From NCBI GenBank assembly GCA_027729805.1, contig JAQCEO010000006.1, positions 1 through 52,977 on the forward strand: a stretch of 52,977 bases of DNA. Reading direction: 5' to 3'. Position 1 is the first letter of the stretch, and each line of letters begins with the position of its first letter. Shown here piece by piece: positions 1 through 52,977 of this stretch. The notes below the pieces were generated by a model that made no database searches, was not told the DNA's origin, and was given only the letters and a program-made list of their open reading frames with translations. Source of the DNA: Actinomycetota bacterium. GTDB taxonomy: Bacteria > Actinomycetota > Actinomycetes > S36-B12. The position numbers and the translations under genes are program-made.

Positions 1-63
1 AGCGCGCAGCAAACCCCTTGGTAATACTGCCTTCCTTGCGGTACCGGTACCAGATCCGGACAC
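1..63 (-). CDS. possible start of a gene running off the left edge (rnhB by position)
   Basis: An open frame starts with GTG at 61-63 and reads about 21 codons (MSGSGTGTARKAVLPRGLLR...) to the window edge. In actinobacteria rnhB (RNase HII) often follows lepB, and a basic, proline-containing start would fit. Nothing diagnostic is visible, the GTG sits directly after a T-run of a terminator-like hairpin, and no ribosome-binding site is seen. It is a positional guess. Confidence 0.25.
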   Translation of the reverse strand, partial: MSGSGTGTARKAVLPRGLLRA

Positions 64-84
64 AAAAAAGCCCGATCATCGGCT
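64..84 (-). terminator. intrinsic terminator after the lepB genes
   Basis: On the minus strand the sequence AGCCGATGATCGGGCT folds into a short hairpin (CCGA/TCGG plus AG/CT with one bulged G) followed directly by six T residues. It lies 65 bases after the stop of the last lepB and probably ends the rpsP-lepB transcription unit. Confidence 0.6.
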
Positions 85-148
85 ATTCGACGGCATAAAC
101 CCAAGCCCGCCCAACACCCTCCCCGGCTCGGCGCACTTCGATGACGAA

Positions 149-913
149 CTAGTTAGGCGCGCCATTGGCGATGGCCGGATTGCCGAAAATTTCCGGGATC
201 GGCTGGAGGCTAAGGCGATCAAACGGCCAAATCGTTAGCACCGTGCGGCCCACAGCGGACGCATCTGGTACCCCGCCATTGTTGACGTCCAGGTGGTAAC
301 GCGAATCTCGGGAGTTGCCTCGGTTATCCCCCATCATGAACATAGAGTCGGCCGGCACCACGATGTCAAAGCGCACCTGATCGGTCGGGCCGGATACATA
401 GGACTCATCTAGTGGCACCCCATTGAGCACGATGCGCCCTTGTTCATCGCAGCACGCGACCCGGTCACCGGCGATGCCAATTACCCGCTTGACTAGATCT
501 TGCCCAGTATCGCTCGGGAGCAAACCGATGAAGGTCAACGCGGTTCGAAGTGCGCTGCGCGCACCGGTTGGGCTTGGCTCAGGGGTTGGTAACCACCCGC
601 CAGGGTCCTGAAAAACCATGATTTCACCGCGCTGCACACCGGAAATTCGGGTCGTAACCTTGGCCGCGATAATCCGGTCATTAGGTAGCAGGGTTTCTTC
701 CATTGACGCACTAGGCACGTAGAAAGCCTGAATCAAGAAGGCCCGGACGAGCGCTGAGAGCACGAACGCCGAGACCACGATAATTACGGTTTCTCTCAGG
801 AAGTGGAGGGCGCTACTTTTTGATTCCTTGCGCTCCCCTTTACGGTGCCGACCACCTGCCACCGGCTCCGATGGTGGCAGGCCGTTGTCGTCATCGCGTG
901 CCGAGACCGCCAT
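149..913 (-). CDS. lepB: signal peptidase I (first copy in window)
   Basis: Type I signal peptidase (S26), a membrane serine protease that cleaves signal peptides of exported proteins. It has 254 aa: a charged N-terminal region of about 35 residues, one membrane segment at about 41-65, then the box with catalytic Ser70 (PSASMEETL) and the general base Lys142 in VKRVIGIAGD. The GDNRGNSRDSR motif near residues 193-203 is the conserved box E. Its ATG overlaps the stop of the upstream lepB by one base (TGATG), so the two are translationally coupled. Two adjacent lepB genes are common in actinobacteria; this copy has the longer cytoplasmic N-terminus and a Pro-rich insertion before the Lys box. 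Confidence 0.93.
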   Translation of the reverse strand: MAVSARDDDNGLPPSEPVAGGRHRKGERKESKSSALHFLRETVIIVVSAFVLSALVRAFLIQAFYVPSASMEETLLPNDRIIAAKVTTRISGVQRGEIMVFQDPGGWLPTPEPSPTGARSALRTALTFIGLLPSDTGQDLVKRVIGIAGDRVACCDEQGRIVLNGVPLDESYVSGPTDQVRFDIVVPADSMFMMGDNRGNSRDSRYHLDVNNGGVPDASAVGRTVLTIWPFDRLSLQPIPEIFGNPAIANGAPN

Positions 914-1596
914 CAGTTAGCCAAGCCAGGTGCGGGAACCTCAGCGAAATTCTCTGGGATTGAGACAGCTTGGATGCGGTTCAATGGCCAGAGCACATTC
1001 ATCACCCGGCCCACCACTCGACTTTGTGGCACCATTCCACCACCGGGATCACCTAGGTGGTAGCGCGAATCAGCGCTGTTGGAGCGGTGATCGCCCATTA
1101 GCCACAGCTTGCCATCGGGAACAATCACATCGAAGTTCATGTCACTTGGTGAATCGCCAGGGAACATATATGCGGCTTCCTCAAGAGGAACGTCGTTAAC
1201 CGTGATATGACCCTCAGCGTCGCAGCAGACTACATGATCACCCGGCAGTCCGAGCACCCGCTTAACAAAATCTGTGCTGTCCGGCGGTACCACCCCTATC
1301 GACTGGCCCAACCACGACAACGTGCCGGTAACCAGATCACGCTGAGGGATTTCACCAGCCTTGACGAATGAATCGGTGCCGTCAAACACCACGACATCAC
1401 CACGTTCAATTGGGCGCAGCCGATAAGTGATCTTGTTCACCAAAACGCGATCACCAACCTGCAAGGTGTCTTCCATTGAGCTCGACGGAATGGAGAAAGG
1501 GCGAGCAACGAAGGTAGTGAGAAGTAGGACAACGCCAAAAGCAATAATGAAAGTCAGTGGTAGGTCCCACCAAGGACCGCGTCTCTTATTGGCCAT
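913..1596 (-). CDS. lepB: signal peptidase I (second copy in window)
   Basis: Second type I signal peptidase, 227 aa, with one N-terminal membrane segment at about 12-31, catalytic Ser40 in IPSSSMEDTL, Lys112 in FVKRVLGLPGD, and the GDHRSNSADSR motif. It is clearly a paralogue of the downstream copy, sharing the CCD..G loop after the Lys box. It follows rplS by 66 bases in the same direction, the usual actinobacterial rplS-lepB order. Both copies keep the Ser/Lys dyad, so both should be active; different substrate preferences are possible but not visible. Confidence 0.93.
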   Translation of the reverse strand: MANKRRGPWWDLPLTFIIAFGVVLLLTTFVARPFSIPSSSMEDTLQVGDRVLVNKITYRLRPIERGDVVVFDGTDSFVKAGEIPQRDLVTGTLSWLGQSIGVVPPDSTDFVKRVLGLPGDHVVCCDAEGHITVNDVPLEEAAYMFPGDSPSDMNFDVIVPDGKLWLMGDHRSNSADSRYHLGDPGGGMVPQSRVVGRVMNVLWPLNRIQAVSIPENFAEVPAPGLAN

Positions 1597-1662
1597 CGCT
1601 AAGTCAGACTATCAATTCCAATTAGCGGCGAAACAATTTGTCGGGTGCGGACGAGAAGTGTC

Positions 1663-2061
1663 TTATTCTTGGACTGCTGCGGACTCGGCTGCCCCGGGGC
1701 CTGCTGCCGTAGATACATTCTCCCGGCGCTCGTGAATCTTTGCCGCCTTACCGCGCAGATCCCGCAGGTAGTACAACTTGGCGCGACGTACATCACCGCG
1801 GGTTAGCAACTCGATCTTCTCAAGGATTGGGGTGTGCAGCGGGAAGGTACGCTCGACTCCGACGCCATAGGAAACCTTGCGAACCGTGAAAGTCTCGCCA
1901 ACACCTGAGCCGGCCCGAGCAGTAACCACACCTTGGAAAATCTGGACACGGGTCTTGTTACCTTCAACAACCTTTACGTGCACCTTGACGGTGTCACCTG
2001 CTCGAAGGTCCGGGAGCCCGGTCTTTAGGGATGCCGCGTCAACGCCGTCAAGGGTCTTCAT
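1663..2061 (-). CDS. rplS: 50S ribosomal protein L19
   Basis: L19 sits at the 30S-50S interface. The family core is clear: [51 protein letters not shown] and [19 protein letters not shown] chose the ATG at 2061 ([12 protein letters not shown]) because AGGAAGTG precedes it by about ten bases; an upstream in-frame ATG at 2088 would add nine non-conserved residues. The C-terminus has a short Ala/Glu extension. A strongly structured leader lies between trmD and this gene. Confidence 0.95.
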
Positions 2062-2158
2062 CTTGGATTCACTTCCTGCAAGCGCCACAGGTCGCCCACA
2101 ATTATTGGCCCCACTTTGGGGATCGGGAACACTCGTTAACTCAAAACCGGCGGCTTCC

Positions 2159-2217
2159 CCTGTGGCGGGGCACCCCGGGCCTGCTGCCCAAGTCTGCCAC
2201 AGGCCCGATACGGGGCC
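2159..2217 (-). promoter_or_regulatory. structured RNA element in the rplS 5' leader
   Basis: In the 177-base trmD-rplS gap the minus strand holds an 8-bp perfect outer stem, CCTGTGGC with GCCACAGG (2159-2166 and 2196-2203). It encloses two further short hairpins, GGGC/GCCC and CGGG/CCCG, giving a three-way-junction-like fold. A second hairpin GGCCC/GGGCC lies just upstream (2202-2217), and CCCCAAAGTGGGG lies downstream near 2109-2121. This much pairing is unusual for a gap inside an operon. Autoregulatory leaders are known for several r-proteins, including L19 in Firmicutes; the role here is inference. Confidence 0.4.
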
Positions 2218-2238
2218 AAACCGACCTAGCTCTGCCGG

Positions 2239-2985
2239 CTAGCTTTGGTGATCCCCGTGCTGATCTGAGGCTAAGTCAGCGGCCAATTCGGGGCGCATCT
2301 GCGCCGTCCGCAACCGCGCCTGTTCGGCTCGCCAACTGGTGATCTGCCCATGGTGCCCACCAAGTAACACCTCTGGCACCGTCAACCCACGCCATTCCTG
2401 TGGCTTGGTGAAAACCGGTCCTTCAAGCAGGTGTGCCATCGAGCCCGAAGCGAATGAGTCGTCGGTCACGCTGGCTTCATTACCGACAACACCAGGAAGT
2501 AAGCGCGCGATTGCTTCAATCAACACCAAGCTCGCCACCTCACCACCGGCTAGCACATAGTCGCCTATCCCAACTTCACGCACCCCAGCCCAATCCGCAC
2601 TCGCTGAATAATGCTGGGCCACCCGCGCATCTATGCCTTCGTAACGCCCGCAGGCGAAAACCAGCCACGGGTCGCTGGTCCACGCCTGGGCCGCACGTTG
2701 ATCAAAGACCACCCCCGAGGGGGTTGGCACCACCAATACCGGCCGCAATTCCTTATTCGTTGCGGCAATCGCATCTAGTGCCTCACCCCACGGTTGTGGG
2801 CCCATCACCATGCCTGGCCCACCGCCATAGGGAGTATCGTCAACGGTGTTGTGTCGGTCATGCGCAAATGTGCGCAGATCATGTACATGAACCTCGATCA
2901 AGCCGGCCGCTATCGCTTTGCCCAAAAGTGACAGGGTCAGCGGTGTGAAGTAATCCGGGAAAATCGTGACCAAGTCAATTCGCAT
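2239..2985 (-). CDS. trmD: tRNA (guanine-N1)-methyltransferase
   Basis: TrmD methylates G37 of tRNAs that read codons starting with C/U/G next to G36, using SAM, and so prevents +1 frameshifting. SPOUT-fold signatures are seen: MRIDLVTIFPDYF at the start, YGGGPGMVMGPQP, VFACGRYEGIDARV, VGIGDYVLAGGE and the knot LPGVVGNEASVTDDSF. The start is placed at the ATG giving MRIDLVTIFP, overlapping the rimM end by 11 bases; an upstream ATG would add five residues. Length of 248 aa is typical. Confidence 0.95.
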   Translation of the reverse strand: MRIDLVTIFPDYFTPLTLSLLGKAIAAGLIEVHVHDLRTFAHDRHNTVDDTPYGGGPGMVMGPQPWGEALDAIAATNKELRPVLVVPTPSGVVFDQRAAQAWTSDPWLVFACGRYEGIDARVAQHYSASADWAGVREVGIGDYVLAGGEVASLVLIEAIARLLPGVVGNEASVTDDSFASGSMAHLLEGPVFTKPQEWRGLTVPEVLLGGHHGQITSWRAEQARLRTAQMRPELAADLASDQHGDHQS

Positions 2986-3496
2986 CGACCGGCTCCTCAA
3001 TCAGCCCCGCGGGTGGATCGACGAGAATTCGACGCGTTGCCATGTCAACGGTTGGCACGATCTGTGCGACAAATGGAATTAGTACCTCTCGCCCGGTTGC
3101 TGTAATTACCGACAGCAACTCTTGGGAGGGCAGGTGCACAACCTCGCCGACCACGCCTATTGGTTCACCGCTAATTGTCTCAACCTTGCACCCAATCAGC
3201 GCACTATCATAGAATTCGTCGGGATCAGATGGCTGAGCCTCGGCATCCCGCTCGACTTCGAGAATTGTTCCGCGCAGGGTTTCGGCGGCACTTCGGCTTT
3301 CGTAGCCAACGAAGTTCACTAGCAGGCGACCGGAGTGCCAATGAATCTCGGCAACAGTCAGCAAGCCGACGGCGCCGTCCGCGAAAAGAACCGAACTCGG
3401 AGCAAAACGCTCATCGGGTTCGTCCGTTCGAAGCTCTATGGTTACCTGGCCCCGCAGGCCATGGGGTTTACCGATGCGGCCGACAACGACACGCAT
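2975..3496 (-). CDS. rimM: ribosome maturation factor RimM
   Basis: RimM binds S19 and helps mature the head of the 30S subunit. The N-terminal barrel shows VGRIGKPHGLRGQVTI and the C-terminal PRC-barrel shows DEFYDSALIGCKVET, GEVVHLPSQELLSV, VLIPFVAQIVPTVD and RRILVDPPAGLIE. Length of 173 aa is normal. It lies between khpA and trmD, its end overlapping trmD, in the conserved rpsP-khpA-rimM-trmD-rplS operon. Confidence 0.95.
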   Translation of the reverse strand: MRVVVGRIGKPHGLRGQVTIELRTDEPDERFAPSSVLFADGAVGLLTVAEIHWHSGRLLVNFVGYESRSAAETLRGTILEVERDAEAQPSDPDEFYDSALIGCKVETISGEPIGVVGEVVHLPSQELLSVITATGREVLIPFVAQIVPTVDMATRRILVDPPAGLIEEPVDAN

Positions 3497-3510
3497 GACT
3501 ACCTAATTGG

Positions 3511-3750
3511 TCAGCGCTCGGCTACATCGAGGAAATCGATACGCACGCCGCGACCGTCATTTAGTGCGGCCATGACTGTGCGCAGCGCGGTCGCGGTACG
3601 GCCGGCTCGGCCGATCACCCGACCCATGTCCTGCGGATGTACCCGAACGTCAAGGCATTTGCCCCGACGCTGCTCACGCTCGCTGACAAAAACATCACTT
3701 GGATTATCGACGATGCCGCGCACCAAGTGCGCCAAGGCTTCTTCCAACAT
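3511..3750 (-). CDS. khpA: KH-domain RNA-binding protein KhpA
   Basis: Small (79 aa) single type-II KH-domain protein. It starts [20 protein letters not shown] and has the RNA-binding GxxG loop in GRVIGRAGRTATALRTV. KhpA proteins bind RNA, often together with KhpB/Jag, and affect translation and cell division in Gram-positives. The ATG overlaps the rpsP stop (ATGA), so it is coupled to S16 synthesis. Confidence 0.92.
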   Translation of the reverse strand: MLEEALAHLVRGIVDNPSDVFVSEREQRRGKCLDVRVHPQDMGRVIGRAGRTATALRTVMAALNDGRGVRIDFLDVAER

Positions 3751-4274
3751 CAGGGGGTGCCTTCAGTAACGGCTTCAACCGCTTCAACCACTTCAACCGC
3801 TTCAACCGCATCAATAACCGCTACCGCCTCGGCGGCGACCACGGCGGCTTCGATAACTGTGTTGTCGGACGCTGGCGCCACCGGAGCGGTCACCTCAATC
3901 TTGGGCTTCTTGGCAGGTGTTTTTGGCTCCTTGGCCGCATCTTGGATGGCCGCTTCAAATTTAATAAGGCGGCTGACCTTGGGCTCGGCCACCCGCAAGG
4001 TGCCCTCAGCACCGGGTAGGCCCTTAAATTTTTGCCAATCCCCGGTCACTTTCAATATTGCGGTTACGGCTTCGGTAGGCAGTGCACCAACTCCGAGCCA
4101 GTACTGCACCCGCGCCGAGTCGACCTTGATAACACTCGGGTCTTCCATCGGTTGGTAGAGGCCAATCTCCTCAATGGACCGACCATTGCGCGCGGCGCGT
4201 GCATCAGCAACCACGATTCGGTACTGCGGAGCATGGATCTTGCCAAGACGCTTAAGTTTGATTTTTACGGCCAC
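3750..4274 (-). CDS. rpsP: 30S ribosomal protein S16 with a long low-complexity tail
   Basis: The first 80 or so residues are canonical S16: [38 protein letters not shown] and [16 protein letters not shown]16 is an early 30S assembly protein. Bacterial S16 is often about 80-90 aa, but this one has 174 aa. After a Lys/Pro hinge ([14 protein letters not shown]) comes an Ala/Val/Glu/Asp tail with repeats such as [13 protein letters not shown]-terminal extensions of S16 occur in actinobacteria; this one is acidic and repetitive. First gene of the S16 operon. Confidence 0.95.
3772..3807. repeat. 9-bp tandem repeat inside rpsP
   Basis: Four near-identical copies of GCTTCAACC (one begins with A) stand head to tail and encode repeated V-E-A/V-V-E triplets of the S16 tail. 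A more diverged copy follows. The unit is a multiple of three, so copy-number change would keep the frame. Confidence 0.75.
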
Positions 4275-4370
4275 GGTGGGCTTATCTCCTGTTTTTTAGG
4301 CGGTGCGCGCCGGCAATCGCGTGGGGACACGACGTTTGGCGAAAACCTTGCGGGTTGCCACTTCGGAAGG

Positions 4371-4402
4371 ATAGAGGGCCAACCTGGCGGCAAGACCTCT
4401 AT
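4371..4402 (-). promoter_or_regulatory. inverted repeat in the rpsP upstream region
   Basis: ATAGAGG and CCTCTAT form a perfect 7-bp inverted repeat with an 18-base loop, about 100 bases before the rpsP start, in the 225-base gap after the YcnI-like gene. It may be a leader hairpin or an operator. No good promoter could be assigned around it. Confidence 0.3.
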
Positions 4403-4499
4403 ATTCTGCCAGATGATCAAGTAGGCCAGAACCACGGGTCAAAATCCGGTGGTTTGCCGCTCAGTACCCCGGGTGCGCCGAGCCCGCCGTTGCTCCGGG

Positions 4500-5021
4500 T
4501 CAGGGCAGCACCTGCACCTGGGGCAATGGGGTCAAGGGTGGCGCGGGGGCCGATGCGGTGGCCGGGATAAACGGGGTATCCCACCAAGTGACCCCGCTGG
4601 GGCATACCTGCAGCACCCGCAAGCCATAAATCCCGGCGGACTTAGGCCACCTGACCGTCATCGGAAAAAACATCGGGGTCCCAAATGGCTGCGGGGCCCC
4701 TTGACTGGTCCAAGTGATCTGTTGGCCGCCATCAGCAAGCCGCGCACTCAAGGACGTCCAACCACTCACCGCGGCCGGCTTTATCGCACCCCAGGGCTTA
4801 CCAGCAAAAGCAATAACCTGCGTCGTTCCGTCCTGGCCGGTTAAGCATCCGTGCTGGATCTCCAAAGTCAGCACACTGGATTTGCCAGCGACGGCCGACA
4901 CGCCATTTAGTTCGACAATCGCGTGCGCGCTTGCTGGCGAACTCGATACCAATGCCGAAATGATGACGAGCCCACCGAGCGCTACACAAAAAGTGGGGAT
5001 GCTCCGACTTGGCAGGGTCAT
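4500..5021 (-). CDS. YcnI-like (DUF1775) exported copper-binding protein
   Basis: A 173-aa protein with a signal peptide of about 32 residues, cleaved at ASA before His33 (HAIVELNG). An N-terminal His on the mature protein, a downstream Glu (LTLEIQHG) and Trp residues (VRWPKS, TWWDTP) fit the copper site described for the YcnI family. The body carries family features GAIKPA, ITWTSQG and the PVRW/TVRWPK region. The C-terminus is Pro-rich and there is no terminal membrane anchor, unlike many YcnI proteins. It lies four bases after ffh on the same strand. No copper transporter (CopD) or PCu(A)C chaperone, its usual neighbours, is present. Confidence 0.75.
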   Translation of the reverse strand: MTLPSRSIPTFCVALGGLVIISALVSSSPASAHAIVELNGVSAVAGKSSVLTLEIQHGCLTGQDGTTQVIAFAGKPWGAIKPAAVSGWTSLSARLADGGQQITWTSQGAPQPFGTPMFFPMTVRWPKSAGIYGLRVLQVCPSGVTWWDTPFIPATASAPAPPLTPLPQVQVLP

Positions 5022-5025
5022 TAGC

Positions 5026-6561
5026 TTAATTTAGCAGTTTCTTGAACTCAGGGGGCAAGGCCGAGATATCTAAGTCTGCCGGCACCGCGGTTGGTGCAAA
5101 GATGCCGGCTTCTTGATCGGCTCGCTTTGCCGGATTGCCGCTTCGACTTTTACCCTTGGCCGGTTTGCTGGCCTTGGCCATCTTGCCTTTAGATTTCTTG
5201 CCACCACCTAGACCTGGCATCCCCGGCAGGCCCGGCCCCCCCGGCAGGCCCGGCACCCCACCTTTACCCATCTGCTTCATCATTTTCTGGGCTTGGCTAA
5301 AGCGTTCAATTAGGCCATTGACTTCACTGACCGATGACCCAGATCCGCGAGCAATCCGAGCTCTGCGTGACCCATTCAAGATCTTTGGCTCTTGGCGCTC
5401 GGCCGGAGTCATCGATTGAATGATCGCAGCTACCCGATCCATTTCACGATCATCCACTTGATCCAGTTGGGCTTTCATCTCGCCCATCCCGGGCAGCATG
5501 CCCATGATCTTGCCGATCGAGCCCATCTTCTTGAGCGACTGCATTTGCTCAAGGAAGTCATCAAGGGTGAAATCCTCACCCGCTGAAACCTTGCGCGCCA
5601 TCCGTTCGGTTTGCTCAGCATCAAATACCCGTTCGGCCTGTTCGATCAAGGTGAGCATGTCACCCATATCTAGGATGCGCGACGCCATGCGGTCGGGGTG
5701 GAACACCTCAAAGTCGGTTAATTTCTCACCGACCGACGCAAACATAATGGGGCGCTTTGTCACGCTGACGATTGACAGCGCGGCGCCACCACGAGCATCA
5801 CCATCGAGTTTGGTGAGGACAACTGCATCAAAGCCAACACCCTCGGCGAACTCCACCGCGGTGCGTACGGCATCTTGACCGATCATCGCGTCAACTACCA
5901 GCAAGGTTTCATCAGGTCGGGCAGCATCACGTACCGCCCGCAACTGCTGCATTAGCTCAGCGTCAATCGCCAACCGACCTGCCGTATCGACGATGACAAC
6001 GTCATGCAATTTTTGTTCAGCGAACACCCGAGCGTCTTTGGTCACCCGGATCGGATCACCAACACCATTTCCGGGCTCCGGGGCAAAAACCGCGACACCG
6101 GCCTGCTCGGCGATGATGCGCAATTGATCCACCGCATTAGGACGCTGTAGATCGGCCGCGACAAGAAGCGGGGTATGGCCCTCGTTTTTTAGCTGAAGTG
6201 CCAACTTGCCCGCGAGTGTTGTCTTGCCGGCACCTTGTAGGCCCGCAAGCAAGATCACCGTCGGCGGATTCTTTGCGAAAACAAGATTCCGAGTTTCGCC
6301 CCCCAGAATTGCGATGAGCTCCTCGTGCACGATCTTGACGATTTGCTGGGCCGGGTTAAGGGCACCAGAAGCCGCTGCGGCTAGGGCCCGTTCCTTGACT
6401 ACCGCGGTGAACTCGCGCACCACGGGCAATGCAACGTCGGCCTCTAGCAATGCGGTGCGAATTTCGCGCACCGTCGCATCAACATCGGATTCGGAGAGTC
6501 GGCCCTTACCGCGCAGTCCCTTGATGGTGGCGGCAAGGCGATCAGAGAGGTTCGCGAACAC
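5026..6561 (-). CDS. ffh: signal recognition particle GTPase Ffh
   Basis: Ffh binds SRP RNA and nascent signal peptides and docks on FtsY. It has the N domain (FANLSDRLAATIKGLRGKGRLSE), the G domain (GLQGAGKTTLAGKLA, DTAGRL, TKLDGDARGGAALS) and the Met-rich M domain (MGSIGKIMGMLPGMGE, GSRRARIARGSG), ending in a Gly/Pro and Lys-rich tail. The start is GTG at 6561 (VFANLSDRL), where Ffh homology begins, giving 511 aa. No Shine-Dalgarno is seen, but TACTCT lies six bases upstream, which suits a leaderless mRNA. The frame stays open upstream into an amt remnant for 150 more codons, so an automatic call would give a false 661-aa protein. Confidence 0.93.
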   Translation of the reverse strand: MFANLSDRLAATIKGLRGKGRLSESDVDATVREIRTALLEADVALPVVREFTAVVKERALAAAASGALNPAQQIVKIVHEELIAILGGETRNLVFAKNPPTVILLAGLQGAGKTTLAGKLALQLKNEGHTPLLVAADLQRPNAVDQLRIIAEQAGVAVFAPEPGNGVGDPIRVTKDARVFAEQKLHDVVIVDTAGRLAIDAELMQQLRAVRDAARPDETLLVVDAMIGQDAVRTAVEFAEGVGFDAVVLTKLDGDARGGAALSIVSVTKRPIMFASVGEKLTDFEVFHPDRMASRILDMGDMLTLIEQAERVFDAEQTERMARKVSAGEDFTLDDFLEQMQSLKKMGSIGKIMGMLPGMGEMKAQLDQVDDREMDRVAAIIQSMTPAERQEPKILNGSRRARIARGSGSSVSEVNGLIERFSQAQKMMKQMGKGGVPGLPGGPGLPGMPGLGGGKKSKGKMAKASKPAKGKSRSGNPAKRADQEAGIFAPTAVPADLDISALPPEFKKLLN

Positions 6562-6567
6562 GGGGTC

Positions 6568-6573
6568 AGAGTA
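6568..6573 (-). promoter_or_regulatory. -10 element of a likely leaderless ffh promoter
   Basis: TACTCT (TAnnnT pattern) stands six bases before the ffh GTG, the spacing expected when transcription starts at or next to the start codon. No convincing -35 is present. The same TACTCT plus six bases plus GTG occurs at the leuA leader peptide. Confidence 0.4.
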
Positions 6574-6648
6574 TCGGCTGGCCCGCTGCCCTCGTCGGCT
6601 AACCGGCTGCCATTGCCTCCAGCACCCGCCAACGCACCCCGTCGGCCA

Positions 6649-7011
6649 GGTTGGTTGATAGTGGCCCACCCGGCGGCCAATAACAATTGCCAACGCTAAA
6701 GCCGCTGCACCGGCGTTGATATGTACAGCGGTGCCACCAGCGAAGTCGATCACTCCAAGTTTGTAGAGCCAGCCCCCGGTTTCGGGATTGAGAGTGAAAA
6801 CCCAGTGGGCCACCGGAAAGTACACGAGTACCGCCCATACCCCCGCAAAAACTAGCCAAGCACTGAACTTGCTGCGGTCCACGATGGTGCTGGCGATCAG
6901 GTCTACCGTGAGACAGGCGAACATCGCCTGGAAAGCCACGAAGCCCATATCCGGTACCGCAGCCACGAATGGTTCAGTGGCTGGAGGATTGCGTGCGGAC
7001 GTTTCAGTCAC
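6649..7011 (-). pseudogene. remnant of an ammonium transporter gene (amt)
   Basis: About 100 codons match the middle of Amt/MEP transporters: FVAFQAMFACLTVDLIAS, DRSKFSAWLVFAGVWAVLVYFPVAHWVF, then GVIDFAGGTAVHINAGAAAL, which contains the pore His of the HINA motif, and IGRRVGH. The transporter's N-terminal membrane helices and everything after this point are missing; homology stops near 6650 and the frame then continues without a stop into ffh. In many actinobacteria amt-glnK-glnD lies between ftsY and ffh, so this is best explained as the scar of a deletion. A few codons in another frame ending at 6599 (RVLEAMAAG, stop) could be the tail of a lost neighbour, but that is too short to name. 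Confidence 0.8.
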
Positions 7012-7066
7012 GCACTAATCACGTTTCGTGGGTGTCACATCAGGGGCTACTTAGGTAAACGCTGTG

Positions 7067-8209
7067 TTACAAATCCCCCACGAGGGCCTCGACGAACTCC
7101 ACTGGATCGAAGAGGGCAAGGTCATCTGGGCCTTCACCCAAACCCACCAATTTGACCGGGACCCCGAGTTCGCGTTGCACCGCGACGACAATTCCGCCCC
7201 GCGCCGTGCCGTCAAGCTTTGTGAGTGCGATGCCGGTAATGGCAACTACATCGCGGAAAACTCGGGCCTGAGCCAAGCCGTTTTGTCCGGTTGTGGCATC
7301 AAGAACCAATAGCACTTCATCCACCGGCGATTGCTTCTCAACCACCCGTTTCACCTTGCCGAGTTCATCCATCAGGCCAGTTTTGGTGTGCAGCCGCCCA
7401 GCGGTGTCGATGACCACCGTGTCAGCGCCAGCCTCAGCACCAATGCGCACCGCATCGAAGGCCACCGCCGCCGGATCCCCACCCTCTGGGCCGCGCACTA
7501 CGGCGGCGCCCACCCGATCACCCCAGGTCTGCAATTGGTCTGCCGCGGCGGCTCGGAAAGTATCGGCGGCCCCGAGTACGACCGCTTGCCCATCGGCAAT
7601 CAGGAGTCTTGCAAGTTTGCCCACGGTTGTTGTTTTGCCGGTGCCATTTACCCCCACCACCAAAATCACCGCCGGACGCCCATCGACGCTCATCATGATG
7701 TCACGATCCAACGTGGGATCAACAAGTGTCAGGAGTTCCTCGCGGAGCAGCATTTTGATGTGCTCCGGTGTCGTCACACCTTCAACTTTGACCCTAGTGC
7801 GCAGCCGCGCGATTAATTCGTGGGTCGGGCCCACCCCTAGATCGGCAGTTAGCAAAGTCTCTTCAACCTCGTCCCAGGTCGAATCAGTTAGCTCCCCGGA
7901 GCTCAGGAGGGCAAGCAGACCTTTCCCAATCGCATTATTAGAGCGCGCCAAGCGTGCCCGCAGTCGATGCAAGCGGCCGGCAGCAGCATCTGGAATCTCA
8001 ACTTCGAGGATCGCGGACAAATCTGCATCGGTTAGGTCCGATGGGAGACCATCATCGGGTGCATCACTGATGACGGGGGCCACGTCGACCGTCGCCACCT
8101 GCGGTTGCTCGGTAATCGCCGCCACCCGCCTGCGCAGCATGAGCACCACAACCACTGCGATCACGATGATCAACAGGGCGATACCGGCGTAAATCAGGCC
8201 TGAGTTCAT
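7067..8209 (-). CDS. ftsY: SRP receptor GTPase FtsY
   Basis: Membrane receptor of SRP. It has an N-terminal membrane segment (GLIYAGIALLIIVIAVVVVL), an acidic linker, then the NG domain with Walker A GVNGTGKTTTVGKLA, ADTFRAAAADQL, DTAGRLHTK, TKLDGTARGG and the C-terminal VGLGEGPDDLALFDPVEFVEALVG. The start is the ATG at 8209 (MNSGLIYAG): AAAGGA lies nine bases upstream, and the alternative ATG at 8218 overlaps that site. A transmembrane anchor on FtsY is usual in actinobacteria. Confidence 0.95.
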   Translation of the reverse strand: MNSGLIYAGIALLIIVIAVVVVLMLRRRVAAITEQPQVATVDVAPVISDAPDDGLPSDLTDADLSAILEVEIPDAAAGRLHRLRARLARSNNAIGKGLLALLSSGELTDSTWDEVEETLLTADLGVGPTHELIARLRTRVKVEGVTTPEHIKMLLREELLTLVDPTLDRDIMMSVDGRPAVILVVGVNGTGKTTTVGKLARLLIADGQAVVLGAADTFRAAAADQLQTWGDRVGAAVVRGPEGGDPAAVAFDAVRIGAEAGADTVVIDTAGRLHTKTGLMDELGKVKRVVEKQSPVDEVLLVLDATTGQNGLAQARVFRDVVAITGIALTKLDGTARGGIVVAVQRELGVPVKLVGLGEGPDDLALFDPVEFVEALVGDL

Positions 8210-8260
8210 GGGGAGCATCCTTTCAGAGCACTAGCACCGAAGGCGAAACTAAGACTGCGG

Positions 8261-11200
8261 TCAAGCGCTGGCGGTCTCGACATCGCGCAGGCGCTGACCG
8301 ATGATCTGGGTGACACCATCACCGCGCATCGACACCCCGTACAGCGCATCGGCAATCTCCATCGTGCGTTTTTGGTGAGTGATGACAATTAGCTGTGAGC
8401 TAGAACGCAACTCATCGATGATGTCGATCAATCGAAGCAGGTTCACGTCATCCAATGCGGCCTCAACCTCATCGAGTACGTAGAACGGACTCGGGCGGGC
8501 TTTGAACAACGCGATCAAGAATGCCACCGCGGTCAAAGATCGTTCCCCACCTGACAAAAGCGATAGGCGCTTTACTTTCTTGCCCGGCGGGCGTGCTTCG
8601 ACGTCAATACCGGTGGTGAGCATATTGTCGGGGTCGGTCAAGATCAGTCGACCCTCACCACCGGGAAAGAGTCTGGCGAAGACTCCTACGAATTCCCGCT
8701 CCACTTCAAAATAGGCCTCGGTGAATACCTGCTCAACGCGTGCATCGACCTCCTTGATGATGTCAAGTAGATCATCACGCGACTTCTTGAGGTCCTCCAA
8801 TTGCTCACTCAGGAAAGTATGGCGCTCCTCCATCGCGGTGAATTCCTCAAGCGCGAGGGGATTTATCTTGCCTAAAATATTAAGCTCACGTTCCGCTGTT
8901 TTTAATCGCTTAACTTGTTCGGCACGCACATACGGGTATGGCTGGGGGTCTGGGGCATCGGCCGGGATTTCGTCACCGGGTACCGCCGGGCTCGGCGGCA
9001 CCAATTGCTCAGGGCCGTACTCGGCTAATAAGACATCGCCTTCGACGCCGAAATCCTCGAGTGCCTTTTCCTCTAGTTGCTCGATCCGAAGCCGCTGCTC
9101 AGCGCGTGCCATCTCATCTCTATGCACACTATCCTTAAGGAGATCAAGTTCACCGGTGCGCTCGCGGATACTAGTGCGCAACTCGATAAGTAGTTGGTCA
9201 CGATCTGCTTTCGCCCGCTCTACGGCCGCGCGATCGCGGCTGGCCTGCGCGACCGAACCTTCAATTCGCGTCAGTGCAATCCGCGAGGCAGCAAGAATGG
9301 CGATAGCGGTAATAAGCTCGGCCGCTCGTCGTTCCCGTCTGGCAATTGCATTGATGCGGGCCCTACGTTCAGCATTTGCCCCTCGCTCGAGTTGCTCGGC
9401 CCGAATTCCGACCGCCCCAACGCGCTCCTCGCCGGTGCGTAGCGCCAGTCGAGCATCCACCTCAGCTTGCCGGGCAACATTGGCCTGGCTTGCAAGAGCC
9501 GCACGCCTATCACCGGCCAGATCCGGTGCCGGCTGGGTTTCAGCGCCAGCCAGTCTGGTTTGCATGGTCAAAAGGTTTTGTTGATCGTGTTCAAGGGCGG
9601 CCTCGGCGGCCACGCGGGCAAGTGAGCCTCGCTCTGCCTCCGCATGAGCCGAACGTGCGGCCTGGCCCAATTGGCCTAATTGCTCCGCGACCGCGGCCAT
9701 CTGGGCATCGGAATCATGTAGCCGATTGAGCGCCCCTGCTGCGAAATCCGCGGCCGATCGTTGCGCATCACGTGCGGCGACTAGATCGAAGCGAGCCCGT
9801 TCCAGACCATGTGTTGCGACTACCAAGTCACGCGCGGTTTGCTCGTGGGCAGCCTGGACCTCTAGCAGGCTTTGCTTATCGGTTGATCCGCCATGAACCA
9901 CTCCGGCAGCGAAGATATCGCCAGCCTCGGTGACAAACACCAGATCGGGATTAGCGCGCTGGGCATCGGCCGCTGTGCGCACATCCGCCACCAGCACGCA
10001 GTTCATCAGCAAACGGTCCACCACAGCGCGCAGATTGTCTTCGCACCGAACGCAGGCCCGCAGCCAGGAGCCAACCGGGGGGTCGCCTACCGGAGCCGGG
10101 GCGGCACCGTCGCCGTCGGCAAGTACGAGTGCGGCGCGACCTGCATCTTGCTCTTTCAGGAGCACGACCGAGGCAACAGCGGCATCTACCCCCCGGACTA
10201 CCACTGCGTCGGCAACATCACCAAGTGCCGCAGCGACGGCCGCCTGCGCACCGTGATCAATCTGAAGCAATCCGGCCAATTGACCCAGTACACCGTGCAA
10301 ACGCTCGGTAGATGCGATGAGTACCGAAGCGGCATCCTTACGCGAAAGTCCTAACTCAAGCGCATCAAGGCGCGCGGCTAGGGCCGCACGCTCCCGCTCC
10401 CCGACCGACTCCGCAGTGCGCAGATTCTCAACGACACTATCGGCGCGTTCTAGTTCGGCTAACGCCAGTTCGTATTCCTCATCCAGCCCTAATTCACCCT
10501 GGTTAAGGCCCGCGACTTGAATTTCGATGGCGTGGAACTCGCTCTGGGCTAACTCTCCGCGCTCCCTCGCCTCAATTATCGAAGCCGTGAGACGCTCAAT
10601 TTCACTTGCGCGGGTTTCAATACGCGAGCCAGCCGCGTCAACTTGACCCCGTAACTTCGCGAGGCCTTCACGTCGATCGGCAGCAGCTCGGTCGGCAGCC
10701 GCCACCCGATGTTCCTCAAGTAAGAGGGCCTGTTCGGCGTCAAGGCGCCGGGCCTCCGCCGCAGCGAGTACCTCGCGCCCTAACTCAACCTCGCGGCCAA
10801 GTTCAAACTCCTGCTCACGAAGTAAACGCGCTTCGGCATCGCTTTGTTCAGGGTCCCGGCCTGATGCTTCTTCTTGGGCTTCGGGCTGCAAATTGCGCAC
10901 CCGCTCATTAGCAAGTTGTACCAACCCGTTGAAGCGTTCACGAAGGCCACTTAAAGCAAACCACGTCTCCTGCGACGTAATTAAATGCGGGCCCTCCTGC
11001 AACACTGCGGCTTCGCCATCGGCCTCTTGGGTTCTTAGCGCGGTGAGTTCAGACTCCGCCTTAGCCTGACGAGCCCGCAGCGCGGTTTCGTCGGCTACTT
11101 CGGCAGCCAACAGGTTACGAAGAACGGTTAAGTCATCGGCCATCAAGCGCAACCTGGCATCACGCACGTCCGATTGGATCACCACCGCGCGGCGCGCGAC

Positions 11201-11830
11201 CTCGGCTTGGCGCCCAAGTGGTTTCAATTGGCGGCGCAGCTCATTGGTCAGATCTGTCAGCCGTGTTAGGTTCGCGCCCATTGCATCGAGCTTTCGAAGC
11301 GCCTTTTCCTTGCGCTTACGATGCTTCAAAACCCCAGCAGCTTCTTCGATGAAGCCACGACGATCCTCGGGCGTGGCCTGTAAAATCGAATCAAGTTGAC
11401 CTTGGCCGACGATGACATGCATCTCACGGCCGATACCTGAGTCACTTAGTAATTCCTGTACATCGAGTAGTCGGCACTGCTCACCGTTTATCGCGTACTC
11501 CGAGCCTCCGTTGCGAAACAGGGTGCGCGAGATGGTGACCTCGGTGTACTCGATCGGCAAAGTGCCATCGGAGTTGTCGATGGTCAATTGCACCTCGGCT
11601 CGGCCCAGTGGAGCCCGGCCGGAGGTCCCGGAGAAGATGACGTCCTCCATCTTGCCGCCACGAAGTGACTTGGCACCTTGCTCACCCATGACCCAGGCGA
11701 GTGCATCTACGACATTGGACTTGCCAGAACCATTCGGCCCCACCACGCAGGTCACGCCCGGCTCAAAATGCAGGGTCGTCGAAGAGGCGAAGGATTTAAA
11801 ACCCTTCAGAGTCAAGGTCTTAAGGTGCAC
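8261..11830 (-). CDS. smc: chromosome segregation protein SMC
   Basis: Full-length SMC ATPase (1189 aa), the core of the SMC-ScpAB condensin. The N-terminal head shows MHLKTLTLKGFKSFA and Walker A GPNGSGKSNVVDALAWVMGEQGAKSLRGGKM. Two long Ala/Glu/Arg-rich coiled coils flank a hinge around residues 500-640. The C-terminal head shows the signature LSGGERSLTAVAFLIALFKA and Walker B FYVLDEVEAALDD. It sits between mutM and ftsY, a standard actinobacterial order. Confidence 0.96.
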   Translation of the reverse strand: MHLKTLTLKGFKSFASSTTLHFEPGVTCVVGPNGSGKSNVVDALAWVMGEQGAKSLRGGKMEDVIFSGTSGRAPLGRAEVQLTIDNSDGTLPIEYTEVTISRTLFRNGGSEYAINGEQCRLLDVQELLSDSGIGREMHVIVGQGQLDSILQATPEDRRGFIEEAAGVLKHRKRKEKALRKLDAMGANLTRLTDLTNELRRQLKPLGRQAEVARRAVVIQSDVRDARLRLMADDLTVLRNLLAAEVADETALRARQAKAESELTALRTQEADGEAAVLQEGPHLITSQETWFALSGLRERFNGLVQLANERVRNLQPEAQEEASGRDPEQSDAEARLLREQEFELGREVELGREVLAAAEARRLDAEQALLLEEHRVAAADRAAADRREGLAKLRGQVDAAGSRIETRASEIERLTASIIEARERGELAQSEFHAIEIQVAGLNQGELGLDEEYELALAELERADSVVENLRTAESVGERERAALAARLDALELGLSRKDAASVLIASTERLHGVLGQLAGLLQIDHGAQAAVAAALGDVADAVVVRGVDAAVASVVLLKEQDAGRAALVLADGDGAAPAPVGDPPVGSWLRACVRCEDNLRAVVDRLLMNCVLVADVRTAADAQRANPDLVFVTEAGDIFAAGVVHGGSTDKQSLLEVQAAHEQTARDLVVATHGLERARFDLVAARDAQRSAADFAAGALNRLHDSDAQMAAVAEQLGQLGQAARSAHAEAERGSLARVAAEAALEHDQQNLLTMQTRLAGAETQPAPDLAGDRRAALASQANVARQAEVDARLALRTGEERVGAVGIRAEQLERGANAERRARINAIARRERRAAELITAIAILAASRIALTRIEGSVAQASRDRAAVERAKADRDQLLIELRTSIRERTGELDLLKDSVHRDEMARAEQRLRIEQLEEKALEDFGVEGDVLLAEYGPEQLVPPSPAVPGDEIPADAPDPQPYPYVRAEQVKRLKTAERELNILGKINPLALEEFTAMEERHTFLSEQLEDLKKSRDDLLDIIKEVDARVEQVFTEAYFEVEREFVGVFARLFPGGEGRLILTDPDNMLTTGIDVEARPPGKKVKRLSLLSGGERSLTAVAFLIALFKARPSPFYVLDEVEAALDDVNLLRLIDIIDELRSSSQLIVITHQKRTMEIADALYGVSMRGDGVTQIIGQRLRDVETASA

Positions 11831-11876
11831 GGTTCTCCGCTGGTCGGGCGCGGGGAAGGCGCTGAGGACGAGTTCG

Positions 11877-12752
11877 TCACACCTTATCTTGCGGACGCGG
11901 GTTAGGGCTCCGCCGCTGGCACCGGGGGCAGAAAAAACTGGATCGATTCATGAATTTCTCCCGACGGATCAAGCTGCCGCAGTGCCCACAAGGCTCACCC
12001 TCTTGGCCGTAGGCACTTAGCTGTCGGTCAAAGTAGCCGCTCTCGCCGTTGACATTGACGTATAGCGCATCGAAGCTGGTGCCACCCTGGCCAAGTGCCT
12101 GCGTCATGACCGATTTGGCATGCTTGAGTAATTCGTGGATTTTAGGTGCCGACAGGGCCCCGGTTGAGCGCCGGCCATTTAGTTTGGCCCGCCACAGAGC
12201 TTCGTCAGCGTAGATATTGCCGATTCCGGAAATTAATGATTGATCCAGCAAAGCCCGCTTGATCTCAATGTTCTTGGCCCGCAGTCGGGTGATGCAGGCC
12301 ACCTCATCAAACACCGGGTCGAGCAGGTCCCGGGAAATATGACTGATGATGTCGGGAACGTGGCCGCCGGCGTTGTCCGGCACCAGCCCGGCGGTCATCA
12401 TCCCACCAAAGGTGCGCTGGTCAACAAAGCGCAGTTGCGGTCCGTCGTCGGAAAAGTCAATGCGGACCCGTAGGTGCTTGCCATCGGGCGCCTCCCTAGG
12501 TTGCACCAGCAACTGGCCACTCATACCCAGGTGGGCAACAAGTGCGATTTGGTCCCCCGCCATTGGCAGCCACAGATACTTCCCGCGCCTACTCACGCAT
12601 CGGATGCGCTCACCTACTAGTTGGTCTGGAAGGGATCCGAGATTGCGCCGCACCGCGCGCGGGTGCCGGACCTCGACGAGCTTGATTGTGCGTCCGGTGA
12701 CGTGCTCAGCGAGCCCCCGACGCACGACTTCGACTTCTGGAAGTTCCGGCAT
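11877..12752 (-). CDS. mutM: formamidopyrimidine-DNA glycosylase
   Basis: Base-excision repair enzyme removing 8-oxoguanine and FapyG. The catalytic N-terminus [13 protein letters not shown] is intact after Met1. The H2TH region ([18 protein letters not shown]) and the C-terminal zinc finger CGHCG...CPRCQRR are complete. Length of 291 aa is normal. Directly adjacent to the rnc stop. Confidence 0.96.
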
Positions 12753-13475
12753 CTAAGGGTCCGATTTCGCCAAGTGGGCATAGGCAACTTCTGCGGCCTG
12801 CTGCTCTGCCAGTTTCTTCGATCGGCCCCAGCCTTCGCCGATTACCTCAGCACCTAGCCGCACCTGAGCGTAAAACTCCTTCTCGTGATCTGGCCCGGTA
12901 TTGCTTACCAGGTATTCCGGCAGGCCAAGATCAGCGCTAGCTGCGGCTTCTTGTAGTGAAGTCTTCCAATCAAGGCCCGCGCCGAGCTCCGCTGAAATTT
13001 CAATAAGTGGACCAAAACGATCTTGGATGAGATCGCCGGCAACGCCAATCCCGCCTGATAAGTAGATAGCCCCGATCACCGCTTCCATTGCATCGGCGAG
13101 GATCGATGGCTTATCCCTGCCACCGGTGGTGTCTTCACCGCGGCCCAACAGTAGGTAGGCACCAAGATCTAGTTCGCGCGCAACGTCTGCGAGTGCACGC
13201 GAGTTCACCACGGCTGCACGTAGTTTCGCCAATTGCCCTTCGGGTAAATCCGGGAAAGTTCGGTACAAGGTGTCGGTCACCAGTACACCAAGTACCGCAT
13301 CCCCCAAAAACTCCAACCGCTCATTATGTGGCAGCCCGCCGTGCTCGTAGGCGTAGGAGCGGTGGGTTAGTGCTTGATTGAGCAGGGCGAGATCAAGTGG
13401 TACCCCAAGGCTGGCGGCTAGGTGGGTCAGGATCTCCTCGCGACCACGCTCACTTCGGTTGCGCCAGTTGTTCAT
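12753..13475 (-). CDS. rnc: ribonuclease III
   Basis: Double-strand-specific endoribonuclease for rRNA and mRNA processing, 240 aa. It has the RNase III signature [17 protein letters not shown] with catalytic acidic residues, [15 protein letters not shown] and a C-terminal dsRNA-binding domain ([11 protein letters not shown]...[16 protein letters not shown]). The ATG overlaps the stop of the upstream ACP-like gene (ATGA). Confidence 0.96.
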
Positions 13476-13738
13476 GAAGTTGCCTGCATGTCGGCGTCAG
13501 TTAACGTGTCAACTAGTTGCACGAGTTCGCCAAATGTCTGAATCCCGCAGATGTCGGCGTCATCTAGTTCTATTGCGACGCCAGTTACCGCCACCGCCTC
13601 AGCTATCGCCTGCGCCAACATGACCCACGCTTGGTCAATCGGGCCAAAGGAGTCAAGTGGTGTATCGGGCCGAACCACAAAGGTAACTTCGCGCTCAAAC
13701 ACGCGCGCTAAGGCGCGTCTTACCAATTGCTCGGTCAT
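13472..13738 (-). CDS. acyl-carrier-protein-like protein without the canonical DSL serine
   Basis: A small acidic four-helix-type protein of 88 aa between plsX and rnc, the place where acpP is found in many bacteria. It aligns with ACP over its length: [10 protein letters not shown], then [16 protein letters not shown] (canonical LGADSLDTVELVMAL) and [19 protein letters not shown] (canonical ITTVGDA). At the phosphopantetheine site the residue aligned to Ser is Asp35; the only nearby Ser is Ser30, five residues earlier. It could be a degenerate ACP, or an ACP with a shifted site. The start overlaps the plsX stop (ATGA), so it is coupled to plsX and rnc. The start at 13738 is preferred over a longer frame to 13825. 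Confidence 0.6.
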
Positions 13739-14733
13739 CTGGCCCGCTCCAGCAAAGTGGAAAATGTTCGTTGCGTTAGGCCGATAAGGTCGGATTTCGC
13801 GGCACGAGCCGCCATGCGAACACACGCCGCAATCTCATTTGGTCGGCCAGCGCCGTGCCCAATTACCGTGATGCCGTTGACCCCGAGTAACATTCCCGCG
13901 GCAAAATCACCGGTCGCGGTACCGGCGACTACCGCTCGCGCTGGTATTGCATTGCCGTATGCGAGCGCCATCTGCTGCGCCGCCCAGCCCACCGCACCTT
14001 CCATGCCTTTTAGTAAAACATTTCCGGTGAAACCATCGGTCACGATGACCTGTGCGCGCGCGCCGGTAGCTACGTCATGGCCTTCGACCGATCCGGTGTA
14101 GCGCACCCCGAGTGCGGGCAACCGTTCCTGCATCAAGGTGTCGGCAGCTAGGCGCAGCGCATCACCTTTACCGGCTTCGCTACCAATATTTAGTAGGCCC
14201 ACGGCCGGGTCGGGTATTCCCAAAGCGGTGGCATAGCACCAGCCGGCCATCGCAAACTGGGTTAAAACATTTGCGGTTGCTTCCGGGGCGGCCCCCACAT
14301 CTACCAGGACAACCGGACCCGAAGTAGCGGGCAGCACCACCGCTAGGGCCGGACGCGACATCCCGGGGACCCGACCACATGACAAAACCGCCGCGGCCAC
14401 CGACGCACCACTATGGCCAACCGAGACCCACGCATCGACGGCGCCGGCACCGACTGCCCCAGCCGCGACCAGCACACTGGCATTTGGATTAGTGCGCACA
14501 TGGGACAGCGGGTCGCCATTCATCAGCACGCCGGAAGTTGCGCTCAAAATGGTCAAACGCGGGTTCGTGCCAACGTTAATACCGCGCGCGAAAAGTAACT
14601 GACTGGCAAGGGCGGGCGGGCCCACGAGAACGAGGTCGATGTCGAGTGCGTCAAGATCCAACGCCACCACGGCATCGGCCACGACCTCGGGAGCGCCGTC
14701 GCCGCCCATTAGATCCAGGGCGACGCGAGCCAT
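13735..14733 (-). CDS. plsX: phosphate acyltransferase PlsX
   Basis: PlsX makes acyl-phosphate from acyl-ACP for phospholipid synthesis with PlsY. It starts MARVALDLMGGDGAPEVV and has LTILSATSGVLMNGDPLSHVR, VSVGHSGASVAAAVL, GLLNIGSEAGKGD and VTDGFTGNVLLKGMEGAVG. The ATG at 14733 is three bases before the rpmF stop region; upstream codons in frame belong to the rpmF region in another frame. At about 332 aa it is of normal length. Confidence 0.94.
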   Translation of the reverse strand: MARVALDLMGGDGAPEVVADAVVALDLDALDIDLVLVGPPALASQLLFARGINVGTNPRLTILSATSGVLMNGDPLSHVRTNPNASVLVAAGAVGAGAVDAWVSVGHSGASVAAAVLSCGRVPGMSRPALAVVLPATSGPVVLVDVGAAPEATANVLTQFAMAGWCYATALGIPDPAVGLLNIGSEAGKGDALRLAADTLMQERLPALGVRYTGSVEGHDVATGARAQVIVTDGFTGNVLLKGMEGAVGWAAQQMALAYGNAIPARAVVAGTATGDFAAGMLLGVNGITVIGHGAGRPNEIAACVRMAARAAKSDLIGLTQRTFSTLLERAR

Positions 14734-14735
14734 GA

Positions 14736-14909
14736 TCAGACGTCCAGCACGCGTCGCTTGGCATAAGTGCCACAAGTTGGGCACGCGGTATGCGCCAAAC
14801 GCTTTTCCTTGCAGCGAACGCAGGTCACCAATGTCGGCACAGCGGTCTTCCACTGCGAACGACGGTGGCGGGTATTAGAGCGCGAGGTTTTGCGCTTCGG
14901 TACTGGCAC
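14736..14909 (-). CDS. rpmF: 50S ribosomal protein L32
   Basis: A 57-aa L32 with GTG start preceded by AAGAGGA. It begins MPVPKRKTSRSNTRHRRSQW and contains the zinc-ribbon pairs CVRC and CPTC, so it is the zinc-binding (C+) form. It lies between the DUF177 gene and plsX, the conserved yceD-rpmF-plsX order. Confidence 0.93.
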   Translation of the reverse strand: MPVPKRKTSRSNTRHRRSQWKTAVPTLVTCVRCKEKRLAHTACPTCGTYAKRRVLDV

Positions 14910-14964
14910 GGTGTCCTCTTTCTTGGTCCAACTTCGGTTTCTATGACAACTTTAATTTCTTTGA

Positions 14965-15552
14965 CTAACTTTGGTCTTCGGTTGAATCTGGTAACGCCAA
15001 GGCAGAAAGTGCAGCCCACCTTGGATCAAGCTGCTCATGCAAGTGTCCTGGGTAGTCGTCAAGCCGGACCCCACAGACCGAACACAGGCCTGAGCAATCA
15101 CTTTGACACACCGGTGCCAGCGGAAAGCCAAGCACCACTGCGTCCCGCAGCGTAGGCTCCAGGTCGATCATGTCGTCCTGAAGTTTCGGCAACGGGTCTT
15201 CGTCGTCATCAGCGGGCTCTTTGACCACCGCGCCACGGGCATCTGTGGCGGGATAGACGAACAACTCGCTGAACTCAACTACCTCATCCCAGTCCATCGG
15301 ATCTAGACACCGAGCGCATTCCGCGTCGACATGCACATCCGCTGATCCAGAAACCAGCACGCCTTCCATGACCGATTCCAGTCGTAGATCAAGTTCGACC
15401 GGTGAATCAGGAAGGACTCTGGCTAGTGCCACTCCCATATCAACCGGGCTGGACACCGTCCGGGTTACCGTGATCATCGACCCGGCCCGCCGCGGCAGGT
15501 TCAAAGCCCGCGTATCAAGAACTAACGGACTGCTCGGGTCGAGGCCGGTCAC
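14965..15552 (-). CDS. YceD/DUF177 family protein
   Basis: A 195-aa YceD-family protein, usually found just before rpmF; YceD of plants and bacteria is linked to 23S rRNA accumulation. Features are LVLDTRALNLPRRAGS near the start, a central Cys pair CARCLDP, the acidic DDDEDPLPKLQDDMIDLEPTLRDAVVLGFPLAPVC, and a second Cys cluster CQSDCSGLCSVCG that may bind metal. Directly upstream of rpmF on the same strand. Confidence 0.88.
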   Translation of the reverse strand: MTGLDPSSPLVLDTRALNLPRRAGSMITVTRTVSSPVDMGVALARVLPDSPVELDLRLESVMEGVLVSGSADVHVDAECARCLDPMDWDEVVEFSELFVYPATDARGAVVKEPADDDEDPLPKLQDDMIDLEPTLRDAVVLGFPLAPVCQSDCSGLCSVCGVRLDDYPGHLHEQLDPRWAALSALALPDSTEDQS

Positions 15553-15685
15553 TGCACCCCTGTCGGCTTAGCAAGGTTGGTCAAGGTAAAACACCAGCTA
15601 TTGGTAAAAGGATAGCCGCAGCAGAATACTGCCAAGCCCGGTAGACCTAAAATCGGGCATATCGCCCGAGTCTGCTCAAGCCATG

Positions 15686-16195
15686 TCAGCGCTGGTTGTC
15701 GTAGATCTCATCCAAGGCCGCGGGCGTGGGCTCGGGCGCCAAATCCTCATAAACCTGGGCCCGCAGGCGCTCTCGGCCGCGATCGACGGTCTGCAGAGTC
15801 TTGTTCAGCGCGATTTCAAAAGTGGCCAATTTGGCATCGATGTAGTCATCGGTCTCCATACGCATCCGGGCTGTCTCTTCGACCGCTTGCGACCGCATTG
15901 CCTCGGACTCTCCCACCGCAGCTAAATACACCTCATGCTCGGTGACCATTCGGTCGGCTGCACTACGAGCCCGCTCCAAGAGTCGATCGGCTTCGCGTCG
16001 GCCGTCTTGAACTACCGCCTCGCGGTCCGCGAGTAGTTCATCGGCGCGCGCTACCGACTCCGGCAGCAATTGGCGGATTTCGTCGATGAGGTCAAGTACC
16101 TGTGCCCGATTTACCAAACAAGATGCCGAAAGAGGCATCGCCTTGGCGTCTTCAATCAGGACTGCGAGTTCGTCGAGTCGTTCTTGGACGTCCAA
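15686..16195 (-). CDS. DivIVA-like coiled-coil protein (SepIVA type)
   Basis: 169 aa, almost entirely helical and rich in Glu/Arg/Ala: LDELAVLIEDAKAMPLSASCLVNR, then a long coiled coil (DRLLERARSAADRMV, EETARMRMETDDYIDAKL). In mycobacteria SepIVA, a DivIVA-domain protein near rnc, takes part in septation and envelope growth at the pole. The position between coaD and the DUF177 gene and the MPLSASCLVNR motif support the assignment. Function here is by family only. Confidence 0.75.
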   Translation of the reverse strand: MDVQERLDELAVLIEDAKAMPLSASCLVNRAQVLDLIDEIRQLLPESVARADELLADREAVVQDGRREADRLLERARSAADRMVTEHEVYLAAVGESEAMRSQAVEETARMRMETDDYIDAKLATFEIALNKTLQTVDRGRERLRAQVYEDLAPEPTPAALDEIYDNQR

Positions 16196-16222
16196 AACAT
16201 CTCCTTGTGTTAGCCGAGCATC

Positions 16223-16708
16223 TCAGCCTATTGTGCCCGAAATCTTCGCCCGGAGTCGCTCCAACACGAGGTCAGGGACCAGTCCGGTCACATCGCCGCC
16301 ATAAGTGGCCACTTCTTTGACCAGGCTTGAAGACAAATAGCTATATAGGGGGTTCGTCGAGATAAACACGGTTTCGACTCTGGCCAGGCGGTAGTTCATC
16401 TGAGCCATCTGCAACTCGTAGTCAAAGTCACTAACCGCGCGAAGTCCTTTGACGATCACCGGCGCATCATGGTCGCGGCAGTAGTCGACAAGTAGTCCAT
16501 GGAAGGAGTCGATCTTCACATTCGGCATCGAAGAGACAACTTCCTTGAGCATCTCGATGCGTTCGGCAACTGTGAACAGACTCGACTTGGTCTTATTGAT
16601 TAGTACCGCGACGATAACTTCGTCCGCCATTTCGGCCGCTCGAGCAAAGACGTCAAGGTGCCCATTCGTGCACGGGTCAAATGACCCAGGGCAGACCGCT
16701 CGGCGCAT
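16223..16708 (-). CDS. coaD: phosphopantetheine adenylyltransferase
   Basis: CoaD transfers AMP to 4'-phosphopantetheine in coenzyme A synthesis. It starts MRRAVCPGSFDPCTNGHLDV with the nucleotidyltransferase TxGH motif and shows VIVKGLRAVSDFDYELQMAQMN and STNPLYSYLSSSLVKEVA. 161 aa, normal. It follows rsmD by ten bases. Confidence 0.96.
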   Translation of the reverse strand: MRRAVCPGSFDPCTNGHLDVFARAAEMADEVIVAVLINKTKSSLFTVAERIEMLKEVVSSMPNVKIDSFHGLLVDYCRDHDAPVIVKGLRAVSDFDYELQMAQMNYRLARVETVFISTNPLYSYLSSSLVKEVATYGGDVTGLVPDLVLERLRAKISGTIG

Positions 16709-16718
16709 GACCGGCTCC

Positions 16719-17309
16719 TCACTCGAGGTCGAGCACGTTTTTAGGTACTTGACCGTACCAAAGATTGGTATCCCCGTGTCGGCGCTGTTGCAGAACTTCC
16801 CATGCGGCGGGTAGGGGGCAGTGCCCGCCTGGGGCCGGCCGTTCGACTACTACCAGTGCCCCGCCGGCCAGTAGCCGATTAACTTGTAAGGACATCAGCA
16901 CGGTGGCTATATCAGCCGAAGCCACTTCGTAGGGCGGATCTACCAGTACCAAATGGAAATGCTGCTCCCCGAGTCGACCAAGTACCGAGCCCACATCCCC
17001 AACAATCAACTTCGCACCGGGTAGTGCCACCGCTTTGATATTGGCCCCGATCACTTCACCGGCCGTGCGCGTCTTTTCGATAAGCACCACCTGACCCGCG
17101 CCACGACTCAGGGCTTCGAGTCCAAGTGCCCCGGTTCCCGCATAAAGATCAAGTACCGAGACCTCCGGCCAGTCGATACCCGCTTTAGCGAAGTGCGCGG
17201 ACACCGCCGCGAACAAAGATTCCCGGACTCGATCAGAAGTGGGGCGGGTGCCGTGCTTTGGTACCGCCAAGCGCCGCCCCTTGGCCGCTCCCGCGATGAT
17301 GCGGGTCAC
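16719..17309 (-). CDS. rsmD: 16S rRNA (guanine966-N2)-methyltransferase
   Basis: RsmD methylates G966 of 16S rRNA with SAM. MTRIIAGAAKGRRLAVP, RPTSDRVRESLFAAV, the SAM loop VLDLYAGTGALGLEALSRGA and the catalytic LVLVDPPYE are all present. 196 aa. The start overlaps the recG stop (ATGA); recG-rsmD-coaD is a conserved run. Confidence 0.95.
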   Translation of the reverse strand: MTRIIAGAAKGRRLAVPKHGTRPTSDRVRESLFAAVSAHFAKAGIDWPEVSVLDLYAGTGALGLEALSRGAGQVVLIEKTRTAGEVIGANIKAVALPGAKLIVGDVGSVLGRLGEQHFHLVLVDPPYEVASADIATVLMSLQVNRLLAGGALVVVERPAPGGHCPLPAAWEVLQQRRHGDTNLWYGQVPKNVLDLE

Positions 17310-19492
17310 GCTTTCTCCAAGAACTCGGCTTGCTCATCAGCGATGAGTGCACCAATGGCAAGTTGCAAAGCCGAGTGCGCTATCAGCTCCGGGTCACTTT
17401 CAACAACCGCATGCGCGGCCGCGCGTGCGCGCTCGATAACGTCTTCGTCGCGCAGTACCTCAAGGAGGCGCAGTGAACTGCGCCGACCAGATTGCATAGA
17501 GCCAAGAACGTCACCTTCGCGGCGTTGCTGCAGATCCAACCGCGATAACTCGAAGCCGTCTGTTGTTGACGCTACAGCGAGCAGCCGCTCCCGCGCTGGG
17601 CTCCCCGCCTCAGCATCGGTAACCAGCAGGCACAGACCCGGAAGGGAGCCACGTCCCACGCGGCCGCGCAATTGATGGAGTTGCGAAATCCCGAACCGAT
17701 CAGCATCAAGAATTACCATGGTACTGGCATCTGGAACATCAACCCCGACTTCAATGACCGTGGTCGCCACCAACACATCTATGCCATCGGGGTTCGAGAT
17801 ATCGGCGAATCTTGCCATCACATCATCTTTTTCATCACCGCTCATTCGGCCATGCAACATCTCTACCCGAAGACCTGGTAACTCCCGGGCGAGGGTCTGT
17901 ACTACATCGAGTACTGATGCGATCGAAGTCTCACTCGCCTCAAGATCAAGATCGTCTTCGGGGCCCGTGCCGCCAATGCGCGGACACACCACGAAGATCC
18001 GGTGTTTTCGCGCGGCTTCTTCTTGTACCCGCTGCCAAGCGCGCACCAGGTGCCCCGGCTGCTCGCGAGTGGAGATGACGTGGGTGGCGATCGGGGTGCG
18101 CCCGGCCGGGAGCTCCGACAGTGTCGAAATATCCAAGTCCCCAAAGACGGTCATCGCGATAGTTCGCGGAATTGGCGTAGCGGTCATCACGAGTACATGA
18201 GGTCGGGTGCCATCACGGGCTTTTGCCGATAGTGCCGCACGTTGCTCAACCCCGAATCGATGCTGCTCATCGACCACCACCAAAGCCAGATCTCGGAACT
18301 CAACGGTGTCCTGAATCAGCGCGTGGGTTCCCACCACGATCCCGGCGTCACCGGTGATCACATCAAGTAACTCAACCCGACGCTGTGCTGTGCGCTGTGA
18401 TCCGGTCAGTAAAGCCACCCGGGTGCCGTCATCGGCCCCGCCCAGGCGCCCGCGTTCGGCCAACGGGCCCAGGAGTGCGCGAATTGATCGATAATGCTGT
18501 CCGGCCAACACCTCGGTCGGCGCCAAGAGGGCTGCCTGCCCGCCCGCGTCAATCACCGACAACATCGCACGAAGCGCCACAATAGTTTTCCCGCTGCCAA
18601 CATCGCCTTGAAGCAGGCGGTGCATCGGGTGCGTGCCGGCCAGATCTTGGGCAATCTCTTCGCTGACCGAATTCTGACCGGCTGTTAGGACAAATGGCAG
18701 ACGCTTATCAAATGCGGTGCGCATTGGCCCATCAACCACCAAGCGTGAGGTAGCGGTTAGGTGCGACATTTGCTGACGACGCTGCGCAAGTACCACTTGC
18801 AGGACGAATGCTTCTTCGAACTTAAGCCTTGCCTGCGCCGCGGCAACTTCCTCGAAATCGGTTGGCCGGTGAATCAGGTGCAGCGCCCGCGTTAGGTCTA
18901 TTAACTCCTCGGCTACCAGCACCGCATCTGGTATCGGATCTGCAACCTCCCCCAAGGTGTCTAGAACCATCCGCACCGCACTAGCAATCTGCCAAGATGT
19001 CATTGACCCGGTTGCCGGATAAACCGGGATCAATGCACCGGCGAAGGCCGCGATTGCTTCCGGATCATCGTCGACTCCCTCAGGAAATAGCAGGCATTGC
19101 GGGTGCGCAAGTTGCCGCTTATTTCGAAAAGTCGAAACCTGCCCCGAGAATAGGCCGCTACGCCCCGCTCGTAATGAGCGTTCACGCCACGTCTGATTGA
19201 AGAAAGTCACCGACAGTCGGCCCTTGCCGTCTGTTACCACCGCTTCAAGAATTGAACCGCGGCGCTGTTTCATCGGCCTGATAGTCACCTGCTCAATTTC
19301 GGCGAGGACGGTGACGGACTCACCGTCACTTAACGTAGCTAGATCGGTTAGTTCACCGCGCTGGGCATAACGACGCGGATAGTGACGTAAGAGATCGTTT
19401 ACGGTGACCATGCCAAAGGATTTGGCTAGCGCGGTTGCCGTCTTGCCGCCCACTACCTTGGTCAACGGGCGTTCAAGGTCACCGGATGTCAT
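17306..19492 (-). CDS. recG: ATP-dependent DNA helicase RecG
   Basis: RecG remodels stalled forks and Holliday junctions. An N-terminal wedge/OB domain (about 60-150) is followed by Walker A GDVGSGKTIVALRAM, DEQHRFGVEQRAAL, TATPIPRTIAM, LHGRMSGDEKDDVMARF, and QLRGRVGRGSLPGLCLLV near the end. I start it at the ATG at 19492 ([15 protein letters not shown]), which overlaps the upstream stop (ATGA), giving 728 aa. Confidence 0.95.
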   Translation of the reverse strand: MTSGDLERPLTKVVGGKTATALAKSFGMVTVNDLLRHYPRRYAQRGELTDLATLSDGESVTVLAEIEQVTIRPMKQRRGSILEAVVTDGKGRLSVTFFNQTWRERSLRAGRSGLFSGQVSTFRNKRQLAHPQCLLFPEGVDDDPEAIAAFAGALIPVYPATGSMTSWQIASAVRMVLDTLGEVADPIPDAVLVAEELIDLTRALHLIHRPTDFEEVAAAQARLKFEEAFVLQVVLAQRRQQMSHLTATSRLVVDGPMRTAFDKRLPFVLTAGQNSVSEEIAQDLAGTHPMHRLLQGDVGSGKTIVALRAMLSVIDAGGQAALLAPTEVLAGQHYRSIRALLGPLAERGRLGGADDGTRVALLTGSQRTAQRRVELLDVITGDAGIVVGTHALIQDTVEFRDLALVVVDEQHRFGVEQRAALSAKARDGTRPHVLVMTATPIPRTIAMTVFGDLDISTLSELPAGRTPIATHVISTREQPGHLVRAWQRVQEEAARKHRIFVVCPRIGGTGPEDDLDLEASETSIASVLDVVQTLARELPGLRVEMLHGRMSGDEKDDVMARFADISNPDGIDVLVATTVIEVGVDVPDASTMVILDADRFGISQLHQLRGRVGRGSLPGLCLLVTDAEAGSPARERLLAVASTTDGFELSRLDLQQRREGDVLGSMQSGRRSSLRLLEVLRDEDVIERARAAAHAVVESDPELIAHSALQLAIGALIADEQAEFLEKA

Positions 19493-21099
19493 TCGACGCC
19501 GATGATCATCGGCCAAAGCGGTTGCCCACCGTCATAGCTACTGATGTCAACCAACGGGAATTCATGATGCAACCAATTTGGGATGCCATCGGTGATTTCG
19601 CTGCCCGCCTCAAGCCCTGAAACCAAGGTGACGAGTTCGCCACCGATCGCGAGCATTCCTAGCAAGATTTCCCGGATCACCGTGACCACATCCTTGCCGA
19701 GCACCACGATGTCGCCGTCGACCAAACCAAGAACATCGCCCACCTGGCACGTCCCAACCGTGGTCAGCGCCTCACGTACCGCGATGGTCACCGCGCCATA
19801 ACGGGTGGCCCCGGCGGCTCGGGTCATCGCGACAACTTCGTCTTCAAAACGGGCACCGTCTTCATGCACCGCGATCGCGGCAAGAGTCTGCACAATCGAC
19901 CTAGTTGGGATGACTAAGACTCTTATACCTACCGCTCGGGCTTGTTCGGCGGCAACTTCGGCAACCGGCCAGGTGTCCTTGTCACCCGGCAGCAAAATCA
20001 CTTCAGTCGCACCCACCGAGGTGATGGCATTGAGCAACTCTTTTGTCGATGGCCGCTGCTCTGGCTGCGCAGGGACGATAGTGACGCCGCAGTTTTCCAT
20101 TAGGGCGGCGGTACCCGGGCCATGGGCCACCGCAACCAACCCGCGGGCCGGCCGATCCAGCATCACATCCGCGACCTGCAGGTGGGTGATCCGAATTCGA
20201 TGCGGGCGCCCAGCGGCAATCGCGGCTTCGACAGCCGCGCCCGCATCGTCAACATGCACATGCACGTTCCACAAACCCTCACCGCCGACAACTACCAGGC
20301 TGTCACCAAGTTCACCTAGGCGCACGCGCATTAAGTCAACAGCCGGGGCCGCTGCATCAAGGAGAAACATCACCTCATATGCGGGTCCAGAGTAATTCGC
20401 GCGCGGCTCATCATCAACGGTACGTGGCAATGGCGAAAAGGTGGCAGGCGTTGGTCGGCGCACTCCCGTAACAACACCGGCGAGGGCGTCGAGGATCACT
20501 ACGTAGGCGCGGCCACCCGCATCCACCACTCCAGCTCGACGCAGGGCTTCCAATAATTGCGGTGTCTGCTCAAGTGCCTGCAGGGCCGCGGTCACCGCGC
20601 GGGCAAGGACGGCGCCAACTTCGGTGTCACCATCCGCATTCACGGCAGCCAGGGCGGCATCTGCTGCCGCACGCGCCACGGTCAAAATGGTGCCCTCAAC
20701 CGGCTTGGCAACTGCCGCATAGGCCATGTCAGCGGCCACCCGCAACATCTCGGCGATGTCGGCGCCAGCGACCGGACGATCCAGGGCCACCCGCGCAATG
20801 ACCTCACTTGTTCCTCGGAAGATCTGGGAAATGATAACCCCGGAATTGCCACGAGCACCCAGCAAGGCCCCGTGCGCCAGGGCCCGGGCCACACTCGAAC
20901 GCGAGTATCCGGGTTCGTCTAGGGCCTGATCAATCTCTTGGCAGGCCGCCTCCATCGTCAAATAGACGTTGGTGCCGGTATCGCCATCAGGAACCGGGAA
21001 GACATTGAGGGCATCGATCTCGGCACGGGCATCCCCGAGGGCGGTCAGGGCCGCATACGCCCAGGTCTGGATCCCCCGCGCGTCCAACTCAAGGGCCAA
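19489..21099 (-). CDS. DAK2-domain fatty-acid-kinase-like protein (YloV/FakA family)
   Basis: FakA-family proteins phosphorylate fatty acids bound to FakB in Firmicutes; in actinobacteria the partner is less clear. The N-terminal DAK2 domain has [18 protein letters not shown] and [20 protein letters not shown], the nucleotide/Mg site. A middle domain and a C-terminal part ([28 protein letters not shown]) complete the family. The start is uncertain: I choose TTG at 21099 because AGGAGGT lies seven bases before it; a GTG nine bases upstream overlaps that site. It is coupled to recG by ATGA. Confidence 0.85.
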
Positions 21100-21294
21100 T
21101 TGCGCCACCTCCTGCCCTGTCCAGTTCGTGCACGCCTTTGGGGTCGGGTATCGCGGGCCAAAAAACCCTCCCAATTTGGGCCTTTGCCACCGCGTCGGCT
21201 ACCCTTGGGCCGCTGTCCACACGGGCAGCCTACGACCCGAATCGGGCCACGCTCGGTAACCACCGAGTCTGGCAAGCATCTAAAGGAGTTACCG

Positions 21295-21483
21295 GTGGCT
21301 GCCAACTGCGATGTCTGCGGCAAGGGCCCGAGCTTCGGGTACAGCGTCTCCCATTCACATATTCGCACCAAGCGGCGCTGGAACCCAAATATCCAGCGGG
21401 TTCGCACCCTGGTGGGCAAGACCCCAAAGCGCCAAAATGTCTGCGCCTCTTGCCTCAAAGCCGGCAAGGTCGTGCGCGGCTAA
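21295..21483 (+). CDS. rpmB: 50S ribosomal protein L28
   Basis: 62-aa L28, starting with GTG after AAAGGAG at six-base spacing. It reads [21 protein letters not shown] and [14 protein letters not shown], with CDVC and CASC zinc pairs (C+ form). It is transcribed alone, divergent from the FakA-like/recG group, and ends with a strong terminator. Confidence 0.95.
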
Positions 21484-21501
21484 GCTCTTTCCCACGAGAA
21501 G

Positions 21502-21527
21502 GCGCGGGGTTATTCCCGCGCTTTTTT
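21502..21527 (+). terminator. intrinsic terminator of rpmB
   Basis: GCGCGGG and CCCGCGC form a perfect 7-bp stem with a six-base loop, followed by six T residues, 18 bases after the rpmB stop. Confidence 0.92.
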
Positions 21528-21622
21528 GTTTGTCCGGCCCAATAATGATTTGGTCCGGTAATTGATCAACTCTGCCCGGTGTTCGCCTGCTCGCTGCTCA
21601 AATTGCGCCCGGGGCGCTTTGG

Positions 21623-22597
21623 TCATGGCGAATGGTAATGCACATGACCACCCACCGCCGCGCTCCAAACCCCGTCCACCATTACCCCGGCACCCAGTTC
21701 ACCCGCGGCACTGACCACCCCGATCGCTATGAAGGGTTTGGGCAACCTAGCTTTCGCCGGGAAAGTCGCAAGCAAGGCGTGATCATCGCCACCGGTGAGC
21801 ATCCACTCGCGCGGATCCAAGTTGTATGCCGAAGCCGCGCCCTGCAGTGCTTCGGCGATCTCCCAAGTCGAAGTATCGATCTCAATCACCACATTTGAAG
21901 CAATGGCTAGGTGTCTGGCATCGGCGATCATCCCGTCACTTACGTCTATCATCGAAGTCGCCTTACCTTTTGCCGCGGCCGGGCCAGCCGCATATGGCGG
22001 TTCTGGGTACCGGTGCGCGTCAACAAGTACTTTCGGTGATCTGAACCCGCGGGTTAGTACCGCAAGGCCCGCCGCCGCCCAGCCGAATCGACCCGCGATG
22101 GCAACCTGATCACCCACCTTGGCGCCACTTCGCAATACCGGGGTTCGCCCCTGCAGATCACCGATCGCGGTGATCGACAAGGTGATGACATCGGCCGCGA
22201 CCACATCACCGCCGACGATTACCGCACCGACCAATGCGGCTTCCTGTGTCAAGCCTGCGGTACATGCCACCGCCCAGGCGACCGGTAGGTCACCGGGTGC
22301 TGCTAAGCCCACCACCAAGGCGGTGGGCTTAGCACCCATTGCGGCCACATCGGCCAAACTTGCGGCCGCCGCCTTCCGGCCCACATCAATTGGTGTCGAC
22401 CAATCCCGACGAAAATGGCGGCCTTCGACCATTAGGTCGGTCGTAATGACCACCTTGCCATCTGGCGTCGCCACGATTGCGGTGTCATCCCCCGGTCCCA
22501 AAATCACCTGTTTGGCGGAGCCGGTACCCATCGTAATGCGTTCTATCAGGCCGAATTCCCCCAAATCAGCGATCGTGCCGTCCGGTGAATCGGCCAT
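21623..22597 (-). CDS. thiL: thiamine-monophosphate kinase
   Basis: ThiL makes thiamine diphosphate from thiamine monophosphate and ATP. It has GEFGLIERIT, GPGDDTAIV, VITTDLMVEGRHFRRDWS, KAAAASLADVAAMGAKPTALVVGLA, MIDVSDGMIADARHLA and MLTGGDDHALLATF. 324 aa, normal for the PurM-like family. Convergent with rpmB and divergent from the RAM-domain gene. Confidence 0.95.
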   Translation of the reverse strand: MADSPDGTIADLGEFGLIERITMGTGSAKQVILGPGDDTAIVATPDGKVVITTDLMVEGRHFRRDWSTPIDVGRKAAAASLADVAAMGAKPTALVVGLAAPGDLPVAWAVACTAGLTQEAALVGAVIVGGDVVAADVITLSITAIGDLQGRTPVLRSGAKVGDQVAIAGRFGWAAAGLAVLTRGFRSPKVLVDAHRYPEPPYAAGPAAAKGKATSMIDVSDGMIADARHLAIASNVVIEIDTSTWEIAEALQGAASAYNLDPREWMLTGGDDHALLATFPAKARLPKPFIAIGVVSAAGELGAGVMVDGVWSAAVGGHVHYHSP

Positions 22598-22636
22598 CGG
22601 TTCCCCTTTGCCTTGGTTTCGGGCTAGTCTCGCAGC

Positions 22637-22873
22637 ATGGACGTACAGGCATACATTCTCATCCAGACCGAGGTTGGCAAAGCCGCCACGGTGGTTCAGG
22701 CAATCCGCGATATTGCCGGCGTAGTTCTGGCTGAAGATGTCACCGGCCCGTATGACGTCATCGCGCGAGCCGAAGCCCGCACCATGGATGACCTAGGCCG
22801 CCTTGTCGTCGCCAGTATTCAGGTGGTTCCGGGCATTACCCGCACCCTGACGTGCCCGGTGCTAAATCTGTAG
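22637..22873 (+). CDS. stand-alone Lrp/AsnC ligand-binding (RAM) domain protein
   Basis: 78 aa matching only the effector-binding half of Lrp/AsnC regulators: MDVQAYILIQTEVGKAATVV, DVTGPYDVIARAEARTMDDL, GITRTLTCPVL. There is no DNA-binding helix-turn-helix. Stand-alone RAM proteins next to thiL are frequent in actinobacteria and probably oligomerise and bind amino acids; the cellular role is not known. Starts 39 bases from the divergent thiL. Confidence 0.85.
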   Translation: MDVQAYILIQTEVGKAATVVQAIRDIAGVVLAEDVTGPYDVIARAEARTMDDLGRLVVASIQVVPGITRTLTCPVLNL

Positions 22874-22876
22874 CAG

Positions 22877-23872
22877 TTAAGGGAGTTCAACCAAAACTCG
22901 GCCGGTCGGGCCAGTTTCTTGCACTTGGTGCGCCGAGACGATGTCGGCCAGAGTAAAGATCTGTACCGGCGGAAGTTGCAAAGCGTTAGCGGCGAGCGCC
23001 GACTTAACGATTTCAATAGCTGCAGCAAGTATCGGCGCCGGCAGCGTATAAAGCAGCATGAAGCGCAACGAAACTCCCGCGGTCATCAATCGGCGGATAG
23101 GAATTACCGGGTCTTTGTGATCAGCCGCATACGTCACTATCGAAGTCCCCGGCGCGGCTACCGCGAGGTCTAGGTCCAAGTTGGTGCCTAAATCCACTTC
23201 GACGATGTGCGCAACTTTCGTACTCCATGCCTGTAGTTGTTCAACAGCGTTTGCTTCGCGGTAGTTCACTACGAAATCCGCACCGGCCTGCCTGGTTATT
23301 TCGGCCTTTACTTCACCGCTCACGCTGGCAGCTACTCTCGCACCTTGCCAGTGCGCCAATTGCACCGCGCACCGCCCGACCGCGCCGGCTCCCCCGGCAA
23401 CGAGCACGTCTTTGCCGGCAATAGGGCCATCACCAAGTACACAATTGGCCGCGGTAACCGCGGGCACGCCAAGGGTTGCCCCGAGTTCGAAGGACACCTC
23501 ATCGGGCAGTGCGATAGCGCGATCTTGGTTGACCACTGTCCACTGCGCGGCTGTACCCCACCGGCTCTCATGGGCAGCAAGTTGCACCCAAACCCGCTGG
23601 CCGATCCGGGTCATATCCACACCAGGTCCGACAGCGTCGATCGTCCCTGAACCATCCATGTGGGGAATCTGAAAGCCAGTAATCTGACGTGGGGTCCGAC
23701 CACTTCGAATCTTCACATCGGTTGGGTTGATCCCGGAAAATGCGAGCCGCACCCGGACCTGACCGACCCCAACTTCGGGTCGCTTAACGGACCGGACACT
23801 TAAGACCGCGGCGGCCTCGCCGATCTTCTCATAGACGGCGGCCCGCATCTCATTTGTTTTTTGTGCGGACAC
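22877..23872 (-). CDS. quinone oxidoreductase-like MDR family protein
   Basis: 331-aa NAD(P)H-dependent medium-chain reductase of the quinone oxidoreductase type, without zinc-binding Cys. It has MRAAVYEKIGEAAAVL, the GROES-like fold (FSGINPTDVKIRSGRTP, PHMDGSGTIDAVGPGVD) and Rossmann motif VLVAGGAGAVGRCAVQLA. GTG start with GGGGAG eight bases upstream. Divergent from a TetR regulator across 132 bases, the typical arrangement of a regulator and its target; the likely role is reducing quinones or reactive enones. Confidence 0.85.
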   Translation of the reverse strand: MSAQKTNEMRAAVYEKIGEAAAVLSVRSVKRPEVGVGQVRVRLAFSGINPTDVKIRSGRTPRQITGFQIPHMDGSGTIDAVGPGVDMTRIGQRVWVQLAAHESRWGTAAQWTVVNQDRAIALPDEVSFELGATLGVPAVTAANCVLGDGPIAGKDVLVAGGAGAVGRCAVQLAHWQGARVAASVSGEVKAEITRQAGADFVVNYREANAVEQLQAWSTKVAHIVEVDLGTNLDLDLAVAAPGTSIVTYAADHKDPVIPIRRLMTAGVSLRFMLLYTLPAPILAAAIEIVKSALAANALQLPPVQIFTLADIVSAHQVQETGPTGRVLVELP

Positions 23873-24004
23873 CCCAGTGCTCCCCTTCGTCGATCAACGC
23901 CTTCAACCTAACCTTCCGTATCCTTGCACTACCAAAAGTCTGTAGGCCAACCGATACCAAGTTCTCCGATGGCCAAGACACGCACCCTGTGAGAGAATAG
24001 AAGA

Positions 24005-24592
24005 ATGCCGCGCATCATGGCCCCCACCCTTGCTGAACATCGAGATCAACGCCACGCAACGTTATTGGCCGCCGGTCATGACTTAGTGCGGACCGGCGGT
24101 CCCCGAGCCTTGACCATGGCCGCGGTGGCCACCCGCGCCGGGCTCTCAAGGCCAGCGGTTTATGAATATTTCACGTCCACAGCGGATTTACTTGCTACCG
24201 TGCTGCTCGATGAGATGCGCAAGTGGTCCGGCGATGTCGTGGACCACCTAGCTGCCGAGTCGACACCTGAAACGAAGATTTCGCGCTATATCGAAGTGTC
24301 ACTCGGGTTAATCGCCGATGGGCGGCACGAGATCATCGCGGTGCTGAGCGAGACATCATTACCTCAGCCGGTGCGCCAGCAGATCAATGCATTGCACGCC
24401 ACCCTAGCCGCTCCACTTACCCAAGCTGTCGCCGCACTTGGGATTTCAGATACCGACCAGGCTGTGCGCCTGATCCAAGGTGTTGTCGAAGCGGCCGCGC
24501 GCCGGCTGGTGCCAGGCAGTGACCCAGCGTCAGAAGTCAGGGCATCAAGTGCTTTCGTGCTCGCGGGCCTTAAGGCACTGGCAACCAGTTAG
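24005..24592 (+). CDS. TetR family transcriptional regulator
   Basis: 195 aa with an N-terminal TetR helix-turn-helix: HRDQRHATLLAAGHDLV, RALTMAAVATRAGLSRPAVYEYFTSTADLLATVL. The C-terminal ligand domain is unspecific. It probably represses the divergent oxidoreductase; no clear palindromic operator was found in the gap. Its end overlaps the convergent ddl end by four bases. Confidence 0.88.
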   Translation: MPRIMAPTLAEHRDQRHATLLAAGHDLVRTGGPRALTMAAVATRAGLSRPAVYEYFTSTADLLATVLLDEMRKWSGDVVDHLAAESTPETKISRYIEVSLGLIADGRHEIIAVLSETSLPQPVRQQINALHATLAAPLTQAVAALGISDTDQAVRLIQGVVEAAARRLVPGSDPASEVRASSAFVLAGLKALATS

Positions 24593-25686
24593 CGCAGCCC
24601 GGTACCCCGCAGCAGCGCATCGCGAACCAGGTGATCAACCAGCGCCGGATAAGGCAGTCCAGATGCCTCCCACATGCGCGGGAACATCGAAATGGGAGTG
24701 AACCCGGGCATCGTGTTGATCTCATTGACGATGATTTGCCCCGCAGCGGTAACAAAGAAATCCACCCGTGCCAAGCCCTCGCAGGCTAGGGCTGTAAATG
24801 CCGCAATTGCTAGCTCCTGCACTTTCGATTCGAGTTCCGGTGTCAAATCCGCTGGCACGACTAGGTCAGCCGAGTCGTCTAGGTACTTGGCGGCGAAGTC
24901 ATAGAATTCGTGCCCGGAGTGCACAATTATTTCGGCGCACCTACTTGCCTTTGGCGTGCCATCAACGATAACTCCGCATTCGATCTCCCGCGCACCAGCG
25001 ATCGCTTTTTCTATTATTACCTTGGGGTCGTGAATGCGCGCGGCCTCGATCGCGTTAGCAAGCAAACCGGGGTCGGATACTTTGGTGATGCCATTGGATG
25101 AGCCGGCGCGCGCGGGTTTAACAAATACCACCTCACCTAGGCCTCGCGCTCGCGCGAGCGCGCCATCGCGGTCAAGGCGCCACTGTGCATCGGTGATAAC
25201 TGCATAAGGCCCAATGGGCAGTCCAGCCTGGTCGAAGAGCGCATTCATGAACCCTTTATCCATCGCCAGCGCTGAGCCGAGGACACCGGATCCGACGTAT
25301 GGCACGCCAGCCAATTCGAGTAAGCCCTGAATGGTGCCGTCCTCACCCCAAGGCCCGTGCAGTACCGGGAAAACCACGTCAACTCGGCCAAGTACCTCCG
25401 GCACCCCCGCCGGTCGATAAATCGTCAGGCCTGCCGCCGTCGGGTCCACACTCAGCACTACTTCGGGTGCGTCGCGGTCCACCGAAGGTAGTACACCGTC
25501 CTCGATTGACAACCTATCCGCGTCATTAGCCTGAAGTACCCAATGGCCGGCAGGGGTAATGCCAATTGGAATCACCTCGTAGACATCGGGGTCCAAAGCC
25601 CGCAGGATGCCACCAGCGCTGACACAGGAGATGTGATGCTCACTACTACGGCCACCGAAAATCACCGCAATGCGAACCCGGTCCAC
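24589..25686 (-). CDS. ddl: D-alanine--D-alanine ligase
   Basis: ATP-grasp ligase making D-Ala-D-Ala for peptidoglycan. Present are IAVIFGGRSSEHHISCVSAG, VFPVLHGPWGEDGTIQGLLELAGVPYVGSGVLGSALAMDK, VFVKPARAGSSNGITKV and the Mg site VDFFVTAAGQIIVNEINTMPGFTPISMFP. GTG start. 365 aa, normal for the actinobacterial type. Confidence 0.95.
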   Translation of the reverse strand: MDRVRIAVIFGGRSSEHHISCVSAGGILRALDPDVYEVIPIGITPAGHWVLQANDADRLSIEDGVLPSVDRDAPEVVLSVDPTAAGLTIYRPAGVPEVLGRVDVVFPVLHGPWGEDGTIQGLLELAGVPYVGSGVLGSALAMDKGFMNALFDQAGLPIGPYAVITDAQWRLDRDGALARARGLGEVVFVKPARAGSSNGITKVSDPGLLANAIEAARIHDPKVIIEKAIAGAREIECGVIVDGTPKASRCAEIIVHSGHEFYDFAAKYLDDSADLVVPADLTPELESKVQELAIAAFTALACEGLARVDFFVTAAGQIIVNEINTMPGFTPISMFPRMWEASGLPYPALVDHLVRDALLRGTGLR

Positions 25687-25750
25687 GTCTAGACCGTATC
25701 TGCTGCACTATGCGGGGATGGTAGCCGGGTGCGCGGCTACAGTTCAGTCC

Positions 25751-26851
25751 ATGTCAACTTCCAACCCCCCGGCAGGTCGAGCCCAGTACGGCCAATCGGT
25801 TGACACCTTCGTGGTCTCGGCCGGGCGACCCGAGCGTGCCCCTGATGCGCCGCTTAATACGCCGATTTACCCCGCCTCCAGCTTTATTGCAGGTGGCCCC
25901 ATGGAGTACGCGCGCTATGACTCACCGACCTCACATGCACTAGAGGACGTTATCGGTGGCCTAGAAGGCGGCCAGGCCACCGTTTTTGCTTCAGGGATGG
26001 CGGCCGCCAACGCGGCTATGGACCTAGTGCCGATGGGCGCTGTCATCGTGGCACCGAGTGCTGCATACACCGGCGTCGCCGTTCGACTTCGCGAACTTGA
26101 AGGGATTGGTCGTATTCAACTTCGAGTCGTTGAAGTTGATAACACCGCCGCGGTGGTTGCAGCATGCCATGGGGCCGAAATGTTGTGGCTCGAATCACCG
26201 ACGAATCCAATGATGCAGGTCGCCGATTTACCCACCTGCATCACCGCAGCCCACGCGAACGACGCCTTAGTTTTGGTCGACAATACTTTTGCCACTCCGA
26301 TTTTGCAGCAGCCAATTTCACAGGGTGCCGACATCATCATGCACAGTGTCACCAAAGCGCTCAGCGGCCATTCGGATCTACTGCTAGGCGCGTTAGTCTC
26401 CACCAACGCTGAGATAACCGAGGGGATTCGGACTCGGCGGGTACTTCTTGGCGCGTTGCCGAGCGCATTTGACTGCTATTTGGCCCTAAGGGGTGTTCGC
26501 ACCTTGGCCGTTCGGATTGAAAAAGCGCAAGCCAACGCCCAAATCATTACCGCCCTATTGAGTGAACACGCGGCGGTTTCAAAGGTTCGGTACCCAGGGT
26601 TCGGCACGATGGCGGCAATTGAGATCGCCCAAGGCGCAGGTGCCGCCGATGCGGTATGCGCAAGTACCAACCTTTGGGCACACGCGACGAGCCTGGGCGG
26701 TGTGGAGTCGCTACTTGAGCGGCGCCGCCGGTGGCCCCTCGAGAGTGAAACCGTGCCACCGGATTTGATCCGGTTGTCATTTGGCATCGAAAATCCCGAT
26801 GATCTTTGGCGCGACCTAAAGCAGGCCTTGGATTTGGTGCTGTCCGGCTAG
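25751..26851 (+). CDS. cystathionine gamma-synthase/lyase-like PLP enzyme
   Basis: Cys/Met-metabolism PLP enzyme of about 366 aa. It shows the substrate region YPASSFIAGGPMEYARYDSPTSHALEDVI, FASGMAAANAAMDL, ESPTNPMMQVAD, LVDNTFATPILQQPISQGADI and the PLP Lys in HSVTKALSGHSDLLLGAL. The C-terminal SLGGVESLLE and RLSFGIENPDDLWRDL fit the family. The exact reaction (gamma-synthase, beta/gamma-lyase) cannot be told from sequence. The first ATG with family homology (MSTSNPPAG) is used; the frame extends upstream over the ddl promoter region. Convergent with gpsA. Confidence 0.85.
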   Translation: MSTSNPPAGRAQYGQSVDTFVVSAGRPERAPDAPLNTPIYPASSFIAGGPMEYARYDSPTSHALEDVIGGLEGGQATVFASGMAAANAAMDLVPMGAVIVAPSAAYTGVAVRLRELEGIGRIQLRVVEVDNTAAVVAACHGAEMLWLESPTNPMMQVADLPTCITAAHANDALVLVDNTFATPILQQPISQGADIIMHSVTKALSGHSDLLLGALVSTNAEITEGIRTRRVLLGALPSAFDCYLALRGVRTLAVRIEKAQANAQIITALLSEHAAVSKVRYPGFGTMAAIEIAQGAGAADAVCASTNLWAHATSLGGVESLLERRRRWPLESETVPPDLIRLSFGIENPDDLWRDLKQALDLVLSG

Positions 26852-27868
26852 CTAGGGTGTCAGTGAACTTTCGCGCTTGGTGTCGCGCGACATGAATGCT
26901 GAGGCCATCCTCTTCGGGGACTGCCCGTGATGTAGGACCGCCACCACCTGCTCGGTTATCGGCATCTCAACCCCGTGCTGGTTAGCCAACTCGAGTATTG
27001 GTTGGCAGCTCTTGTAACCCTCGCAGGTCTGCTTCGTCACCTCGATGGTCTGCTCAATGGACAGTCCGCGCCCGAGATTTTCACCAAATGACCTATTTCG
27101 TGACAGCGGTGACTGGCAGGTCGCCACTAAATCACCGACACCCGCTAAGCCCTGAAATGTCAGCGGGTCGGCCCCAAGAGCCACCCCTAGGCGGGCCATT
27201 TCGGCCAGTCCGCGAGTCATTAAGGAGGCTTGCGAGTTCTCACCCAAACCCATGCCGACCGCTATGCCATTGGCCAACGCAATGACGTTCTTGACCGCAC
27301 CACCGATCTCCGTGCCCACTACGTCGGTAGTCCAGTACGGGCGAAAGTAATCGGTAGTGCAGGCCTCCTGCAAGGCCAGAGCACTGGCCTCGTCAGCGCA
27401 GGCAACCGTGGTTGCGGTTGGCTGACCAAGCGCTATCTCACCGGCGAGGTTAGGGCCAGAAACCACCGCAATGCGACCTAGATCAACACCGGTAACTTCG
27501 GCAATTACTTCGCTCATCCGCATCGACGTACCAAGTTCAATACCCTTTATCAAACTCACAAGCACACTTCCCGGCGCCATGTACTCTTTCCAAGTTTCCA
27601 TATTGGCTCGAAGTACCTGTGCGGGCACCGCGAGCACCACGATCGATGCACCGGACAATGCCTTGGGGGCGTCAGTGGTCGCACGAAGTTTCGCCGGTAA
27701 GGTGATGCCCGGATGGTAGGCGGAATTGAGATGCTCCTCATTTATCTGACGCACCACGTCCGCTGCACGTGACCACATCATCACCTCGCACCCAGCGTCT
27801 GCCAGCACCATGCCAAATGCGGTGCCCCATGATCCGCTGCCCATGATGGCAACCCGAATATCAGCCAC
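26852..27868 (-). CDS. gpsA: NAD(P)-dependent glycerol-3-phosphate dehydrogenase
   Basis: Makes sn-glycerol 3-phosphate from DHAP for phospholipids. Rossmann loop IMGSGSWGTAFGMVLADAG, VLVSLIKGIELGT, VVSGPNLAGEIALGQPTA, GGAVKNVIALANGIAVGMGLGENSQASLMTRGL and the C-terminal MPITEQVVAVLHHG are present. 338 aa. The ATG overlaps the plsC stop by one base, joining two phospholipid steps. Confidence 0.95.
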   Translation of the reverse strand: MADIRVAIMGSGSWGTAFGMVLADAGCEVMMWSRAADVVRQINEEHLNSAYHPGITLPAKLRATTDAPKALSGASIVVLAVPAQVLRANMETWKEYMAPGSVLVSLIKGIELGTSMRMSEVIAEVTGVDLGRIAVVSGPNLAGEIALGQPTATTVACADEASALALQEACTTDYFRPYWTTDVVGTEIGGAVKNVIALANGIAVGMGLGENSQASLMTRGLAEMARLGVALGADPLTFQGLAGVGDLVATCQSPLSRNRSFGENLGRGLSIEQTIEVTKQTCEGYKSCQPILELANQHGVEMPITEQVVAVLHHGQSPKRMASAFMSRDTKRESSLTP

Positions 27869-28593
27869 TAATGCTCCTGCCGATCGAACACGTAACGCTC
27901 CTTGGGTGGGGACTCCTGACGGATTTGGGCGAGTAGGCCGGTTAAGGCGTCAAGTAATCGATCCGTCGCCAGGTGCAATGTATCCGCATCGAGCGGTCGA
28001 TCTTGTAAATCCGATAGGTCAATTGGTGGCCCAACCAAGATCTTCATCGTTTTACGAGGCAGAATCCGAAACTCCTTGCGATATGGCCCCATCACCTCCT
28101 GGGCACCCCATTGGGCCATCGGGATCAACGGGCAGCCAGCAGCCAGCGCAATTCGGGCGGCGCCGGTCTTGCCGGTCATCGGCCACATCATGGGATCGCG
28201 GGTAATTGTGCCCTCCGGATACACCACCACACATTCACCGCGATGCACGGCGGCAATGGCATCGCGCACCGAATCAACCGCGTTACCAGTCTCTCGATAG
28301 ACTCGAATTTGCTTGGCGCTGGTGATTATCGCCCCGACAATTGGCACTCGGAAAACCGACTCCTTCGCCAAAAATCTCGGTGGCCGATCGTTATCCCACA
28401 GCGCATGGGAGGCGACAAGCGGGTCAAACCAGGAAATATGGTTCGTGGCAATCACCATGCCATCGGTTTGTGCGGTTAGATTTTCGGTGCCCGCCCAATC
28501 CTGCTTGGTTAAGAGATTGAGCAGCGGCTTCAACAAAAAAACAGTTACGCGGTAGCCCCAGCCCAAGGGGTCTCGCCGCGTTACCCGCACCAT
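27868..28593 (-). CDS. plsC: 1-acyl-sn-glycerol-3-phosphate acyltransferase
   Basis: Acylates lysophosphatidate. Catalytic motif NHISWFDPLV, block III-like VVVYPEGTITRD, block IV CPLIPMAQWGAQEV, with hydrophobic N-terminus (YRVTVFLLKPLLNLL). The start is taken as the ATG at 28593 (MVRVTRRDPLGWGYR); an in-frame ATG at 28620 is possible but lies inside cofC. In an operon with gpsA. Only nine bases separate this start from the divergent cofC start. Confidence 0.9.
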   Translation of the reverse strand: MVRVTRRDPLGWGYRVTVFLLKPLLNLLTKQDWAGTENLTAQTDGMVIATNHISWFDPLVASHALWDNDRPPRFLAKESVFRVPIVGAIITSAKQIRVYRETGNAVDSVRDAIAAVHRGECVVVYPEGTITRDPMMWPMTGKTGAARIALAAGCPLIPMAQWGAQEVMGPYRKEFRILPRKTMKILVGPPIDLSDLQDRPLDADTLHLATDRLLDALTGLLAQIRQESPPKERYVFDRQEH

Positions 28594-28602
28594 GCCACAG
28601 TA

Positions 28603-29283
28603 GTGCCCGTGCAGATCCATGGTGGGGTAATCCGCGGGCCAGACCGGTGGGCCGTTGTCTTGCCATTTAAAGTCCTAAGTGCCGCCAAAACCCGACTCCT
28701 ACCCACGAATGACCCGGCCCGACCCGAACTCGCCCTAGCCTTCATGCAGGACGTACTAAGTGCACTTAGTGACGCCGAAGCCGTTGCGCAGATCACCGTG
28801 GTGACCGACGACCTAGCCGTCCAGCAGGTGGCCACCGCCGCCAATCACCATTGGGTCCCCGAAGCCCCCCACCGCGGCTTGAACGAAGCGGCATTATTTG
28901 GCGCCTCCTTAACCCCACCGCACTTGGGCATCGCCATCGTAGTCGGTGATCTGCCCTGCTTAACCGGTGAGGTGGTGGATCTAGTCCTTCGATCCGCGTG
29001 TATTTACGAACGTACCTTTGTCGCCGACACCCAAGGGGTTGGCACCACCATGCTGATGAGTCACACCATTGCCGGCTGCACACCCGCATTTGGTGAGCGC
29101 TCTAGAGCCCGCCATGCGGCACGGGGTTATGTCGAGCTTGGCCTATCCGAAATTGCCCCCGAGAGTCACCGCCTAGCGCGCGCGCATCGCGATGTCGATA
29201 CCCAAGTCGATCTTTGGGATGCGATTCGCATCGGTGTCGGCCCCGCCACTAGATCCGCCTTGCCGGCAAATCTTCAGTCGTGA
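28603..29283 (+). CDS. cofC: 2-phospho-L-lactate guanylyltransferase
   Basis: CofC (FbiD-like) activates phospholactate or phosphoenolpyruvate with GTP in cofactor F420 synthesis. It has the nucleotidyltransferase start RWAVVLPFKVLSAAKTRL, ITVVTDD, GLNEAALFGAS, VVGDLPCLTGEVVDLVL and GTTMLM...FGERSRARHAARG. About 226 aa. GTG start at 28603 or 28609, with no SD seen. The gene ends GTGA-overlapped with a small gene. It implies F420 use, though no other F420 gene is in the window. Confidence 0.9.
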   Translation: MPVQIHGGVIRGPDRWAVVLPFKVLSAAKTRLLPTNDPARPELALAFMQDVLSALSDAEAVAQITVVTDDLAVQQVATAANHHWVPEAPHRGLNEAALFGASLTPPHLGIAIVVGDLPCLTGEVVDLVLRSACIYERTFVADTQGVGTTMLMSHTIAGCTPAFGERSRARHAARGYVELGLSEIAPESHRLARAHRDVDTQVDLWDAIRIGVGPATRSALPANLQS

Positions 29284-29471
29284 TCCCTGCCACCTGCTAC
29301 CGCATGCTGCCAAGTGGCGATGCGGAAATCGCAACCGAGGACGGCCGGCTGCTACCTGTCACCGCCCAAGTCGTTGCCGCTGGTGGTTTTCGGTATTTGC
29401 GGGTCGGTCAGCAGGTCGCAATCGAACTCACAGCAACGGGAACCGTGACTTCGATCCACCTGCCAACTTAA
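29280..29471 (+). CDS. small cold-shock-like OB-fold protein (hypothetical)
   Basis: 63 aa. The pattern GDAEIATEDGRLLPVTAQVV and FRYLRVGQQVAIELTATGTVTSI resembles short cold-shock-domain-like proteins coded near actinobacterial cofC, a five-strand OB-type fold. It lacks clear RNP aromatic motifs, so nucleic-acid binding is uncertain. The GTG start overlaps the cofC stop (GTGA), so it is coupled to cofC. Confidence 0.6.
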   Translation: MIPATCYRMLPSGDAEIATEDGRLLPVTAQVVAAGGFRYLRVGQQVAIELTATGTVTSIHLPT

Positions 29472-29496
29472 TGACGGGCTGCTGCCCCTTGCTAAA

Positions 29497-29531
29497 TGCG
29501 AACGGCCTACCGAATTGGTAGGCCGTTCGCA
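29497..29531. terminator. long hairpin between convergent genes (bidirectional terminator)
   Basis: A perfect 15-bp stem (TGCGAACGGCCTACC with its complement) with a five-base loop GAATT lies between the stop of the cofC-linked small gene and the stop of hupB. On the hupB strand the stem is followed by the short run ATTTAG. It can serve both directions. Confidence 0.85.
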
Positions 29532-29543
29532 AGTGGGATTTCG

Positions 29544-29906
29544 TTAGCGCTTCTTTGCGGCTTTCTTGGCCGGGGCTTTCTTGGCCGCGGCTTTCTTGGC
29601 CGGGGCTTTCTTGGCCGGGGCCGCCTTCTTCTTGCCCGAAACTACCGCCTTGAACTCCGCACCAGCGCGGAACTTAGGGGTCTTCGTCGCCTTGATCTGC
29701 ACTGTTGCACCGGTGCGTGGATTACGGCCCAGGCGGGCCTTACGGGCCTGAGCCTCGAAGATGCCGAAGCCACTTAGCGCAACTCGCTCGCCACGGGCAA
29801 CAGCCTTCTTGGTCTCCTCGATGAAAGATTCAACGATGTCGGTTACGTCGCGCTTGGTGTGGCCGAGCTTCGCGGCCACCGAATCAACTAACTCTGCTTT
29901 GTTCAC
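29544..29906 (-). CDS. hupB: nucleoid protein HU with a Lys/Ala-rich tail (HupB type)
   Basis: DNA-bending HU protein. Residues 1-90 are the HU fold: MNKAELVDSVAAKLGHTKRDVTDIV, VALSGFGIFEAQARKARLGRNPRTG, ATKTPKFRAGAEFKAVV. The last 30 residues are repeats of AKKAPAKKAA, as in the histone-like tails of actinobacterial HupB, coded by repeated CTTGGCCGGGGCTTT blocks. GTG start with GAAAGG upstream. The tail is much shorter than in mycobacteria. Confidence 0.95.
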   Translation of the reverse strand: MNKAELVDSVAAKLGHTKRDVTDIVESFIEETKKAVARGERVALSGFGIFEAQARKARLGRNPRTGATVQIKATKTPKFRAGAEFKAVVSGKKKAAPAKKAPAKKAAAKKAPAKKAAKKR

Positions 29907-30049
29907 AGGAAAAACCTTTCAGGAGAATCGACGGGAGATCAGAATCGACGGTTGTCGACAGGCAAAAACTATTGCGAATTAAGGGATTAAGCCAGTCGAC
30001 ACACCGTCGCAATGGTAAAGCCAAAACTCAAAAAGTGTCGAAAAGCAGC

Positions 30050-30637
30050 TTAACTGGTGGTCGGAGTGAATCCGGGGCGCTGCTTTTCGAAGGCGGCGAT
30101 CGCATCGCCCGACTGCAAAGTGATCCCAATATCGTCCAAACCCTCCAACAACCGCCAGCGCACATAGCTGTCCACCTCGAAATCGGCGACCAGGTCGCCG
30201 GCTCGGATCTGCTGCCCCTCGAGGTCGACTGTTACCTCGGTGGCCGGATCTTTGGCTATGAGCGCCCAAAGTTGCTCGACGGTCTCTTGCCTAACCTCGG
30301 CCGTTAGCAGGCCGCCTTTACCGGAATTGCCTCGGAAGATATCAGCGAACCGTGAGGAAATAACCACCTTGAAGCCATAGTTTTGGAGCGCCCAAACCGC
30401 ATGCTCACGCGATGATCCGGTACCAAAATCCGGGCCGGCCACCAAGATGGTAGCGCCAGCATGGTGCTGCTGATTAAGGACAAACTCCGGATCCTGGCGC
30501 CAAGATGCGAATAACCCGTCCTCAAATCCGGTGCGGGTAATCCGCTTTAGGTACTCGGCCGGGATGATCTGGTCGGTATCGACATTGCTTCGCTGCAGTG
30601 GCACCGCGGTGCCGGTATGCGTGGTGAATGCGTCCAT
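30050..30637 (-). CDS. leuD: 3-isopropylmalate dehydratase small subunit
   Basis: LeuD with LeuC isomerises 2-isopropylmalate in leucine synthesis (and citramalate to 3-methylmalate for isoleucine when CimA is used). The start [33 protein letters not shown] and [24 protein letters not shown] are diagnostic. ATG at 30637 with AAGGAG nine bases upstream, ten bases after the leuC stop. About 195 aa. Confidence 0.95.
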
Positions 30638-30647
30638 TGCCTGCTCC

Positions 30648-32057
30648 TTAGACGAGGTTTGGCAGGTCGGCGGGGGCGGCCAAGGTACCGACCACGGCGG
30701 TAGCCGCCGCAACTGCCGGCGAGACCAAATGGGTGCGGCCACCTGGGCCTTGTCGGCCTTCGAAATTGCGATTTGAAGTTGAGGCGCTGCGCTCACCGGG
30801 GGCTAATTTATCCGGGTTCATGGCCAAACACATGGAGCACCCAGCCTCACGCCAATCGGCGCCCGCGTCAATGAACACGGTGTCTAAGCCCTCGGCTTCG
30901 GCTTGTAGCTTGACGCGCACCGAACCGGGGACGATCAACATGCGAACTGAATCCGCCACCTGGCGGCCGCGCAACACCTCAGCAACAGTCCGAAGGTCCT
31001 CGATCCGGCCATTAGTGCACGACCCAACGAAAACCGTGTCAATCGCGATTTCCCGTAACGGAGTACCGGGCACGAGGTCCATATAGGTAAGTGCCCGCTC
31101 GATAGCGGTGCGCTCAACTTCATCACTTGCAGTTGCCGGTGAAGGCACCGAGCCCGAAAGCGGCAGGCCTTGGCCCGGATTGGTCCCCCAGGTCACATAC
31201 GGGCTAAGGGCGGTTGCATCGAGATGGACCTCGGCATCAAATACCGCGTCGGCGTCACTGGGCAAGGTGCGCCAGTAGGTGACCGCCTCATCCCAAGCTG
31301 CACCGGTCGGTGCGTGCTCCCGACCCTTTACGTACTCAAAAGTGGTTTCATCCGGGGCGACCATGCCGGCTCGCGCGCCAGCCTCAATGGACATATTGCA
31401 CAGGGTCATGCGACCCTCCATGGAAAGGCCTCGAATTGCCGAGCCGCGGTATTCAAGGACATAACCTTGGCCACCGCCGGTGCCAATCTTGGCAATTATG
31501 GCCAAGGTGAGGTCCTTGGCGGTAACGCCGGCCGGGAGTTCACCGTCAACAGTGATGGCCATTGTTTTAAAAGGCTTAAGCGGCAGGGTTTGAGTTGCCA
31601 GCACGTGCTCGACCTCGCTGGTGCCGATCCCAAAGGCCAGGGCTCCGAAGGCACCGTGGGTCGAAGTGTGAGAGTCACCGCACACTACGGTCATGCCCGG
31701 TTGGGTCAGCCCAAGTTGCGGGCCCACCACGTGCACGATGCCCTGCTCGATACTGCCGAGTGGATAAAGGGGTACCCCGAATTCAGCGCAATTCGCGCGC
31801 AGCGCATCGACCTGAGCCCGCGAAATCGGGTCGGCAATTGGCTGATCAATATTTATCGTCGGCACATTGTGGTCTTCGGTTGCCAAAGTCAGATCCGGCC
31901 GGCGCACCCCGCGACCGGTTACCCGTAACCCGTCAAATGCTTGTGGGCTGGTGACCTCGTGCACCAGGTGCAAATCAATGTAGAGCAGATCTGGTTCGCC
32001 TTCGGCATGGCGCACCACATGCGTCGCCCAGACTTTCTCTGCGAGTGTGCGTGCCAC
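30648..32057 (-). CDS. leuC: 3-isopropylmalate dehydratase large subunit
   Basis: Aconitase-family subunit with a [4Fe-4S] cluster. [63 protein letters not shown] and the cluster loop [13 protein letters not shown] are present, 469 aa. GTG start with AGGAG six bases upstream. It lies directly after the gltX-tRNA-Gln-tRNA-Glu run in the same direction. Confidence 0.96.
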
Positions 32058-32079
32058 CTATTGCTCCTTTTGGATCGGA

Positions 32080-32110
32080 GCGCGGGCCCTTGACTCTCAA
32101 GAACCCGCGC
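32080..32110 (-). promoter_or_regulatory. hairpin between tRNA-Glu and leuC
   Basis: The stem GCGCGGG/CCCGCGC (7 bp), a 2x2 internal loop, then CTTGA/TCAAG (5 bp) with a three-base loop, ends 22 bases before the leuC start. No T-run follows, so it is not a classical intrinsic terminator. It may separate tRNA processing from the leuCD mRNA or act on leuC expression. Confidence 0.45.
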
Positions 32111-32118
32111 CCATCTTG

Positions 32119-32191
32119 TAGCCCCGACGGGATTCGAACCCGCGCTACCGCCTTGAGAGGGCGGCGTGCTAGGCCACTACACAACGGGGCC
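32119..32191 (-). tRNA. tRNA-Glu (anticodon CTC)
   Basis: 73-base tRNA with acceptor arms GGCCCCG/CGGGGCT, anticodon stem CCGCC/GGCGG around loop CTCTCAA (anticodon CTC, reads GAG), and TTCGAAT T-loop. The first pair is G-U. CCA is not encoded. Confidence 0.95.
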
Positions 32192-32246
32192 GTGCCTTCG
32201 GTCAGGTATTAGGTCAGGTGGTCCTACCACGTTAACCGAACACCAG

Positions 32247-32318
32247 CTGGGGTACCAGGACTCGAACCTAGACTAAATGAATCAGAATCATTTGGGCTGC
32301 CAATTACCCCATACCCCA
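32247..32318 (-). tRNA. tRNA-Gln (anticodon CTG)
   Basis: 72-base tRNA with acceptor TGGGGTA/TACCCCA (the weak U1-A72 pair typical of tRNA-Gln), discriminator G, anticodon stem AATGA/TCATT around loop TTCTGAT (anticodon CTG, reads CAG), and TTCGAGT T-loop. It lies between gltX and tRNA-Glu. As gltX is of the bacterial type, Gln-tRNA is probably made by the GatCAB route. Confidence 0.95.
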
Positions 32319-32359
32319 TGGGGCCGATCACTCGGCGAAGGGTGATTATAGGCGACCGG

Positions 32360-33853
32360 CTACCCACCTCCAATCGCCGCATCAAGTCGGGCCAAGCAAC
32401 CGGATTTACCCAAAATCTCCATGGATTCAAATAGGGGTGGTGATATCCGGCGCCCGGTAATGGCCACCCGCAGCGGGGTGAATGCCAATTTGGGTTTCAG
32501 CCCAAGTCCGTCGACCAACGCGCCCGTTAGCGCCTCGTGGATTGCAGCTGTGCGCCACGTGGGCAGTCCCACCAATACCGCCCGGGCCGCCGTCAATGTC
32601 GATGCGGCTTCAACTCCTAGCACCCCAAGGTCGGCCGCATCGACCACGAATCGCTCCGGTGGCACCAGCAAGAACGACAGCATGCCCACCGACTGGCTCA
32701 GGTTCTCCATCCGTTCTTGGATCAATGGGGCCGAGGCCGCCAAGAGGGCCAATTGCTCGGCCGTCGGCTGCTGCGGGATCAACCCGGCAGTTACCAAGAA
32801 CGGGGTGATGCGCTCGACTAATTCAGCCGGCGCCAACGACCTAATCCAGTCCCCATTGATCGCGGTGCACTTCACCAGGTCAAAGCGTGCTGGATTTTGG
32901 TTGACCCGCTCAAGGGTAAAAACCTCGGCCATCTGCTCCTTGCTGAAAAACTCCTGGTCATCGCCCATGGACCAGCCGAGTAGTGCCAAATAATTAAGTA
33001 GTGCTTCAGGCAGGTATCCGGTTTCGCGATACATTAAAAGGGATGACTCCGGATCGCGCTTGGAGAGTTTTCGGTTGCCCTCACCCATCACATATGGCAG
33101 ATGTCCAAAGCGTGGAGTGGTGCCGTCGCTCACCCCAATCGCCGCCAGCGCTTCATAGAGGGCGATCTGACGTGGGGTTGAAGACAATAAATCCTCACCA
33201 CGTAATACGTGGGTGATGCGCATCAGGGCATCGTCAACCGGATTGACGAGGGTATAAAGCGGCTCACCATTGCCCCGCACCAAAACATAATCGGGTACAT
33301 GCTCCGCAGCGAAGGTAATTGAGCCGCGGACAAGGTCATCCCACTCGTAGTCACGGTCGGGCATCCGGAATCGAAGTACCGGCTCGCGGCCTTCGTCCTC
33401 GTAGGCCGATATTTGCTCGTCGGTTAACTCCCGGCACTTACCGTCGTAGCCCGGGGTGCGGCCTTGGCTCTTAGCTAGTTCGCGACGGGCTTCGAGTTCG
33501 GTTGCCGAGCAATAGCAGTCATAGGCGAACCCACCAGCGCGCAGTCGTTTCGCGACCTCGGCATACACGGGCAGTCGATCAGATTGCCGGTAGGGTCCGT
33601 ACTCACCCCCGACCTCGGGGCCTTCGTCCCAGTCCAGCCCCAGCCAACGCAGTGAATCAAGTAGCGCGTTGTAGGACTCCTCGCTATCACGTGCTGAGTC
33701 GGTATCTTCAATTCGAAAAACGAAGGTACCTCCGGTATGGCGAGCGAAAGCCCAGTTGAACAACGCCGTACGAACCATGCCGACATGGGGATTGCCCGTC
33801 GGTGACGGACAAAAGCGCACTCGTACGCCGGTTGCGCCCACTTGCTTAGACAC
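32360..33853 (-). CDS. gltX: glutamyl-tRNA synthetase
   Basis: Class I synthetase charging tRNA-Glu (and probably tRNA-Gln). [29 protein letters not shown] holds the HIGH-type motif, [14 protein letters not shown] the GluRS signature, and [14 protein letters not shown] the KMSKS motif (KLSKR). The start is taken as GTG at 33853, overlapping the stop of the upstream FAH-family gene; a TTG two codons earlier is also open. Its cognate tRNA genes follow at once. Confidence 0.95.
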
Positions 33854-34637
33854 GGTCAATCACCGAATTAGTTAACGAGCCGATACCTTCGATGGCGACT
33901 GTTACGCTATTTCCGGCTACCAACGGCCCCACTCCAGCTGGCGTACCGGTGAGAATCAAGTCGCCCGGGATTAGCGTCATGATCGAACTGATGTAGGCGA
34001 TCAAGGTCGCAATATCGTGCACCATGTCACTTGTTGAACCCGTTTGACGAAGTACCCCATCAACAGTGCAAGTGATTCGAGCATTCTGGACATCGATATC
34101 GGTTTCAATCCACGGGCCAATGGGGCAAAAAGTATCGAAGCCTTTCGCGCGGGACCACTGACCATCGGTGTGCTGCAGGTCGCGGGCGGTCACATCGTTC
34201 GCGCAGGTGTAGCCGAGAATGACTTCGTGGGCGCGCTCGGCCGGCACATCACTACAAAGGCGCCCGATTACGACCGCTAGTTCGGACTCATGCTCGACTT
34301 TTTCAGATTGCCAAGGCAAGGCGATGGCCTCACCAGGCCCAATAATGCTGGTACTTGGTTTTAGGAATATCAGTGGTGACGCCGGCGCTTCCCCGCCCAT
34401 TTCCTTGGCGTGGTCCGCGTAGTTCTTGCCCACCGCCACGATTTTGCTCGGCAATACCGGTGCCACCAAGCGGGTATCGGCCAATGGGATGATCCGGCCT
34501 TCAGAGACTAGATCCCCGAATGGGTGTCCGGTGATCAACACCACCAAGGATGCCTCGGTGGGCTCGTTGTCGGCAGAAACGCCTTCGAGTACCCCGTAAA
34601 ACAATTCACCGTCCACCGCTACTCGGACTATGCGCAC
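33846..34637 (-). CDS. fumarylacetoacetate hydrolase (FAH) family protein
   Basis: 263-aa FAH-family hydrolase/decarboxylase acting on 2-oxo-acid-type C-C bonds. The family core is clear: [49 protein letters not shown], the Glu pair and Asp ligands for Mg, [29 protein letters not shown] and [12 protein letters not shown]. It lies between cimA and gltX, a place common in actinobacteria, but its substrate is not known there either. Confidence 0.88.
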
Positions 34638-34659
34638 CCACGCAGCCTATCTAGCGTAA

Positions 34660-36243
34660 CTACGCGCCACGTTTGGCCGCCCGGAGCAACCCGAAGGTGA
34701 CGGCATCTTCCAGCGCCCGCCAGGACGCCGCAATCACGTTCTCGTGGACCCCGACCGTCGACCATTGACCGAACCCATCCGTGGTACCAACTAGGACCCG
34801 AGTGACGGCCCCGGTGCCGGTGCCGCCCTCAAGGATGCGCACCTTGTAATCGACCAACTCAAGTGCATCCAGCTCCGGGTACAGCTGGATCACAGCGGCA
34901 CGCAAGGCGCGGTCAAGGGCATTGACCGGACCGTTGCCCTCGGCCGTAGAAATGATTCGTTCACCACTTGCTTGCACCTTGACGGTGGCCTCGGTGCTTA
35001 CGCTGCCATCAGCCGCCTGCTCGACAACAGTGCGCCAAGATTCCACCTCGAATCTACGCTCCGAGCCGGCTTCGTCCAAGAGTAAGAGCTCAAATGAGGC
35101 ATCGGCTGCCTCAAATGTCCAACCCCGGGACTCCATCTCCTTCACCTTTTCGATGACTCGGGTGAGCAGTGCGAAGTCTCCCGTTAGGTCATAGCCCAAT
35201 TCGCGACCCTTAAGTTCAACCGAGGCACGTCCGGCCATTTCGGTTATTAGTACCCGCATGTCGTTGCCAACCAAGGTCGGGTCAATGTGGTTATAGAGAT
35301 CAGCCGATACTTTAAGTGCGCTGGCATGCAAGCCGGCTTTATGCGCAAATGCCGAAATACCGGCATATGGCTGATGGGTATTGGGTGCGATATTCGCGAT
35401 CTCGGCTATTGCATGTGCGATACGGACCGTTTCCCCAAGTGCGCCTTCGGGCAAAATGTCGTAGCCCAACTTTGTTACCAAGTTCGGGACCACGACGAAT
35501 AGGTCAGCATTACCGGTGCGTTCACCGTAACCATTTGCGGTGCATTGCACATGGGTCGCGCCTGCTTCAACAGCTGCAACGCTATTGGCTATGGCGCACC
35601 CGGTGTCATCTTGGCAATGAATGCCAAGCCGCGCCGCCGACCTGGCGGCGACATCTTTTAACGTGGCGGTGATACCGCTTGGCAACATTCCACCGTTGGT
35701 ATCGCAAAGCACAACCACGCTAGCGCCGGCCGCATGAGCCGCATCGGCGAGGCGCACCCCATAGTCACGATCGTGTTTATAGCCATCGAAAAAATGCTCC
35801 ATATCGACGAAGACCCGCCGACCGTGCGTCACCAAATACTCCACGGTGTCGTGGACCATCGCCGCGTTCTCATCCAAAGTCGTCTTCAGCGCATCAATAA
35901 CGTGCAGCACATCCGATTTCGCCACAATCGTGATCACCGGAGCGCCGGAGTCAAGTAGTGCCTGCACCTGGGGATCTTCAGCGACCGCCACCCCCGGCTT
36001 ACGGGTCGCACCGAAAGCCACCAGCTCTGCGTGCTGTAAGTGCAACTCGGTTTTTGCTCGCTCGAAGAACTCGGTGTCCTTGGGCATGGCCCCGGGCCAA
36101 CCACCTTCAATAAATCCCACTCCATAAGCATCGAGGAGTCGAGCAACGGTGAGTTTGTCGTTGACCGAGTAGGAAATCCCCTCCCGCTGGGCACCATCGC
36201 GCAAGGTGGTGTCGTAGACATGGAAAGTATCGGGGCGGGCCAT
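34660..36243 (-). CDS. cimA: (R)-citramalate synthase
   Basis: Condenses pyruvate and acetyl-CoA to citramalate, the entry to isoleucine that bypasses threonine deaminase. It starts YDTTLRDGAQREGISYSVNDKL (HMGL catalytic motif DGAQREG) and has FIEGGWPGAMPKD, LGIHCQDDTGCAIANSVAAVEAGATHVQCTANGYGERTGNAD and a C-terminal LeuA-like regulatory dimer domain (GNGPVNALDRALRAA, VDYKVRILEGGTGTGAVTRVLV). The length of 527 aa and the GGWPG motif separate it from LeuA. It is preceded by an Ile-codon leader peptide and terminator. Confidence 0.93.
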   Translation of the reverse strand: MARPDTFHVYDTTLRDGAQREGISYSVNDKLTVARLLDAYGVGFIEGGWPGAMPKDTEFFERAKTELHLQHAELVAFGATRKPGVAVAEDPQVQALLDSGAPVITIVAKSDVLHVIDALKTTLDENAAMVHDTVEYLVTHGRRVFVDMEHFFDGYKHDRDYGVRLADAAHAAGASVVVLCDTNGGMLPSGITATLKDVAARSAARLGIHCQDDTGCAIANSVAAVEAGATHVQCTANGYGERTGNADLFVVVPNLVTKLGYDILPEGALGETVRIAHAIAEIANIAPNTHQPYAGISAFAHKAGLHASALKVSADLYNHIDPTLVGNDMRVLITEMAGRASVELKGRELGYDLTGDFALLTRVIEKVKEMESRGWTFEAADASFELLLLDEAGSERRFEVESWRTVVEQAADGSVSTEATVKVQASGERIISTAEGNGPVNALDRALRAAVIQLYPELDALELVDYKVRILEGGTGTGAVTRVLVGTTDGFGQWSTVGVHENVIAASWRALEDAVTFGLLRAAKRGA

Positions 36244-36273
36244 GATCGTCCTCTTTCTCGCGGTGGTGCAATG

Positions 36274-36301
36274 AAAAAGCCCCCCGCGGGTGCGAAGGGC
36301 T
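36274..36301 (-). terminator. attenuator terminator upstream of cimA
   Basis: On the minus strand AGCCC pairs with GGGCT across a GC-rich loop that can itself pair (CGC/GCG), followed by TTTTT and then, about 30 bases on, the cimA start. It lies just after the Ile-rich leader peptide and a second hairpin, the layout of a transcription attenuator. Confidence 0.8.
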
Positions 36302-36324
36302 GCGCGTCAACTAGGTTGACGCGC
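36302..36324 (-). promoter_or_regulatory. perfect hairpin at the end of the cimA leader peptide
   Basis: GCGCGTCAAC-CTA-GTTGACGCGC is a 10-bp perfect stem with a three-base loop. Its first base is the last base of the leader peptide stop codon, so a ribosome finishing or stalled on the leader would mask it. It could be the pause or anti-termination arm of the attenuator. Confidence 0.7.
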
Positions 36325-36356
36325 TATAAAATAATGCTGCTGACGATGTTGATCAC
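36324..36356 (-). CDS. isoleucine-rich leader peptide of cimA
   Basis: A 10-codon frame, GTG start, reads MINIVSSIIL and stops. Four of ten residues are Ile (ATC, ATC, ATT, ATT), with Val and Leu. It is followed directly by the hairpin at 36302-36324 and the terminator at 36274-36301, then cimA, the first committed gene for isoleucine. Scarcity of charged tRNA-Ile would stall ribosomes on the leader and favour read-through. There is no strong SD (only AGGG close to the start), and CACACT six bases upstream is a weak -10 candidate, so it may also be read from ilvE. Confidence 0.75.
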   Translation of the reverse strand: MINIVSSIIL

Positions 36357-36388
36357 GGCCCTAGTGTGCCATATGGGATCAAGGCCCG

Positions 36389-37513
36389 CTAGCAGATGGT
36401 ATGCATCCAGTTATGGCGATCAGCCACCGCACCGGTCTGGATATCCAAAAGTGCCTGCCTCAAGGTCATCGTGACGGCTCCGATGTGACCCCCGGCGACC
36501 TCCCAGGCGCCACTTTCCCTGGACTTGACTTGCCCGATCGGGGTGATGACGGCCGCGGTGCCGCAGGCAAATACTTCGGTGATCGAACCACTGGCACAGC
36601 CGGCGCGCCAATCATCAACACTGATTCGGTCTTCTTCCGCGCGAATCCCAAGATCCTCGGCAACAGTTAATAACGACTCCCGGGTAATGCCGGGAAGAAG
36701 CGCACCGGTCAGTTGCGGGGTGCGGATGCGGGCGGAATCACCTTCACCATGGACGAAGTACAGGTTCATGCCCCCCATCTCCTCGATCCAGCGACGCTCA
36801 ACAGCATCCAGCCAGACCACTTGATCACAACCATGTTGGGCAGCCTCAGCCTGCGCAACAAGTGACGCCGCGTAGTTACCGGCACACTTCGCCTCGCCAG
36901 TACCACCCGGTGCCGCACGCACATATTCATCAGATAACCACACCGTGACCGGCTTAACCCCCTGCGGAAAGTACGCACCCGCTGGCGATGCGATTAACAG
37001 ATACTCATAAGCATTTCCCGGGCGAACCCCAAGGCCAATTTCCGTGGAGATCATGAAGGGACGTAGATAAAGTGATTTCTCCCTGTCACTTGGTACCCAT
37101 GCTTGATCTTGACGCACCAGCGCCTCAATCGAACCCAGGAATAGCTCATCGGGTACCTCGGCCATCGCGAGCCGGCGGGCAGATCGGGCGAAGCGCTCCG
37201 AGTTTTTGATCGGCCGAAAAGTCTTGACACTGCCATCTGCATGCCGATAAGCCTTCAGGCCTTCGAAGATCGCTTGGCCGTAGTGCATGAAGTTCGTAGC
37301 TGGGTCCAAGAGCAATGGACCATATGGCACGAGTTCGGCACCGTGCCAACCGTCCGCAGCTGTCCACTTTGCGCGAACCATGTGGTCGGTGAAGTATTTG
37401 CCAAATCCCGGATCGGCCATGATGGTCTCGCGCTCGGCGGCTGATTTAGGCGCTGTCGAAGCCTTGATGTCAATCGGCCACAGCGAAGTGCCGGTTTCGG
37501 TGCTAGTTGTCAT
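36389..37513 (-). CDS. ilvE: branched-chain amino-acid aminotransferase
   Basis: Fold-type IV PLP transaminase for Val, Leu and Ile, last step of each pathway. MVRAKWTAADGWHGAELVPYGPLLLDPATNFMHYGQAIFEGLKAYRH region, FARSARRLAMAEVP, VWLSDEYVRAAPGGTGEAKCAGNYAASLVAQAEA (PLP Lys within AKCAGNYA), and EEMGGMNLYFVH are present. 374 aa, the actinobacterial long form. Confidence 0.95.
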   Translation of the reverse strand: MTTSTETGTSLWPIDIKASTAPKSAAERETIMADPGFGKYFTDHMVRAKWTAADGWHGAELVPYGPLLLDPATNFMHYGQAIFEGLKAYRHADGSVKTFRPIKNSERFARSARRLAMAEVPDELFLGSIEALVRQDQAWVPSDREKSLYLRPFMISTEIGLGVRPGNAYEYLLIASPAGAYFPQGVKPVTVWLSDEYVRAAPGGTGEAKCAGNYAASLVAQAEAAQHGCDQVVWLDAVERRWIEEMGGMNLYFVHGEGDSARIRTPQLTGALLPGITRESLLTVAEDLGIRAEEDRISVDDWRAGCASGSITEVFACGTAAVITPIGQVKSRESGAWEVAGGHIGAVTMTLRQALLDIQTGAVADRHNWMHTIC

Positions 37514-37543
37514 CGGTGGCCCCCTCTGGTCGATGGGGTAACG

Positions 37544-37642
37544 CTACAGGTGCCCCACCCCTGACAGCTCGTCAGTACGCCCAGTTAATTGCGAGGCGAA
37601 TCGACAAAGTTCGAATACCTGCACCATGTGTAGACCCATCAC
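37544..37642 (-). CDS. possible short upstream ORF before ilvE
   Basis: In the 191-base leuB-ilvE gap, CGAGGAG followed by GTG-ATG opens a 32-codon frame (MMGLHMVQVFELC...) that stops 30 bases before ilvE. It contains scattered Leu and Val codons but no run. A perfect GAAGATT/AATCTTC hairpin (37664-37680) lies upstream of it. Its translation and role are unproven. Confidence 0.25.
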   Translation of the reverse strand: MMGLHMVQVFELCRFASQLTGRTDELSGVGHL

Positions 37643-37704
37643 GGCCGCTGGCTCCTCGCGCTACGAAGATTTCTAATCTTCCAGCAACTACTTATCGTCG
37701 CCGC

Positions 37705-38760
37705 TCAGGCGGAGGCAGCCAATGCGCCGGCCGCTAGTGCGTCGCCAATCTGGCTAGTTGAACGAGGGTTCGTACCACGGGTGGCTAAGTCATTTTCGAC
37801 AGCGGATTCAACCCACCCTGATGCCTCAAAGCAGCCAACGTGATCTAGCAGCATTGCCAGTGACATTACGGTGGCCGTCGGATCAGCCTTGCCTTGCCCG
37901 GCGATATCTGGTGCAGAACCATGAACCGGCTCGAACATACTTGGGTTACTGCGGCTCGGGTCGATATTGCCACTTGCCGCTAGCCCGATCCCGCCACCGA
38001 TTGCGGCGCCAATATCGGTAAGAATGTCGCCGAATAGATTGTCGGTGACAACAACGTCGAAACGCTCCGGGTTCGTCAGGAAGAACATTGATGCCGCATC
38101 AACATGCAGATAATCGGTGGTGACTTCCGGGTACTCCAGCTTCACCCGATCAAAAGTGCGCTGCCAAAGATCGCCCGCGAAGACCAACACGTTTGTCTTA
38201 TGCACCAAAGTCACCTTCTTGCGCCGGCGCATCGCACGATCAAATGCATCGCGAATAATGCGCTCAGCCCCATAAGCGGTGTTCAAGCTGACCTCGGTCG
38301 CAACTTCTTGGGGTGTCCCGATCCGCAAGACCCCACCGGCTCCCACATACGGGCCTTCGGTGCCTTCCCGGCAGACTACAAAGTCAATATCCTTTGGGCC
38401 TTTACCAGCGATCGGCCCGGTCACACCGGGGTACAACTTCACCGGTCGCAGGTTTACGTGGTGGTCCATCACAAATCGCAGTGGCAACAACACCCCACGC
38501 TCCAAGATGCCAGATTTCACTGACGGGTCGCCGATGGCCCCGAGCAAGATGGCGTCATAGCCGCGAAGCTCTTCAACCACATGGTCGGGCAGTAATTCAC
38601 CCGTGGCGTTGTACCGGCGGGCCCCAAGGTCGTATTCGGTCGCTGTCACCGTGATACCCGCTGCGGGCGCAATGGCGCCCAGTACTTTCATGGCTTCGGC
38701 CACCACCTCGGTGCCAATGCCGTCGCCGGGAATCAGGGCCAGATTGAGGGTCTTTGACAT
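37705..38760 (-). CDS. leuB: 3-isopropylmalate dehydrogenase
   Basis: Oxidative decarboxylation in leucine synthesis; also 3-methylmalate oxidation in the citramalate route. [86 protein letters not shown] and [23 protein letters not shown] are typical. I start it at the ATG at 38760; eight more upstream codons are open. Divergent from the leuA leader across 41 bases. Confidence 0.95.
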
Positions 38761-38789
38761 GGGCGAAACCCTACCTAGCGCCACTCTGG

Positions 38790-38795
38790 TACTCT
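38790..38795 (+). promoter_or_regulatory. -10 element for the leuA leader
   Basis: TACTCT lies six bases before the GTG of the Leu leader peptide, suited to a leaderless transcript. No convincing -35 is seen. The same arrangement occurs at ffh. Confidence 0.4.
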
Positions 38796-38801
38796 GCGTG
38801 G

Positions 38802-38849
38802 GTGTTCATCGTCAACCTGCTCCTTCGCCGCCGCGGCGAGGCCTCTTAA
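38802..38849 (+). CDS. leucine leader peptide of leuA
   Basis: A 15-codon frame ([18 protein letters not shown] start) with three consecutive Leu codons CTG-CTC-CTT followed by Arg codons, ending 72 bases before leuA. Leu-run leader peptides before leuA are known in actinobacteria and control the gene by attenuation. Starvation for Leu would stall ribosomes on the Leu run. Confidence 0.82.
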
Positions 38850-38857
38850 CCGGCCTC
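38838..38857 (+). promoter_or_regulatory. hairpin overlapping the end of the leuA leader peptide
   Basis: GAGGCC and GGCCTC pair over an eight-base loop that contains the leader stop codon. The following bases (GTCGCGGGTTTCGTCGTTTG) hold only interrupted T residues, so a classical U-run terminator is not clear. The mechanism could be transcriptional or translational. Confidence 0.45.
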
Positions 38858-38900
38858 CTCGTCGCGGGTTTCGTCGTTTGCCGGTCCTCCCCCAAACTGA

Positions 38901-40676
<1,776 letters not shown>

Positions 40677-40682
40677 ACCGAC

Positions 40683-42266
40683 CTAGTTGAGGTCTACTGA
40701 CTTCCCGCTGTGGGCACCAATCTTGCTGACGATCTCATCGAGAGTGACTGCAGGAATCGGTGAGTCGATGGTCAACACAATAAGTGCGTGACTGCTCTCA
40801 TCACGGCTCACCTGCATGCCCCCGATGTTTATGTTGGCGTCGCCGAGTACCTTGCCGACCACCCCCACCACACCTGGCTTGTCGTGATAGCGCAGGAAAG
40901 CCATGTGGTCACTTACCGGCACATCAACGTCGAAGCCATCGACTTCTACCACCTTTGGCGTGTGCCGCGGACCTGCGACCGTGCCGGCCACGCTTACGCT
41001 CTCGCCGCCGGTCAAGGTTATGGTTACTCGCACCAATGACCGGTGGTCATCACTTGTCCGATCCGTAGTAAGCACTACTTCGACGCCACGCTGCTCAGCA
41101 ATAACGGGGGCGTTGACGTAGGAAACGGGATCATGAACGAGCATCTGGAATACCCCTTTCAGGGCTGACAACTCCAGCACACGCACATCGTGATCAGCGG
41201 CTTCACCGCGAACCTCAACGGTTACCCGAGCCACGGCGGCCGTCGCCAAGCCACAGGCAATCGCTCCGAGTTTCTCGGCCAATGGCAACAGGGGCTTGAT
41301 TTGCTCGGCCATCTGGCCACCTTGGACGTTAACCGCATCCGGTACTAGCTCACCGGCGAGGGCCAGCCGCACCGAGCGGGCAACGCTAATACCCGCTTTC
41401 TCCTGCGCTTCATCGGTAGATGCGCCCAGATGCGGGGTGGCCACGACTTGCTCGAGTGTAAATAAAGGTGAGTTGATGCAGGGCTCCTTGGCATAAACAT
41501 CAAGGCCGGCGCCGGCCACCCGCCCATCAACGATGGCGTCATACAGTGCTTTTTCATCGACAATGCCACCGCGTGCTGCATTGATGATGTGCACGGTTGG
41601 CTTCACTTTATGTAATTCGGCATCGCCAATTAGTCCTACGGTCTCAGCGGTCTTGGGTAGGTGCACCGTGATGAAATCACTGTCGGCCAGCAGATCATCT
41701 AAGGACACCATGCGCACTCCTAGTTGAGCCGCGCGGGCCGGCTGCACATAGGGGTCGTAGGCAATCAGCTTTACCCCAAATGCGCTCAGCCGCTGAGCAA
41801 CGAGTACTCCGATGCGACCTAGGCCTACGACTCCAACCACTTTGTCGGCGACTTCAACTCCGGTAAACTTAGAGCGCTTCCACTCCCCCTTGCTGAGCGC
41901 AGCACTGGCTGGAGCGACATTGCGCGCACTTGCCAGCAGCAACGCGACGGTAAGTTCGGCCGCACTCACGATATTTGAACTTGGTGCGTTGACGACCATG
42001 ACACCGGCCTGGGTTGCGGCTTTAATATCAACATTGTCAAGCCCAACTCCCGCGCGAGCAATCACCTTCAGCTTCGACGCCGCAGCTATCGCCTCGGCGT
42101 CGACCATGGTGGCCGAGCGCACCAAAATGGCGTCAACGTCGACGATGGCCGCCAGCAAGGCCACGCGATCGGCACCATCACAATTGATGATCTCGAAGTC
42201 GGGCCCAAGGGCCTCAACGGTCGCGGGTGAGAGTTCTTCGGCAATTAGGACTCGGGATTTGGTCAC
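40683..42266 (-). CDS. serA: D-3-phosphoglycerate dehydrogenase
   Basis: First step of serine synthesis. The catalytic part has LIAEELSPATVEALG, LKVIARAGVGLDNVDIKAATQAGVMVVNAPSSN, Rossmann VVGVVGLGRIGVLVAQRL, and the His/Glu pair in TPHLGASTDEAQEKAG. The C-terminus has the allosteric ASB domain and an ACT domain (FLRYHDKPGVVGVVGKVLGDANINIGGMQVSRDE). 527 aa, the long form of actinobacteria. Downstream of ilvC on the same strand. Confidence 0.96.
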   Translation of the reverse strand: MTKSRVLIAEELSPATVEALGPDFEIINCDGADRVALLAAIVDVDAILVRSATMVDAEAIAAASKLKVIARAGVGLDNVDIKAATQAGVMVVNAPSSNIVSAAELTVALLLASARNVAPASAALSKGEWKRSKFTGVEVADKVVGVVGLGRIGVLVAQRLSAFGVKLIAYDPYVQPARAAQLGVRMVSLDDLLADSDFITVHLPKTAETVGLIGDAELHKVKPTVHIINAARGGIVDEKALYDAIVDGRVAGAGLDVYAKEPCINSPLFTLEQVVATPHLGASTDEAQEKAGISVARSVRLALAGELVPDAVNVQGGQMAEQIKPLLPLAEKLGAIACGLATAAVARVTVEVRGEAADHDVRVLELSALKGVFQMLVHDPVSYVNAPVIAEQRGVEVVLTTDRTSDDHRSLVRVTITLTGGESVSVAGTVAGPRHTPKVVEVDGFDVDVPVSDHMAFLRYHDKPGVVGVVGKVLGDANINIGGMQVSRDESSHALIVLTIDSPIPAVTLDEIVSKIGAHSGKSVDLN

Positions 42267-42299
42267 TGCAGGATTCTAGCGGTGGCCACTTGCGAAGGC

Positions 42300-43406
<1,107 letters not shown>

Positions 43407-43410
43407 TCAA

Positions 43411-43938
43411 TTACGAGGCGGAGCGGTCGGCCAAGCGCACGGAGCGGTCCGAAATTGACTTAGCCCCTCGCGCCACCGCAACCACGCCAGACTTGACCAG
43501 TTCCTTGATTCCGAAGGGCTCAAGGATACGCAGAAGAGCTGCCAACTTTTCGCCGTTCCCGGTGGCCTCAATGGTGACGGCATCGGGGGAAACGTCAACC
43601 ACCTTGGCCCGAAAAAGCTGGACTGTTTCCAAAATATGCGACCTAGTCTCCAGATCGGCTTTCACCTTGACCAGCAAGATCTCCCGCTGCACTGAAGCAT
43701 CTGGATCAAGTTCCACAATTTTTAGGACGTTGATCAACTTATTCAGTTGCTTGGTCACCTGCTCAAGTGGTGCACCCTCAGCATTGACGACAATGGTCAT
43801 CCGCGAGATCTGTGGCACCTCGGTCGGACCAACGGCTAGGGACTCAATATTGAACCCACGTCGGGAAAACAAGCTGGCAACCCGCGCCAGCACACCGGGG
43901 GTATCTTCAACCAAAACTGACAATGTGTGTCGTGGCAT
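43411..43938 (-). CDS. ilvN: acetolactate synthase regulatory subunit
   Basis: Confers valine feedback on IlvB. The N-terminal ACT domain reads HTLSVLVEDTPGVLARVASLFSRRGFNIESLAVGPTE and the C-terminal half has LVKVKADLETRSHILETVQLFRAKVVDVSPD. The ATG at 43938 overlaps the ilvB stop by one base (TAATG). About 175 aa. Confidence 0.95.
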   Translation of the reverse strand: MPRHTLSVLVEDTPGVLARVASLFSRRGFNIESLAVGPTEVPQISRMTIVVNAEGAPLEQVTKQLNKLINVLKIVELDPDASVQREILLVKVKADLETRSHILETVQLFRAKVVDVSPDAVTIEATGNGEKLAALLRILEPFGIKELVKSGVVAVARGAKSISDRSVRLADRSAS

Positions 43939-45692
43939 TAGTCGTCCGACCCCCAATCCGGAGCCATGGCTCGCGCCACCAAGATTTCGTCATTGCTAGC
44001 GCCTGCTGCGACCATCGGCCACACCATGGCATCGCGATGCACAACGAAATCGATGACCACGGGTGCATCGTTCATGCCCATTGCCTTCTCAATAGTGGTA
44101 TCGACATCTTCCGGTGATTCGCAGCGCAGACCGTGACAACCGTATGCGTCCGCCAATTTAACGAAATCCGGTACTCGATGTGAGTGCAAATCGGTATTAG
44201 AATAGCGGCTGTTATAGAACAGGGTCTGCCATTGGCGAACCATGCCCAGGCTGCTGTTGTTGATCAGGGCTACTTTGATAGGGATGTCATTGATTGCGCA
44301 GGTAACCAACTCTTGGTTTGTCATCTGGAAGCAACCATCACCATCCACCGCCCACACGGTCTTGTCCGGGCAGCCGACCTTTGCACCCATCGCCGCCGGC
44401 ACCGCGTAACCCATGGTGCCCAAACCCCCTGAATTTAGCCACGAGTTAGGGCGCTCGTAGCCGATGAACTGCGCCGCCCACATTTGATGTTGACCAACCC
44501 CGGCCGCGTAGATTGCATCGGGGCCGGAGATTATTCCGAGACGCTCGATCACGTACTGCGGTGACAATGAGCCGTCATCGGGCGGTTCGTAACCTATTGG
44601 GTAGGTCTCGCGCATGCGATTAAGTAGTACCCACCAAGCGGCGTAGTCGCCGCTCTTGCCGGCCGCGTACTCGCCTTCAAGTGCGATCACCAACTCGGGG
44701 ATGACTTCGGCTACATCGCCAACGATTGGAATATCGGCGTACCGATTCTTGCCTATTTCTGCGGGATCGATATCAGCGTGGATAACCGCGGCATTTGGTG
44801 CGAAGGTCGAGAGCTTGCCGGTGACCCGATCGTCAAAGCGCGCACCTAGGGTGATCAAGAGGTCGGATTTTTGAAGTGCACCGACAGCAGCGACGCTGCC
44901 GTGCATACCGGGCATACCCAGGTGCTGGGGATGTGAATCCGGGAAGGCCCCGCGCGCCATCAGCGTAGTGACAACCGGGATACCGGTGATATCAGCCAAC
45001 CTTCGCAGCGCAGCGGACGCACCTGCTCGGATTACTCCACCGCCAACATAAAGCACGGGTGCTTTTGCGGCGATGATCATGGCGGCGGCATCGCGCACCT
45101 GCTTGGCATGCGGCTTGGTCACCGGGTGATAGCCGGGAAGATCAATCGAGGTCGGCCAGTCGAAAGTGGTCATTGCTTGCAGCGCGTCCTTCGATACGTC
45201 GACCAGGACTGGGCCTGGTCGGCCCGTTGACGCGAGATGAAATGCCTCGGCCATCACCCTTGGAATGTCGTCCGGGTTGGTGACCAGATAATTGTGCTTG
45301 GTGATGGGCATCGTGATGCCGCGGATATCGGCCTCCTGGAAGGCATCGGTGCCGATCGCACCGCTTGGCACCTGACCGGTGATCGCCACCATCGGGACCG
45401 AATCCATTGCCGCATCGGCGATTGGCGTAACCAAGTTGGTAGCCCCCGGCCCACTTGTGGCAACACATACCCCAACTCGGCCGGTGGCCGCAGCGAAACC
45501 TTCAGCCGCATGGCCGGCGCCTTGCTCATGCCGGACCAGAATATGGCGAACTTTGGAGTCCAGTAGCGGGTCATAAAGTGGTAGCACCGCACCACCGGGA
45601 ATCCCGAATACATCTGTTACACCAGCGGCCTCGAGGGCTAAAACCAGGCTTTGGGCACCGGAAATCGGTGCACCCGTGGATTGTTCACCCAT
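43938..45692 (-). CDS. ilvB: acetolactate synthase catalytic subunit
   Basis: ThDP enzyme making acetolactate and acetohydroxybutyrate. [58 protein letters not shown] with the ThDP Glu, [10 protein letters not shown], and the Mg/ThDP motif [16 protein letters not shown]...[12 protein letters not shown] are complete. The start [12 protein letters not shown] at 45692 has AGAGGG upstream; codons before it belong to the attenuator leader. 584 aa. Heads ilvB-ilvN-ilvC. Confidence 0.96.
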
Positions 45693-45759
45693 GATCCCTC
45701 TCGCTTCTCCATCTAGACGGTTTTGCCACTGCCCGTACCTAAGTGTGCCCTTCCAATGC

Positions 45760-45791
45760 AAAACCCCCCGACCCTGGTGGGTAACGGAGGG
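45760..45791 (-). terminator. attenuator terminator upstream of ilvB
   Basis: CCCTCCG pairs with CGGGGGG (one G-U pair) over a 14-base loop, followed by TTTT, on the ilvB strand 67 bases before ilvB and 19 bases after the leader-peptide stop. Confidence 0.85.
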
Positions 45792-45810
45792 CAGCGCACG
45801 GGATATGCGT

Positions 45811-45849
45811 CTAGCCCGCGCGCCTAATAACTACAAGATTCTTTGCCAC
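45811..45849 (-). CDS. branched-chain leader peptide of ilvB
   Basis: A 12-codon frame with GTG start reads [12 protein letters not shown] and stops. The Leu-Val-Val-Ile run followed by Arg-Arg is the pattern of ilvB leader peptides in actinobacteria. It sits between a good promoter (7 bases upstream, so leaderless) and an intrinsic terminator, forming a complete attenuator that senses all three branched-chain amino acids. Confidence 0.88.
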
Positions 45850-45856
45850 GGGACGG

Positions 45857-45885
45857 ACGATACCGGTCCCACGGCGATTTGTCAC
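45857..45885 (-). promoter_or_regulatory. promoter of ilvBNC
   Basis: GTGACA (-35, five of six matches to TTGACA), a 17-base spacer and TATCGT (-10) end seven bases before the leader GTG. Transcription starting at the GTG would give a leaderless leader peptide. The remaining stretch 45886-46060 up to the GntR gene shows no gene. Confidence 0.7.
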
Positions 45886-46060
45886 GTCGGCCCCATCCGA
45901 CCCACCAATTTGCCCCTACGGGGCACTTACCGTATCGGCCTCGATTGTTGAGTAATGACCAGTGCCGCGGCGTTAGGAGACCCGTTGTGGTGCTACCTCG
46001 TCATCGCTATTCCAGTTGCTGATACCGGACAGTTCCCCCAGGCACCCGGCGAAACCGCGA

Positions 46061-46714
46061 CTATTCATGGGTCACGCGGGTGCGTGAGAACATGTAGTGG
46101 TCGGCGAACGCTTTCCGGATTTCCCCCTTGTCCCCGAGGGCGATCGCGTCGACGATGGCCGTGTGCAGATGGGCGGGTGGCCGGCGTCGGATGGAGGCAT
46201 CCGCGGCCTCGACCGGTTGCAGGTACAGGCGGGTCTGGTCGACCAGGTTCGTCGAAATCGATAGCAGGCGCGAGTTGCCGCTTAACTCGGCTATGGCCAC
46301 GTGAAACTCCAGATCGGTCGCCAGGCCCGATGCGAATCCACCGTCATCCCAACACCGCTCAATGCGCTCTTGTCCCTCGCGGAGCATGGTGAGCAGTTCG
46401 GCATCACCCGTTTCGGCCAAGAGGTTCGCTGCAGCGACGTCGATCAACTCACGCACCGCATAGATCTCCAGCAGATCGGTCGGCGTGACGACGCGCACGG
46501 TGATCCCGCGCCGGGGATTGATTACGACGAGCCCCTCGGACTCAAGCAGGAGCAAACCTTCGCGTACTGCTCCAACGCTCACCGCATATCGGCCGGCTAT
46601 TCCCGCGATATCCAGTTTCTCTCCTGGTGCAATGGCTTTAGCCAAGATCTGTTCTCGAAGATCGAGCGCGATCAACTCTCGCAGGGATTGGTGCTGCAAA
46701 GGCGTATTCGTCAT
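46061..46714 (-). CDS. GntR family regulator (FCD/FadR-type)
   Basis: About 217 aa. The N-terminal winged helix reads LRELIALDLREQILAKAIAPGEKLDIAGIAGRYAVSVGAVREGLLLLESEGLV, and the helical FCD domain has DLLEIYAVRELIDVAAANLLA, LEFHVAIAELSGNSRL and HLHTAIVDAIALGD, which bears the metal-binding Asp/His pattern. Such regulators sense organic acids. The start (MTNTPLQHQSL) overlaps the stop of the decarboxylase-like gene (ATGA), so it is the last gene of the minus-strand catabolic unit and probably controls it. Confidence 0.88.
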   Translation of the reverse strand: MTNTPLQHQSLRELIALDLREQILAKAIAPGEKLDIAGIAGRYAVSVGAVREGLLLLESEGLVVINPRRGITVRVVTPTDLLEIYAVRELIDVAAANLLAETGDAELLTMLREGQERIERCWDDGGFASGLATDLEFHVAIAELSGNSRLLSISTNLVDQTRLYLQPVEAADASIRRRPPAHLHTAIVDAIALGDKGEIRKAFADHYMFSRTRVTHE

Positions 46715-47502
46715 GCAAGTATCCGGTGGTGGGCTCGTATAATAGAGACGGTTCCTTCGGTCCGGTAGGCACGAATGCACTCAAGTAACGGGATCCCCCG
46801 AAGTCCGGCAACGATCGTGGAATTAGTAGGGGACTCCTCCCAACTGACATCTCCCACGGACATGGCCCCCTTGCACGACCAGCCGGACGTAGGATTATTC
46901 ACTATCCCGATCATGGTCGGTTGACTCACCTCGACCCCGATGCCATCTATGCGCGGTATACGTTTCCAGCCAAACCAGGCACCGCCTGCAAGCTCCGCAC
47001 GCAAACCATCGACCTCTGCGGAGGACATCTTCGCCTCATCAGTCAGATCCATGCGAATCAATTCATGGTCTCGGTCCCACGCAGAGACCGTCCAGCGGTC
47101 CGCCGCCGGCTCGGGGTCATCCACATCTGCAAGAAGTTTGGGAATACCAAGTACTTCCCGGCCACGGATGATCGGCTCGATTTTGTTCTCCCAAAGGATC
47201 AGTGCGAAAGATCCATGGATGGGGCCCTCATCCGCAGGAAACGTCGCGGCGACATTGAATCCGAATAGTCGATATTCACCGCCGGCAAGGAAATTGACTC
47301 CGCGGCAGCGCTGCATATACCCGTAGACCAAGGGATCGGGACCCGGGACGAACGGCTCAGGAAGAACCCGCGCAAGTGCTTCGGGCGTTGATCGGTAGAT
47401 GCTCATCAGGGTGCGAACATCGGTGAATTCCCCTGCCGGATGAGGGGGCTGTGGCCCGAAGGCCACCGGCATCATGTACGTAACGCTCTCCTGAAACTTC
47501 AT
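46711..47502 (-). CDS. acetoacetate decarboxylase family protein
   Basis: 263 aa with the ADC fold: LMSIYRSTPEALARVLPEPF, the strand FNVAATF, SFALILWENKIEPIIRGREVLGIPKLLADVD with the Schiff-base Lys122 in GIPK. Family members decarboxylate acetoacetate or catalyse related aldol/dehydratase chemistry. The context (VOC, SDRs, P450) suggests a ring- or side-chain-degradation step rather than acetone formation. Eight bases after the VOC gene. Confidence 0.82.
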   Translation of the reverse strand: MKFQESVTYMMPVAFGPQPPHPAGEFTDVRTLMSIYRSTPEALARVLPEPFVPGPDPLVYGYMQRCRGVNFLAGGEYRLFGFNVAATFPADEGPIHGSFALILWENKIEPIIRGREVLGIPKLLADVDDPEPAADRWTVSAWDRDHELIRMDLTDEAKMSSAEVDGLRAELAGGAWFGWKRIPRIDGIGVEVSQPTMIGIVNNPTSGWSCKGAMSVGDVSWEESPTNSTIVAGLRGIPLLECIRAYRTEGTVSIIRAHHRILA

Positions 47503-47510
47503 CCTAACCC

Positions 47511-47960
47511 TCAGTGCGAGGACTCGTCGACGAGTTCTATTGAGTTTCCGTCCGGGTCGGACAGAAATACGACAGTCACCGACCCCGTCTCCAGCGGGAA
47601 GGTGGCGGGTTCGGCATCGAAAATCACGCCCTTACTCAAGAGTTCCTCATACGCCTCGTTAAGGTTCTCAACGCTTAGGGCGAAGTGCGTTGCTCCCACG
47701 ATACCTGGCCGCACCGCAGCGGAATCTTTCGGCAGTTCAAAAAACTCCAGCAGATCAATAAGGACCCCAGGTGTCCCAGGGGCAATTAGGCGCGTCGACT
47801 GCCCCCGAGCATTGTCAATCGCGTTCGCCTTCTTGACATCCTCAGCAGCCAACTGATGCTGCTCAACCTGTTGCAACCCTAGCAGCCCGCAATAGAAATC
47901 CAACGCCCTCCGCGTATCGCTGACCGTCACCGCGATGTGATCAAGTGCCTTAGTTTGCAT
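47511..47960 (-). CDS. VOC (glyoxalase/dioxygenase superfamily) protein
   Basis: About 149 aa with two paired beta-alpha-beta-beta-beta units: ALDHIAVTVSDTRRALDFYCGLLGLQQVEQ and THFALSVENLNEAYEELLSKGV, ending VVFLSDPDGNSIELVDES. The conserved metal His (LDHIAV, THFAL) and Glu (SIELVD) positions are present, so a metal-dependent isomerase, epimerase or dioxygenase is possible. ATG with GGAAGAG upstream. It follows a mycofactocin-type SDR. Confidence 0.82.
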   Translation of the reverse strand: MQTKALDHIAVTVSDTRRALDFYCGLLGLQQVEQHQLAAEDVKKANAIDNARGQSTRLIAPGTPGVLIDLLEFFELPKDSAAVRPGIVGATHFALSVENLNEAYEELLSKGVIFDAEPATFPLETGSVTVVFLSDPDGNSIELVDESSH

Positions 47961-48093
47961 TACTCTTCCACCTTTCATTTAGTCTTACCGATTTCCAAAG
48001 GTCTCCCCTACACCAGGAGTCGCCCACTCTCTTACATCTGATTTATTGAACACTTATCGGAGTAGATAGCGTCTTTTCGTCGAGGGATTACCG

Positions 48094-48939
48094 CTACTTC
48101 AACATTGCACCTGCATCCACAGGCAGAGTCACACCCGTAATATACCTCGCTCTATCAGACGCCAAGAAGACAACCGCTTCAGTCACATCATCACACTCCA
48201 CCCAAGGAGTCGGTAGGCAGTGACTCTCCAACATAAGTTGCCTCGCGTCATTCATTGTAGGATTTTCAAGATCAGGTCGGAACAAACGATATAGTGCGTC
48301 ATTGCAGACCATGTCAGTCAGCACTGTGGTCGGATGAACTGAGTTGACACGAATCCAATGAGGGGCCAGTTCCCGAGCCAACGTACGCATCAACCCGACT
48401 ATCCCATGCTTTGACGCGACGTAGGCTGCCTCATTCTCCAGACCCTTAAAGCCAGCAACCGACGAGATCAAAACGATTGAACCGCCTTCATGCTGCGACT
48501 TCATCGTCGGGATTGCCGCCTTGCATGTGTGCCACACCCCTTTCAAGTTCACATCAAGAACATCATTCCAGGCTTGCTCTTCGACTTCCTCGACTTGTCT
48601 GAAGGCTCCGTTGATTCCGGCGTTCGCAACAACGATGTCGAGTCTTCCAAACTCCTTAAGACCACGATGCACTCCCGCCTCGACCGCAGAGAAATCCCGA
48701 ACATCGGCTTCGACACAAATTACCTCCGCGCCCTCGGCACGAACCTGTCGCGCCGTCTCAAGCAGGTCGTCGCGTGTTGCCAACGGATAGGGTACGGTCG
48801 CGATCGACTTGCAGAGATCAAGAGCTATGATGTTAGCACCGAGCTTGGCCAATCGCGCTGCGTGGGCACGTCCCTGACCCCGTGCCGCTCCCGTGACGAG
48901 GACGACCTTGTTTGTAAATGCACGATCTAACTCATTCAC
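48094..48939 (-). CDS. mycofactocin-type SDR oxidoreductase
   Basis: Short-chain dehydrogenase with VVLVTGAARGQGRAHAARLA, the insertion LCKSIATVPYPLATRDDLLETARQV, VVANAGING, active Ser in ISSV and YVASKHG. The insertion between beta-2 and alpha-3 (Y..AT..DL.ET) marks the mycofactocin-coupled subfamily, whose NAD stays bound and is recycled by mycofactocin. The substrate is typically an alcohol. The start is placed at GTG 48939 (MNELDRAFTNKVVLV) after GGACGGGG; the frame is open to 48984. Base use is more AT-rich than in the housekeeping part. Confidence 0.82.
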   Translation of the reverse strand: MNELDRAFTNKVVLVTGAARGQGRAHAARLAKLGANIIALDLCKSIATVPYPLATRDDLLETARQVRAEGAEVICVEADVRDFSAVEAGVHRGLKEFGRLDIVVANAGINGAFRQVEEVEEQAWNDVLDVNLKGVWHTCKAAIPTMKSQHEGGSIVLISSVAGFKGLENEAAYVASKHGIVGLMRTLARELAPHWIRVNSVHPTTVLTDMVCNDALYRLFRPDLENPTMNDARQLMLESHCLPTPWVECDDVTEAVVFLASDRARYITGVTLPVDAGAMLK

Positions 48940-49515
48940 CCTGACCCCGTCCTTCAGTATCACGATTTTGGCACTCACCGGCAACCGTCAAGCTGCATCC
49001 CTATCCGGCTCGCAGCCATGAAAGCACAACTTTCTGTCGAAGGGCATCGTAGAAAGTCACGACACTTAATTGTAGGAGCCAAGGGCGCCTAGCGTGTCGA
49101 AACTGACGCAAGCCGGTGTACTTCTCGAAGGCTGGGGGAGCTGACCTCCACACAGACCAAAGTGTGCCCCGCGACCATTAATCGGCACAGGAGCTTGGGC
49201 TCGTATCAGGCGGCGTCGGCCCTGCTCCATCGCTTCGGCGTTGAGATGGCACTTTCGGGTGGGGAGTGGGCGCACAGTTATGCTGAATTCGGCCAGACTT
49301 TAGTAGGCGGGGAGCGAGCGTAGGTGGTCGCGACGCCGCCAACTCATCATGTATCCGCCGCGATCAGCCTTTATGCCCTCGCGCACGCCTTGGCTCACTT
49401 CAACGCGATCTCCGCTCTTGACCGCATAGACAATTCACTCCGCAACGCCCCAAAGCATGCCCAATTCGCGTGTGTTTTTCGTGAGTCGCGTTTACCTGTT
49501 GACATTCGAAATCAA
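48940..49515. other. intergenic region between SDR and P450 genes
   Basis: About 570 bases between divergent genes. It should hold the promoters of both. Short open frames occur on both strands (for example one on plus ending MALSGGEWAHSYAEFGQ... at about 49323, and the upstream extension of the P450 frame from 49324), but none shows a family resemblance or a good start signal. I see no repeat or RNA gene. Confidence 0.5.
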
Positions 49516-50733
49516 ATGGATAACCTTCGGCTTGTGGGCGTCACCAGCCAAGCGAAAACTCTTTACGACCCATTGTCGCAAGAGTCGAGGAATGACCCCT
49601 ATCCGGCCTATGAGCGCCTTAGAACCAGAGCTCCCGTTTACTACTGCGAACCTCGGAATGTGTGGGTGCTCTCGCGCTACGAAGACGTGCGGGCAGCTTT
49701 ACGCGACTGGGAAAGATTCACAAGTGCGAAGGGCCTGGAGATCGGTGATTTTGTCGGCTTCTTCGGCAAAGGTGACTTCGTCCAGATGGACCCCCCCGAA
49801 CACGATGACGTCAGGCGCATATTTGCACCCCGCTTCGCCAACAGAGCCATGTCCCATTACGAACCGATCGTAACCACCTTGGCTGAGCAACTCGTTTCTG
49901 AATTCCCACGTGAAGGCGTCGTTGATATCGCTGGGGCTTTCACTCAGCGCTTACCTCTTCTAACCATTTGTCAGATGCTAGGCATCGCTGACAGCGACGT
50001 CCCGTGGGTGGTCAAAAGTTTCATTGACATGATGAAGAGGAACGCAGGAGAAAATATGCCCTCTGATCATGCACATAAGCTGCGATCGGAACTAGTGGCC
50101 TTCTTTAATGAACAGGTTGAGTTGAGGATTAATCAGGATGGATTCGATGACCTGCAGTCGGACATCGCGCATGCCATACAAAGCGGAATCATTGATCGAA
50201 GCCACATCCCAGGCGTGTGTCTCATGCTAATGCATGCGGGCCTAGAGACTACGTCGACTCTATTGGGGAATATCGTCCATGCGATCGCCAACAAAGTCAT
50301 TGACTCCCGCGAACTTATGGACGAACAGGGCGAACTTCGCAACTCTGCACTCGAGGAGTTCCTGAGGTTCGACGCGCCAATTCAATGGCTGAGTCGAGTT
50401 ACGACCGTCGATGTGACAATACATGAGACCACTATCCCCGAGGGGTCAAGAGTTCTTCTCCTATACGCTTCTGCCAATCGAGACCCCGACGTCTTTCCGA
50501 ATCCCGATGTTCTCGACATTGGACGAGAAGGTTCACGACATCTCGCTTTCGGGGAGGGCATCCACTTCTGTCTGGGCATGCCGCTGGCGAAGCTTGAGAC
50601 ACGAATCGGTATCCGATCTCTCTTGCGAAAGCACCAGACCATTACGGCAAATGGCCGGCCAACCAGGTTTCCCTCTTTAGTTGGCCGGGGATACGACCAT
50701 CTTCCCGTCCGGCTCTCACCAGCAGAACATTAA
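49516..50733 (+). CDS. cytochrome P450
   Basis: Soluble bacterial P450, 405 aa from the chosen ATG (MDNLRLVGVTSQAKTLYDPL). The substrate-access part reads RNDPYPAYERLRTRAPVYY; the C-helix region has MDPPEHDDVRRIFAPRF; the I-helix LMLMHAGLETTSTLLG carries the acid-alcohol pair; ExxR is in EEFLRFDAPIQWLSR; the heme Cys352 lies in FGEGIHFCLGMPLAKLE. A hydroxylase of a hydrophobic substrate; it needs a ferredoxin and reductase not found here. The frame extends 64 codons upstream without P450 homology. Flanked by mycofactocin-type SDRs, which suits alcohol oxidation after hydroxylation. Confidence 0.93.
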   Translation: MDNLRLVGVTSQAKTLYDPLSQESRNDPYPAYERLRTRAPVYYCEPRNVWVLSRYEDVRAALRDWERFTSAKGLEIGDFVGFFGKGDFVQMDPPEHDDVRRIFAPRFANRAMSHYEPIVTTLAEQLVSEFPREGVVDIAGAFTQRLPLLTICQMLGIADSDVPWVVKSFIDMMKRNAGENMPSDHAHKLRSELVAFFNEQVELRINQDGFDDLQSDIAHAIQSGIIDRSHIPGVCLMLMHAGLETTSTLLGNIVHAIANKVIDSRELMDEQGELRNSALEEFLRFDAPIQWLSRVTTVDVTIHETTIPEGSRVLLLYASANRDPDVFPNPDVLDIGREGSRHLAFGEGIHFCLGMPLAKLETRIGIRSLLRKHQTITANGRPTRFPSLVGRGYDHLPVRLSPAEH

Positions 50734-50958
50734 GACAGTGACTCCTGATGAAAGCGCTCACTCGAAACCTTCGCTCGACTCGCAGTTATGAATTCCTAGA
50801 TTGCCCATGGGGCTCCTGGCGTCAATTTCTTCTCAGTCCCATTGGGCCGCGCCTAACATTGAGAGCATTGGCCCACTAGCCAAAACCATCATTTTATGGG
50901 AGATACCCAACCACCGCAGTGTGCGCCAAAAGTTCCAATAACATAATTGGAGGATCAT

Positions 50959-51810
50959 TTGAGTCCGGGTAAGTGGTGGAACGTGCAAGCCACCATGAAG
51001 GGCAGCGCTCGCACTTTCGACCACCTGATTTGCGTTGTTACCGGGGGAACTCAAGGAGTGGGGGAAGCAGTCGCAACACATTTCGCTAAGCAAGGTGCTG
51101 CCGGTATTGTCATTTGTGGCAGAAACATTGATAGAGGAAACGCCGTGCGGCAAACACTTGAGGATTTGGGAACTCCCACTCGATTTGTGCTGGCCAACAT
51201 TGATAAAGAGCAGGATTGCTGCGCCGTAATCGAAGAAGCAGGTGAAGCCTTCGGCCGTGTTGACGTGCTTATCAACGCTGCCGGGACCACCCTAAGAACT
51301 TCAATTCTTGATTTCCAATCGTCTGACGTGGATTACATCTTTGCCGTCAATGTCCGAGGACCGATGATACTCATGCGTGAAGCCATAGCGATCATGCGCG
51401 AAAATGGAAATGGTGGAAGCATCGTCAATGTCTCCTCCGTAGTCGCGCAGGGCGGGCCTCCATTTCTCTGCGCCTACTCCGCTTCGAAAGCAGCACTGGA
51501 GACTTTGACCCGCAATGCAGCGTATGCAGTAGTGCGCGATCAAATTCGTGTTAACGCGATATCACCAGGTGAGATAGATACGCCCGGACAGCACGCCGCT
51601 CGTAAATCATTTCACAGGGAACCGGAGGATTGGCTTGCCCGCGTTGAACCAGAACAACCATTCGGGCGTATTATTAAATCGGCGGAGTTAGCACGCGCAA
51701 TTGCATTTCTGGCCGGACCGGATTCTGGCCTAATGACCGGCGCCGTTGTTCACTTCGATCAAAGCGTTCCCGGGGCCGGCCTCTCGCCGATACCGCCTCC
51801 TAACCGATAG
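50959..51810 (+). CDS. short-chain dehydrogenase/reductase
   Basis: Classical SDR of about 283 aa: VVTGGTQGVGEAVATHFAKQG, INAAGTT, SIVNVSSVVAQGG with the active Ser, YSASKAALE with Tyr/Lys, and IRVNAISPGEIDTPG. It lacks the mycofactocin insertion, so it probably uses free NAD(P). The start is uncertain: TTG at 50959 has GGAGG five bases upstream, while an ATG at 50995 is closer to the homology. It follows the P450 gene by about 225 bases on the same strand; that gap shows nothing else. Confidence 0.85.
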   Translation: MSPGKWWNVQATMKGSARTFDHLICVVTGGTQGVGEAVATHFAKQGAAGIVICGRNIDRGNAVRQTLEDLGTPTRFVLANIDKEQDCCAVIEEAGEAFGRVDVLINAAGTTLRTSILDFQSSDVDYIFAVNVRGPMILMREAIAIMRENGNGGSIVNVSSVVAQGGPPFLCAYSASKAALETLTRNAAYAVVRDQIRVNAISPGEIDTPGQHAARKSFHREPEDWLARVEPEQPFGRIIKSAELARAIAFLAGPDSGLMTGAVVHFDQSVPGAGLSPIPPPNR

Positions 51811-51873
51811 GGCGAAAAACTTCTCCACCCGTGCAGGCGCAAGGAAGATGTGATCCAATCCCTTAACCTTCAT
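51811..51873 (-). pseudogene. truncated start of a VOC-family gene
   Basis: An ATG with AAGGGA upstream opens MKVKGLDHIFLA, the typical beginning of a VOC protein (compare MQTKALDHIAV of the gene at 47511-47960). After about a dozen codons the similarity stops and the frame runs into the antisense of the SDR 3' end, closing at 51730. It follows a mycofactocin-type SDR exactly as the intact VOC gene does, so it is the stump of a gene cut by a rearrangement. Confidence 0.6.
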
Positions 51874-51889
51874 AATCGTTGATTCCCTT

Positions 51890-52828
51890 TTAGTCGTTTC
51901 GTGTGGTGTCGTTTGGAAGACGAGGGGCATGGCCTAGCGCGGTCATGTCGTAGTCGCGGATCGGCAATCCTGGCTCGACGAACGGTGATGTGTTGTATCC
52001 GGGAAGGACCATGTGGCCGGCGTCGACATTGATCTCGACACCGGTAACGTGTCGTGACTCGTCGGATGCGAACCAAATGACGACATCGGCCACGTCTGCT
52101 GCGGACAATGCGTTCCGTCCCTTGAGCGCTGTCCAGTTGTGACCGGCCCGGATGTATTCCTCTCTAGTCACATCATCGCGACCGAAGGTTCCCCGGTAGA
52201 CGGCCTGGTTATCAGACATCGGTGTTGCGACCAGACCAGGGGCGACCGCGTTCACTCGAATCCCATGGTCACCGAGTTCCAGCGCGAAAACTCGCATGAG
52301 TCCGAGCGCACCATGCTTGGCCGCGACGTACGCCGAAATGTTGCGCAAAGGTTCCACCGAGTTCGTCGATGTCGTTATGACGATGCTGCCCTCTCCACGG
52401 CGGATGAGGTACGGAGCAGTGGCCTTGACCGTCTTCCAGATTCCGGTCAGGTTGACGTCTAGCACCTCCTGCCACACGTGCTCAGCCATCTCCAGCGTCG
52501 GCCCCCAGTTGACGATACCGGCGTTGGCACAGACGATGTCGATGCGACCGTATTCCTCCCAGACTTGCTGGGCGAAGGCCGAGAGACCCTCCTGATCGCG
52601 CACATCCACGACTCCCGTCAAGCATCGCCGCCCGGATGACCTGATGAGTGCGGCGGTCGCCTCCAGATCTGCCTCTGTTGCGGTCTCGTAGGCGAGGTTC
52701 GGCGACCGAGGTGGCACATCACAGATCGCAATGTCGGCTCCCTCCGAAGCGAACTTGGCCGCGATTGCCCTGCCCTGTCCCCGGGCACCCCCCGTGATGA
52801 AGCCGACTCTTCCGTCCAAGCGCCCCAT
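51890..52828 (-). CDS. mycofactocin-type SDR oxidoreductase
   Basis: About 312 aa. GRVGFITGGARGQGRAIAAKFASEGADIAICDV, then the insertion LAYETATEADLEATAALI, CANAGIVNWG, TTSTNSVEPLRNISAYVAAKHGALGLM and a C-terminal extension. The Y..AT..DLE.T insertion puts it in the same mycofactocin-coupled subfamily as the gene at 48094, but the two are well diverged. I use the ATG at 52828 (MGRLDGRVG), with AAAGG nine bases upstream; ATG 52837 overlaps the previous stop. It belongs to the minus-strand unit entering from the right edge. Confidence 0.85.
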   Translation of the reverse strand: MGRLDGRVGFITGGARGQGRAIAAKFASEGADIAICDVPPRSPNLAYETATEADLEATAALIRSSGRRCLTGVVDVRDQEGLSAFAQQVWEEYGRIDIVCANAGIVNWGPTLEMAEHVWQEVLDVNLTGIWKTVKATAPYLIRRGEGSIVITTSTNSVEPLRNISAYVAAKHGALGLMRVFALELGDHGIRVNAVAPGLVATPMSDNQAVYRGTFGRDDVTREEYIRAGHNWTALKGRNALSAADVADVVIWFASDESRHVTGVEINVDAGHMVLPGYNTSPFVEPGLPIRDYDMTALGHAPRLPNDTTRND

Positions 52829-52833
52829 GCGAA

Positions 52834-52977
52834 TCATCCTTTCTTTCGTGTTAAGGCCGAACCATGTATGTCCCGAATCCCTTGCTCAATATCTTGATCC
52901 GACAGGAGAACGAACTCTTCAAGGACTTTGGATACCGGGGTGGGGACGTCGAGTCCTGTTATCACCTGCACGGGGAC
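52834..52977 (-). CDS. C-terminus of a 2-oxoacid dehydrogenase E1-beta-like protein (partial)
   Basis: The last 47 codons of a gene entering from the right edge: ITGLDVPTPVSKVLEEFVLLSDQDIEQGI, then a short basic end and TGA. The pattern V(T)GLDVP.P.S..LE...L is that of the C-terminal transketolase domain of pyruvate/branched-chain/acetoin dehydrogenase E1 beta subunits. The rest is outside the window, so the substrate class is not known. The stop overlaps the region of the SDR start, so they form one operon. Confidence 0.6.
   Translation of the reverse strand, partial: VPVQVITGLDVPTPVSKVLEEFVLLSDQDIEQGIRDIHGSALTRKKG

Follow-up and report, generated by a model that had tools for sequence, protein, structure and literature searches.

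A conserved candidate isoleucine attenuator upstream of the citramalate synthase gene cimA in Actinomycetes, with no classical antiterminator found

Introduction

Attenuators carrying branched-chain codons are known in actinobacteria for the ilvB, leuA, and leuS genes (PMC1262725, PMC8079986, PMC10272879, PMC13236596). The ilvB attenuators of Streptomyces coelicolor and S. lividans (ilvL), Mycobacterium, and Corynebacterium have a short and often leaderless reading frame with branched-chain codons, followed by a terminator with a U run. Mapping has placed leaderless starts at S. lividans ilvL, among others (PMC8079986), and at C. diphtheriae ilvB (PMC5784534). The ilvB-II motif of Corynebacterium has an upstream reading frame with Ile, Leu, and Val codons, a first hairpin (P1), and then a second hairpin (P2) with a U run; its antiterminator is drawn from P2 to the P1 loop (PMC10272879). 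The leuS attenuators of Streptomyces (PMC1262725; LeuL2, PMC8079986) have Leu codons in a leaderless frame, a hairpin, and a terminator, and Seliverstov 2005 drew antiterminators for them (PMC1262725).

In the trp, his, and ilvGMEDA operons of E. coli, codons are sensed by ribosome stalling, and the terminator before the structural gene is controlled by an alternative hairpin that hides its 5′ arm. E. coli pyrBI senses UTP via polymerase pausing. In pyrBI, and in terminators near stop codons, the proximity of a ribosome blocks the hairpin without an antiterminator (PMC4824070).

Here, I describe a leader of the actinobacterial type upstream of cimA, the citramalate synthase gene, in a 52,977-nucleotide contig (hereafter the window; JAQCEO010000006.1 of assembly GCA_027729805.1) from an Actinomycetota bacterium. 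It shares the short frame, the branched-chain codons, and the U-run terminator with the ilvB attenuators, while its regulatory codons are mainly Ile codons. A cimA leader is absent from the 2005 survey of actinobacterial attenuators (PMC1262725) and from the S. lividans list (PMC8079986). A literature search, which left most subscription journals outside its reach, found no attenuator or leader peptide for cimA or citramalate synthase, just as the initial annotation of this locus had known of none. There was also no Rfam match, to a T-box or any other cis-regulatory element, over the leader of the window at E ≤ 5. Thus, within the literature searched, cimA is a new target.

Results

The cimA leader in the window

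The window comes from a genome of 2.03 Mb that is kin to Candidatus Nanopelagicales. The gene order on the minus strand is leuB (38784-37705), then ilvE, then cimA, with gene families assigned by NCBIfam. The features around the cimA leader are as follows.

36389..37513, minus strand: ilvE, branched-chain aminotransferase, upstream of the cimA leader (NF009897 and TIGR01123, above cut-off)
36363..36371, minus strand: extended -10 element TGG-CACACT, at -15 to -7 of the leader GTG (conservation among cimA leaders)
36324..36356, minus strand: leader peptide ORF, GTG ATC AAC ATC GTC AGC AGC ATT ATT TTA TAG (sequence)
36302..36324, minus strand: hairpin P1, the putative ON-state (starvation) hairpin (folding; both-side changes in 7 of 10 pairs)
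36278..36301, minus strand: hairpin P2, the intrinsic terminator stem, 0 nt from P1 (folding; terminator scan)
36274..36278, minus strand: terminator U run (sequence; kept in the leader alignment)
34660..36243, minus strand: cimA, citramalate synthase, the regulated gene (TIGR00977 equivalog, 616.2 bits against a cut-off of 450)

The order of the element is thus leader frame, P1, P2, U run, and cimA, whose ATG lies at 36243. The leader peptide is V/M-I-N-I-V-S-S-I-I-L, and four of its 10 codons are Ile codons. The initial annotation had read it as MINIVSSIIL and had omitted the strand; the frame and the four Ile codons were found on the minus strand, while the first codon is GTG instead of ATG. 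No well-placed Shine-Dalgarno site was found for this GTG. P1 is GCGCGTCAAC-CTA-GTTGACGCGC, with 10 perfect pairs and a 3-nt loop (CTA), and it is fused to the stop codon, as the last base (G) of the UAG is also the first G of P1. P2 is AGCCCTTCGC-ACCC-GCGGGGGGCT, with 10 pairs, two of which are G-U. Both the perfect 10-bp hairpin touching the stop codon (36324-36302) and the second hairpin (36301-36278) with its T run (36278-36274) ahead of cimA had been noticed in the initial annotation, and both were confirmed.

The limits of P1 and P2 are those of minimum-energy folds, and anchored folding was used across the leaders. The whole cimA leader folds with -48.4 kcal/mol (z = -4.15), and P1 plus P2 without the rest of the leader with -35.5 kcal/mol (z = -6.27); in both cases, none of 200 shuffles was as low. 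In a terminator scan of positions 30000-42500, P2 ranked first. A short CATTG or CGTTG right after the U run (36273-36269 in the window) is kept in most leaders and may have to do with polymerase pausing or with the point of termination.

An IlvA-type threonine deaminase is encoded in the same genome (G000 contig C91:3927-5054, locus L213; TIGR01127, 427.6 bits), so that cimA is a second, not the sole, entry into isoleucine synthesis. Judging from these gene assignments, two routes to 2-oxobutyrate coexist in the host. CimA, which the initial annotation called isoleucine's own entry enzyme, is one entry, and the IlvA-type enzyme is another. No such leader was found by a covariance model before the threonine deaminase gene. 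No plasmid copy was found.

Promoter and leaderless start

The promoter box is fixed relative to the start codon. Among the 72 distinct cimA leaders of the order (see below), the pattern [TC]A...T occurs at exactly -12 to -7 of an in-frame GTG or ATG in 54, against 0-9 at shifted positions, and 45 have the TG at -15/-14 in addition. In some relatives, the box is formed by the stop codon of ilvE (TGC-TAGGTT in L011). A sigma-70 scan missed this promoter because the box begins with C and no -35 element is seen. Taking the most upstream start codon proved a poor rule, as a GTG within the GTGTGG of the promoter is often in frame, and this rule was replaced. The position of the extended -10 element places the predicted +1 at the leader start codon, which gives a leaderless leader mRNA. 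Thus, the cimA leader of the window is probably transcribed from an extended -10 promoter of its own as a leaderless RNA. The suggestion of an own weak promoter in the initial annotation is supported by this conserved box.

Conservation among relatives and across the class

Is this arrangement common among the relatives? The cimA loci of relatives of the same order were collected via cimA, and the DNA upstream was read. The arrangement is present upstream of cimA in 100 of the 111 loci, representing 72 distinct sequences. In the shared plan, a frame opening with GTG or ATG contains a run (ATC ATC ATT, for instance) that is separated by a single codon from a TAG fused to P1; P2 and the U run follow. 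In the alignment of 42 leaders, the P1 foot GCG/CGC is invariant and the remainder of P1 covaries, with both-side changes in 40 cells compared with 9.7 in shuffles. The covariation score is 0.246, whereas slid versions of the structure score 0.066-0.099. A chance pattern is ruled out by the 72 distinct homologous leaders together with this covariation.

In a few relatives (L020, L024, L070, and L084), the stop codon has changed place, either to the P1 loop or to the preceding codon, with the spacing between the Ile codons and P1 unchanged. Some of the contigs (L035, L041, L042, L043, L045, L100, and L078) are titled Bifidobacterium breve or Rubrivirga sp., while their cimA loci are 72-92% identical to that of the window; the organism names on these metagenome records look wrong.

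Of the remaining 11 loci, one is on a contig that begins at cimA. The other 10 have cimA abutting or near ilvE with no such element, nor was a leader found in them by the covariance model. In these relatives (L091, L094, L097, L100, L102, L103, L104, L108, L110, and L111), cimA mostly overlaps or directly follows the ilvE stop codon. The genomes of the order without a model match are mostly small (1.5-1.8 Mb), which suggests a loss through genome streamlining.

It was also considered that the P1 palindrome is a DNA operator for a repressor and not an RNA hairpin. An inverted repeat of 10+10 bp with a 3-nt spacer close behind a promoter would suit an operator. However, the arm sequence, the arm length, and the loop vary widely, with P1 ranging from 21 to 76 nt, and the pairing is kept nonetheless; beyond the P1 foot it is the pairing rather than the sequence that is conserved. 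The operator reading is very improbable and was rejected on this ground.

A covariance model (R1) was built from the cimA leaders of the order. In a class-wide sample of 395 genomes, it matches in 257 (E ≤ 0.01), and in a phylum-wide set of 296 genomes it matches in 37 (E ≤ 0.001). To guard against counting only the favorites of R1, one genome was taken from each of 39 families and cimA itself was examined. A strong cimA match was found in 32 of the 39 families, and of the 30 complete loci, 24 have the leader upstream of cimA. One family with genomes of 6-11 Mb has cimA leaders such as V-S-S-F-V-M-I-I-G-S; this family probably corresponds to Streptomyces. The initial annotation would have been contradicted by related genomes without the run of Ile codons or without a terminator. 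It withstood this comparison: the Ile codons, the hairpin, the stop codon, and the U run were kept across the class.

Codon identity and sister leaders

The last two regulatory codons are Ile codons in 103 and 107 of 109 cimA leaders, respectively. In 98 of 110 cimA leaders, the last Ile is encoded by ATT, while the first Ile codon is mostly ATC (window 36335-36330). A single tRNA-Ile should read both ATC and ATT.

It was found that R1 also matches leaders before ilvB, leuS, leuA, and leuB, many of the ilvB leaders at E < 1e-5. The codons fit the gene: Leu, Val, and Ile for ilvB, and Leu in 5 of 5 leuS leaders and in both leuA leaders. The lone leuB leader has Ile and Val codons. The gene identities of L143 (leuA), L189 (leuS), and L154 (leuB) were checked with NCBIfam. 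The five leuS leaders (L184, L186, L187, L189, and L190) have 2-3 Leu codons and the same P1/P2 geometry. No Rfam match was found in eight tested cimA, ilvB, leuS, and leuA loci at E ≤ 1.

The window has its own ilvB leader.

45811..45849, minus strand: ilvB leader, GTG GCA AAG AAT CTT GTA GTT ATT AGG CGC GCG GGC TAG (R1 and sequence)
45793..45824, minus strand: P1 of the ilvB leader (fold)
45763..45792, minus strand: P2 (terminator) of the ilvB leader, flush with P1, with the U run at 45763-45760 (fold)
43938..45692, minus strand: ilvB, acetolactate synthase large subunit (NF005860, 1086 bits; sequence)

The start of ilvB was placed at the ATG at 45692; the mechanical ORF extends to 45761. 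The regulatory codons of this leader are L-V-V-I, its stop codon lies inside P1, and its R1 match (45760-45852) is weak (19.5 bits). A -10-like TATCGT lies one base further upstream than the box of the cimA leaders (region 45760-45862, minus strand). The upstream frame of M. tuberculosis ilvB1 also has L-V-V-I, and its attenuation is backed by end mapping, ribosome footprints, and reporters (PMC13236596).

These data bear on another reading, in which P2 is an ordinary terminator of the ilvE transcript joined to a chance short frame, and cimA is transcribed from another promoter. Given its place immediately after ilvE, P2 could indeed serve to terminate ilvE transcripts as well. However, the Ile codons, the codon-P1 distance, the promoter box, and both hairpins are kept far beyond the ilvE-cimA neighborhood, and the codons change with the downstream gene. 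This reading is hardly credible and was rejected.

Search for a classical antiterminator

In a classical attenuator, an antiterminator excludes the 5′ arm of the terminator. Folding of the full-length leader at equilibrium left P2 formed in every state, and the same was true of the E. coli controls. Since full-length P2 probabilities thus fail to separate the states even in E. coli, a truncated-transcript test was used: with the ribosome set at chosen codons, the probability that upstream RNA captures the terminator 5′ arm before the 3′ arm is made was calculated. The E. coli trp and ilvG controls gave 0.62 and 0.75 in the stalled state and about 0 at the stop codon, while the his control gave 0.69 stalled and 0.68 at the stop.

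No antiterminator of control strength was found in 135 leaders (109 cimA, 21 ilvB, and 5 leuS). Across the cimA, ilvB, and leuS leaders, the median probability of capture was 0.001-0.003 for a ribosome at the first regulatory codon and 0.19-0.26 for one at the last; the cimA leaders alone gave 0.001 and 0.26. The cimA leader of the window gave 0.00-0.28, in contrast to the 0.62-0.75 with which E. coli trp, his, and ilvGMEDA hide the terminator 5′ arm. The sole alternative pairing over all ribosome positions was a 3-bp GCG/CGC helix, which appears when the P1 foot is covered. The pairing of the P2 3′ arm with the P1 loop drawn for the ilvB-II motif was absent from the folds of the window, in which the loop is 3 nt; in the cimA leaders, this loop is often 3-4 nt.

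It may be argued that attenuation is of the textbook kind after all and that folding missed a mutually exclusive antiterminator, such as a pseudoknot or, in the case of transcripts entering from ilvE, a pairing with far-upstream RNA. Published accounts of related actinobacterial leaders are of this type (PMC10272879, PMC13236596, PMC1262725), and the 3-bp GCG/CGC alternative does arise once the P1 foot is covered. On the other hand, the test that detects one in E. coli trp and ilvG found nothing as strong in 135 leaders of three genes, and P1 loops of 3-4 nt leave nothing for P2 to pair with. Thus, the textbook mechanism seems unlikely here. The word attenuator in the initial annotation holds as to function, while the textbook alternative antiterminator was not found. 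As P1 and P2 have no bases in common, P1 must act without the usual alternative pairing.

Fixed distances between ribosome, P1, and P2

The hairpins and the codons are instead held at fixed distances. The P1-P2 gap is 0-1 nt in 130 of 138 leaders, a count from which larger gaps may be missing, since P1 and P2 are minimum-energy folds and a model favoring flush hairpins was used to find the leaders outside the order. This bias is limited, not removed, by the 72 leaders of the order and the one-per-family sample, which were gathered through cimA. Within the same loci, a gap of 0-1 nt was seen in 76 of 97 leaders versus 9 of 53 other terminators.

In most leaders, five nucleotides separate the last regulatory codon from P1. 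With the usual footprint of 12 nt from the A site (the E. coli value), a ribosome halted at the first regulatory codon would by geometry cover a median of 0% of the P1 5′ arm, and one halted at the last Ile codon about 40%. At the stop codon, which is fused to P1 or lies inside it, the median coverage is 91-100% (minimum, 56%). Leaders with the stop codon inside P1 have a longer P1 (median, 33.5 versus 26 nt; p = 3e-8, which overstates the independent cases because the leaders are related by descent). P1 measures anywhere between 21 and 76 nt, yet once it is folded, P2 lies 14, 11, or 8 nt from the stalled codon, depending on whether this is the first, second, or last, respectively. The distance from the stop codon to P2 is at least 19 nt in all leaders. 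In E. coli, an intrinsic terminator is repressed when a ribosome follows RNA polymerase closely; the free RNA between the A site and the hairpin has an estimated minimum of 10-15 nt and a fitted threshold of 27 nt (PMC4824070). From the fixed distances and this scale, I infer that P1 is a distance shortener.

Proposed switch

It is very probable that the element is a ribosome-mediated transcription attenuator that places cimA under isoleucine control. Its regulatory codons correspond to the product pathway of the downstream gene, a conserved intrinsic terminator (P2 and the U run) stands between leader and structural gene, and, by geometry, the position of the ribosome would change the RNA hairpin. 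The proposal of the initial annotation, that isoleucine supply controls cimA through stalling on Ile codons, is consistent with the conservation of the Ile codons, hairpin, stop codon, and U run.

The switch may work as follows. Transcription would start at or next to the leader GTG, and a ribosome would load onto the leaderless mRNA. Under a shortage of charged tRNA-Ile, it would stall on the Ile codons with its leading edge at or just inside the P1 foot. P1 would then fold, RNA polymerase would pass P2, and cimA would be made. Folded P1, flush with P2, would cut the RNA between ribosome and terminator to 8-14 nt, so that P2 could not close in the exit channel of the polymerase. When isoleucine is plentiful, the ribosome would reach the stop codon and sit on the P1 5′ arm. 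With P1 unfolded and at least 19 nt left, P2 would form and transcription would end upstream of cimA. Stalling, termination, and its relief in the cell are inferred here, and the ON-in-starvation direction is assumed from the gene functions and by analogy with the M. tuberculosis ilvB1 data.

As a whole, an Ile attenuator of cimA in which folded P1 blocks P2 sterically is likely the best explanation, while the balance is even for the step of steric exclusion taken alone. The simplest steric model makes no demand on the last Ile codon, which is nonetheless the most conserved (107/109) though a ribosome there partly covers P1. That codon would fit better with P1 and P2 forming a compound stacked terminator, whose P1 foot is unzipped by the stalled ribosome so that termination is weakened. 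The invariant GCG/CGC foot would be opened by a ribosome standing on the last Ile codon, and flush stacking would stabilize the two hairpins. However, P1 is covered most at the stop codon, above any Ile codon, which gives the wrong sign unless release is very fast, and P2 by itself already folds with -17.4 kcal/mol without P1. Thus, a compound terminator is rather improbable, and steric blocking by folded P1 is preferred.

Some published work counts against the switch proposed here, including the antiterminators drawn for Streptomyces leuS (PMC1262725) and, through the P1 loop, for the ilvB-II motif (PMC10272879). According to a secondary account in PMC1262725, codon changes in the S. coelicolor ilvB leader left regulation unaffected. 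For M. tuberculosis ilvB1, mutually exclusive structures have been described (PMC13236596).

Discussion

The cimA leader belongs with the actinobacterial ilvB leaders in sequence and structure, as R1, made from cimA leaders, matches ilvB leaders including that of the window. It departs from them in that the published ilvB attenuators have models with mutually exclusive antiterminators (PMC1262725, PMC8079986, PMC13236596), of which none was found for cimA. The ilvB-II motif has the same succession of frame, P1, and P2 with a U run, but not the same pairing of P2 with the P1 loop. The Streptomyces leuS attenuators concern another gene and another amino acid, and the five leuS leaders found in this study share the geometry of the cimA leader. 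With E. coli trp, his, and ilvGMEDA, the cimA leader has in common codon sensing by ribosome stalling and a terminator before the structural gene. A parallel to the proposed step is E. coli pyrBI, where ribosome proximity acts without an antiterminator. Unlike in pyrBI, the proximity at cimA would be created by a folded hairpin, and the signal would be uncharged tRNA.

The missing antiterminator and the fixed distances make this leader a candidate for a new variant of ribosome-mediated attenuation. It is conceivable, although this extension is tentative, that an attenuator without alternative pairing, in which a flush hairpin acts as a distance shortener, is common to cimA, ilvB, leuS, and leuA in Actinomycetota. 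The fixed distances from codon to P1, from P1 to P2, and from stop codon to P2 offer a simple and testable alternative to the textbook switch, and they may explain why certain actinobacterial leaders resisted the classical model. If the proposal is true, most Actinomycetes, among them lineages with large genomes that are probably of the Streptomyces type, would control their citramalate route to isoleucine by one ancient RNA switch.
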